Part shown: positions 1 to 64,000 of the stretch, in pieces
Layout of the letters: each line of letters begins with the position of its first letter
How positions within the stretch are numbered: the first letter of the stretch is position 1
NCBI GenBank assembly: GCA_026399075.1
Contig: JAPLRR010000043.1
Span: forward strand, 1-64,000
DNA: 64,000 bases
Source of the DNA: Methylococcales bacterium
Lineage (GTDB): Bacteria > Pseudomonadota > Gammaproteobacteria > Methylococcales > Methylomonadaceae
Direction of reading: 5' to 3'
Position numbers and translations under genes: made by a program
Notes under the pieces: model-generated
What the model was told of the DNA's origin: nothing
Seen by the model: only the letters and a program-made list of their open reading frames with translations
Databases searched by the model: none

Positions 1-115
1 CGGTGTCGATCCATTGGTATAGTTCTGGGTGGCGAGACATGGCGGTACCTTCGGTAAATAGATGTTGATGACTCTCATCAATTTACCTCAACGCACTGTC
101 TCGTCATACTTTTTA

Positions 116-194
116 TTAAAAACCTACACGTGTAAGCCCTCTCCCTGAGGGAGGGGGCGTTTAATGTAGATTTATCAGCTTCGGATTCTATAAC
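116..194. repeat. Dispersed palindromic repeat (family A), inverted copy of 61276-61333
   Basis: gtttaatgtagatttatcagcttcggattctataac (159-194) is the exact reverse complement of 61276-61311; flanking ccctctccctgagggaggg palindrome; taaaaacctacacgtgtaag recurs inverted at the 3' end of the window. Confidence 0.8.
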
Positions 195-195
195 A

Positions 196-1437
196 TCACC
201 CCTCCAAGTACGCCACTACGCCCAAACCTGCTGCACGCCCCATGGCAAAGCAAGCACTTAACAAATAGCCGCCCGTGGGGGCTTCCCAATCCAACATTTC
301 ACCGGCACAAAATACGCCTGGTAGACCGCGCACCATTAAATGCGGGTCTAGTGCCTCAAAACTGACACCACCTGCGCTACTAATCGCTTCTTCAATCGGC
401 CGGGTGGACAGTAATTTAATTGGCAATGATTTTATGGTGGTGCATAAGCGTGTTGGGTCAGTAAAATCTGCCGCATCCAACACTTCCCTGAGCAAGCCTG
501 CTTTAACGCCGTCTATCCCTAGGCGCTTACGAAGGTGGTTTGCCATTGAGTCTTTACCCCGCGCTGCCGATGCTTTAGCCATTAGCGTGGCTAGTGTCAT
601 GTTTGGCAGCAAATCAATGTGGAGGCTTGCACTTCCACTTACGACAATCTGGTCGCGTAGCTGGGCAGATAAGCTATAAATGATGCCGCCTTCCACGCCA
701 TAATCGGTAAGCATTAATTCACCCTGCTGGCGAAATTCACGGCCTTCATTATCCGTGTAGGTCACTGCCACTGATTTTAACGGTAAGCCAGAAAACCGAC
801 TTTTAAAATGTGCGCCCCATGCCACATTAAACCCACAGTTGGATGGCTTCAATGGGGATAACATTACCTCCCGTTGGGCCAGCAATGGCACCCAGGCCGC
901 GTTTGAACCCAATTGGGGCCAGCTGGCACCACCCAGCGCCAGCACTACCGCATCGGCCTTGACAACTACATCGCCAGCTGGGCTTGAGAACGTAAGCGCG
1001 GTATTTTCGCCATTAACCCAGCCCATCCAACGGTAGCGCATGTGTAATCTAACACCTGCCCCGCGCAATCTGTGCAGCCATGCCCTCAGCAAGGGAGCGG
1101 CTTTCATGTCGGTAGGAAAGACCCGGCCTGAGGAGCCAATAAAGGTGTCTAGGCCCAAATCCCGTACCCAATCACGTAAATTTTGTGGGGTGAATGTATC
1201 AAGTATAGCTTGTATTTTGCTACTGCGCGTCCCATAGCGGGACACGAATTTATCGTAAGGCTCCGCATGGGTAATATTCATCCCGCCTTTACCCGCCATC
1301 AGAAATTTTCGGCCTACAGAGGGCATGGCATCATACAAGTCAACCTTTATGCCCGCTGCAATCAAAACTTCCGCAGCCATTAAGCCTGCTGGCCCACCAC
1401 CAATGATGGCTACGGATTTTTGCGCTGAATTTAACAC
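196..1437 (-). CDS. BaiN/HI0933-like NAD(P)/FAD-dependent oxidoreductase
   Basis: N-terminal FAD motif VAIIGGGPAGLMAAE; GRKFLMAGKGGMNITH; C-terminal GVFCAGEMLDWEAPTGGYLLSACFAMGRAAG. Confidence 0.9.
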   Translation of the reverse strand: MLNSAQKSVAIIGGGPAGLMAAEVLIAAGIKVDLYDAMPSVGRKFLMAGKGGMNITHAEPYDKFVSRYGTRSSKIQAILDTFTPQNLRDWVRDLGLDTFIGSSGRVFPTDMKAAPLLRAWLHRLRGAGVRLHMRYRWMGWVNGENTALTFSSPAGDVVVKADAVVLALGGASWPQLGSNAAWVPLLAQREVMLSPLKPSNCGFNVAWGAHFKSRFSGLPLKSVAVTYTDNEGREFRQQGELMLTDYGVEGGIIYSLSAQLRDQIVVSGSASLHIDLLPNMTLATLMAKASAARGKDSMANHLRKRLGIDGVKAGLLREVLDAADFTDPTRLCTTIKSLPIKLLSTRPIEEAISSAGGVSFEALDPHLMVRGLPGVFCAGEMLDWEAPTGGYLLSACFAMGRAAGLGVVAYLEG

Positions 1438-1460
1438 TAAATTATTAATTTTCTTAGTCC

Positions 1461-1937
1461 ATGGCTATCGGTAAAAACAACAGCACTATTGCTTTGCAAT
1501 CTGCCATTATACAATACCCCTGTTTTATGATCAGTGACGAAACGAAGAATATTATCCTTAGCCTACGCCCATCCACAGCCAGCCCCATGAAACCAAGCGC
1601 TAGCAATCTATTTGCCAACATTCCCGATCACTTACCCAACGAACTGTTTACCAACCTTTTTATTCAGGATAACATCCAAATTGAACGGATTGTTTCCAAG
1701 GGCCATATCACGCCAATGGGGCAATGGTATGACCAAGCGAGGGATGAATGGGTAATTTTGCTACAGGGTGAGGCATCGCTACGTTTTGAAGACAGCCCCG
1801 ATTTAGTGACACTGTCAGCTGGGGACTATGTGTTGATTCCTGCGCATGTCCGGCACAGGGTTGAATGGACGCTACCCGACTTTAATACCATCTGGTTGGC
1901 CATCCATCTGGTGGCTCAAGATTCTGGGCCTGCATAA
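1461..1937 (+). CDS. Cupin-domain protein (true start may be ATG at 1587)
   Basis: Cupin-like GEASLRFEDSPDLVTLSAGDYVLIPAHVRHRVEWT. Confidence 0.75.
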   Translation: MAIGKNNSTIALQSAIIQYPCFMISDETKNIILSLRPSTASPMKPSASNLFANIPDHLPNELFTNLFIQDNIQIERIVSKGHITPMGQWYDQARDEWVILLQGEASLRFEDSPDLVTLSAGDYVLIPAHVRHRVEWTLPDFNTIWLAIHLVAQDSGPA

Positions 1938-1986
1938 GGCGTTTAATAAACTATCCCCACAGTAGGATGTGGGAATGCCTTTCAGT

Positions 1987-3318
1987 TTATTCGCCAGCGA
2001 TCGACATCTGTTCAACCAATATCGAACCTGTGCGGATATTGCCGCGATAATCAACATCGTTGCCCACGGCAAGCAGGTTTTTATAGATGTCTTTTAAATT
2101 TCCCGCAATCGTGATTTCTTCAACTGGATATTGGATTTCACCGCGTTCCACCCAAAAGCCTGCGGCACCACGGGAATAATCGCCTGTGACCATATTCACG
2201 CCTTGCCCCATCAATTCGGTCACCAGCAAACCTGTATCCATTTGTCTTAACAAATCGGTAAAATCCAAGGCACCGGGTGTTACCGTCAAATTACGCACAC
2301 CACCCGCATTCCCTGTGCTTTGCAGGCCTAATTTACGCGCAGAATAGCTGCTTAACACATAGCTTTGTAACACGCCGCCGCTGACCAGATCCCGTGTTTT
2401 AGTGGCAACACCTTCACCATCATAAGCCGCGCTGCCTAAGGCAGCTAATAAATGGGGTTGTTCATAAATGTGCATAAATTCAGGGAAAACTTGGCTACCC
2501 AAGGCATCAAGTAAAAATGATGACTTGCGGTATAAACTGCCGCCACTGATAGCACCGATAAATGAGGCCAATAAGCCCGACGCAACTTCTGCACTATACA
2601 ACACCGGACATTGGCGGGTGCTTAAGGTGCGTCCCGCCAAGCGCCGTAACGCCCTTTCGGCGGCTTTGGTGCCAATATCGGCGGCAGATTCCAAATTGAG
2701 GGCATTTCGGGAAACGCTATACCAATAATCGCGCTGCATACTGTCGTCGCGCTGCGCCAGCACAGAACAGCTTAAGGAATGGCGCGTTGAGATATAGCCT
2801 TGCAAAAACCCTAAGCTATTGCCCATTACATGGATGCCTTGATGGGTGTTTACCGTTGCACCTTCTGAGTTGGTGATTTCTTCATGATACTGCCGCGCTG
2901 CGTCTTCACATTCAATCGCTAGGGCAATTGCCCCATCAACCCCAATATCCCAGGGATGGTTAAGGTCTAGGTCAGGAAATTCAGTTGCCAACAAGGCTTT
3001 TTCTGGCAAACCCGCATAACTGTCTTCGCTGGTATAACGGGCGATGCTGCACGCCGCACTAACGGTTTCTTTAATCGATGCAGGCGACAAATCCGAGGTG
3101 CTGGCTGAGCCTTTGCGTTGCCCAAAATACACGGTGATGCCCAAGCCTTGGTCGCAATGGTGCTCTATGGTTTCTACCTCACCCAAACGCGCCGACACTG
3201 ACAAGCCGTTTTCTTGGCTCAAGCCCGCTTCGGCGGCAGTCGCGCCTTGTTGTTTGGCTTCATCCAACAAGCTTTGGACTATGGATTTTAAACGGTTAAT
3301 TTCTTGTTGATTTTGCAC
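1987..3318 (-). CDS. pmbA: Metalloprotease PmbA/TldE
   Basis: Full-length TldE-like protein; SRGAAGFWVERGEIQYPVEEITIAGNLKDIYKNL signature; tldD nearby. Confidence 0.93.
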   Translation of the reverse strand: MQNQQEINRLKSIVQSLLDEAKQQGATAAEAGLSQENGLSVSARLGEVETIEHHCDQGLGITVYFGQRKGSASTSDLSPASIKETVSAACSIARYTSEDSYAGLPEKALLATEFPDLDLNHPWDIGVDGAIALAIECEDAARQYHEEITNSEGATVNTHQGIHVMGNSLGFLQGYISTRHSLSCSVLAQRDDSMQRDYWYSVSRNALNLESAADIGTKAAERALRRLAGRTLSTRQCPVLYSAEVASGLLASFIGAISGGSLYRKSSFLLDALGSQVFPEFMHIYEQPHLLAALGSAAYDGEGVATKTRDLVSGGVLQSYVLSSYSARKLGLQSTGNAGGVRNLTVTPGALDFTDLLRQMDTGLLVTELMGQGVNMVTGDYSRGAAGFWVERGEIQYPVEEITIAGNLKDIYKNLLAVGNDVDYRGNIRTGSILVEQMSIAGE

Positions 3319-3404
3319 AATGCTCTCTTTAGTTTATTTTTTTGGTTCCGAAATCCAGATGCCCACAGCATTCCAGACTATTTCCCTTCGTTGGTAATGC
3401 TTAG

Positions 3405-3639
3405 TTAAGCAACCCTAGATTCATAATGCAGTTTATTTTGTTCTGCGAGTTTTTGATGGATATTTCCGGGGCTTAATGCCAAGCCATTACGCCAACACAG
3501 TGCACCAAGCTCTAAAAAATACTGCTTAAAATAGTGATCATCATTTAATGGCATGGTCAATTCCGTTTGCCTATCAATGAGTGCTTGTAAGTCATAATCG
3601 CCATAAGAATTGTCAGAAAAAGTCAGGCGCAGGATTTTT
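3405..3639 (-). pseudogene. DUF2442-like gene remnant
   Basis: Minus strand reads ILRLTFSDNSYGDYDLQALIDRQTELTMPLNDDHYFKQYFLELGALCWRNGLALSPGNIHQKLAEQNKLHYESRVA*; in-frame TAA immediately upstream and no start codon. Confidence 0.6.
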
Positions 3640-3750
3640 TACTGTACATACTGTGCTTGGATGATTTTAATCATTATCTGCCGCTGAAACTCGTTGCATA
3701 GGAAATTACAGGCACAAGGTTTTTTATGTCGAATAATTGGCTAAAGGCTA

Positions 3751-5190
3751 TTAAACGCTCGTCCCACCCACCGTCAAGCCATCAATCTTCAAGGTAGGTT
3801 GGCCCACGCCTACCGGTACGCTTTGCCCGTCTTTACCGCAAGTGCCAACACCGCTGTCCAGTTCCAAATCGTTGCCAACCATAGACACTTTGGTCAACAC
3901 ATCCGGGCCATTGCCGATGAGGGTTGCGCCTTTTACCGCACGGGTTATTTTACCGTTTTCGATTAAGTAGGCTTCGCTGGCGGAAAACACAAATTTGCCG
4001 GAGGTGATGTCCACTTGCCCGCCTGCGAAATTTTTGGCGTACAAGCCCTTTTTGACCGATTTGATGATGTCTTCGGGATTATGTGAACCTGGCAGCATAT
4101 AGGTGTTGGTCATGCGTGGCATGGGCAGGCTGGCGTAGGATTCGCGCCTGCCGTTACCTGTGGGTTTTACGCCCATTAAGCGGGCATTGAGTTTGTCCTG
4201 CATATAGCCTTTGAGGATGCCGTTTTCTATCAACACGGTTTGCTCGGTGGGGGTGCCTTCATCATCTATGCTCAAAGAGCCGCGCCGTCCGGGCAAGGTG
4301 CCGTCATCGACGACCGTGCATAAATCTGAGGCGACACGTTCGCCAACCCTGCCACTAAAGGCGGATGTGCCTTTGCGGTTAAAATCACCTTCCAAGCCGT
4401 GGCCTATGGCTTCGTGCAGTAAAATACCGGGCCAACCCGAACCCAAAACTACCGTCATATTGCCTGCGGGGGCTTCTTCGGCATCCAGGTTGACTAATGC
4501 TTGGCGGACGGCTTCTTTGCCGTAAGCCAAACCACGGTCTTGCTCGACAAAATACCGGTAATCACTGCGCCCGCCGCCGCCCATGCTGCCTTGTTCGCGC
4601 TTGCCGTTTTCCACCACAATCACGGTGACATTCATGCGCACTAAAGGCCGGATGTCAGCCGCCAATGAACCGTCTTGGTTAGCCACTAAAATGCTTTCAT
4701 GGCCGCCGCTTAAGCTGACGATCACTTCTTCTATACGCGGGTCCAATTGACGGGTTTCGCTTTCCACTTTCCGTAACAGGTCAATTTTTTCTTGGTCTGC
4801 CAAGGACTTCAAAGGATTGGCAACGGGGTAAAATTGCTGCCGATTGGCGGCCTGCACCAAGCCGACGTGGGCATCTTGTCCTTGCCGCACGATGGCTTTG
4901 ACATTATTGGCCGCTTCCAGCAATACCGACAATTCGATGCGGTCGCTGTAGGCAAATCCGGTCTTTTCGCCCGATACCGCACGCACACCTGCGCCTTGCT
5001 CTATGCTGTGGCTGCCTTCTTTAATGATGCCGCCTTCCATAACCCACGATTCGCTATGACTAGACTGGAAATAAATATCCGCTGCATCAACTGGTGAGCT
5101 GAGCAAGCGGTTCATGATTTTTTCAATATCACCGTCTTGTATGCCGTAAGGTGTCAGGATAGTTTGTCTTGCAAGGTTTAATAGTTCCAT
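3751..5190 (-). CDS. tldD: Metalloprotease TldD
   Basis: HExxxH motif [17 protein letters not shown]; full-length. Confidence 0.95.
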
Positions 5191-5250
5191 CTTTACTGTA
5201 AACTCAAGGGGTAAGGGGCAAGCGCTTTAATCTTGCAGATAGGGGCTTGA

Positions 5251-5838
5251 TTATTCTTCTTTTAGCTTATCGTGTAAGGTTTCATACAATAATTGCAATA
5301 GTTTTTCCGCACCATCAACGGAGGAGGTATCCCCTGTGTCTTGGGTCGGATCACGCCGGCCTTTGCTGGTTTGTTCGGAACTACTGCCCAAGGCACTGGA
5401 TATTGTTGTCTCCTCCCCGTCATCTTCTACCGTCAGCACATAAATGAGTTCATTTTTTTTGCCGCTAAAAAAAGAATGGTCAGGGTCGTAAGACACATAA
5501 TAAAGCCCTTTATCATGCTCGCGGTCTGTCACCTCCAAGTCACTTTGCTTTAAAGCCAAGCCCAAGGTGCTCCAGGCGTCATCATAGGCCTGTTTGATTT
5601 TTAGTTGGGCGGGCACTGATGTGGTCAGGTAGACATCTGAACCCAAGCCGTCTTCGTAGCGTTTTTTGTGTATAGTGCTGTCATCAACAATACGAGGCTC
5701 CCCGGTCTGTTTGTTGTGGATGATCACGGGCGGACGCTCCAGGGCAGCGGTATCTTTGTAGCGTTCATCGGTGCCTGAACAAGAACACAGGGCGATAGCC
5801 AGTAATAATGGGCCAATGGATTTACGCATATTATTCAC
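5251..5838 (-). CDS. bamC: Outer membrane assembly lipoprotein, BamC/NlpB-like
   Basis: Lipobox LALCSCSG; DVYLTTSVPAQLKIKQAYDDAWSTLGLALKQSDLEVTDREHDKGLYYVSY. Confidence 0.65.
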   Translation of the reverse strand: MNNMRKSIGPLLLAIALCSCSGTDERYKDTAALERPPVIIHNKQTGEPRIVDDSTIHKKRYEDGLGSDVYLTTSVPAQLKIKQAYDDAWSTLGLALKQSDLEVTDREHDKGLYYVSYDPDHSFFSGKKNELIYVLTVEDDGEETTISSALGSSSEQTSKGRRDPTQDTGDTSSVDGAEKLLQLLYETLHDKLKEE

Positions 5839-6649
5839 AAAAAATTCGTCTATGGTTTAACACCGGAAAAGCACTGCGCACTTTTTCTAGCCGTTCAGGG
5901 TCTATGTCAGCCAGTACATAACCACCGCCGGTTTTGTAGCAATCCAAAACGACACCCCACGGATCGATAATCATGCTATGGCCGAAGGTTTTACGGCCAT
6001 TAAGATGAAAGCCACCTTGGTTGGGCGCTATCACATAGCACAAGTTTTCCACGGCACGGGCGCGTAATAATAATTCCCAGTGGGCTGCACCTGTTTCAGC
6101 GGTAAATGCAGAAGGGACAACCACTATGTCCACGCCTTCGCGGCTCATTTTTCTAAAAAACTCAGGGAAACGTAGGTCATAACAAACGGCCACGCCCAAC
6201 TTACCAAATGGGGTGTCGAAAATCTGTGACTCAGTGCCGGGTTCTATGGAATCCGACTCACGGTATACTTCCGACGTACCCGGCACATGGACATCAAACA
6301 GGTGGATTTTATCGTAACGCCCCACACGGTTGCCTTGGTCGTCAAAAATCAGGCAGGCGGCGCGGACTTTGTTGGCATCATCCCCGACGATAGGGATCGT
6401 GCCGCCAACTACCCAAACGCCGTATTTTTTAGCGGTTGCCGCCAAAAACTGTTGTATGGGCCCCGTACCATCCACTTCCTTGGCTTTTAGTTTGTCGGTT
6501 TCATGATCGCCCATTAAGGCAAAATTTTCAGGTAAGGCCACCAGTTTTGCGCCTGCCTTGACCGCCTCGGCAATCAGTTTTTCGGCTTCTAATAAGTTAA
6601 AGCTGATATTGGGGCTGGAGGCCATTTGTATCGCTGCACATTTACTCAT
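5831..6649 (-). CDS. Carbon-nitrogen hydrolase (Nit family)
   Basis: Nitrilase E-K-C residues: LPENFA, YDKIHLFDV, GVAVCYDLRFPEFFR; start reset to MSKCAAIQM. Confidence 0.9.
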   Translation of the reverse strand: MSKCAAIQMASSPNISFNLLEAEKLIAEAVKAGAKLVALPENFALMGDHETDKLKAKEVDGTGPIQQFLAATAKKYGVWVVGGTIPIVGDDANKVRAACLIFDDQGNRVGRYDKIHLFDVHVPGTSEVYRESDSIEPGTESQIFDTPFGKLGVAVCYDLRFPEFFRKMSREGVDIVVVPSAFTAETGAAHWELLLRARAVENLCYVIAPNQGGFHLNGRKTFGHSMIIDPWGVVLDCYKTGGGYVLADIDPERLEKVRSAFPVLNHRRIFCE

Positions 6650-6660
6650 CGTGTTTCTCG

Positions 6661-9600
6661 TTAGGGTTGTTTTTTGTCCTTTAACCATGAAAAATCAGTG
6701 ATGCCATCCCAGGTTTTCTGCAAGAGACCATCGTTTTCATGCAATGGGATCACTTGTGCGTTACCCCAATCACCTTTAACCAGATATTCCGACCCAAAGA
6801 AAAATCCCTCTTGGTCTTTACCTGTCAAAGACCGCCCAATCAAGGCCGCCACTTTAGCCATAATTGTACCAGCAATAGGCACGGCTTCTGCACTTTTTGG
6901 CACGACGCTAACCCGATAATCAAATGTATGTTTTACCAAGTCAGTCGTGCCAATGAGGGTGATTTTTGCGGGGATGGCATCAATCACCAAATTTTGGGTG
7001 ACGGCTTTACCGTTTGCCACATCCAAGCGTCCATCGATGGTGTTAAACGTCAAACCTTCCTGATAAACATCACTAAAATCCAACTGCAAGCGCTTGACCC
7101 ACTGGGCCATCGCCAATATGCCCAACACCCGCCCAAAACCCGGCTCTATACCTAATATGCGCCCTTCTTTTAAATGGACGTTTATTTTTCCTTGCCATTC
7201 CGCTAAAGAAAATTGATAAGGCGCACCTTTCCAGCCCCCGGAAAAATCAACTGCGGCGCTGGTTTCGGTGAGATTTTTGCTGATCCCCAGCTTGTTGAGC
7301 AACTGCCCTACCTGCGCAATACCCAGTGTGCCTTGTGTACGGGTTTGGGATTGCGTGCCAGTGACTTTCCAATCCCCTGAAAAATTGAGGTTTAAATCCT
7401 TCCCGGACAAAGATACCCGATTAAACCCGATGCCATTTGGGATACGCGCGGACTGCACGTCTAACTGCCCCAAATCTACCGATTGCCACAGTGTTTTTTG
7501 GCTGGCGATGGTCAGTAAAGGCATGACATCCGGTAGCTGTTGCTTTACGGGTGTTGGCTTGGCCAAGCTTTTGCCATCCTGGGATTCCAGCTGTTTTAGG
7601 GCGCTTAAGTTCATCTCTTCCATTAGTAGGGAAATACTGTCAGTGCCGTTGACATTCAAAGGAATTTTAAGCTTGCCATTTGCCAAATTGCCGCTGATGT
7701 TACCTGACCAAAAGCGTCCTTCCGGCTTTAACACCAAATTAATAAAACCCAAATCGTTCTTTTTCCACAAGCCATGCTCACTATGGACGCTTATTTCCCT
7801 AAGGCCAGCCATTGCGCTGGTGGTTGCGCCACCTTTATCCTGAAGCACGGATGCGGCCAGTCCCAACCAATCTTCCAAGGCCAAATTATCACGCTTAATC
7901 TCCAGCTTTATACCCGGCCCTTGGTTCTTTTCGACAGTGCCAACCCCTACCAGAATATGCCCGGACTCAATGCGCCGTTGATTGATATTGAATGTGAGTG
8001 CCGCCTTCATTTGGTTGTCATAAGTTAAACTTATGGGTAATAAGGTTGCATCCGCCAAATCAAAGGTCAACGCCAAAGGATGTTGCTGCCCCTTAGTTTT
8101 GGCCAAGCTGCCAGGTAAGGCAAGCGACACACCCGCCAAGTTGGACTGCACCCAAAGTTCGGGTGCAGCACCTGCACTTGGCAATTGTAACTTTAGTTGG
8201 TAATCGGCCGCACCATCAGCTACCTGCCAACCTGGTAGGTCAAACTGCTTTCTTAGCTCACCAATGCTGGCGCGGCCAGACACATTGACGGTAGTTTTTG
8301 CCTCGCTGCCTTTAAGGGAAATCTGGATCGGCTGCGCTAAAGCAACCGCATTTATCGTGTCACTGAACAGGCCTTGTTCATTGAATTTTATGGCTCCATT
8401 GATTTTTTCCACCCACAAATCAAGTGCTTTTACTTTAAGCCTGGCATTGGCTAACTGAGCATTACCATTGACTTTAGCGATGACATCCGTTGCCAAAGGC
8501 AGGTTTAAATCCAGCGTGATCCGTGTGCTCCCTTGCGGTGTCACCGCATCCAACAATTTATCGACAGAAAAATCCAGGGGTGATTTTTTCAGAAACGCCA
8601 AGCCGTCTAAAATGTCTGTTTCCAGCAGACCTTGAACCCCCAAAAATTTACTCACCCCTAAGTCAGCTATCGTCACCTTGGCCTGATTGATTTTTACTTT
8701 GTGGCTCAGTCCTTTCTGTATGTCAATCTGCAAACTATTCTTTGAAAACAAAACCTCGCCGCCCATGCCCGTCACATGCGGCCATTCAGGGTGATACAAC
8801 AAGTCCAAATTTTCAACGGAAAATCCTGCTTTGAAAACACCTGGGCTGCCCTTAAAGGGAAATTCGTTTAAATTGCCATGGAGTAAAATGAAACCTTTGG
8901 GTATACGGCCACCGACAAAAGCATGGTCTAGCCAATACACCAAATCTTTAGCCATAATGCCGACTGGTAGATATTTCCCCACTTTGCCCATATCTCCCGC
9001 CGAAAATTCCGTTTTAATATCCATAAACGGTGTTCCCTTGGTCTTTGGGATACTTAAGTTCAGTCGGGTGACCGTTTTAATATCGGGTAGGTCAAGTTCA
9101 ATCCGCGGGCTAGAAAGCGTCCATTTGCCAGCCGTTTGCTGCCAAGCCAATGTACCCTTAAGTTTAGGAATGTCTAGGGTATCGCGGAATATTCCTAAAG
9201 TTGTCAAACGCGTACTTTGTGGTGAAAAAATTATTTCACCTTGGGTATCACTGCCTTTTAACTGTCCATTGAGGTTTTCAACGCCTGGTCTTGTCTCTGT
9301 GGGGGCCACGGTAATGCCAGCAAATTTACCGCTGACCGCAAAGTGTTTGTTATCAAGATCGACAAAGCAAGACACTTGCCCTAATTTGCCTTTGAGTTGG
9401 GCTTGGGCCAAAAGCGTGTCTGCTGTCTTGGGCAATGGGGCAAAAAACCGCACTAACTGGGATGCTTCCTGCAAATCCATAGTGGCTACGTACAACCCCA
9501 ATTCGTGGAAAAAACCCGATTGATTGGCACTGCCTGCCACACTAAAGCTAGTGGCAGGCAATTTTTTATCTGCTGTTTCCAGCAAAAAATGCGGTACATC

Positions 9601-10533
9601 CAAACGCCAACGGGGCCCATTAAGCGCCCAAAAAAATTGGCTTTCAAGTTGTTTGGCAGCAAACACCCCTTGCCCTGGCCGGGTCAATTTCACTCCCCCT
9701 AATTGCACATCACCGACTAAGGAAACCAATTGGGACTGGTGCAATTTGGCCCAGAACTTAGCTGTACCGGTCTCAGGGGGTGTCACTATGGAAAAGGGCG
9801 TGTAGTCGGACAGCCATCGGGTGATATTCAAGTTTTTTGTGGCGATATAAATGTCGCCGTCGACGGCTGAGGGTTCAAATACATTACCCTGCACATCCAT
9901 TATCAGGTTTACCTCATCACCATGATTTCGGGGTGATTTTAACCGGACATTCAGTTGATGACGCTGGCCTTGGTTCATGATCGCCAGATCTACCTTGCCA
10001 ACAAAGGCGGCTTTATTGTGGCTTAGCTCATCCTGCCAGCTGATTTCACTTTGCAAAACTTCGTATTTTCCGCCCTGTAACAGCCATAAGGGCTGTCCTT
10101 CAGTGGCCTTTAAGCCGTCAATGGCAATGCTGCCGTCTTGTTTGCGGGTAACTGAAAGCTTGGCACCCACCAATGTGACCCAGGTCGAAGCCAATCTGTC
10201 GCTATTGACCAGCGCATCAAATAAATTGATGCCTAAGCGGATTTCTTGCAGTTGGATGGCAGGGGGGGGATTGCCCAGGGTGGGCTTTGTAGGCAAGGAT
10301 AGTAGCTTGATGTCTTTGAGTACCAATTCGGGATTAACCCCCCGCATATTGGCACTCAAACGTCCTATGGTGACTGGCGCCCCCACGAATTCGCTGATAC
10401 GGGTCGATAAATCAGCCTTAAAATGATCAACCCCTGACAACAGCAGGCGCACAGAGGTCAAGCTGACGGCTGTGGCAATCAACGTCCAAAAAATAAGCTG
10501 CCGCGTTGCCCTTTTAAGGTGATGGATCATCAA
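6661..10533 (-). CDS. yhdP: YhdP family AsmA-like protein (TIGR02099 type)
   Basis: 1290 aa with N-terminal TM; C-terminal FSDVYQEGLTFNTIDGRLDVANGKA and VPIAGTIMAKVAALIGRSLTGKDQEGFFFGSEYLVKGDW. Confidence 0.88.
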   Translation of the reverse strand: MMIHHLKRATRQLIFWTLIATAVSLTSVRLLLSGVDHFKADLSTRISEFVGAPVTIGRLSANMRGVNPELVLKDIKLLSLPTKPTLGNPPPAIQLQEIRLGINLFDALVNSDRLASTWVTLVGAKLSVTRKQDGSIAIDGLKATEGQPLWLLQGGKYEVLQSEISWQDELSHNKAAFVGKVDLAIMNQGQRHQLNVRLKSPRNHGDEVNLIMDVQGNVFEPSAVDGDIYIATKNLNITRWLSDYTPFSIVTPPETGTAKFWAKLHQSQLVSLVGDVQLGGVKLTRPGQGVFAAKQLESQFFWALNGPRWRLDVPHFLLETADKKLPATSFSVAGSANQSGFFHELGLYVATMDLQEASQLVRFFAPLPKTADTLLAQAQLKGKLGQVSCFVDLDNKHFAVSGKFAGITVAPTETRPGVENLNGQLKGSDTQGEIIFSPQSTRLTTLGIFRDTLDIPKLKGTLAWQQTAGKWTLSSPRIELDLPDIKTVTRLNLSIPKTKGTPFMDIKTEFSAGDMGKVGKYLPVGIMAKDLVYWLDHAFVGGRIPKGFILLHGNLNEFPFKGSPGVFKAGFSVENLDLLYHPEWPHVTGMGGEVLFSKNSLQIDIQKGLSHKVKINQAKVTIADLGVSKFLGVQGLLETDILDGLAFLKKSPLDFSVDKLLDAVTPQGSTRITLDLNLPLATDVIAKVNGNAQLANARLKVKALDLWVEKINGAIKFNEQGLFSDTINAVALAQPIQISLKGSEAKTTVNVSGRASIGELRKQFDLPGWQVADGAADYQLKLQLPSAGAAPELWVQSNLAGVSLALPGSLAKTKGQQHPLALTFDLADATLLPISLTYDNQMKAALTFNINQRRIESGHILVGVGTVEKNQGPGIKLEIKRDNLALEDWLGLAASVLQDKGGATTSAMAGLREISVHSEHGLWKKNDLGFINLVLKPEGRFWSGNISGNLANGKLKIPLNVNGTDSISLLMEEMNLSALKQLESQDGKSLAKPTPVKQQLPDVMPLLTIASQKTLWQSVDLGQLDVQSARIPNGIGFNRVSLSGKDLNLNFSGDWKVTGTQSQTRTQGTLGIAQVGQLLNKLGISKNLTETSAAVDFSGGWKGAPYQFSLAEWQGKINVHLKEGRILGIEPGFGRVLGILAMAQWVKRLQLDFSDVYQEGLTFNTIDGRLDVANGKAVTQNLVIDAIPAKITLIGTTDLVKHTFDYRVSVVPKSAEAVPIAGTIMAKVAALIGRSLTGKDQEGFFFGSEYLVKGDWGNAQVIPLHENDGLLQKTWDGITDFSWLKDKKQP

Positions 10534-10609
10534 AGCAACCTAAAGAAAACAGGCAAAAAGCTGCCAACTTCGCCTTGCATAGGGCCTGGGGACAATAAAC
10601 CCCTGTACC

Positions 10610-12064
10610 TTACAGCAGGACAACGTCATATTGTTCCTGGTTATATTCCGCCTCGGCCCGGAACTTAATCTGCACACCCAAGAATATTTCCAATTCAGCG
10701 AGCATGTCGGCATCTTCATCCAGCAGCATTTCCACTACGCCATTCGATGCCAGCACAAGTATGGTCTGCACCTTGTAAAGCCGCACTTCCCGGATAATTT
10801 CCCGGAATATTTCCAGGCACATCGACTCTGCGGTCTTCAACACCCCCCGCCCACCACAGGCACTACAAGGTTCACACAGGATATGCTCCAAACTTTCACG
10901 CGTCCTTTTGCGGGTCATTTCCACTAAGCCCAACACCGACACTTCGGTAATTTTTGTTTTCGCCCGGTCTTTTTCCAGATTGCGCTCCAATGCCAGCAAC
11001 ACCTGCTTTTTATGTTCTTCACTTTTCATATCGATAAAATCGATAATGATGATGCCACCAAGGTTTCTTAGCCTGAGCTGTCGGGCAATGGTTTGGGTCG
11101 CTTCCAGGTTGGTCTTGAAAATGGTTTCTTCCAAGTTCCGCCCGCCCACATAACCGCCAGTGTTCACATCCACGGTGGTCATAGCTTCGGTTTGGTCAAA
11201 AATCAGATAACCGCCGGACTTTAATTTGACCTTGCGTTCCAACGCTTTCTTTATTTCATCTTCGACACTGTAAATGTCAAAAACGGGGCATTCACCTGTG
11301 TAATGTTCGATCACCGGCACAATTTCAGGCACAAAGACCTCGGCAAACTCCAACAGGCGATGGTAAGTTTCCTTAGAATCCACCCGTACCCGGTCAATCC
11401 CTTCTTTGTATAAGTCCCTTAATGTCCTGATACTGAGCGGCAAATCCTTATGGATAAATTGCTTGGGTTTGGCGCTGGCAATTTTTTCGACTATTGATTC
11501 CCACAGCTTCAGTAAAAACGTCATATCTGCAATGAGTATGGATTCTTCCACGCACTCAGCTGCTGTCCTTGCGATAAAGCCCCCACATTTATGCGTGGCC
11601 CTGAACCCATCAAGGCAAGCCCTAAGCCGTACCCGCTCAGCTTCACATTCAATCCGCTGGGATACACCAGAATTATTCGAATAGGGCATGTAGACCTGAT
11701 AGCGCGAGGGGATCGAAATTTCGGTAGTTAACCGGGCGCCTTTGCTGCCCAAAGGGTCTTTGACCACTTGCACAACGATATGCTGGCCTTCATGCAGATA
11801 ATGTTCAATAATTTCTGAACCTTTCTTTTCCAGATCCTTGGCACACAAATCTGAAAGATGGATAAACGCGGCCTTAGGCAAGCCAATATCAACAAAAGCC
11901 GCTTGCATACCCGGCAAAACCCGGCATACTTCACCTTTGTAAATATTGCCCACCAAGCCCCGTTCCCGGCTACGTTCAATGATGAGTTCCTGCAACACAC
12001 CATTTTCTATGACGGCAACCCGGGTTTCTGGAGGCGTCACATTAATTAAAATTTCTTCACTCAT
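10610..12064 (-). CDS. rng: Ribonuclease G
   Basis: GNIYKGEVCRVLPGMQAAFVDIGL, TTVDVNTGGYVGGRNLEETI, EPCSACGGRG. Confidence 0.95.
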   Translation of the reverse strand: MSEEILINVTPPETRVAVIENGVLQELIIERSRERGLVGNIYKGEVCRVLPGMQAAFVDIGLPKAAFIHLSDLCAKDLEKKGSEIIEHYLHEGQHIVVQVVKDPLGSKGARLTTEISIPSRYQVYMPYSNNSGVSQRIECEAERVRLRACLDGFRATHKCGGFIARTAAECVEESILIADMTFLLKLWESIVEKIASAKPKQFIHKDLPLSIRTLRDLYKEGIDRVRVDSKETYHRLLEFAEVFVPEIVPVIEHYTGECPVFDIYSVEDEIKKALERKVKLKSGGYLIFDQTEAMTTVDVNTGGYVGGRNLEETIFKTNLEATQTIARQLRLRNLGGIIIIDFIDMKSEEHKKQVLLALERNLEKDRAKTKITEVSVLGLVEMTRKRTRESLEHILCEPCSACGGRGVLKTAESMCLEIFREIIREVRLYKVQTILVLASNGVVEMLLDEDADMLAELEIFLGVQIKFRAEAEYNQEQYDVVLL

Positions 12065-12636
12065 TTGAAAAGCACTATCCCTTGTTTTGATAATAGTTCG
12101 GCAGTCTCAAATAATGGCAAACCGACCACGCCAGAAAAACTGCCTTTTATAGTTTCCACAAACACACTGCCCAAGCCTTGTATAGCATAACTGCCTGCTT
12201 TATCCAATGGCTCGCCGGTTTCCCAATAGTCTTGAATTTGCCGCGCTGTCAAATGCCTGAAAGTCACTTCGGTGATACTCACGACTTGGCCATGCTCCCG
12301 CCCCCTTAATGAGACCGCGCTATAAACCTGATGGGTTTTGCCTGACAATTGTGTCAACATTGCCAAGGCATCTGCTTGGTCTTTGGGTTTACCCATAATT
12401 ATAGACCCTAAAACAACGGCTGTGTCAGCGGCAAGCACAGGAATTTCAGTATTGAGCCGGATCTTACACGCTGCCGACTTTTCAGCCGCCAGACGTTGCA
12501 CATAGGCTAAAGGCGCTTCATTAGGCAAGGGGGTCTCATCAATATCCACCGGATAAACCTGATAAATGACTTTTATCTGGTCAAGGAGCTCCTGTCGGCG
12601 CGGAGATGCTGAAGCAAGGATAATTTGTTCGGCCAT
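12061..12636 (-). CDS. maf: Maf-family nucleotide pyrophosphatase
   Basis: ILASASPRRQELLDQI, VLAADTAVVLG. Confidence 0.93.
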   Translation of the reverse strand: MAEQIILASASPRRQELLDQIKVIYQVYPVDIDETPLPNEAPLAYVQRLAAEKSAACKIRLNTEIPVLAADTAVVLGSIIMGKPKDQADALAMLTQLSGKTHQVYSAVSLRGREHGQVVSITEVTFRHLTARQIQDYWETGEPLDKAGSYAIQGLGSVFVETIKGSFSGVVGLPLFETAELLSKQGIVLFK

Positions 12637-13103
12637 TAGCGGTGATAAGGGTGGTTATTAAGAATACTCCAGGCACGGTAAAGCTGTTCAGCCACGATAA
12701 TGCGCACTAGAGGATGGGGAAAAGTGAGCTTGGATAAGCTCCATGATTCCCGTGCCAATTGTTTGGCGCTATCGGCCAAACCTTCCGGCCCGCCAATTAG
12801 TATGGCAACGTCCTGGCCGCTTGCCTGCCAGCGTTGCATGGCTTGTGCCAATTCCGGGGTAGTCCATGGCTTGCCAGGGATATCCAAGGTCACAACATGG
12901 TTGGCTTGAGGAATAGCCGCCAGCATCCGTTCCCCTTCCTCTTTTACAATACGGGCAAGGTCGCTGTTTTTGCCCCGCTTACCCGGTGCAATTTCTTTAA
13001 GCACCAAGCCGCAATCACGCGGCAAGCGTTTGGCATATTCATCGTAGCCCTGCTGTACCCAGCCCGGCATACGGTTTCCCACTGAAATCAGATTTATTTG
13101 CAT
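12636..13103 (-). CDS. rlmH: 23S rRNA (pseudouridine1915-N3)-methyltransferase RlmH
   Basis: [59 protein letters not shown]. Confidence 0.93.
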
Positions 13104-13292
13104 GGGCATGCAGGATACAGGCAACAAAGCGTTGATGCAACGTAAGGTGCAGCATAAATAGCTAGCGCGGCACATTTTAAAACGAAGCCTAAACTTACAG
13201 GCAAACTAAAAAAATGGGGCTAAAAATGCGCAGTTAAAACAAAAATTGGCTGTTATAACTGGCTTAACGGTGGTTTAAAAAGCTCACCAACT

Positions 13293-13322
13293 GTGTTGTT
13301 TGTTGAAAACGACAAACAACAC
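13293..13322. repeat. Perfect hairpin, 11-bp stem / 8-nt loop
   Basis: GTGTTGTTTGT tgaaaacg ACAAACAACAC. Confidence 0.85.
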
Positions 13323-13332
13323 GCTTGGCAGT

Positions 13333-13361
13333 CCAGTTAAAATCCCGTAGATTTTAACTGG
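13333..13361. repeat. Perfect hairpin, 12-bp stem / 5-nt loop, possible panD 3' structure
   Basis: CCAGTTAAAATC ccgta GATTTTAACTGG. Confidence 0.85.
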
Positions 13362-13397
13362 CTCTTTTCTGACTTCTTAAAAAGGTGATGTTAACAA

Positions 13398-13778
13398 TTA
13401 GCTTGCCTGAACTGGGATAGAAAAGGCGGAACGTGACACTTGGTTTTTTTCGTTAAAATAAACCAGCGTGGGTTTGTGTAAATCGGCTTCTTGCTGATCT
13501 AAAATCGTATATGCGCACACAATGATCAAATCGCCTGGACACGCCAAGCGGGCCGCAGCCCCGTTCACAGAAAACACCCCGGAGCCGTCTTCTGCACGTA
13601 TTGCATAAGTCGTGAAGCGTGCGCCATTATTGACATTGTAAATTTGGATTTGCTCGTATTCCCGTATGCCTGACAGATCAAGAATAGCGCCGTCAATCGC
13701 ACAAGAACCCTCATAGCCCAATTCTGAACGAGTTACCGTGGCACGGTGCAACTTCGCTTTAAGCATCGTAATTTGCAT
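13398..13778 (-). CDS. panD: Aspartate 1-decarboxylase
   Basis: [10 protein letters not shown] autocleavage site; 126 aa. Confidence 0.95.
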
Positions 13779-13919
13779 AAATAAGCACCATAAATACGTG
13801 GAAAAACTGGGTATTATCCCTTAAATGCAGTAACTCATCAACTTTTTGAACACTTAACTTAGCTTATTGAAGGGGAAGTCACCAAATTAAAACGTAGGCA
13901 AGACAGCAAACCGCCAATA

Positions 13920-13981
13920 TATAGAGTACGAAGTTGGTAAGGCGACACAAGATTCCCTTCCCCTTTGGGAGAGGGTTAGGG
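13920..13981. repeat. Dispersed repeat (family B), inverted copy at 62441-62499
   Basis: tatagagtacgaagttggtaaggcgacacaagattccct...ctttgggagagggtta is the reverse complement of 62441-62499, apart from a few extra bases. Confidence 0.8.
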
Positions 13982-14040
13982 TATTTCAAATGTCGCTTTA
14001 CCAGCTTCGGCTCCTATAACCCCGTGCAACAGGTCAAACG

Positions 14041-14883
14041 TTATCTGGAAAAATAGATATTATCAATTAACCTTGTTTTACCGAGTTTTGCAGCAACCAA
14101 CAACACCAACTCCCTATCGTCTGGTGCGGCTTTTGCCAAATCGCTGCTGCGGCACACAGAAAAATAATCCGGTACAAACCCCGCCTGCGTTAAAGACAAC
14201 AAAGCCTGCTGCTCTACGGCGTTATAATCTTGGACTCCCGCCAAAATGGCATCGCGGGCAACGCATAAAGAATAAAAAAGCTTTGCGGCTACTGCCTTTT
14301 CCTTAACCGTCAAATAGCCATTTCTTGAACTCATGGCCAAGCCACTAGGCTCCCTAACCGTATCCACCCCTAAAATCTCGACGGGGATATGCAAATCCCT
14401 CGCCATCGTTTTTATAACGGCCAATTGCTGGAAATCTTTTAAGCCAAACAGGGCAATATCCGGTTGCACACAATTGAATAACTTACAGACTACCGTGGCA
14501 ACACCGCTAAAATGCCCAGGCCGGGATGCCCCACAATACTTGTCAGACAGGCCGCTTACGGTAACGGTGGTTTTGGCATCAGGCGTGTAAATGTCTGCAA
14601 CCGCAGGTAAAAACAATAAGTCAGTGTCTTCTATGGCCAATTTTTTTTGGTCATCCTGCTCGGTGCGCGGATAAGACTCAAAATCTTCACCCACACCAAA
14701 TTGGGTGGGATTGACAAAAATACTGACCACAATACGGTCGGCTAATTTTTTAGCCTCCCTGACCAGTTGGAGGTGTCCGTCATGTAGATTGCCCATGGTA
14801 GGGACAAAGGCCACTGTTTCTCCTTTTATGCGCCACGCTTTGATGGCATGGCGCAATTCGACAACTGTGTTTACGACCTGCAT
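14041..14883 (-). CDS. panC: Pantothenate synthetase
   Basis: VPTMGNLHDGHLQLV, IFVNPTQFG, GLKDFQQLAVI. Confidence 0.95.
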   Translation of the reverse strand: MQVVNTVVELRHAIKAWRIKGETVAFVPTMGNLHDGHLQLVREAKKLADRIVVSIFVNPTQFGVGEDFESYPRTEQDDQKKLAIEDTDLLFLPAVADIYTPDAKTTVTVSGLSDKYCGASRPGHFSGVATVVCKLFNCVQPDIALFGLKDFQQLAVIKTMARDLHIPVEILGVDTVREPSGLAMSSRNGYLTVKEKAVAAKLFYSLCVARDAILAGVQDYNAVEQQALLSLTQAGFVPDYFSVCRSSDLAKAAPDDRELVLLVAAKLGKTRLIDNIYFSR

Positions 14884-14888
14884 AGATA

Positions 14889-15704
14889 CTAAAAACTCTC
14901 TTGGGAACTGGGAAATTGCGCCTGTTTTACGGCTTGATGGTAGGCTAAAATGGCAGATTCAATGCTGTCCGCATTTTGCATGAAGTTTTTTGAAAAACGG
15001 GGGCGTTTAGTTATGCCGATATTGAGCATGTCATAAAGCACCAACACCTGGCCGTCACAATCAACACCCGCGCCAATCCCAATAACTGGAATACTAAGCT
15101 GGCCGCTAATTTCCTTGGCCAGCGCCGCTGGTACACACTCCAACACCAACATCCCCGCCCCGGCTTCTTGCAATTGATGGGCATCGGCAATAATTTTTGC
15201 CGCATCGGCAGGGGCTTTCCCTTGCACCTTATAATTCCCCAATTGATTGATCAGTTGCGGCAACAAGCCTAAATGACCGCAGACTGGGATGCCTTGGTCA
15301 ACCAAAAACTGGACGCAGTCATAACGGGGGCCTTCCAGCTTCACCATTTGTACCCCGCCTAGCTGCATCAATTTTGCGGCATTTTTGGCGGCAAGTGCTG
15401 GCGTGGAATAGCTCATAAACGGCAAATCAGCCATTACAAAAGCCCGATGCCTTGCATTGCTAACACAACGGGCATGATAAACCATATCCCTGACAGTAAC
15501 TGGCAAGGTCGTACCATGGCCTTGGACTACCATCCCCAGCGAATCACCCACCAACATTACATCAACGCCAGTTTGATCAATTAATGCGCTAAAACTGGCA
15601 TCGTAAGCCGTCAGGCAGCTGATTTTTTCCCCACGCCGCTTCATAGCCAGCAAATCATTGACCGTCAATAGTTTTGTTGTGGAATCGTAATTCGTTTGGT
15701 TCAT
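14889..15704 (-). CDS. panB: 3-methyl-2-oxobutanoate hydroxymethyltransferase
   Basis: ISCLTAYDASFSALIDQTGVDVMLVGDSLGMVVQGH. Confidence 0.95.
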   Translation of the reverse strand: MNQTNYDSTTKLLTVNDLLAMKRRGEKISCLTAYDASFSALIDQTGVDVMLVGDSLGMVVQGHGTTLPVTVRDMVYHARCVSNARHRAFVMADLPFMSYSTPALAAKNAAKLMQLGGVQMVKLEGPRYDCVQFLVDQGIPVCGHLGLLPQLINQLGNYKVQGKAPADAAKIIADAHQLQEAGAGMLVLECVPAALAKEISGQLSIPVIGIGAGVDCDGQVLVLYDMLNIGITKRPRFSKNFMQNADSIESAILAYHQAVKQAQFPSSQESF

Positions 15705-15705
15705 A

Positions 15706-16209
15706 TCAGTTCAGCCGTTTCAACCCAGAAAAAGGGCACTTTGCAAGCAGACCGCTAATGGCACCTTTCCCCGGAATAATGATGTCAGGGGCGATTTCTG
15801 ACAAAGGGTATAAAACAAAAGCCCGCTCAGCCAAGCCTGGATGGGGTACGGTTAAATCAGGAAAATCAAGCATTTGATCGCCATAAATCAAGATGTCCAA
15901 GTCTAATGTCCGCGCGCCCCAACGCTCCCCTCTCCTTATCCGGCCTTGGCCGGTTTCAATGGCTTGTAGGGCTTGCAACAAAGCATGAGGTGCCAATTCT
16001 GTGGTTATCCCCATCACGGCATTTATATAATCAGGTTGGTCTTGAGGCCCCATAGGCACACTCTGGTACAAACTGGAAAACGAGATTTCCCGCACACCAA
16101 GCAAGTTGGCGATAGCTAAACGCGCCGATTTGATTTGGGTGACGGGTTCGGCAAGATTGCTGCCCAAGCCAAGGTAAGCGGTAACAGGGATGCTGTCGGA
16201 TTGATTCAT
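15706..16209 (-). CDS. folK: 2-amino-4-hydroxy-6-hydroxymethyldihydropteridine diphosphokinase
   Basis: AYLGLGSNLAEP, RRGERWGARTLDLDILIYGD, VPHPGLAERAFVLYPL. Confidence 0.95.
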   Translation of the reverse strand: MNQSDSIPVTAYLGLGSNLAEPVTQIKSARLAIANLLGVREISFSSLYQSVPMGPQDQPDYINAVMGITTELAPHALLQALQAIETGQGRIRRGERWGARTLDLDILIYGDQMLDFPDLTVPHPGLAERAFVLYPLSEIAPDIIIPGKGAISGLLAKCPFSGLKRLN

Positions 16210-16356
16210 GGTTGATTTAATGTGCTGGTTTAGCTAAAGGCAAACAGCGTAGGCGGGTTTCAATAAGTATTCTATTAATTTGGCATTAAACTGCTACTAA
16301 ACGGGTGAGTATCTTTAGGGCATTTGTAATTATTTACTTCCCCTTATGAAACTGCT

Positions 16357-16386
16357 GGGGGTGAGGGGAAAATCTCCCCTCACCCC
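16357..16386. repeat. GC-rich hairpin
   Basis: GGGGTGAGGGGA ... TCCCCTCACCCC inverted repeat downstream of pcnB. Confidence 0.7.
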
Positions 16387-16501
16387 TTCCAAAGAGGGGA
16401 ACCGCATAGGTACGAAAATTATTAGCAATCCCACCAGTTGTTTAATCCATTTACAAACACGGACAAGGCGGCAACAGGTAAGCTTGATTGTGGGGGCATT
16501 G

Positions 16502-17851
16502 CTATGCCTCTTTCCCTGGGCTGCCACCTTTACTGTTACCACGGAAATTCCTTTTTCGGGCTGGTTTCCCATTTTGGGGTTTACGTGGTGGCTGGGTCAT
16601 TTTCCGTTGTTCGTTTTCATCGGCTTCCTGATATTTACCCCACCACGCTGCCAACGTTGGGTCAGCCCCGCCCGTCTGCGCCCGCAAAACTAGGAAATCA
16701 TAACCCGCCCTAAAGCGGGGATGGCTGATCAAGCGGCTAGGTTTGGAGCCGAAACGGGCATTAAACTTTGGCTGCAAACTCCAGACTTCACGCATGGCCA
16801 TGGTGATATGTCGTGGTAAAGCGGTGCTCTTAATTTGCCTGCCGATAATTTCGTTGGCTGCCTCCTGATAAGCCATGAACTCAACCATCCCCTGAGCCAT
16901 TTTTTCTTTAGCCCGCATTTGCACAGGCTCCCACAAAAAAGCGGCCAATAAAAAATAAGCCGTCACGGTTTTGCCTTCAGCCATGCGGTTGTCGGAGTTT
17001 TCCAAGGCTTTAATCAGCAATAAGCGTGGGAAACCATTATCTTCAATCGACAAGCTGTTTTCCGTGGCAGGGAACAGTACTTGGAACAAGCCATAGTGCC
17101 TCAGCATTTCGAAAGTTTGCAGCGCATAACCTGACAAAAATAACTTAAGCGCCTCGTCGTAAAGCCTGGCTGACGGTATGCTGGACAACAATTCAGCGGC
17201 TTGGTGCATCGCTTTTTCGCACTCAGGATGCAGCTTAAAGCCCAGTTTGACGGCAAAGCGCACGGCCCTTAGCATACGCACAGGGTCTTCCCGGAACCGG
17301 GTGAGGGGATCACCAATCAGCCTAAGGGTTGAGGCTTTATGGTCAGCCATCCCATCGACATAATCCACCACTGAGAAATCTTTTATATTGTAGTAAAGTG
17401 CGTTGACGGTAAAGTCCCTGCGCCACACATCTTCCTCTATCGTACCGTAAACATTATCCCGCAACAGCCGCCCTTCCTTGTTGAGCACTTGTTTGTCATT
17501 TTGCTCCTCACCAGCACCCCGAAATGTCGCCACTTCAATGACTTCGCGGCCAAAATGCACATGCGCCAACCGAAATCTGCGGCCTATCAGGCGACAGTTA
17601 CGGAACACCTTCCTGATTTGCTCAGGATCGGCATTGGTGACCACATCGAAATCTTTAGGTTCGCGGCCCAATAATAAATCACGCACGCAACCACCCACAA
17701 GATAGGCGTCAAAACCTTCTTTTTGCAGCTTATACAAAACCTTCAGCGCATTTTCACTAATTTGGGCGCGTGAAATATTATGTTCAGGCCTAGCATAGAT
17801 CTTGACTTTAGATGCGACTGGTTCAACTTCATTTCTAACTGAAGTGATCAA
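16502..17851 (-). CDS. pcnB: Poly(A) polymerase I
   Basis: AYLVGGCVRDLLLGREPKDFDVVT; VWRRDFTVNALYYN. Confidence 0.93.
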   Translation of the reverse strand: MITSVRNEVEPVASKVKIYARPEHNISRAQISENALKVLYKLQKEGFDAYLVGGCVRDLLLGREPKDFDVVTNADPEQIRKVFRNCRLIGRRFRLAHVHFGREVIEVATFRGAGEEQNDKQVLNKEGRLLRDNVYGTIEEDVWRRDFTVNALYYNIKDFSVVDYVDGMADHKASTLRLIGDPLTRFREDPVRMLRAVRFAVKLGFKLHPECEKAMHQAAELLSSIPSARLYDEALKLFLSGYALQTFEMLRHYGLFQVLFPATENSLSIEDNGFPRLLLIKALENSDNRMAEGKTVTAYFLLAAFLWEPVQMRAKEKMAQGMVEFMAYQEAANEIIGRQIKSTALPRHITMAMREVWSLQPKFNARFGSKPSRLISHPRFRAGYDFLVLRAQTGGADPTLAAWWGKYQEADENEQRKMTQPPRKPQNGKPARKRNFRGNSKGGSPGKEA

Positions 17852-18095
17852 TTTTTTAAAGAATTTAAAAATAGCCTTTAACCCTGTTTATTTGTTCTAC
17901 TTATGGCAATCATATCATTTGATACATTCTATCCTACAAACAATCTTCTTTTTTTTTTACATTAGCCTTTTGAGTATAGTAGAATCATTGCACTGATTTT
18001 TACAAGCACCTGTTGTGCATCTAACAAAAATTAAAGATCAGGCAACCATTTTTTAAATATTCGCAGCAAACATTTGCGTACCTAGCGGGATTGTT

Positions 18096-18275
18096 ATGTT
18101 CAAAAAGATTCTTAATGGCTTCATTGACCATCCACTATTAACCAGCCTTTTTGTAGCGGATTTTGGTATCCTCTTGTTCCATAGGCCACCTTTCTTATTC
18201 TCTTTGGCCATGCTGGGCGCGTTAATGGCAATGTGCATGTATTTTGGCCAAAAATTAGCTTTATTTAAAGCTTAG
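18096..18275 (+). CDS. Small 59-aa membrane protein, not in the supplied ORF track
   Basis: ATG-TAG frame MFKKILNGFIDHPLLTSLFVADFGILLFHRPPFLFSLAMLGALMAMCMYFGQKLALFKA; TAG overlaps the GTG start of the next gene (TAGTG). Confidence 0.55.
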   Translation: MFKKILNGFIDHPLLTSLFVADFGILLFHRPPFLFSLAMLGALMAMCMYFGQKLALFKA

Positions 18276-18739
18276 TGCCCCAGAAAATAAAAAAAGTCTT
18301 ACCGCCAGGACTGGGCACTCCCCCAGCTCCTGGTTTTTTACGCCGTATGGCCGCGCAGGTTTATGATGGTTTGTTGCTGATTGCCATTTTATTCCTTGCC
18401 ACTGCCTTATTGCTGCCCTTTACTGTCGGCGAAGCGGTCAGTAGCCAGCAAGTCATAATTTACCGCATCTACCTCGTTTTGGTCAGCTTCTTTTTTTACG
18501 GTTGGTTTTGGACGCATGGCGGACAAACACTAGGCTTACGGGCATGGAAAATAAAAGTCCTTACGCTAGACCAAAAAACCATTAGTTGGCCACAGGCTTT
18601 ATTGCGGTTTGCCACAGCCGCTGTCTCGTGGGGCATGTTTGGCTTGGGATTTTTATGGATACTTGTTGATAAAAAGCGGCGCAGTTGGCATGACATGCTA
18701 TCTGGAACCGCCCTGTTTTTGGAGCCCAAAGACAGGTGA
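18275..18739 (+). CDS. RDD-family membrane protein (GTG start)
   Basis: PGFLRRMAAQVYDGLLLIAILFLATALLLPF; FYGWFWTHGGQTLGLRAWKIKV. Confidence 0.88.
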   Translation: MPQKIKKVLPPGLGTPPAPGFLRRMAAQVYDGLLLIAILFLATALLLPFTVGEAVSSQQVIIYRIYLVLVSFFFYGWFWTHGGQTLGLRAWKIKVLTLDQKTISWPQALLRFATAAVSWGMFGLGFLWILVDKKRRSWHDMLSGTALFLEPKDR

Positions 18740-18790
18740 TGGCAACGGCTGGCCCCTAAAATAATTATAATAACTGCAAGATTTACACTT

Positions 18791-20830
18791 ATGAAAAATC
18801 CTTTGCTTTGCCATGCCGACTTACCCCTGTTTTCCCAAATCAAACCAGAACATATTGAACCCGCAATAGACCAATTGCTGGCCGATGCCCGTTCCGTCGT
18901 CGAACAACAACTCCAGACCAAAAAAAACTACACATGGGACAAGCTGGTCGTCCCCCTGGAAGAGGCAGAGAACACGCTGAACAAAGCGTGGTCTCCAGTC
19001 AGCCATCTTAATTCCGTCGTTAATAGCGATGAGCTTAGGGCAGCTTACAATGAATGCCTGCCTAAACTCAGCGACTACTCAACTGAAATGGGCCAAAATC
19101 GGCGTCTATTTTATGCTTACCGGGTATTGGCCAAAAGCGCTGAGTTTGCGACGTTAGACACTGCCCAGCAAAAAGTTATCCGTAATGCCTTAAGGGGTTT
19201 TAAGCTATCGGGTGTCGATTTAAACGCCGAAAAGAAACAACGCTTTAAGGAAATCAACCAAGAACTTTCCAGCCACTCCAGCCAATTTGAAGAAAACCTG
19301 CTGGATGCAACCAATGCCTGGACTAAGCTTTTTAGCCATAAACGCGATTTGGCAGGCCTGCCCGATTCGGCCTTGGCCCAAGCCAAACAAACAGCGGCCA
19401 ACCAAGGCGAAGAAGGCTGGATGATTACCTTACACGGCCCATCCTACCAAGCCGTAATGACTTACGCCGACGACCGCATGTTGCGCAGGGAAGTTTATGA
19501 AGCCTATTGCACCCGCGCCTCAGACCAAGGCCCCCATGCAGACCAATGGGACAATAGCCTGATCATGGAGCAAATCCTGTCCTTGCGCCATGAAAAAGCC
19601 CGTCTTTTAGGCTTCAATAACTACGCCGAACTGTCGCTCGCCACCAAGATGGCGGATAAAACGACGGATGTCATCGACTTCCTGCAAGACTTGGCCAGCA
19701 AATCATGGCGGCAAGCACGGAATGACTTGGTCCAACTGCACGATTTTAGTAGACAGCATTACGACGCTGGCGACCTTGAGCCTTGGGATATAGGCTATTA
19801 TTCAGAAAAAATGCGCCAAGACTTTTTTAAGCTTTCACAAGAAGAAGTGAAAGCCTATTTTCCCATTAGCTGTGTGCTGCCTGGATTATTTACCATAGTT
19901 GAAAAGCTGTATGGCCTGCAAATAACCGAGATTACCGAGTTTGACAGCTGGCATCCCGACGTGCGTTTTTTCCAAATCAATGACAACACCGGTGAGTCGC
20001 GCGGACAGTTTTATATCGACCTGTATGCCCGCCCCCATAAACGTGGCGGCGCTTGGATGGATGATTGTGTGGGCCGCCGGAAACACAACGGCATTGTACA
20101 AAACCCGGTTGCTTACCTGACTTGTAACTTTACCCCACCTACTGGCGATGAGCCGGCCTTACTGACCCATGACGAGGTCATCACCTTGTTCCATGAATTT
20201 GGCCACGGCTTGCACCATATGCTGACCCAAATTGATTATCTGGACGTGTCCGGCATTAATGGCGTGGAATGGGATGCTGTAGAATTGCCCAGCCAATTTA
20301 TGGAAAACTGGTGCTGGGAACAAGAAGCCTTGGCCTTAATTTCAGGGCATTACCAAACTGGCGAGCCTTTACCCGAAGACTTGTTGAAAAAAATGCTGGA
20401 TGCGAAAAACTTTCAGGCTGGCATGATGATGGTCAGACAATTGGAATTTAGCTTGTTTGACTTTAGGATTCATCAGGATTATGAACCTGAAAAAGGTGGC
20501 CGCATCTATGAAATCTTAAGCAAAGTCAGGGCACAAGTTGCCGTCATCACACCTCCAGCATTTAACCGCTTTGCCCATGGCTTTTCGCATATTTTTGCGG
20601 GTGGTTATGGCGCAGGTTATTACAGTTACAAATGGGCAGAAGTTCTTTCTAGCGATGCCTTTTCCTTATTTGAAGAAAAAGGGATTTTTGACCAAGAAAC
20701 AGGCCAGTCATTTTTAAGCAACATTCTTGAACAAGGCGGTAGCCAAGATGCCATGGATTTATTTATTAAATTCCGTGGGCGTAAGCCAAGCATAGACGCT
20801 TTGTTAAGGCATAACGGCATCACTGCATGA
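18791..20830 (+). CDS. prlC: Oligopeptidase A (M3 family)
   Basis: [11 protein letters not shown] zinc motif; 679 aa. Confidence 0.95.
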
Positions 20831-22287
20831 AATACCGGGATTTGCGTGATTTCATCAAACAGTTGGAACAACAAGGTGAACTAAAGCGCGTCACCATTGC
20901 CGTTGACCCTTATCTGGAAATGACCGAAATTTGTGACCGTACCTTAAAACAAAAAGGCCCCGCCTTATTGTTTGAAAACCCTACTGGTTACAATATTCCC
21001 GTCTTGGCCAATCTGTTCGGCACCCCCCGCCGGGTGGCAATGGGCATGGGCGCAGAATCCATCACCGAACTGCGTGGCATAGGCGAATTGCTGGCAACCC
21101 TCAAAGAACCAGAACCACCCAAGGGCATGAAAGATGCTTGGGAAAAGTTCCCCGTCTACAAACAAGTGCTGAACATGGCCCCTAAATTGGTTAGCTCCCC
21201 CCCGTGCCAAGAAGTGGTACGAGTTGGGGATGAAGTCGATTTAAGCGTGTTCCCCATCCAAACCTGCTGGCCAGAAGATGCCGCACCGTTAATCACTTGG
21301 CCTTTAGTCATCACCAAAGGCCCAAATAAACAACGGCAAAATCTGGGCATTTATCGCCAGCAAGTCATCGGCAAAAATAAAGTCATCATGCGCTGGCTGG
21401 CGCATCGTGGCGGTGCGCTGGATTTTAGGGAATGGCAACAGGCACACCCCGGCCAACCCTTTCCTGTCGCCGTCGCCTTGGGCGCAGATCCGGCGACGAT
21501 ATTGGCCGCAGTCACCCCAGTGCCAGACACTTTATCTGAATATGCGTTTGCGGGTTTGTTGCGTGGCAGTAAAACCGAAGTCGCCACCTGCCTAAGCCAT
21601 GACTTGCAAGTGCCCGCCAGTGCGGAAATTGTCTTGGAAGGTTTTATCTATCCCGGTGAAACCGCCGCCGAAGGGCCGTTTGGCGACCATACAGGTTATT
21701 ACAATGAAGTGGATGAATTCCCCGTGTTCACCATAGAACGTATTACCCAACGCATGGCCCCCATTTACCACAGCACCTTTACCGGTCGCCCGCCCGATGA
21801 ACCTGCGGTTTTAGGCGTGGCCTTAAATGAAGTGTTCATCCCCATCTTACAAAAACAATTCCCCGAAATTATCGACTTTTACCTGCCCCCCGAAGGCTGC
21901 TCTTACCGCATGGCGGTCATCAGCATGAACAAACAATACCCAGGACATGCCAAGCGCGTCATGTTAGGCACTTGGTCTTATCTGCGGCAATTTATGTACA
22001 CCAAATTTGTGATAGTGGTGGATGGCGATGTCGATGTCCGCAACTGGGAAGACGTGATTTGGGCCATCACCACCCGTATGGATCCGGCGCGGGACTTGAC
22101 CATCCTAGAAAACACCCCGATAGATTACCTGGACTTTGCCTCGCCCGTATCCGGCTTAGGCTCAAAAGTAGGCTTTGATGCCACCAACAAATGGCCAGGT
22201 GAAACCACCCGTGAATGGGGCAAACCGATAGTGATGTCACCCGAGGTAATTAAGCGCGTGGATGCGATGTGGGGGGATTTGTTTTAA
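20827..22287 (+). CDS. ubiD: 4-hydroxy-3-polyprenylbenzoate decarboxylase
   Basis: [33 protein letters not shown]; overlaps the prlC stop codon. Confidence 0.95.
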
Positions 22288-22299
22288 ATAAGGTGGCTT

Positions 22300-22449
22300 A
22301 TGTCAGAAAATATACAAATCTTAAAAGACAAGGGCCAATCTAAATTTGCTGTTATTGATTTTGACGAATATAGTTACCTTAAAAGCTTATTGTCCGATCC
22401 CGTTAAGGTACAGGATAATTTATACTATTTCTACATCCAAAATGTTTAG
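22300..22449 (+). pseudogene. Truncated antitoxin-like remnant
   Basis: MSENIQILKDKGQSKFAVIDFDEYSYLKSLLSDPVKVQDNLYYFYIQNV*; resembles the N-terminus of longer antitoxin/XRE-type proteins. Confidence 0.4.
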
Positions 22450-22747
22450 CAAAAAGCAGGCTAATGCTTTAGCTTGTCGGATGTTAAGGTTAAGTTAGGG
22501 CTATAGCTTTTGGGAGTATAGGCTACGCTAACGCCTACCTAGCATAAGTGTTCTCGTCCTTTTCTAAAGGTGGGAAAGCTTACGTGGGGGGGAATGGAAA
22601 CGTTTGCACAAGTAATAACCTTTGGCATCGGTATTGGTGGATAGTATTGATATTTGGTTGTAGATAGAGCAACTATATGAACTAAAAAACGTATTAATAT
22701 ATTTTTTCACTTATTAATTAAAGAAATTATTTAGCAAGGTTTTTAAT

Positions 22748-24559
22748 ATGATAAAAAGTGCCTGGAAAGAACAAATAAAAGAAATTACAAAAACGTTAGT
22801 ACAGCAGGAACATTATCAGGAATTATTGAAATCTATTGATGAACATATTATTAATAGTAGAAAAATAAGTGAAACATTAGATTTTGTTGGTTCAAAACTT
22901 CTTAGCTTAACGAAAGCAAAATCTGGTTGTTTTGTTTTTGGTACATCATATTTATTATTTGGAGAAAAAAATACTGAACACCTTTTTCATGAACCTGTTG
23001 AGATAATAGCAGATAAGAAAGACCTAGCAATATATATTGACAAAATAATACTTAAATTCGAAAAAAATGAAAACATAAGTAATTTTGAAGAAATTGGGTT
23101 GTCAGAAATTGGAGATTTTAATTTAGATGAAAATTTAGTTAAAATGGTTCGAAGTATTGGTATTCAAATAAATATAGCAATAAACCAATCTGTTTTAATA
23201 AGTGTTCATCAGTTATATAAAGATATAATTAATGAATTTTCTAAAAAAGGTGATTCTGATGATGTTTACGAAACAATTTGTAGAAAAATAATTAACGTTT
23301 TTCCGCAAACTAAAGGTTATCCTAGGGTAAATGAAAGTGATATTAGTGTTCAGTTATTATATTTCTATGAAAAAGATAAATTAAGAATTATAGGAAGCAC
23401 TAATAAAAGCGAAGTTGGTGGAAATGTAGATGTATGCAATTCCATTTCCGGTTCACTTTTTAAATTAACAGAAAGTACAGCAAACAACGACGGTTATAAA
23501 GAGGAGTTGTATAAAGGTAATAGATATATTTATTTTATGGGTAATCCTAATAATGGTAACTTCAATTATAAAAAAACAATTTCAGGAATTACTAAATCTG
23601 AACTTGCTGTGCCATTGTATATTGAAGACAACAGCACATCACCCAGCAGTTTGATTCCTGTAGGCGTAATAAATATTGAGTCAAGTGAAGATAAGTATTT
23701 TAGAGAAACCCATGCGAGAAGTATTATATATCACAGTAATAATATTGCAGAATTGGTTGATAATATATATCAATTATCTTCAAGAAGGCAGGATATTCTT
23801 AAGGGCATGATATATACTCTTGAAGAATACATCAGGTCTGCTAACAGAGAATTTGACCATCAAATAAGACAACCTCTTCATCAACTTGATATGCTCGTAT
23901 TAACTTTAGAAAAAAATGTTGGTTTTGAAAATAACACTCTACTAAACAAGATTAAAGAGATTTATACAAATACATTCAACGCACGAAAAATGTTATCAGC
24001 TTCATTAAAATCATTTTCGGCAAGAAAACGTTATATTGATCTTGAAAATATTATCAATGATGTTAGTAAATTATTGGCGGAAACAATTAATTATGAAAAA
24101 ATAGAGTTTCATTCAAACATAAATATTAATTCAAAGAAAATTAAATTAGATAATTTATTCGTTCAATATTTGTATGATTTAATTAGAAATTCAATTGATT
24201 CTATCGCTTCTAAAAAAAATCGTAGAGCTATAGAAAAAGAAAACAAAATATTTAATCCAAAAATTACTATATCAGCAGAGCTAGTTGATGAGTTTAGTAG
24301 AAATGATGACAGTATAATATCCGATGAAAATAATAAAAGATGCTTAATTAAAATACATGATAATGGTGACGGCATGGATAAGGACTTATTAGGTAAATTA
24401 GGAGAGGATGGCTTTACTTTTGGAAAATCTCATGGCACTGGAAAAGGATTGTATTCATTTAAACAATATTTATCATTTAATAATGGTAGAATTGATGGTT
24501 TTGAAAGTGAAAAATATGAGTTTTTTTCAATTAGTTTCATTGTAGATATAGAAGAATAA
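22748..24559 (+). CDS. GAF-domain sensor histidine kinase
   Basis: GAF-like SELAVPLYIED...VGVINIESSEDKYF; H-box REFDHQIRQPLHQLD; N-box LIRNSIDSIA; G-boxes IHDNGDGMD and GTGKGLYSFKQYL; AT-rich. Confidence 0.8.
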   Translation: MIKSAWKEQIKEITKTLVQQEHYQELLKSIDEHIINSRKISETLDFVGSKLLSLTKAKSGCFVFGTSYLLFGEKNTEHLFHEPVEIIADKKDLAIYIDKIILKFEKNENISNFEEIGLSEIGDFNLDENLVKMVRSIGIQINIAINQSVLISVHQLYKDIINEFSKKGDSDDVYETICRKIINVFPQTKGYPRVNESDISVQLLYFYEKDKLRIIGSTNKSEVGGNVDVCNSISGSLFKLTESTANNDGYKEELYKGNRYIYFMGNPNNGNFNYKKTISGITKSELAVPLYIEDNSTSPSSLIPVGVINIESSEDKYFRETHARSIIYHSNNIAELVDNIYQLSSRRQDILKGMIYTLEEYIRSANREFDHQIRQPLHQLDMLVLTLEKNVGFENNTLLNKIKEIYTNTFNARKMLSASLKSFSARKRYIDLENIINDVSKLLAETINYEKIEFHSNININSKKIKLDNLFVQYLYDLIRNSIDSIASKKNRRAIEKENKIFNPKITISAELVDEFSRNDDSIISDENNKRCLIKIHDNGDGMDKDLLGKLGEDGFTFGKSHGTGKGLYSFKQYLSFNNGRIDGFESEKYEFFSISFIVDIEE

Positions 24560-24595
24560 CTAGGACAATTTTTTAGAAAAATATAGAGGTTTTAA

Positions 24596-25399
24596 ATGAA
24601 AAAAATTATACTACTTTGTGATGATGATAAGGGATTAAATAATGATATTAAAGATGTTTTAGAGCGTGAATTTAGTAATATAGAAATAGTACAGGCTTAT
24701 GACCGGGAAACAGCCCTTGATTTTGTATCCAAGAGATATTTTTCTATAGCAATAGTGGATTTAAATCTTGAAGGTAATTTGCCGCCTGGTGACTGGAGTA
24801 AAACTGGTGGAGTAGAAATAGTAAACAAGATAATTGAGAATAATTTTGATACTAAATTTATTGTTGTCTCTGCAAATCCTGAAACTGAATTATCATTCAA
24901 CTTAGCCAAATTAGGAGTGTCAAGTTATATTCAAAAAGGAGAAATGGGCGGCGCAAAAAAAATATTAGAATGTACAGCCAGTTTATTAAAATCAGATGAT
25001 GATATGGTCAAAAATTTGCCATACAAAATGGTTAGTTTCGCTGGAAAAAAGGGTTTTGATAAAGAAATATGGGAAGATAACTCTATATCTTTACTGAGCA
25101 TAAAAGGCGGGGCAGGTGGATTAGAATCTATTGCTAAAAAAGTTCTTAATAAGTTTTACCCTTATAAGTATTTAACAAAAGAGGGACTTTTATTAGATAA
25201 AGAAAATAAATATTTACATGGTGAAATTTGGTCATATCGACTTGGAAAACCACTAAATTTATTTATTTATAATAAAAAAGTAAGTAACATAGATAACATT
25301 GTTCATCAAGAAAATGAAAAAACTGATGAATTAATGGATAATATTTTTATTGTTTCACAACCAACAGATTCTTTAATTAAAATATTTGACGGTAATTAA
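24596..25399 (+). CDS. Response regulator receiver protein with uncharacterised C-terminal domain
   Basis: Receiver residues LLCDDD, AIVDLNLEG, VVSAN, YIQKGE; about 130 aa C-terminal part without a recognisable output domain. Confidence 0.75.
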   Translation: MKKIILLCDDDKGLNNDIKDVLEREFSNIEIVQAYDRETALDFVSKRYFSIAIVDLNLEGNLPPGDWSKTGGVEIVNKIIENNFDTKFIVVSANPETELSFNLAKLGVSSYIQKGEMGGAKKILECTASLLKSDDDMVKNLPYKMVSFAGKKGFDKEIWEDNSISLLSIKGGAGGLESIAKKVLNKFYPYKYLTKEGLLLDKENKYLHGEIWSYRLGKPLNLFIYNKKVSNIDNIVHQENEKTDELMDNIFIVSQPTDSLIKIFDGN

Positions 25400-25400
25400 A

Positions 25401-26057
25401 GTGAAAGTTTTAATTATAGATAATCACACCGATCAAACGCAAAGAACCAAAAATTTTTTTGGGTTTAATGATGAAGAAACTGATTTAGCACATACAAGAG
25501 ATGAAGCAATTAAAAATATCATTGAATATCAGTACGATGTTATATTTTTAGATCTTATGCTTATCGGTGGTGGAGATTGGACAGCTGCTACTTATATTTT
25601 AGAACAAGTATTTCAAACAGAAAATAGGCATGGTGTTGTTTTTTTAATAACAAATTATGCTGATGGCATTAATGATGATGAGCGATTAAAACAGCAATTA
25701 GATAAATTTCCAATCATATTAATAACAACACCATTGCTTGGTGAAATAGGAGAAGTTATACCAAGAGAATATAATGAAATAAAAAAAATTATAGATATAA
25801 TAGATAAAACAATTAAAAGAAACTCAAATAGACCATTTAGCAAAAACCATGCTATAAAACCTTTTTTTATTGTTTGTAAAAGTATATTTGTTATTTTTAT
25901 TTTTATTTCAAGTATAAAATATTTGCCTTCAATACTTGATTTACCAAGAGATACAAATGGTCTTATTGTTTTCTCTATTCCACCTATTATAACCCTTATT
26001 GCTTGTTTCTTTAATGAATTACAAATTATAATTAATTTAGTAAAAAATCCTAAATAA
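25401..26057 (+). CDS. Receiver-like protein with C-terminal transmembrane helices (likely GTG start at 25401)
   Basis: VLIIDNHTDQT and VIFLDLML receiver-like motifs; hydrophobic FFIVCKSIFVIFIFISSI and GLIVFSIPPIITLIACFF; one base after the upstream stop. Confidence 0.65.
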   Translation: MKVLIIDNHTDQTQRTKNFFGFNDEETDLAHTRDEAIKNIIEYQYDVIFLDLMLIGGGDWTAATYILEQVFQTENRHGVVFLITNYADGINDDERLKQQLDKFPIILITTPLLGEIGEVIPREYNEIKKIIDIIDKTIKRNSNRPFSKNHAIKPFFIVCKSIFVIFIFISSIKYLPSILDLPRDTNGLIVFSIPPIITLIACFFNELQIIINLVKNPK

Positions 26058-26558
26058 CATAAAACCACCTGATTAGCAAGACGCTTCAGCTTGACGAATC
26101 CAAATTGCGGGACGCGGCCCAAAAAGCACGGGGTCATGCCTTACATTTGACACACGTGGAAAACAGAGAAGCACTGGAAAACAGGCAGGTCTTGAAAAAT
26201 CGCATTGTGTGCCAAGATCTGCTTGTCTACCCAACCTATCGGCGGAAATGTTTGTTAATAACGCGCTGGCAGGTTCGTCATTCGGGTCTTGCGACACTAA
26301 TAAGCCAAGTAAGGTTGGCACATCTTTTTGAGCCCACGCATATACTTATGGTGCGTCCAAAATTGTTGGCATTGTCGTCATGCGAAAAATACGGTGCCAC
26401 TATCGGTGGACGAAAAAACCTGCACACCCTACTTGGCTTTAACTATATTCTAAACCCAGTTATTCCAAATCGTGAAATCATAACACATTGATTTATGAGA
26501 AACAAAAACCTCCCGCTTTAACCAAAATTTAATAGCTTATAAAAAATTAAGCATTGGG

Positions 26559-26864
26559 TTACAGATTAAAATAGTCAATCGACAATAAGCGGAAAGCGGA
26601 CAGAATGCGCTCTATGCGCACGGTATCTGGATGTACAGTATAGAAAATCAGATAACGCCCAAAAGGAATAAGGCGGATACCAGTTCCAAACTCTTCATGC
26701 AAAGGGGCTGCTTCTGGAAAAATAACTATTTTTTGGCAGCGTTCGCGGATTTCAGCGATAAATGATAAAGCGCGGCGCGGGTTGTCACGGGCGATATAGT
26801 CGGCAATTTCTTCAAGGTCAAATTCAGCGGCGGTCGAGAAAAAACAATTCATTGAATGGTTCAA
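26559..26864 (-). CDS. RelE/ParE-family toxin
   Basis: FFSTAAEFDLEEIADYIARDNPRRALSFIAEIRERC...IRLIPFGRYLIFYTVHPDTVRIERILSAFR. Confidence 0.9.
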   Translation of the reverse strand: MNHSMNCFFSTAAEFDLEEIADYIARDNPRRALSFIAEIRERCQKIVIFPEAAPLHEEFGTGIRLIPFGRYLIFYTVHPDTVRIERILSAFRLLSIDYFNL

Positions 26865-27121
26865 ACTTCTGGTTCGAGCATAGCCTGATATTTTGCCTCA
26901 AGACGTGAAAACACTGACTCGCTCGGTTTAGCAGGGCTTTTAATGGCTTCTTGAATTTTTGCGCGGTATTCCTCAATTTCAATTTTGCGCAATTCTTCCC
27001 TTCCTTCAAGACCCCGTAAAGCATCCCGCACTACTTCGCTTGCACTTATGTAGCGTCCTGTATCGATTTGCTGACGAATGAATTGTTCATAGTGTTCGCC
27101 TATGTCGTAATTGGATGTCAT
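26861..27121 (-). CDS. ParD-family antitoxin
   Basis: YEQFIRQQIDTGRYISASEVVRDALRGLEGRE; overlaps the toxin gene. Confidence 0.9.
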   Translation of the reverse strand: MTSNYDIGEHYEQFIRQQIDTGRYISASEVVRDALRGLEGREELRKIEIEEYRAKIQEAIKSPAKPSESVFSRLEAKYQAMLEPEV

Positions 27122-27607
27122 GGCAAAAACTCCTTATGTAGATAGGTTTTGATGTTATCAATATTTGATAATCTATACAATGATTAACCGTAATTCGTCT
27201 AAAAAACAAAGGTCTTTTTGACAACGTGAGTAAATATTCCAACCCACCGCTATTCTAACAAACGGATTAATGCGGCGCGTCGCTCATCAGACATAAGCCA
27301 GGGAATGAAATTCGTCAGCTAGGTCAGGCACATGCTTTTCGTGCCCGACATTGCAATGTTCGGATTCGCGGAAAGCTTCGGATAATCCCACTGGAAATGC
27401 CTATTCGGACACCAATATGTGGAGATTTGGGTTTTTGTCGCCACAGCTTTATCACGTCGCTTTGCGAAGGTCAGCTTGGAAATGCCTACCTTCAAACTCC
27501 GCTTGATAAAGGGGTTTTAGAACTCTTTTACATTTTTTGTATTAATCCAGTTGCTAAGGTTTCTATTTTAAGTACAATAATCCGTACATAAATACAGGGG
27601 TTTAACA

Positions 27608-27862
27608 ATGGATACTATCAGTTATTCAAATTTTCGTAGCCATCTGGCTAACACCTTAGATAAGGTCAATGACGATCATGTACCCATCATGATTACCCGT
27701 CAAAATGGCAAGCCCGCCGTTATTATTTCTTTAGAAGATTTTAAATCCTACGAAGCAACCGCTTACTTGATGGCAAGTCCCAAAAACGCTACGCGTTTAA
27801 ACCAAGCAATCGCCGAAATTGAAGCCGGTAAAACCGTTCAACACACGCTTGTTGACGAATGA
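27608..27862 (+). CDS. Phd/YefM-family antitoxin
   Basis: MDTISYSNFRSHLANTLDKVNDDHVPIMITRQNGKPAVIISLEDFKSYEATAYLMAS. Confidence 0.93.
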   Translation: MDTISYSNFRSHLANTLDKVNDDHVPIMITRQNGKPAVIISLEDFKSYEATAYLMASPKNATRLNQAIAEIEAGKTVQHTLVDE

Positions 27863-28113
27863 TTTTGTCGTGGGCAGAGACGGCATGGGAAGACTATCTC
27901 TACTGGCAAGCAACCGACAAAAAAACCTTAAAACGCATCAACCTGCTTATTAATGATATTAAACGCCATCCTTTTTCAGGTTTAGGCGATCCCGAACCCT
28001 TACGGCATAACTGGACAGGTTACTGGTCCCGCCGTATCGACCGTGAACATCGCATCGTCTACAAGGCCTCCACTGATGCCATCATCATTGCCCAATGCAG
28101 GTATCATTATTGA
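27859..28113 (+). CDS. yoeB: Txe/YoeB-family toxin
   Basis: LSWAETAWEDYLYWQATDKKTLKRINLLINDIKRHPFSGLGDPEPLRHNWTGYWSRRIDREHRIVYK; ATGA overlap with antitoxin. Confidence 0.93.
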   Translation: MILSWAETAWEDYLYWQATDKKTLKRINLLINDIKRHPFSGLGDPEPLRHNWTGYWSRRIDREHRIVYKASTDAIIIAQCRYHY

Positions 28114-28229
28114 TTAACGTAACGTGGCGGGGTCCAGTTCACTAGCCAGAAGGGCGGGCAACGCATGTCTGCCCACCAATTGTATGGGAGATGCTAGAGT
28201 GGGCAAATAAGCCTGCCCACATTACCTAA

Positions 28230-29051
28230 CTAATTGAAGTTCTTGTCAACCTTACGCCCGTTTAAGGCTTGGCCTGTGCGGACATTGCCAAAATATAAAT
28301 TTTGGAAGGCTGTGATTTGGGCTGCGGATACTTTTAATGGATTACGCAACACATACCAATCAATGCCTTCGGTACAGGGAGGGGCTGTCAAAGACCCGGC
28401 ATACGTATAAAAAGTCTTGTTATCGGGCAATAATTTGCTGGGGTTAATCGTGGTGTTTGACGGTGTGATGGGGATGTCAATTTGGCCATAGGCGTTATCC
28501 AAAATTTTCTGTAATGTGGAATTGTCTTTGCCCTGATAGTTTTCAGTGACCAATACCCCAATTATCGCCTGCTTGCCACTTGCGGTGGTGTGCCGGAATT
28601 GGATTTCCATTTTCGAAAACTGCCCGTCAATTTTATGCTCACTGGGTGCATGGAATTCAAATTGCACCAGCTCATATTTTTGCTTACCAATAAAAAACGC
28701 ATTCTTGTTATTTTTAGAGGCCGGCATGTTAACTTTAATCACATGGCCATTATTGGTGACTGAAAGTGGTGTTGTGGCATAACTAAAGCGGATGCCATTG
28801 ATATTGCCATTTTTAACCGCATTGCTGCTAAGAATATCAATGGGTGACTGTTTTTTTCCTATGCCACATTCTGCATAAGGATAGAGTTCGGGAACCGGAG
28901 CCGCGGCATTCAGACTGGTTTGTGCGCCCCATCCCGCTTGGTTGATATACGTCCATTGGGGATCGGTGCCTTCGGCATGAGTGCCATTCGCCATTGCCAA
29001 ACTGCCCATTGCCGATAGTACGAGGCAAACTTTCTTAAACGTCATATTCAT
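28230..29051 (-). CDS. Secreted alpha-carbonic-anhydrase homologue with substituted Zn ligands (CA-related protein)
   Basis: Signal peptide; PIDI, NNGHVIKV, QFEFHAPSEH, MEIQFRH, GSLTAPPCTEGIDWYVL; start reset to MNMTFKK. Confidence 0.88.
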   Translation of the reverse strand: MNMTFKKVCLVLSAMGSLAMANGTHAEGTDPQWTYINQAGWGAQTSLNAAAPVPELYPYAECGIGKKQSPIDILSSNAVKNGNINGIRFSYATTPLSVTNNGHVIKVNMPASKNNKNAFFIGKQKYELVQFEFHAPSEHKIDGQFSKMEIQFRHTTASGKQAIIGVLVTENYQGKDNSTLQKILDNAYGQIDIPITPSNTTINPSKLLPDNKTFYTYAGSLTAPPCTEGIDWYVLRNPLKVSAAQITAFQNLYFGNVRTGQALNGRKVDKNFN

Positions 29052-29151
29052 TTTTTTCTTTGCTATTTTAGTTAAAAAATTAGATTTTGCTTGATCGTAT
29101 GTTCTTTTAAATACCACGAGCTGAAAACAGGCCATTACCGCAATATATCTT

Positions 29152-30417
29152 TTACGAGACAGTGTCTATACGGCTGACAATCGCGCTGGATGCCAGCTCC
29201 AAGCCATTTTTATAGCAGGTAAAGGCATTGTCCTTATCACCTTGGGAAAATAATACATCCCCTAACAGCTGATACGCTTGGACAGTTGGCTCGGCAGCGA
29301 TACTTTTTGCCAAGTAGCTTTCAGCTTTCAAGATGTCATCGCATTTTACTGCCAGCTTGCCCATAACCGACAATAACACGGCGTTTTCTTGGTGGACATA
29401 AGACCATTTCTCGGCGGTTTCAAGTTGCTTTGCCACATCATTGGACTGGATGCTGCCAAACAAGGCCAATAGCGTGTCATCCCAATGATTGGATAAGGCC
29501 TCCACTAATTCCTGCTCGATTTCCGCCCCAAAACCCGCATCGATCATCGCGGCAAAATAGATGGCGGCTATTCCTGGCAGTTTTTTTATGTGTTGGGGGA
29601 CTTCTGGCCAAAGCGTTTGTAGCTCTTCAGAATTACCCGCTGTCGCGGCATTTTTTAATAATTGGCTGAAGGTTTCCGCTTCCAGCAACTTGACTTCTGC
29701 TTCCATCAGAATTTTGTTGGTGTGCAAAGACGGGATCAGTTTTCGTATGCCCTGCCAATCACCGACATGCTGGTAAGTTTGATGCAGTAACTTAAGGACA
29801 CTGGCGTGGCCTGGGTCAATTGAATGCAATCGGCTTAAGGTTTCCAAAGCTTGTTCAAACTGGTTACCGGACAAGCTCAACTCGGCATGGGTAAGGCCTA
29901 TCATGATATTGGAATCAGGCGCTTGTTCTGCCGCCGCCTTTAGGTATTCGTCCCTTTTGTCAAAAGCCCCGCGGGATTGGGCTGCCCTTGCTGCAGTTAA
30001 ATAATGGATTAACGGCGCACCACTGTGCGAGGCATGTTTGATTAGGATATTTTCAGCTTTTTCCCAATTACCTTCGGCTGAATCCACCAAGCCTGCAATC
30101 AAGGCTTCTTGTGAGCGGTTAAACTTAATGTTTTTGCCACGATTTTTAATATTCCCCGGCAACCGTAACAGCCAGCCCAAAAACCTAAAGAACAAATAAA
30201 ATACAAAAAAACCAATAATCAGGCTGACTGCAAATACGACTAGCGTCGTTTCCAATGACCAATGGCCAATGCCAATCAGCACATAACCGGGACTATCAAA
30301 GCCTTGCAGCCAAGTAGCCACAATAAAAGCAGCCGCAACAGTGGCAAGGAGAGCGCCTAGAAAATAAAATAGTTTTTTCATCGAGATTCTCTTATTGCGT
30401 TGCAGGCACTGCTTCAA
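29152..30417 (-). CDS. hemY: HemY-like tetratricopeptide protein (start likely 30381)
   Basis: N-terminal TMs, TPR content, position after hemX. Confidence 0.88.
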   Translation of the reverse strand: MKQCLQRNKRISMKKLFYFLGALLATVAAAFIVATWLQGFDSPGYVLIGIGHWSLETTLVVFAVSLIIGFFVFYLFFRFLGWLLRLPGNIKNRGKNIKFNRSQEALIAGLVDSAEGNWEKAENILIKHASHSGAPLIHYLTAARAAQSRGAFDKRDEYLKAAAEQAPDSNIMIGLTHAELSLSGNQFEQALETLSRLHSIDPGHASVLKLLHQTYQHVGDWQGIRKLIPSLHTNKILMEAEVKLLEAETFSQLLKNAATAGNSEELQTLWPEVPQHIKKLPGIAAIYFAAMIDAGFGAEIEQELVEALSNHWDDTLLALFGSIQSNDVAKQLETAEKWSYVHQENAVLLSVMGKLAVKCDDILKAESYLAKSIAAEPTVQAYQLLGDVLFSQGDKDNAFTCYKNGLELASSAIVSRIDTVS

Positions 30418-31609
30418 TTGGTGCCATTGTTTCGGCGGGCTGTTTCGGTATAACTGGCGCCACGGGTTCTGTGGTTTGCGTGGCCTTATCCGACTCCAGC
30501 CTTAACTTGGTAATATCGCGGAGCATTTTTAAGGAGCCGCTAATATCAGGGAACTGGCTATGAATTTTAAGGGCGTTTAGTTTATCTATTTCGGCAATAA
30601 ATTTACTGAAGGCTGTGTTCTGGGTAAAGTTTTCCTCGGCCCATTTTTTTGCATCCGCCAAACTGGATTGGAATAAGGTCTCATTGTGCTGAACCAAAGC
30701 AATTTTTACCATTTCCAATTTTACCCCTAATTGGCTAAGGATAAATTGCGCTTCTTCGGGCGTTAAAATTTCTTTAACTTCATGCTCAGTGTGCCGGATA
30801 GTGACTATCCCTTCCAACTGATCTAGGGCTGAATCAATTACGCCTTCTTCATCTGTGCTATCTTGGACAACGGGTTCGGGGGTTTCAGCAGGTGGTACCA
30901 AGGCTTTTCCTGTGAAAGGCAATAACAACACCAAGTCATCGACGTTATTTTGCAAGGATTGGATGGCCGCATAAGTGCCAACCACATCAACGACAACCAC
31001 GCTTTTGATATCTGCGATTTCATTGGCAATTGCTTCACGGACTTTAAACACGCCCGCATCGCCACTTTCCCTCAAACGCTGGTCGGCTGCCTCCAAGGCT
31101 TCGCGGGTGGTATTGACATCGCCGATTAAATGCAGGCGCTCATTGGCAACACTTAACAAATATTCAGCGTCGGCAATTAACCAGTCGCCACGGGTTTTAC
31201 CCAATTGGCGCTGGACTTGGCCTATGGCTTCGGATAGCTGTTTACGGGTGCCTTCCAGTTTTTCGTTGTGCAACTGGGAATAGTCGGCAAGCATTTTTGT
31301 GTAATGGCTGTCTTTGCCGGCAATGGTTGATTCTACGGTCGCAAGTTGGGTTTGGATTGCCGCCAGTTGGGATTGGTAATCCGCAATTTGTTTGGACATT
31401 TGCCCCTTAACTTCGCCGCCTAAACCTTCCTGTTGGTTACGCAGTAAGGTGAAGAAATAGAATCCAGCGCCCGCAAGCCCAATGATGATGAGCAGGATGA
31501 TAACGCCAAACCAAAAACCGCTGCGCGACCTTCGGATACGATTGGTCTCACTTTGGTCTTGTTCTTGTTGTTCACTCAATTCGGCCACTCTATTCCCCCT
31601 GTTACACAC
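30392..31609 (-). CDS. hemX: HemX-like protein (uroporphyrinogen-III C-methyltransferase annotation)
   Basis: Single TM plus coiled coil; WLIADAEYLLSVANERLHL. Confidence 0.88.
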   Translation of the reverse strand: MCNRGNRVAELSEQQEQDQSETNRIRRSRSGFWFGVIILLIIIGLAGAGFYFFTLLRNQQEGLGGEVKGQMSKQIADYQSQLAAIQTQLATVESTIAGKDSHYTKMLADYSQLHNEKLEGTRKQLSEAIGQVQRQLGKTRGDWLIADAEYLLSVANERLHLIGDVNTTREALEAADQRLRESGDAGVFKVREAIANEIADIKSVVVVDVVGTYAAIQSLQNNVDDLVLLLPFTGKALVPPAETPEPVVQDSTDEEGVIDSALDQLEGIVTIRHTEHEVKEILTPEEAQFILSQLGVKLEMVKIALVQHNETLFQSSLADAKKWAEENFTQNTAFSKFIAEIDKLNALKIHSQFPDISGSLKMLRDITKLRLESDKATQTTEPVAPVIPKQPAETMAPIEAVPATQ

Positions 31610-32367
31610 ATTGTTACTGTCTCAAGAATTGCACTATCTGATGGATTATCTGCCACTGCAACCCGTTTAAATCCCAAATCGGCAGCTATTTGCCGGATTC
31701 TACCGCTGACCACCACGAGTGGCGTTTGGAACATTTGCTGATGGCATTGCCCGCCCAGCATGACCATTAAATTTTGCAACGCTTCGCCACTGGTTATCGT
31801 GATGACTGCCAGCTTACCTTGCGCTAGCAGCAAACGGACTTCTGTGCCATCAATGTTAGGTATCACCCTTTTATAAACATCCACATAATCCACGGTTGCG
31901 CCCCGCTTGCGCAGGACGGTTGCCAACTCGTCGCGCCCGCCTTCGCCACGGATGATCAAACACCGTTGGCCAGCCATCGCTTGCATGGCTGGCATGGCCA
32001 ACAAGGCTTCGCTGTCATAGCCGTTGCTTGGCACTAAATCGACCGCCATCCCAGCCACTGCCAAGGCATGGGCGGTGGCTTTGCCGATGGCGGCAATGCG
32101 CGTTGACTTAAATTGTTCTATTTTAACACCATCTGAATAGTAACTGTGCATTGTTACTGCATTGGCACTAATAAAAATAAGCCATTGATAGCTGTCCACT
32201 TGTGCAAGCGCCCGCCGCACTGCAAACGGGTCATCCACCGCCGCAATCGACAAGCTTGGAAAGCGGACAGCCACCCCACCTTGATCTTCAATCAAGCGGC
32301 ATAAATTTTCTGCCTGCTGGGCGGGGCGGGTGACCAACACCCGCCTTCCGTTCAACAATCTATTCAA
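31576..32367 (-). CDS. hemD: Uroporphyrinogen-III synthase
   Basis: [32 protein letters not shown]; operon context. Confidence 0.92.
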
Positions 32368-33310
32368 GACTCAAAGCCTGCAAGATTTTATCCGCGCCTT
32401 GGGCCAGCAAATCTTCAGCTAATTGCCGCCCAATTGCCTCTGCCTGGTCATATCCGCCTGCGCCTTCCGCACGATATAGCAAGCTGCCATCTGGGCTGCC
32501 CACCAAGCCACGCATGACGATTTGACCATCTTTTAATTCTGCAAAACCGCCTATCGGCACTTGGCAACCACCATTCAAACGGGCATTCATCGCCCGCTCC
32601 GCAAGCACACAAATACCAGTTTCCGCATCGTGCAGGGCACTCAAAATGGCATTAATTTCTTTATCATCCACACGGCATTCAATCCCTATCGCGCCTTGGC
32701 CCATGGCAGGCAAGCTGACGCTGGCATCCAGTGTTTGCGTGATCCGCTCCGCCATCCCCAGACGTTTTAAACCGGCTGAAGCCAAAATAATCGCGTCATA
32801 ATCGCCCGCGTCCAATTTTGCCAAACGGGTATTAACATTACCGCGCAAGGCCACTATCTCGGCATTGGGAAACTTTTCCTTAATTTGGCATTGCCTACGC
32901 AGACTGGACGTGCCTATACGGGCATTGGCAGGCAAATCATCCAAGCTTGCATAATGGTTTGAGACAAACGCATCGGTAGGGTCTTCACGGGTCAATATGG
33001 CTGACAAATGCAAACCTTCTGGAAATTCCACCGGCACATCTTTCATGGAATGCACGGCTATATCAGCCGTCCCTTCCAACATGCCTTGTTCCAATTCTTT
33101 AACAAACAACCCTTTGCCACCAATTTTTGCCAGCGGCGCATCCAAGATTTTATCACCCCGGGTCACCATAGTGACCAACACTGTTTTCAAACCTGGAAAA
33201 CTGGACTCCAAGCGCCCGGCAACATGTTCTGCCTGCCACAAAGCCAAAGGGCTCTGACGGGTCGCAATACGAATAATTTTTTCAGCCAAAAGCAAATCCT
33301 CACTATCCAA
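32360..33310 (-). CDS. hemC: Hydroxymethylbilane synthase
   Basis: [47 protein letters not shown]. Confidence 0.95.
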
Positions 33311-33651
33311 AAATACGTTTATTGTAACCTTAATTTAACTTGATCGTTGCTTATAGCACAGATAAGCAGCAATTCTCATCAACGCTATAGGAGCCGTCAT
33401 TTTGGCAGGTATGCCAAAACCCAGCGCCATGGACGGTCGTTTAAAAAACGCGTAGGTGATTGATTTAGCATTACTAAGCCAAAATCCGATTGGGGCCTAC
33501 CTAGGGTTCTACACAAGTCAGAAAGCCCCTGCCCCCCTCTGGGAGAAGGTTGGCATAAGGGGTTAACTACCTGATTTTATCCCCTCACCCCAACCCTCTC
33601 CCTAGGGGAGAGGGAGCTATGTGCGCTGTAATCAAACCGCTACGCTCAAGC

Positions 33652-34263
33652 CTAACAGCCAAAATGTTTATTATAATCTTCCATTGAGTGCTTGATCACT
33701 TCATGGGCCTCGTCACGACCATAAACATTGGTGATTTCGCAGACACTCTTTTCGCTGGGCAAATGTTTGTAGGTCAAAAAATAATGTTTCAGGCGGTTGA
33801 TATACGACTCGGGGCAGTCAGACACATCCCGCCATTGCCGATAGAATTCGTCGCCTTTCATCACCGCAATAATTTTGTCATCGGCTTCGCCGCCATCCAG
33901 TAAGCGGAAACCACCAATCGGGATGGCTTGCAACAAAATATCGCCATGGGTAACGCTACGTTCACTTAACACGCAAATATCCAAGGGGTCGCCATCACCT
34001 TTGATGACGATACGCCCAGATCTGGACGCGGCATACGAGGCCACTTTTTCAGCGCAATAGGTTTGCGGGATAAAACCATACAACGTGGGGATCATATTGG
34101 AAAATTTTTGCGGGCGGTCAATTTTAAGGTAGCCGCTCTCTTTGTCGATTTCATATTTTACCGTGTCAGACGGCACGATCTCGATAAATGCAGTGACAAT
34201 TTCCGGCGCCTGCTCGCCGGGTTTAATACCATGCCAAGGATGCGCTTTATGTTGTATGTTCAT
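33652..34263 (-). CDS. ppa: Inorganic diphosphatase
   Basis: VKYEIDKESGYLKIDRP; GDGDPLDICVL; DDKIIAV. Confidence 0.9.
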   Translation of the reverse strand: MNIQHKAHPWHGIKPGEQAPEIVTAFIEIVPSDTVKYEIDKESGYLKIDRPQKFSNMIPTLYGFIPQTYCAEKVASYAASRSGRIVIKGDGDPLDICVLSERSVTHGDILLQAIPIGGFRLLDGGEADDKIIAVMKGDEFYRQWRDVSDCPESYINRLKHYFLTYKHLPSEKSVCEITNVYGRDEAHEVIKHSMEDYNKHFGC

Positions 34264-34372
34264 AGTGGGGGCCTAATTGATGTAATAAATTGATGGAACC
34301 GACCTAGCGCACTACCAAAAAGCTTAACCTGCAAGGTCGCTTTTATCATGATTACCTAAGGTCAGGCCTTGT

Positions 34373-35206
34373 TCAGATTGAAATTGGCGCTTTGATGGCG
34401 GGGTGCGCCTGATAGTTTTCAAAACAAAAATCGTCGTAACAATAATCAAAAAGCGAGGCGGGCTTGCATTTGATTGTTAAGGTTGGTAACGGGTAAGGTT
34501 GGCGGCTTAATTGGATTTTGGCCTGTTCTTGGTGGTTAAGGTATAAATGTACATCGCCACCTGTCCAGATAAAATCACCCACAGCCAAATCGCATTGCTG
34601 GGCAACGATATGGGTCAACAAGGCATAACTGGCGATATTGAACGGCAACCCCAAAAAGGTGTCGCAACTACGCTGGTAAAGCTGGCATGATAGTTTGCCA
34701 TCAGCCACATAGAATTGAAAAAAGGCATGGCAAGGTGCCAAAGCCATTTTGCCTTGCGCCACATTTTGCTGCGGGCTGATACTTTCATCGGGCAAATCCG
34801 CCACATTCCAAGCCGAAACTATGATGCGGCGGCTATTCGGTGTGGTTTTCAGTTGTGTTATCACTTGTTGAAGTTGGTCGATATGCCGTCCATCCGGCGC
34901 TTGCCATGACCGCCATTGCTGGCCGTAAACCGGGCCTAAATCACCATAGTCATCGGCCCATTCATTCCAGATATTGACGTGGTTCTGGTGCAAATAAGCC
35001 AAATTGGTGTCGCCTTTTAAAAACCACAACAGTTCATGGACGATGGATTTGATATGCACTGTTTTGGTGGTCACCAAGGGGAAACCTTGGGCCAAGTCAA
35101 AGCGCATCTGATAACCAAACAAGGACAAGGTGCCGCTGCCCGTCCTATCGCCTTTAAGGCTACCTTCGCTAAGAATTTTTTCGACTAATGTTAAATAGGG
35201 CTGCAT
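34373..35206 (-). CDS. thyA: Thymidylate synthase
   Basis: [41 protein letters not shown]. Confidence 0.96.
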
Positions 35207-35273
35207 GGCTGTTTAAAAGGTCATAGTTTGTGATTTTGCCGATACCACTGGCGGTTTAAAGGGACTTAGTCCC

Positions 35274-36821
35274 TCAAAGCGCATCTTCCCCGGCTGGCAT
35301 CGCCCCGCCGTCTATACTGGGTTGATCCAGCAAGTGGCTTAGCCAAGCTTCGGCCGCCCCCCGATTAAGGTCTAAAACACCTTCAGGAAAAAAACCAAAC
35401 GCTAACACCAATAATGCGGGAACCCCCAATAAGGCCAATTCCCGTGGACGCAAATCTTGTGCGTGTAGGACGGCACTTTGGGTGATTGGCCCAAAAAAAG
35501 CACGGCGCGTAAATGCAAACATATAGGCTGCGCCAAGCACGGCACCTGCCAATGCGGCGATACCTAAACCCGGGTGGGCGGTTAGGGCACCGATAATCAA
35601 TAATAATTCAGCTGGAAATCCGTTAGTGCCCGGCACACCAATACTTGCCAGCACAAATAAAAAATAAAAGCAGGTTAGCCTTGGCATAGTCTTCGCCAAA
35701 CCACCCAAATGGATAGCCTCAGTGCTGGCAAACCGTTGCTGGATAAACCCAGCAAGCAGCATCAGCGAGCTGGCAATCAGGGCAAAATTGAACAGTTGAA
35801 GAATTGCCCCTTGGATACCTTGCATCGTTAAGGAGGAAATGCCAATAATCACCAGCCCGACATGGCTGATGCTGGCATAAGCCAATAGCCGCCTGAGGTT
35901 GCTTTGTTGCAAGGCAATCAAGCCGCCATAAATGAGTGTGATGGCCCCTAAAATACCCAACACCCAACTATATTCCAGCGCCGCAGACGGGGCTAACGGC
36001 AAAGCAAAGCGCAATAGGCCGTAAATGCCCAGTTTTAGCCCCATCAGCAAGGCGGTCAGTTGCGCAGGGCCTTCCATTGCCGCCGTGGGCAACCAAGTAT
36101 GGAACGGGATTAAGGGCGCTTTAACTGCAAACCCCAACAACAGCAACAAAAACACCAGTGCCTGCAAATTGTCAGGCAAAGGGCTTGCCAAGAGTGTTTC
36201 CAAATTAAAACATAGGCCATAGGGAATTGCCCCGTCCATCGCTTGCGCAGGATTCAGCGCCAAGATAATGAATGCAAACAATAGGGGCACGCCGCCAAAC
36301 AACATAAACAGGGTATATTTCATCGCCGCGCCGCGCCGCTTCGGGCCTATGCCCCATAAGCCAATCAAAAAGAAGATGGGCGGCAGGGTCAGTTCCCAAA
36401 ACAAAAAGAACAGCATCGTGTCCAAGGCTGAAAACACCCCGATAGTGATACCTTCCAATGCCAACAACAAGGCAAAATGCAAGCGCTGTAAATGTTGTAC
36501 GGCAGTCCACGAGGCGCTTATCGCCATCAGCGTCAATAATGCCGTCATGGGCAAAAATAACACGGAAATGCCATCAACGCCGACCAAAAACTCACTATTG
36601 AGGCTAGGTATCCAAGCATAGCGCTCCAATAGTTGGAATGTGCCGCTGTTAGCCGGATCAAATGCCCAGCGCACCATCACCGTCAAAAGCAATTCAATAA
36701 TTGCAACCGCCACTGCAATGACTTTGGCCCAATGTAGATTACGGCTAAGGCCAACCGCAATAGCCCCCAGCAAGGGCAAGAGGATAACGGTGCTCAATAA
36801 TGGAAAACCGTCCCCAATCAT
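35274..36821 (-). CDS. NuoM-like proton-translocating membrane subunit of the DabA cluster
   Basis: FLFWELTLPPIFFLIGLWG; GFAVKAPLIPFHTWLP. Confidence 0.88.
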   Translation of the reverse strand: MIGDGFPLLSTVILLPLLGAIAVGLSRNLHWAKVIAVAVAIIELLLTVMVRWAFDPANSGTFQLLERYAWIPSLNSEFLVGVDGISVLFLPMTALLTLMAISASWTAVQHLQRLHFALLLALEGITIGVFSALDTMLFFLFWELTLPPIFFLIGLWGIGPKRRGAAMKYTLFMLFGGVPLLFAFIILALNPAQAMDGAIPYGLCFNLETLLASPLPDNLQALVFLLLLLGFAVKAPLIPFHTWLPTAAMEGPAQLTALLMGLKLGIYGLLRFALPLAPSAALEYSWVLGILGAITLIYGGLIALQQSNLRRLLAYASISHVGLVIIGISSLTMQGIQGAILQLFNFALIASSLMLLAGFIQQRFASTEAIHLGGLAKTMPRLTCFYFLFVLASIGVPGTNGFPAELLLIIGALTAHPGLGIAALAGAVLGAAYMFAFTRRAFFGPITQSAVLHAQDLRPRELALLGVPALLVLAFGFFPEGVLDLNRGAAEAWLSHLLDQPSIDGGAMPAGEDAL

Positions 36822-38377
36822 GGTAACTCCCCGGCGGGCTGTAGTGTATGGGGCGGTTGTTGTGCGCCGTGCATAGGGTAATGCTCACCAATATCGACCA
36901 CTTCTTGGTCTATGTAGTCTAGCCAAGGCGTGGTGTAAAAGCCAGTCACTATCAATAGGGAACAAATCACCACAGTGATGATGCGCTCTTTCCTGACCGG
37001 GTGATGGATGGTGCCATAAGGCTGTTGCACACGCTTAGGGCTAGCGATAAAAATTTGTTGGAATGCGCGTAATAAAAAAGCCGCTGCCAGCACATTGCCC
37101 AGCAAAATGGCAATGGCAATCAACCAGCCGTCTTCTTCAATAACCCCTTCAATCAGCAAATGGGCGGCATCATAGCCTGGTGTGCCGGGCATAACCATGG
37201 TACTGAGCGCACAAATTAAAAACAACAGGGCGATGGTGGAATTGGTGTCGAACAAGCCACCCAAACGTGGGATAAACGCGGTGCCGGTACGCTCATAAAT
37301 CAAGCCCACACTAAACAACATCCCTGCCGTTGCAAGGCCATAAGCAACAGACAGCAATAAACTGCCTTCCAAACCGAATTCATTAAAACAAAACAAACCT
37401 ATCACCAACATGCCGGTATGGCTGACAACGGCAAAAGCCATTAAACGGCGCACATTAATCTGCATCAAGGCCAATAAGGCACCATAGAAAATGCTAATCA
37501 GGCTTAAGGTCAAGGCAAAGCCCGCCCATTGTTCGGCAACACCCGGGACTAAAGGCAAAATAAACCGGATGACGGCATAAATGCCCAGCTTAAGCCCTAC
37601 CATAAAAATGGCGGTGCTGGCCACCGTACCTTGTTCGGCAATCAAGGGCAGCCAGCCATGAAACGGAAACAGCGGCATCCGTATCGCAAAACCAAAAAAC
37701 AACAAAACAAAAATTAACACTTCATCATGCAAATAGGCGTTGTTTTGTTTGAGCGTCAACCAGTCAAAGGTCAGGGCATGCTCGGCATCAATCAAACCAA
37801 AGGCAAGAAACATAAAACCCGCCAAAGTCATTAACAAACCGCTGCCCCAATATTGCAAAAACAGCGCCAGCACCCAGCGCCTGTTGTGCCCGGTTCCGGC
37901 ATGGATAGTCAGCAATGCCACGGGGATAAGCTCCAAAGCGCTCCATAGCCAAAACTGCATCACATTCAGCGCGGCAAAAGCACCGATCAAAATCCCCTCG
38001 TAACCCAATAAGCAGGCAATAAACAAGCGGTCTGTGACATGCCGGGTAATCAGCGTATAAATTAATGCCAATAAAGTTAGCACAGAGGCCAATGGCAAAA
38101 ACAAGATATTTGCGCCATCCACCCCCACACAATAACTGAACCAGCCCAGGTGCACTTGCTCAACCAGTTGGATGCTGGTGTTGCCGACATCAAACACCAT
38201 CAACAGGTAGAGGCTGAGCAATACGGTCAAGATAGTGCCCAAAAAGCCGTAACGCACCGCTATTGCCGTCGAGCGGGCGCACAAAATCGGGATCATGCTG
38301 GCAATTGGCACCAGGGTCATTGCTGTTAGCAGCGGAAATAGCGCCGAGTCTGACCAAAGGGTAATCGGATTGTCCAT
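36818..38377 (-). CDS. NuoM/NuoN-like membrane subunit with TM7 Lys to Arg
   Basis: WSALELIPVALLTIHAG; GFAIRMPLFPFHGWLPLIAEQGTVAS; ATGA overlap with the next gene. Confidence 0.85.
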   Translation of the reverse strand: MDNPITLWSDSALFPLLTAMTLVPIASMIPILCARSTAIAVRYGFLGTILTVLLSLYLLMVFDVGNTSIQLVEQVHLGWFSYCVGVDGANILFLPLASVLTLLALIYTLITRHVTDRLFIACLLGYEGILIGAFAALNVMQFWLWSALELIPVALLTIHAGTGHNRRWVLALFLQYWGSGLLMTLAGFMFLAFGLIDAEHALTFDWLTLKQNNAYLHDEVLIFVLLFFGFAIRMPLFPFHGWLPLIAEQGTVASTAIFMVGLKLGIYAVIRFILPLVPGVAEQWAGFALTLSLISIFYGALLALMQINVRRLMAFAVVSHTGMLVIGLFCFNEFGLEGSLLLSVAYGLATAGMLFSVGLIYERTGTAFIPRLGGLFDTNSTIALLFLICALSTMVMPGTPGYDAAHLLIEGVIEEDGWLIAIAILLGNVLAAAFLLRAFQQIFIASPKRVQQPYGTIHHPVRKERIITVVICSLLIVTGFYTTPWLDYIDQEVVDIGEHYPMHGAQQPPHTLQPAGELP

Positions 38378-38384
38378 TAGCGTC

Positions 38385-39959
38385 TCAAAATACCATCAAC
38401 AAGGTGATAAACACAAACAACACCAAATAACGTGGCCTTAATATCAATAGCTCAAATTTGTTTGCGGCATGGCCTAGCTTACGGCCATAGTGCAAGACAT
38501 CTTTACCTATGCCGCGTAACACAAAACGGTCCTCGAACCAGTGCATAATAGCCGCCACCCATTCCGTCAGCTTACCCGCAATCCCTGTGCCTAGTGCAAA
38601 ATGGCTGTCGTCCTTATCAATGCGGGCGGCCAAGGTCTGCTCTTTCACTTGCGCTAGTGACGCAAGTGAACTGATGGTGGATAAAGGAACCCCCATAATG
38701 TGGTCAACAACATGGTCATCAAAATAACTCAGGTCTTGTGCTAAGCGTCGTATCGGCCTGACTAAAGTCCAATCGGTAATTTGGTCCAACCAGAAGCGCT
38801 GCAAGGAGGCAATATAAGCCCAGCGTAAGGCGGTCACGGCAGGGGTAACGGGTTTGATGGGATTGTCCAACACATTGTGCATTAAGGAGGGTGCGGTTAG
38901 AAATTGGTAACAGCGTACGATGGCATGGGCACAAAGATGCCAAGCCGCCAACTGCCAATAACCCAAACCACAGGCCAAGAACATCAGCCCTAACTGGCCG
39001 GAAGTGGCGAAAACCAAAGAGCTTTTGACATCGGTTTGGGTCAGGCCAACAATAAAACTATAAAGGGCCGTGGCGCCACCAATTACGGCAAGTATTGCCA
39101 TGGCAAACGGCGCTTGTTCAAAAACAGGGGCCAACAGGCAAACTAAAAACACCCCGGCGTGAATCATGACCGCACCATAAAAAGCCGCGCTTGAAGGGGT
39201 TGGCCCTTCCATGGCCCGCGCCAACCAAGGGGTAAAAGGCAATTGCGCCGACTTGGCAAAAGCCGCAATCATAAAGCTTAGGGCAATACCTGTCGCTTCA
39301 CCAGTGCTAAGTTGGGCGGCATTCAATTGCTGCCAACTGACGCTACCGCCCCAAGAATAACTTAAGCCTATCCCCAAAATAAAACCCGCATCACCAATCC
39401 GGTTGGTGACGAATATCCGGGTGGCGTTCATGGCCGCAATGGGTCGGTTATAGGCATAGGCTATCAGTAGATAAGAACATACGCCTGCAATTTCCCAGCC
39501 GAAAAAAGTGCCCACGGCATTGCCCGACAACACCAACAACAACATGGCTGAGGCAAACAGACTAAAAATAAAGAAAAAACGGTGAAATCCCGCTTCCCTG
39601 TGCATATAGTTGACGGCGAAACGCAGGATAAGCACTAACAGCAGCGCAAACAAAGCCGCTAACACGACATTAAAACCTGTGGTGATAAAGTTCACAGGAA
39701 TGTCCAAGGTATCACTGTTTAACCAATGCCCAAGCCCCAACGACCCCTTATTTTTGCCCTGCCAATCTGCGCCCAGCAGCACCAAGGCCAGCAAACAAGC
39801 CATACTGATAGCCCAATTGGCAATCGTTGCCGTCACCGTTTCGCTGGCTTCCCCTTGGAGGATGCCCGAAAACTGGCCTACACCGATGAGTGCAGCGGCG
39901 ATAAATGGCAGTAATGGAATTAAAACGGCTAAGGCATCCATGGCATAAAATTCAAGCAA
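38385..39959 (-). CDS. dabB: NuoL-like membrane subunit (DabB-like)
   Basis: FFGWEIAGVCSYLLIAYAYNRP; AKSAQLPFTPWLARAMEGPTPSSA; adjacent to dabA. Confidence 0.75.
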   Translation of the reverse strand: MLEFYAMDALAVLIPLLPFIAAALIGVGQFSGILQGEASETVTATIANWAISMACLLALVLLGADWQGKNKGSLGLGHWLNSDTLDIPVNFITTGFNVVLAALFALLLVLILRFAVNYMHREAGFHRFFFIFSLFASAMLLLVLSGNAVGTFFGWEIAGVCSYLLIAYAYNRPIAAMNATRIFVTNRIGDAGFILGIGLSYSWGGSVSWQQLNAAQLSTGEATGIALSFMIAAFAKSAQLPFTPWLARAMEGPTPSSAAFYGAVMIHAGVFLVCLLAPVFEQAPFAMAILAVIGGATALYSFIVGLTQTDVKSSLVFATSGQLGLMFLACGLGYWQLAAWHLCAHAIVRCYQFLTAPSLMHNVLDNPIKPVTPAVTALRWAYIASLQRFWLDQITDWTLVRPIRRLAQDLSYFDDHVVDHIMGVPLSTISSLASLAQVKEQTLAARIDKDDSHFALGTGIAGKLTEWVAAIMHWFEDRFVLRGIGKDVLHYGRKLGHAANKFELLILRPRYLVLFVFITLLMVF

Positions 39960-40011
39960 TCAGGTTCAAATTAAAGGGTATCAAAAATATAAAAGTCGGC
40001 CATTTAAACGG

Positions 40012-43000
40012 CTAAGCCTTATCCGGCTGTTTAATGAGCACAGGCGGTACCGGTAAGCTTTGTCCACGATAACAATCCGCTGACGAAGCCATCACGGCCA
40101 CCGCATCCGCATCGGTGAGCCAAGGCACGAACCCTAGTCCTCGCTCAAACACAAAAATCTCGCCACTGTCAGGGTCTATTACACTTAAATGCAGCCAGCC
40201 ACCTGCGATAAGTTCGCGCAGGTCTGCTTGGTCTGCATAAATGCGCCCCAACACCGCCGGTTTGGCTTCCACCAACAACTGCAAGCGCATGGCTTCGTGA
40301 ATTTCCACCATTTGTTGCGGCAAACCCGTGCGTAAATCGCCGCCTGTGCCATCCATAACCCCAAAGAACCCAGTAACATTGTGCGGCACTTTGGTGCCAC
40401 AGCCAAATTGGCCGTTATTAACTGTAGAAAAGTAATACTCCAAATTAATGCCAGCCCCTACCGGCCCTACCGCCAGCAGTATCCCTTCCAATAGTTTGCC
40501 ATCGGCATCTTGGCTAGGGTCATAAGAAATTAAAAACACCCGGCGGTCAAAAAATGCCCCTTGGGTCAGTGAACGGCGACCCACCACCGCCGCCGCATTC
40601 GTGGCATGTCCCAACTCTGGTCTGGCTTGGGAAAAATCAGCGGCGCGTTCCACAATATGCGCCAAGGCTTGCTTAGGCGTGGCTTGCTGTGGTGCGGAAG
40701 CAAGCCTGCGGCAACGCTCATGCGCGGACATGCTTTGGGCATGGGCTAATTCCTGTTGTAGTTTTTGCAAGCGGTCTTGCCGTTCGGCAGGGACATCCGC
40801 CAAATCATACCAGCTAATGGCTTCATTGCAGGTATTGTGTTCTGCGCCTATAAACCACGTGTCCGTGGGAATAAGGATGCCACGTGTCGCCAGTAACGCC
40901 CGTATTTCCGGACGGTTCGCCATTGCCGCAAATGCCCGCGCATTGGGGCCACCATGACGGCCACTGCAAGCACCACAATCGTAAGCGGCCAGATGCGGGT
41001 TATTTTGGCTGATCGAACCGTGCCCCATCAACACCACCAACTCTGAAAAGCCGTAAGTCAACCCCGTGTTACGCAAAAACCCAGCCACCCGGTCAGCTTG
41101 TTCGTTATCAGTAAAACCCTGCTGCGGGTTTTCTGGTGTGGCAGGTGCTGTAGCCCCATCGCTTGAGGTGTAAGCCAGTTGCGTCTTTACTTTAGGTGAA
41201 ACTAGCTGAGCTGCACTCTCAAGCAAGCGATGCTGGATAGTGGGGAAGAACGACTTTGCCAACAAGCCCAGCAAGGTGAATGGCGCCAGCACATCCATCA
41301 AAGGTAGGGACAATAACAGTTTACGCCGTAAACCATGGTGCAGCCAATTGGCTAAGCGTTTATTGAAGCCCTTACCACGGATGTGGCTAGGCAGGGTATG
41401 TTCCCCGTCTGGCCTTGGTATTTCGCAAACAGTATGGGCTGGAGTTACCACCACCGGACACAATGGGGTCACTTTGGCATCGTCCAAACCACGGTAATTC
41501 ATGGCGACACCAAAAAAACCCGCCGCGCCCAGTGTCTCTATGGCCGGGTTATATTCTTCGAGATGCCGACGAAACCCTTCTTCGCGGTCATCCATACAAA
41601 AAATGATTTGTGCGTCCGGGCGTAACTCACGTTTAGCCCAACGGCCACGCTGGTGGTTGGCCTGCATAACTTGGAAAAAACGCTCACGGTAATGCAGTTC
41701 AAACGCATAAAGCCAAACTTTGCTGCGTTCAGTGACGGTAAACGCATCCAGCAGGTTTAGCATCGCCAATAAAACCGATTTGTCCAAGGCGTCCACATGG
41801 CTGGCATTCAGCCCCAAATGCTGGCATAAACGAAACAAGCGCCAGCCGCCATTATTCGCCGTACAGCCAGTATTGTTCCCCGCCTTAATGCTAAGTTGCC
41901 AGACATCTATTAGGCTAGCCAGTTGCCGCCAAGCCGTGCGGTCAGGCCGGTCAGAATCTGCTTGCATAGCCAAGGATTCAGCCGCTTGGGCCAGATATTC
42001 GGGCAATCCGCCTTGGTATAAACTATGCCGTACCGTAAACTCGGTCAGGTGTTTACTAAAATACGCATTCAATACGCTAAGTTTGGCTTCACATTTCCAT
42101 TGCTCCCGACAAACCTGATTTAACCACAGCCTGTCTAGGGTCAGCCGTATCGCCAAATAATCAGCCAATTGCAAGTTGGTGTTATTGGCTGTTTGATAGC
42201 GGGGATGGTGTTGCCGCCAATTGACCAAGCCTGACCAGCCCGGCAGTTCCAGCGCCAGCCGCTGTAAATAGCCAGCCCATTGCATGACGGGGATTTCCAG
42301 TTCAGTCAGTTGCTCGATAATGGCATCTACAGCATCGTCAGGTAAACGGGAGGTTATTTGTTGCCAGTCGGGCAATTCATGTAAAAAAGGGTTGGCATCA
42401 AAATTTAAGGTTTCACGCCAAGCCGCATACAAGCCTAATTCACTGCGTCCAGGCAATTGCCAAGCGGCTACCCCGCCATCCATGGCTGAAGCGCAAAAAC
42501 GTCCCAATTGTGGGCGTACCCAATCGAGGACATCAATACCACTTAAAGCCAACACAAAACCGCGCAAAGTCAGGCTATCGCCGACTTGGCAAACCAATTC
42601 AGCCAAAGTTTCAGCCGCTAGGCCTAGTCTGGCGATTTCAGCACCTGCGGATTCCTGTTGTTCTGCCAACCATTGTTCAACCTGCTCTAAGCCCACATCC
42701 AACAAGGCTTCTGGATGTTCCGCACCGTGTTGAATAGCCAATTTACTTAGTAGGCTTTCCCACAGCGCCCTAACCGCAGTAGCCGAACTGTCAGGCCAAA
42801 ACTTGCCACGTATAGAGGCTGGCACATCGGCTTGCAAGGCGGTTAATGCCGCCAATCCATTAACTTGCCATGCCAGCTGCGCAGTGTTAATGCCCTGCAA
42901 ATCAAATAATAAAGCAATGGAATAAATGTCTTTGCGGGTCAGCACACGCTCTGGCAAGGTGCAGATTATCTGTTCGGCTTGCAAACTTGGGTTGTGCGTA

Positions 43001-43269
43001 AAAGCACTGTCCAAATCACGGTCATTGATGCGGCCTTGCTGGTAAAAATGGCGGCTTTGGTCTTCAGGAAGATAGCCGCAAATCCCTGTTAAGGCCTCTG
43101 AGGCCGCCAATGCCTCTTCAAAAGGCAAATGCTGATAACCATGCAAGGTATTGTGATGGACAAAATCCAGTATCGGGGCTTGCCCAGGCAACACATGGTC
43201 CAAATGGTTTAGCGTGGCGATGATATGCCCACGTTGATCATTTACATTAAAAGCTGCTGACATAGCCAC
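40012..43269 (-). CDS. dabA: DabA/DUF2309 (UPF0753) inorganic carbon uptake protein
   Basis: 1085 aa; [57 protein letters not shown]. Confidence 0.92.
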   Translation of the reverse strand: [1085 protein letters not shown]

Positions 43270-44742
43270 CTACAACAACCGCAAACTGATTTGCTGGTTC
43301 ATTTGCGCAATACTCGCCGCTGATAGCCCGATAAAAGGCGCAGGCACCAAGCCGAACAAAATAATTCCGGCCAACAGGACACTTGCCGCCAGTGCTTCGG
43401 TAAGATTAAGGTCAGGTATATGCTGCATCTGGGGTTTAACCGTGCCGGTAAACAACAGGCCAATAGTGCGTAAAGCATAAGCGGCGCTAATTAAGGCACT
43501 GATGCTAAAAAACACCATCAGCCCACCCCATTCCTGAAAGCCGCCAATCAGCGCGTATAATTCGGCGATAAATCCCACCGTACCCGGCAAGCCCATTGCC
43601 GCCAACAAAGTGATGGTCATCAATAAGGCAAATCGCGGCATAACTTGGACAAGTGAGCTGTAATCTTGGATATTTCGGGTATGGGTGCGTTCATAAAGTA
43701 AACCCACCAACAAGAACATAGCCCCGGCAATCAGGCCGTGGGCGGTCATTTGCAAAACCGCGCCAGTCATTCCCGCTTCATTTAGGGTGGCAATCCCCAA
43801 TAACACCAAGCCCATGTGGCTAACAGAGGAATAAGCCACCATCGCTTTAAGGTCAGTTTGCCGCCAAGCCAACAGCGCCCCGTAAATCATCCCGAACAAA
43901 GCCAAAAAAACCAACATGGGCTGCAAAATATGCGCGGCTTCCGGCAACATGGACACCGCCCGAATCAAGCCATAAGCACCCATCTTCAACAAAATGCCTG
44001 ACAACAAAATACTGACTGGACTAGGTGCTTCAACATGCGCAAGCGGTAACCAGCCATGCAGCGGAAAAATCGGCATCTTAACGCCAAAGCCAATTAAAAA
44101 CCCCAACAGCACCAAAATCTGCTCTAGTCTGGGCATGTCTTGTGCCGCTTGGTGCATAGTAGTCATTAAAGAGCCGCTATGCTCAAGATCATATTGGCTA
44201 ATCGCCAATAGGCTGATGAGCATGAACACCGACCCGCCCATGGTGTACAGCACAAAACTTAAGCTCGCCGCATGTCGGCGTTTACCGCCCCAACGGCCTA
44301 TCAGAAAAAACAAGGGGATTAAGGTCACTTCCCAGAAAATATAAAACAAGGCCCAGTCTTGCGCCAAAAAGACACCCAACATGCCAAATTCAAGTATTAG
44401 CAAACAGATATGATAACCCTTGACACTGCTGGAAACGGACAAGGATGCCAACATGGCAATTGACGTAAGCAAGGTCGCCAACACCAGCATTGGCAAAGAC
44501 AAGCCATCAATACCCAATGCGTAAGCACTGCCAAGATCGGGGTTGAGCGGAAAATATTCGCTAAATTGTAAGGCCGCACTCTGTTGGTCATAGCAGCCCA
44601 CCAAATAACAGCTAATAATAAAAGCCAGTGTTGTAAACACTAGGCCAAACAAACGGATGACGCGGATATGCTGGCCAGGAATAAAGGCCAATAGCAAAAC
44701 GCCAACAGCCGGCGTCCATAGCAGCAGGCTAAGTATCCCCAT
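43270..44742 (-). CDS. NuoM-like proton-translocating subunit upstream of dabA
   Basis: YIFWEVTLIPLFFLIGRWGG; GFGVKMPIFPLHGWLPLAHVEAPSPVS; abuts dabA. Confidence 0.9.
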   Translation of the reverse strand: MGILSLLLWTPAVGVLLLAFIPGQHIRVIRLFGLVFTTLAFIISCYLVGCYDQQSAALQFSEYFPLNPDLGSAYALGIDGLSLPMLVLATLLTSIAMLASLSVSSSVKGYHICLLILEFGMLGVFLAQDWALFYIFWEVTLIPLFFLIGRWGGKRRHAASLSFVLYTMGGSVFMLISLLAISQYDLEHSGSLMTTMHQAAQDMPRLEQILVLLGFLIGFGVKMPIFPLHGWLPLAHVEAPSPVSILLSGILLKMGAYGLIRAVSMLPEAAHILQPMLVFLALFGMIYGALLAWRQTDLKAMVAYSSVSHMGLVLLGIATLNEAGMTGAVLQMTAHGLIAGAMFLLVGLLYERTHTRNIQDYSSLVQVMPRFALLMTITLLAAMGLPGTVGFIAELYALIGGFQEWGGLMVFFSISALISAAYALRTIGLLFTGTVKPQMQHIPDLNLTEALAASVLLAGIILFGLVPAPFIGLSAASIAQMNQQISLRLL

Positions 44743-44858
44743 GATTTCAATGTTCCTTTGGTCTGGCGTTAGTCAGTCAATTACAATGGCTGCAATTATA
44801 CGTTCAAGCAATTAATTGGCAAGCCAAAATAGGGGCTGCGGGTGCATTGGCGGCCATC

Positions 44859-45650
44859 TTAGTAAGAACGGGTTGCCATTTCCAAACCACTTAACGATCC
44901 GGGCAAGCGGCTTACACCCGTATCAACACGGCCATCAGCATACAAGTTCAGCCAACGGTAGCCGGGGCTGCTGGTATCCAAGCTAAAGCTGGCGCTTTCA
45001 GGGGTAAATTGGAAACACGTTGATGGTGTGCCCAAGATGCGGGTGTCACCCTGCATAACATCCATGACCTGATGGATATGGCCGTTGGTGATAACTTTAA
45101 TTTGCGGATATTTTGCACACATTGCCAGCAATTCGGGGCTGTTTTCTATGAGCATGGTGTCTAGCCAAGCACTTTGCGTTGGCACGCAATGATGGTGGAC
45201 GGCCACTAAAGCCTTATGGTCTGGCAGATCCCGCAGACATTCTTCAAGGAACATCAGTTCCTGTTCAGCCAAGCGTCCTCCAGGAGCCCCCGGTATTTGG
45301 CTGTTTAGGCAAACCAACTGCCAGTGTTCAAACACCATTTGCCTGCGGCAACTGACCTGGCCCGCATTTAAAACTTGCTGCATAAGGCCAAAATCATCAT
45401 GGTTGCCTGGCAAGCAAATACTAGGGGTTGGAAAAGCGTTAAGGATTTGTTGGATACGCTGGTAACTGGCTGCACACGGCTCTTGGGTAAGATCACCCGT
45501 CACGATAATCAAATCAAACTGGCCGTGTTCAGCAAAAGCCTGAGCAAGTACCGCCTGGAAATAGACCTCGGTGTTGATGCCCAAAAAGGTATCATCCAAT
45601 CCCGGCATGATATGCAAGTCGGTTAGTTGTAATAGGGACAAAGGTTTCAT
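44859..45650 (-). CDS. cpdA: 3',5'-cyclic-AMP phosphodiesterase CpdA-like
   Basis: LLQLTDLHIM; VTGDLTQE; LPGNHDDFG; HHHCVPTQSAWLDT; NGHIHQ. Confidence 0.92.
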   Translation of the reverse strand: MKPLSLLQLTDLHIMPGLDDTFLGINTEVYFQAVLAQAFAEHGQFDLIIVTGDLTQEPCAASYQRIQQILNAFPTPSICLPGNHDDFGLMQQVLNAGQVSCRRQMVFEHWQLVCLNSQIPGAPGGRLAEQELMFLEECLRDLPDHKALVAVHHHCVPTQSAWLDTMLIENSPELLAMCAKYPQIKVITNGHIHQVMDVMQGDTRILGTPSTCFQFTPESASFSLDTSSPGYRWLNLYADGRVDTGVSRLPGSLSGLEMATRSY

Positions 45651-45658
45651 AGTGGCGC

Positions 45659-46975
45659 TTAAACTATCGGTTTACAAAGAATCTTAGAATTTCTTTGCGG
45701 GTTATACAGCCCCTTGAGCGGTTCAGGAAGGCTGTGGATATCCGTCGCCAAAAAACCGCGCTCAATAAACCAGTGCATGGTTTGCGTGGACAACACAAAT
45801 AATTTATCCAGCTTCAGTTGTTGGGCTTTGCGGTGGACATATTCCAACATCCTATTACCACGCGCCCCGCCTTGATAATCGGGATGCACGGCCAGGCAAG
45901 CAATGGCGCCGCACTGCTCTTGGCCATAAACATGCAAAGCGGTGCAACCGATAATCAGGCCATCCCTTTCGATGATAATGTAATCGGCTATTTCCATTTC
46001 AATTTTTTCCCTAGAGCGTTTGGCTAAAATGCCTTGTTGTTCCAAGGGTTTGATCAATTCCAAAATACCGCCAATATCGCCTAGCGTGGCGGGGCGCAGC
46101 TCTTCAAACGGTGTCGAGCTAACCAAGGTGCCAATCCCATCCCGGCTAAACAACTCCAATAACAAAGCGCCATTGATAGTGCGGTTAAGCAAATGGACAC
46201 GCCCAATCCCAGCATGGCAACATTCCATCGCCGTCTTAAGTGGGAAACTAATGGCATCAGAAAGCGCGGGATATTGCTGCAAGAACCCGCCAGCCTCAGC
46301 ACTGGTCATTTGCCGCACTTGTTCTCCGTTATCGGGGTTGCAACAGGTTTCCTCAGTCAGCAAAATCAATTTTTCAGCCTTTAAGGCAATCGCAACCGCC
46401 ATCGCCACCTGTTCAGCCGACAAATTGAACACATCGCCACTAGGCGAATAGCCTATCGGCGAAATCAGCACGACATTATTTTGGTCCAGTTGCTGATGGA
46501 TGGCCGCGCTATCAACCCGGCGCACTTCGCCGGTATGGCAATAGTCAACGCCGTCAATCACACCGATGGGTTTGGCGGTAACAAAATTGCCTGAGGCCAC
46601 TTTTAGGCCGCATCCGGCCATGGGTGAATTTGCCAAACCCATAGATAACAAAGCTTCAATTTCCACACGCACCAAACCGGCGGCTTCTTTTACACATTGC
46701 AAAGCCAAGGCATCCGTAATGCGCAGATGCTTATGGAAACGGGGCGCGGATGCGGCATTAGCCAACCGTTGCCCTACCTGCGGGCGTATGCCATGAACCA
46801 GCACCAAGCGGATACCCAAGCTACTAAGCAAGGCAAAATCCTGGACATGATGGTCAAAATCGTCTGCCATCACGGCTTCACCGCCGAAAGAAATGACAAA
46901 GGTTTTATTGCGGTGTGCTTGTATATAAGGCGAAGAGCCCCTAAACCAGCTGACAAAAGATTTTTGTGATTCCAT
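45659..46975 (-). CDS. argA: Amino-acid N-acetyltransferase
   Basis: AAK domain (VLVHGIRPQV) fused to GNAT domain (LAVHPDYQGGARGNRMLEYV). Confidence 0.94.
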   Translation of the reverse strand: MESQKSFVSWFRGSSPYIQAHRNKTFVISFGGEAVMADDFDHHVQDFALLSSLGIRLVLVHGIRPQVGQRLANAASAPRFHKHLRITDALALQCVKEAAGLVRVEIEALLSMGLANSPMAGCGLKVASGNFVTAKPIGVIDGVDYCHTGEVRRVDSAAIHQQLDQNNVVLISPIGYSPSGDVFNLSAEQVAMAVAIALKAEKLILLTEETCCNPDNGEQVRQMTSAEAGGFLQQYPALSDAISFPLKTAMECCHAGIGRVHLLNRTINGALLLELFSRDGIGTLVSSTPFEELRPATLGDIGGILELIKPLEQQGILAKRSREKIEMEIADYIIIERDGLIIGCTALHVYGQEQCGAIACLAVHPDYQGGARGNRMLEYVHRKAQQLKLDKLFVLSTQTMHWFIERGFLATDIHSLPEPLKGLYNPQRNSKILCKPIV

Positions 46976-47214
46976 AACTATGCAATTGATCGTAAGGGTG
47001 TGCAGGCTGCAACACCCATTGTACCTTCAAGTAAATAAAGCCTAAATTAAACAGACAGCTGGAGTACAAGGGCTTTAGACCTTTCCGTGCCGGCACTGAA
47101 ACCAAGGTTTAAGGCCCTTGTCCTACGCTTAACTGTGGGCAGTGCGTTAAGATGCCAACAAGCCAAAAGTGTGGCAATAACCAAAAGCACCCGCCTTTAC
47201 AGGCAACTAGATTA

Positions 47215-48486
47215 TCACCAAGCAAATTGAAAGGCATAAAAAACTGATGCCAAAAATAGAAAACCTAGCCACACTGCCGCCAACAAAACCGAACGGTTAC
47301 GCGCCAAGGCAACGGCATAAGCCGCCTTCAACAAATTATTACTGCCACTGGCCAAAATGACTGCTGGCACAATAACTTTATCCGCCACCGAAAAATCACC
47401 GCTGAGCAAGGACAAAATAAACGGGTCAATATCCGTCAAGCCAACCACCATAGCCAGCGTTTTTAAACCTTGGTCACCAAAATTGCTGGTCACATAATGG
47501 GTCAAAAAGGTAAACAGCATAAACAACAAGGCAAATATAATCGCCGTTGACAATTCCAAGGGATGTTTGACTTCACTAAAATCATGCAACTCAGGGGCGT
47601 GGTTCTTGATCGTGAGCAAACCCACTATCGCCAACAAACACATAGCAATGATAATACTAAAGGGGATAAGCAGCTGAGCCGCCACGCCACGGTCAAACAC
47701 AAAAATAATGGCCAACAAACGGATATACATCATCGTGGTTGCCATAATCAAGGCTGACGATACTTGCCGCCCAGACAAGCTAGTCAGCTCATGCGCCCTA
47801 CGCGCGATAATAATAGTCGCGGCTGTGCTGGAATAAAATCCGCCCAGCAGACCCGTGATTAACAGCCCACGGCTTTTGAAAAAATACGTGTTGGACAGAT
47901 AACTGAGATAAGAAAAACCTGAAACAATGATAACCGCAAGCCAAACCCGATAATATGTGACAGGCAACACATCCGCTATCGGATGATCCGGCAATAAGGG
48001 CAAAATAACCCCGGAAATGATAAGAAACTTGGCTAAAGTGACTATCTCTTCATTATCCAACTGGTCGGAAATACGATGGATCAGCGGCTTTTCGCCCAAT
48101 ACCACAATCAACACGACAATAAACAGCACCAAAAACCAGTTGGGAAATGTACTGGCAATAGGCCCTATTAAATAGATCAATAACGCAAACAGCGTACTGA
48201 ACATCGAAAAGAATTTTTCCCCGGACAAACGCCAATAAAACACCGTCAGCAGCCCACCCAACAACAGCAACCCCGCTGCAAACAACAGTCTGGTAGGGTC
48301 TACCGCATACAGCACAAAGCCCAAAACGCCGATGAGGATAAAAGTCCGCGTGCTGCCAAAATGAAGCTTGTAGTCATTCGCGTGATGGTAGCTCCTAAAC
48401 TCTAGCCCAACTACAAATGAAAAAGCCACAGTCAGGGCAAATTGCACCAACAACGGTGGGATGGCGTTGTAAAATTCCATTAACAT
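47215..48486 (-). CDS. MgtC/DUF4010-family membrane protein
   Basis: FVVGLEFRSYHHANDYKLHFGSTRTFILIGVLGF; multiple TM segments. Confidence 0.85.
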   Translation of the reverse strand: MLMEFYNAIPPLLVQFALTVAFSFVVGLEFRSYHHANDYKLHFGSTRTFILIGVLGFVLYAVDPTRLLFAAGLLLLGGLLTVFYWRLSGEKFFSMFSTLFALLIYLIGPIASTFPNWFLVLFIVVLIVVLGEKPLIHRISDQLDNEEIVTLAKFLIISGVILPLLPDHPIADVLPVTYYRVWLAVIIVSGFSYLSYLSNTYFFKSRGLLITGLLGGFYSSTAATIIIARRAHELTSLSGRQVSSALIMATTMMYIRLLAIIFVFDRGVAAQLLIPFSIIIAMCLLAIVGLLTIKNHAPELHDFSEVKHPLELSTAIIFALLFMLFTFLTHYVTSNFGDQGLKTLAMVVGLTDIDPFILSLLSGDFSVADKVIVPAVILASGSNNLLKAAYAVALARNRSVLLAAVWLGFLFLASVFYAFQFAW

Positions 48487-48521
48487 TCAGCAGGCAAACT
48501 GCCCACGCAATTAATAGCCAC

Positions 48522-49100
48522 CTAAACGACCCGGTGTTTCAAACTAATGCTCAGCAACGACCAGCCACCAAACACCATATTAATACCAAACAGCAAACCA
48601 ATTAACCATTCCGCCGTACCTGGCCAGCCCATCCAAACCACTATCGCCAAAATGAGGGCCGTCAAACCACTGAACAAAATCGCCCCCCAATGCGCCAAAG
48701 GCCGCATCATAAAAGCAAAGGCAATTTTAGCAATGCCTTCCATACCAAAAAACAGCGCCATCAGCAGCGTTAAAGTCAGTATGCCTTCCAAAGGCTGGCT
48801 CAGGAACAAATAGCCAATCAGTGCCTGCAACACCCCCATAAACAGCCATAAGCCAAACCCCGGCATCTGGTGAAACATTACCGCCCTAGTAATCAGCATC
48901 ACCCCACCAAACAGCAATATCCACCCTAAAGTGACCACAATGGCGACCGTAAAAAACTGCGGCACCACTATCGCAACCAGCCCCAACAGAATAAGGAACA
49001 ACCCTTCTGCAAAAAACAACTTCCAATGAGTTTGGAAATAATGCTGCATTTTGAGCTGCATTTGTTTTATATCAATCGTAACCCTGTCATTATCAATCAT
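48522..49100 (-). CDS. HdeD-family membrane protein
   Basis: About six TM; WKLFFAEGLFLILLGLVAIVVPQFFTVAIVVTLGWILLFGGVMLI. Confidence 0.88.
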   Translation of the reverse strand: MIDNDRVTIDIKQMQLKMQHYFQTHWKLFFAEGLFLILLGLVAIVVPQFFTVAIVVTLGWILLFGGVMLITRAVMFHQMPGFGLWLFMGVLQALIGYLFLSQPLEGILTLTLLMALFFGMEGIAKIAFAFMMRPLAHWGAILFSGLTALILAIVVWMGWPGTAEWLIGLLFGINMVFGGWSLLSISLKHRVV

Positions 49101-49545
49101 GGCGATTCCCCTAAATGGTTAGTGGCCTACCAGTTACATAGGCATAAGGTTTGCACGGCCTGTAGATGCGGTTTTTCCCTACCGCTACTTACGGGCTATG
49201 TTATGCACGTTCCCAAGCAACTATACAGCATATCGCCAAAGATTGCGGGGCTAGTCCACCTTTCCATAGTGCATGAAATCCGCTTAAATTTTAGCATAAG
49301 GGTAAAAGACCTTCTGCTTAACGGTCAACCGCGCCGCGTTGAAATTGTCGGCATTTCCTTGAATTAATCCCGAAATGAACTAGACTTATAAAGGTTGTAA
49401 CAAAGAAGGGTGCATGGCTGGAGGAGTAGATTGTTTGATAGGTTTACTGAGGTTCTTTAGGTTGTGCTAAATAATTCTATGCGAATGTATTTTAAGTATG
49501 TTTACATTTTTTAAGGCGTTTTGGCTTCCTATTTGACATAATGCT

Positions 49546-50820
49546 TTGTACCAAATAGGATGTTTTATTTTGGTTAGGCTCGTTGTGGAAAACACAAACA
49601 CACTTACCGCTTTCACTTCTTCAGCTTTATCGATTGAAAAGCCCGGAAAAAATTGTATTTTTTGTGGCACACCGCTCGAAACACATAACACAGAAATTAT
49701 TCCTTCCCCACGCTACACTAATGATGCCTCTTATAAATCATGGACACAAATGATATGCAATATATGTGGATGGTGGACTCTGAATTATTTAGCGTTAAAC
49801 GATGACCCTTCGGATAACGGTCTTCTCAGCTTTTCCCATGCCCTTGCGATTCAACAACGTTTCAATATCGACAGTATTGAAGCCCCCGTTAAGGAGATCA
49901 GACGATACCTTGCTGAAAGGTTTGAGAGCCGATTCGATATTCACCCCAGAAAACTTGAAGAATTAGTTGCCGATATATTTAAAGATCATGCTCATAAAAT
50001 TGAATTAACTTCCTATTCGAAGGATGGTGGAGTTGACCTATATTTGTTGTACTCTGAAAATTCAGAGCCGGTCGCTGTTCAGGTAAAACGAAACAAACGA
50101 ACCAGGAAAATCGGAGTTAAGGAAATTGATACATTTCTGGGTACGCTTGTGCGAAATTGTGTACACAAAGGTATATTTATCACAACCTCTGACTATACCA
50201 AAGGGGCAAAAACAGCTGCGTCGGCTTTAAAATTAAAGGAGCAATCGTATTTTCTCGAACTTTGGAAGCCAGAAAATCTTTTCGATGCCTTAAAATTAAA
50301 CTGTCAATTTCATACTCGATCTGCTGACATCGCTTGGAATCTTAGAAACCTTATGCCGATAGAGGATGAAAAGTCTGGGGATTGGTATGGTGGAGAAAAT
50401 TGGCCAGTTCAAGAACGCTCAATTGCTCATATTGAGTGGTGGATTTCTCAAGTCTCTCATTATTGCAAAGCGTGTTTGCCGATACCGACTCCATCAGAAA
50501 TTTTGCCTAAAGCTGCTTCTAGAAGCCAAGTTTTGGAATGGTTAGCACAATATTGCGACGATGAACTATGCGAAGTTTGGAGCTTAGCAAAGGAACCGAT
50601 ATATTTATATTGCCAGTATGGGAAAATAGGATGTATTAAAAAAGGGACAAGGCTAATTGTGAGTGGTGCAGAGAGACACGAAGATTTTACCAAAGAAGAT
50701 AGGTGGTATGTTTACGCGGGTTATAGCGGAAGAGGTGGCGAGATTCATATAGAATCTGTTATCAAGATTGCCCCTCGCTCATTTTCTGCCCGTGACTTTG
50801 TTAATTCTGTAACTCGGTAA
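49546..50820 (+). CDS. Mrr-like PD-(D/E)XK restriction endonuclease with N-terminal CxxC...CxxC motif
   Basis: CIFCGTP...ICNICGWW; KLEELVADIFKDHAHKIELTSYSKDGGVDLYLLYSENSEPVAVQVKRNK; GIFITTSDYTKGAKTAA. Confidence 0.82.
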   Translation: MYQIGCFILVRLVVENTNTLTAFTSSALSIEKPGKNCIFCGTPLETHNTEIIPSPRYTNDASYKSWTQMICNICGWWTLNYLALNDDPSDNGLLSFSHALAIQQRFNIDSIEAPVKEIRRYLAERFESRFDIHPRKLEELVADIFKDHAHKIELTSYSKDGGVDLYLLYSENSEPVAVQVKRNKRTRKIGVKEIDTFLGTLVRNCVHKGIFITTSDYTKGAKTAASALKLKEQSYFLELWKPENLFDALKLNCQFHTRSADIAWNLRNLMPIEDEKSGDWYGGENWPVQERSIAHIEWWISQVSHYCKACLPIPTPSEILPKAASRSQVLEWLAQYCDDELCEVWSLAKEPIYLYCQYGKIGCIKKGTRLIVSGAERHEDFTKEDRWYVYAGYSGRGGEIHIESVIKIAPRSFSARDFVNSVTR

Positions 50821-50905
50821 GGCGCAATGCATAATTCCTCGTTCCCAAGCTCCGCTTGGGAATGCCTACCCTCAAGCTCTGCTTGTTGAATTTGAATGTC
50901 CCCTT

Positions 50906-50940
50906 GCGCATCGCGCACCTTTACGGATGTTGCTTATCCG
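50906..50940 (+). repeat. Direct repeat flanking the brnT locus, left copy
   Basis: tgcgcatcgcgcacctttacggatgttgcttatcc; matches 51584-51618 with few differences. Confidence 0.75.
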
Positions 50941-50995
50941 ATTTCAAGTTACGGGGAAAACAATAGCGTGATAGCCATAAAATAAGAGAATTTTA

Positions 50996-51271
50996 ATGGA
51001 ATTTGAATGGAACTTACAAAAAGCAGAGATTAATTTCAAAAAACATGCTATCACCTTTGAAGAAGCAATTACGGTATTTGGCGATTATCTATCTTTAACT
51101 TATCCTGATGTACAGCATTCGATCCAAGAAACACGTTACATTATTATTGGCGTTTCTGATAAAAATAGAATATTGATTATTTCCCACACCCAACGTGGAG
51201 AAACCATCAGAATTATTAGCGCCCGACAGGCGACAAAACAAGAGCGAGATTTTTATGAATCAGGAAAATAG
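50996..51271 (+). CDS. brnT: BrnT (DUF497)-family toxin
   Basis: MEFEWNLQKAEINFKKHAITFEEAITVFGD; ISHTQRGETIRIISARQATKQERDFYE. Confidence 0.93.
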   Translation: MEFEWNLQKAEINFKKHAITFEEAITVFGDYLSLTYPDVQHSIQETRYIIIGVSDKNRILIISHTQRGETIRIISARQATKQERDFYESGK

Positions 51272-51482
51272 AGAAGAACTAGATGACGAACTTCAGGAAG
51301 AATATGACTTTTCCAAAATGGAAGGCGGTGTTCGTGGAAAATATGCAAAGCAATATCATGAAGGCGCAAAACTTATTATGCTTGAAGCTGATGTAGCAAA
51401 AATATTTCCTGACGCAAAATCGGTAAATGAAGCGTTGCGGGCGTTATCAAAAATTATCCTTCAACATCAGACAATTGCCTAA
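51255..51482 (+). CDS. Putative antitoxin partner of BrnT, not an obvious BrnA
   Basis: MNQENREELDDELQEEYDFSKMEGGVRGKYAKQYHEGAKLIMLEADVAKIFPDAKSVNEALRALSKIILQ; start reset from 51195; overlaps brnT. Confidence 0.75.
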   Translation: MNQENREELDDELQEEYDFSKMEGGVRGKYAKQYHEGAKLIMLEADVAKIFPDAKSVNEALRALSKIILQHQTIA

Positions 51483-51489
51483 CTCAATG

Positions 51490-51577
51490 GTAACTTCTCA
51501 TTAGTTGTTGGCAATGGCGGTAGACCTGCGAGGTTTTATAAACCTCGCAGGTCTTTATTCTGCCACTAATAAGAAGC
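51490..51577. repeat. MITE/REP-like nested palindrome
   Basis: Ends gTAACTTCTCATTAGT / ACTAATAAGAAG; inner 15-bp perfect stem AGACCTGCGAGGTTT tat AAACCTCGCAGGTCT. Confidence 0.7.
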
Positions 51578-51583
51578 CATAGG

Positions 51584-51618
51584 TGCGCATCGCGCACCTT
51601 TACAGATGTTGATAATCC
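51584..51618 (+). repeat. Direct repeat flanking the brnT locus, right copy
   Basis: tgcgcatcgcgcacctttacagatgttgataatcc. Confidence 0.75.
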
Positions 51619-51954
51619 CACGATCATGGATTCTGCGGCCATATCGCGGTTGGTTGTTCTCGTTCCTAAGCAAGTAGTACGTATGTTTTTACACCCTATC
51701 TAATTGAAAAATAAACCCGCAAGCCCGTTAGATGGATGGATAGTGCGATCACAAAACCCATCCGAAGCCCCAAAGATTTCGTGGCTTAATCAAGAAAATT
51801 CCAAAATCCCAAGCATTAGCCGTTCACCGTATAAGCGCCCTAAGCATCGTGTTTTTAGGGGCGGTAGCGCCCAACTTGCCCATCATTATTCATAAGTTAC
51901 CAATCACTAGGCCATTATGCGGTAAAATTGTTTTCTTTTTTACTGACATGGCAC

Positions 51955-64000: not shown

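Follow-up and report, generated by a model that had tools for sequence, protein, structure and literature searches.

A putative exported alpha-carbonic anhydrase-related protein with two zinc-ligand histidines replaced in a methane-oxidising bacterium

Introduction

Non-catalytic relatives of carbonic anhydrase (CA) are known mainly from animals. The CA-related proteins (CARPs) VIII, X and XI lack zinc histidines, retain His64 and boost lactate transport by MCT1 in a non-catalytic manner (PMC6609565), and the vertebrate CARPs are thought to act via protein interaction (PMC6609565; PMC9032886). The histidines missing from each CARP have been tallied in a review (PMC9032886). A literature search outside subscription journals found no description of a bacterial zinc-less alpha-CA. 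The single alpha-CA of Methylococcus capsulatus, a protein uncommon among methanotrophs, is its only secreted CA, and the study describing it relates it to RuBisCO (PMC11423575).

The stretch of 64,000 nucleotides analysed here (the window), from a Methylococcales bacterium, encodes a CA-like protein that can be set beside both groups. With bacterial alpha-CAs (PF00194; Thermovibrio 4c3t, Thiomicrospira 4xz5) it shares the full domain, the signal peptide, the motifs, T199/E106, His64 and His96, but His94 and His119 are replaced and V121R, V143I and T200A are added. With the vertebrate CARPs VIII, X and XI it shares an alpha-CA fold without at least one zinc histidine and a retained His64 (PMC6609565; PMC9032886). 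It differs from them in being bacterial, in having Glu at position 94 and in being nested among bacterial alpha-CAs, in a tree without vertebrate CARPs, and its histidines may have been lost independently of theirs.

The gene, its fold and its predicted export

28230..29051, minus strand: CA-like gene, 273 aa, with PF00194 over residues 59-271
28974..29051, minus strand: predicted Sec signal peptide, residues 1-26 (NGTHA followed by EG), with a hydrophobic core and no lipobox, from inspection of the translation

The frame runs on the minus strand from 29051 to 28230 through 273 codons with neither stop nor frameshift. The PF00194 match covers the full length of the profile (10-253 of 254; 137 bits, E 1e-39), and alpha-CAs in the PDB are matched at E values down to 7e-38, while an NCBIfam search with the protein gave no match. 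The AlphaFold2 model, built from eight sequences and good enough for the fold but not for side-chain geometry, has a mean pLDDT of 62.5, with core blocks at 75-88. Foldseek with this moderate model returned only alpha-CAs as top PDB matches (TMt ~0.7). Given the PF00194, PDB and Foldseek matches, the gene is not a chance open reading frame. QSPIDI, NNGH, PSEH and GSLT.PPC motifs are present, and the N-terminus MNMTFKKVCLVLSAMGSLAMANGTHA resembles by inspection a Sec signal peptide, in agreement with the initial annotation.

Active-site residues

Numbering follows what we take to be the human CAII sequence, the histidines of which land at 64, 94, 96 and 119 as expected. Mapped on it, the minus-strand codons of the pocket are as follows.

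28743..28745, minus strand: His103, equivalent to the proton shuttle His64, kept
28656..28658, minus strand: Glu132 (GAA), replacing zinc ligand His94 (codons and mapping)
28650..28652, minus strand: His134, equivalent to zinc ligand His96, kept (codons and mapping)
28599..28601, minus strand: Gln151 (CAA), replacing zinc ligand His119 (codons and mapping)
28593..28595, minus strand: Arg153 (CGG), replacing CO2-pocket residue Val121 (codons and mapping)
28563..28565, minus strand: Ile163, replacing CO2-pocket residue Val143
28386..28388, minus strand: Thr222, equivalent to gatekeeper Thr199, kept
28383..28385, minus strand: Ala223, replacing Thr200

The initial annotation had read H94E and H119Q from the codons CAA TTT GAA TTC CAT (QFEFH) and GAA ATC CAA TTC CGG CAC (EIQFRH). 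Both codon readings were verified, and the mapping on human CAII bears out the two replacements as well as the retention of His96 and of the NNGH proton-shuttle histidine. For the threonine of SLTAPP, likewise listed as remaining, this holds at the first position (T199) and not at the second, where T200 is Ala. V121R, V143I and T200A are three pocket changes beyond those first described. The triad at 94/96/119 reads E/H/Q instead of the three histidines of the enzyme, and at the sequence level the protein agrees with the CARPs in having a CA fold with at least one zinc histidine missing. Both the Thr199-Glu106 gate and the His64 shuttle are present, and the hydrophobic CO2 pocket is altered by V121R and V143I, with L198 and W209 kept. 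Unchanged relative to human CAII are H64, Q92, H96, E106, H107, E117, T199, L198, W209, N244 and R246.

A sequencing or assembly error could in principle mimic such a site, and the metagenome-type assembly is a draft in 111 contigs. Five independent codon changes in an open frame, however, including an H to E change that alone needs two base changes, make this explanation very improbable, and the flanking hem genes are 80-84% identical to those of the closest congeners, which places the contig in this genome.

The protein might also still be a metalloprotein, in which E94, H96 and Q119, possibly helped by E106 or a water molecule, would bind zinc weakly or another metal and support slow hydratase or other activity. 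Redesigned human CAII is found among the PDB matches (1cvc and 1cvd, titled as redesigned zinc sites, with a His2Asp-Zn site in 1cvc; H94N in 1h4n; H119N in 1h9n), and these single-ligand variants indicate that metal binding can survive a ligand change; Gln92 and Glu117, which back His94 and His119 in the second shell, are also retained. In the present protein, however, two ligands are changed together, a positively charged Arg stands in the place of Val121 beside the site, and T200 is lost. The zinc probability predicted by Metal3D for H119Q is moreover among the lowest of the CAII mutants (PMC10175565), and we regard retained metal binding as improbable.

Conservation of fold and pocket

Among 27 near homologues, 50 columns are at least 96% conserved, 16 of them in the active site by a strict list and 34 elsewhere. 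The CA-like protein departs at 5/16 of the active-site columns and at 0/34 of the others (Fisher p 0.002), in a post hoc test on one sequence. A wider active-site list gives 5/22 against 0/28 changed (p 0.012), and with the conservation threshold lowered to 85% p ranges from 0.012 to 0.08, the latter at the loosest threshold.

In the tree the protein groups with the homologues L003 and L025 (support 92/89), on a branch of 0.61 compared with ~0.41 for these sisters. Had the excess of ~0.2 per site arisen by neutral drift, changes would be expected at about 7 of the 34 conserved positions outside the active site; as there are none, the fold appears to have been kept while the pocket was remodelled. 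As far as sequences can tell, the alpha-CA fold thus looks maintained around a remodelled catalytic centre. The initial reading as a pseudoenzyme is strengthened by the same data: the changes at two ligands and at V121, V143 and T200 share one pocket, outside which each of the 34 near-invariant positions is unchanged.

These data also bear on the possibility, absent from the initial annotation, that the gene encodes a decaying alpha-CA, which recently lost catalysis as dispensable and has no present function. Its position on the longest branch of the trio would fit such decay. Against it, the changes do not extend beyond the pocket to any of the 34 other near-invariant positions, the frame lacks any stop or frameshift, and the two or more base changes at codon 94, together with V121R and T200A, look like remodelling and not like scattered damage. 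Taken with the genomic evidence given below, which is in its favour, we consider decay a serious though rather unlikely explanation.

Genomic setting

The gene lies 100 bp past hemY and is co-directional with it, at one end of an accessory insert delimited by gap comparison with congeners.

22288..29151, no strand assigned: accessory insert between ubiD and hemY, ~6.9 kb
22748-26057: kinase-like gene and two receiver-domain genes, within the insert
26559-27121: ParDE toxin-antitoxin pair (type II), within the insert
27608-28113: YefM/YoeB toxin-antitoxin pair (type II), within the insert

The insert is absent from most congeners, and the ubiD-hemY gap of 6.9 kb contrasts with ~0.2 kb, ~0.45 kb and ~1.8 kb in three of them (L098, L100 and L095, respectively). 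Within the genus the junction looks like a hotspot for insertions. That a form found once should sit in such an insert favours decay. The CA-like gene was ruled out as a fixed part of the hem operon, as there are congeners without a CA after hemY, and a mobile element with clear ends was ruled out because convincing terminal repeats are lacking. No convincing promoter or terminator was found at the gene. Its GC3 of 0.49 equals that of the neighbouring hem genes, which suggests that it has been in the lineage for longer than the kinase block or else derives from a similar genome. The kinase/receiver block is AT-rich (GC3 0.17-0.18) and looks recently acquired. The kinase-like gene is of the HATPase type, and the last receiver-domain gene has a hydrophobic, membrane-like C-terminus.

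Relatives and frequency of ligand loss

The genome encodes one PF00194 protein, its sole alpha-CA, along with three beta-CA matches and a pMMO/AMO-family gene that identifies a methane oxidiser. No RuBisCO match was found in the assembly, which is 93% complete, and without RuBisCO a periplasmic CA feeding CO2 fixation would be unneeded, again in keeping with decay. The same can be said of the scarcity of alpha-CAs among congeners, only 3/35 of which have any (besides the present genome, two whose proteins have normal ligands and are 40-46% identical), and of the frameshifted or split alpha-CAs in relatives. Across the order, 77/311 genomes have a match.

The nearest homologues, L003 and L025 from two genomes of another genus, are 52% identical and have H94/H96/H119. 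Whether homologues share the E/Q pair, a point raised in the initial annotation, is answered differently near and far: 27/27 of the close relatives have H94 and H119 and a zinc triad that is intact, while a distant clade linked to nir genes has independently acquired Q94/Q119. The E94/Q119 form was seen in one genome, with no second species having a Glu94 version.

The fetched CA-like sequences comprise 83 HHH, four QHQ, one QHH, one HHD and one EHQ (the present protein), counts that are not population frequencies, as the sequences were chosen for their similarity to the query and include loci from the altered-ligand search. L019, scored QHH, was removed from the count as an alignment or frame artefact (the motif reads IHEH), and L119, scored SAT, is a broken gene. 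A pattern scan for E, Q or K at position 94 with Phe at 93 and 95 gave four matches among 85,488 species, two of them true; L048 and L049 were rejected as short non-CA frames. The normal-His pattern occurs in 28/399 Pseudomonadota genomes, and the two figures together suggest that ligands are seldom lost (very roughly 0.1%), in a scan that is blind to other neighbouring residues (QLQFH in the nir clade, for instance) and from which near relatives of the CA-like gene may be missing. The [EQK]94 form was not found in viral contigs, and a single-protein search of genome contigs with over-specific patterns yielded no relative.

Within the family, alpha-CA genes are broken in L010, L041 and L119, and genes split by a frameshift or stop were seen in relatives (L108 in G059, L122 in G261, L119 in G144). 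The split genes indicate that alpha-CA is often lost in the family.

Proposed function

We slightly favour the reading that the protein is an exported, probably periplasmic, alpha-CA-related protein without catalytic zinc, acting by binding like the animal CARPs. Glu94 and Arg121, on neighbouring strands facing the zinc position, would form a putative ion pair filling the metal site. The cone-shaped cavity that remains, lined by His64, His96 and Thr199, may bind a partner protein or a small anion, and CO2 hydration in the cell would be left to the three beta-CAs. From the alpha-CA mechanism, efficient CO2 hydration by the protein is unlikely, because two ligands and a Val of the CO2 pocket are lost. 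The binding reading is consistent with a sister pair that has normal ligands, with the uninterrupted frame and with a GC3 like that of the hem genes; the single genome with this form, the insert with its two toxin-antitoxin pairs and the broken alpha-CAs of the family speak against it. For methanotroph genomes, ligands should be checked before PF00194 matches are counted as CA activity.

Parallel losses in other bacteria

Ligand loss is not confined to this locus, and the tree requires at least three separate changes.

L103, 6522-7268, minus strand: nir-linked CA-like lipoprotein
L124, 9412-10155, minus strand: nir-linked CA-like lipoprotein
L125, 10415-11161, minus strand: nir-linked CA-like lipoprotein
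L050, 2710-5448, minus strand: CA-like domain fused to a chemoreceptor, Ca. Magnetocorallium, 912 aa
L051, 5520-6359, plus strand: secreted CA-like protein of a Magnetococcales bacterium (Q94/Q119, R64)

Three congeneric species from the same family (L046, L112, L113) encode a CA-like lipoprotein that has Q94, Q119 and T121 and is 83-84% identical to L046. In every case its gene is flanked by nirS-cytochrome c on one side and by cytochrome c-nirF-nirDLGH-nirJ on the other, within the heme d1/nitrite reductase cluster. It resembles the present protein in its alpha-CA domain, the loss of His94 and His119, the changed V121 and the bacterial family, but differs in its separate loss on the tree, Gln/Gln/Thr residues, lipobox, nirS-nirF location and retained T200. 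Its dN/dS of 0.10-0.12 (~0.11) denotes purifying selection, and this homologue therefore indicates that zinc-less alpha-CAs are kept by selection in the family. As a zinc-less CA it may be easier to work with than the protein at 28230-29051, and both, the one with a rebuilt metal site and the other a selected Q94/Q119 lipoprotein in denitrification clusters, would be simple systems for studying an alpha-CA fold without zinc. Retention in bacteria of alpha-CAs with an incomplete zinc triad also makes a function of the protein described here more probable a priori.

L050 and L051 share with it the loss of His94, here to Gln, and in L051 also of His119 to Gln; they differ in having Arg in place of H64 and in belonging to a distant clade, and L050 is fused to a methyl-accepting chemotaxis protein and keeps His119. 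A tentative and, in our estimate, unlikely generalisation is that exported alpha-CAs have repeatedly become zinc-less binding modules in bacteria, forming a bacterial CARP class that occurs in respiration clusters, in chemoreceptors and as a free periplasmic protein with an E94-R121 ion pair replacing the metal, with a possible role in sensing or presenting (bi)carbonate or some other anion.

In L050 the alpha-CA-like domain (Q94, R64) forms the N-terminal part and the remainder is the chemotaxis protein, making it a candidate CO2/bicarbonate chemoreceptor. An exported CA-like protein with H119D is encoded in G207 (L104:5126-7696, plus strand) directly upstream of a chemoreceptor gene, the product of which is related to the chemotaxis part of L050 (31.6%, 3e-28) and represents the unfused form of the same pairing.
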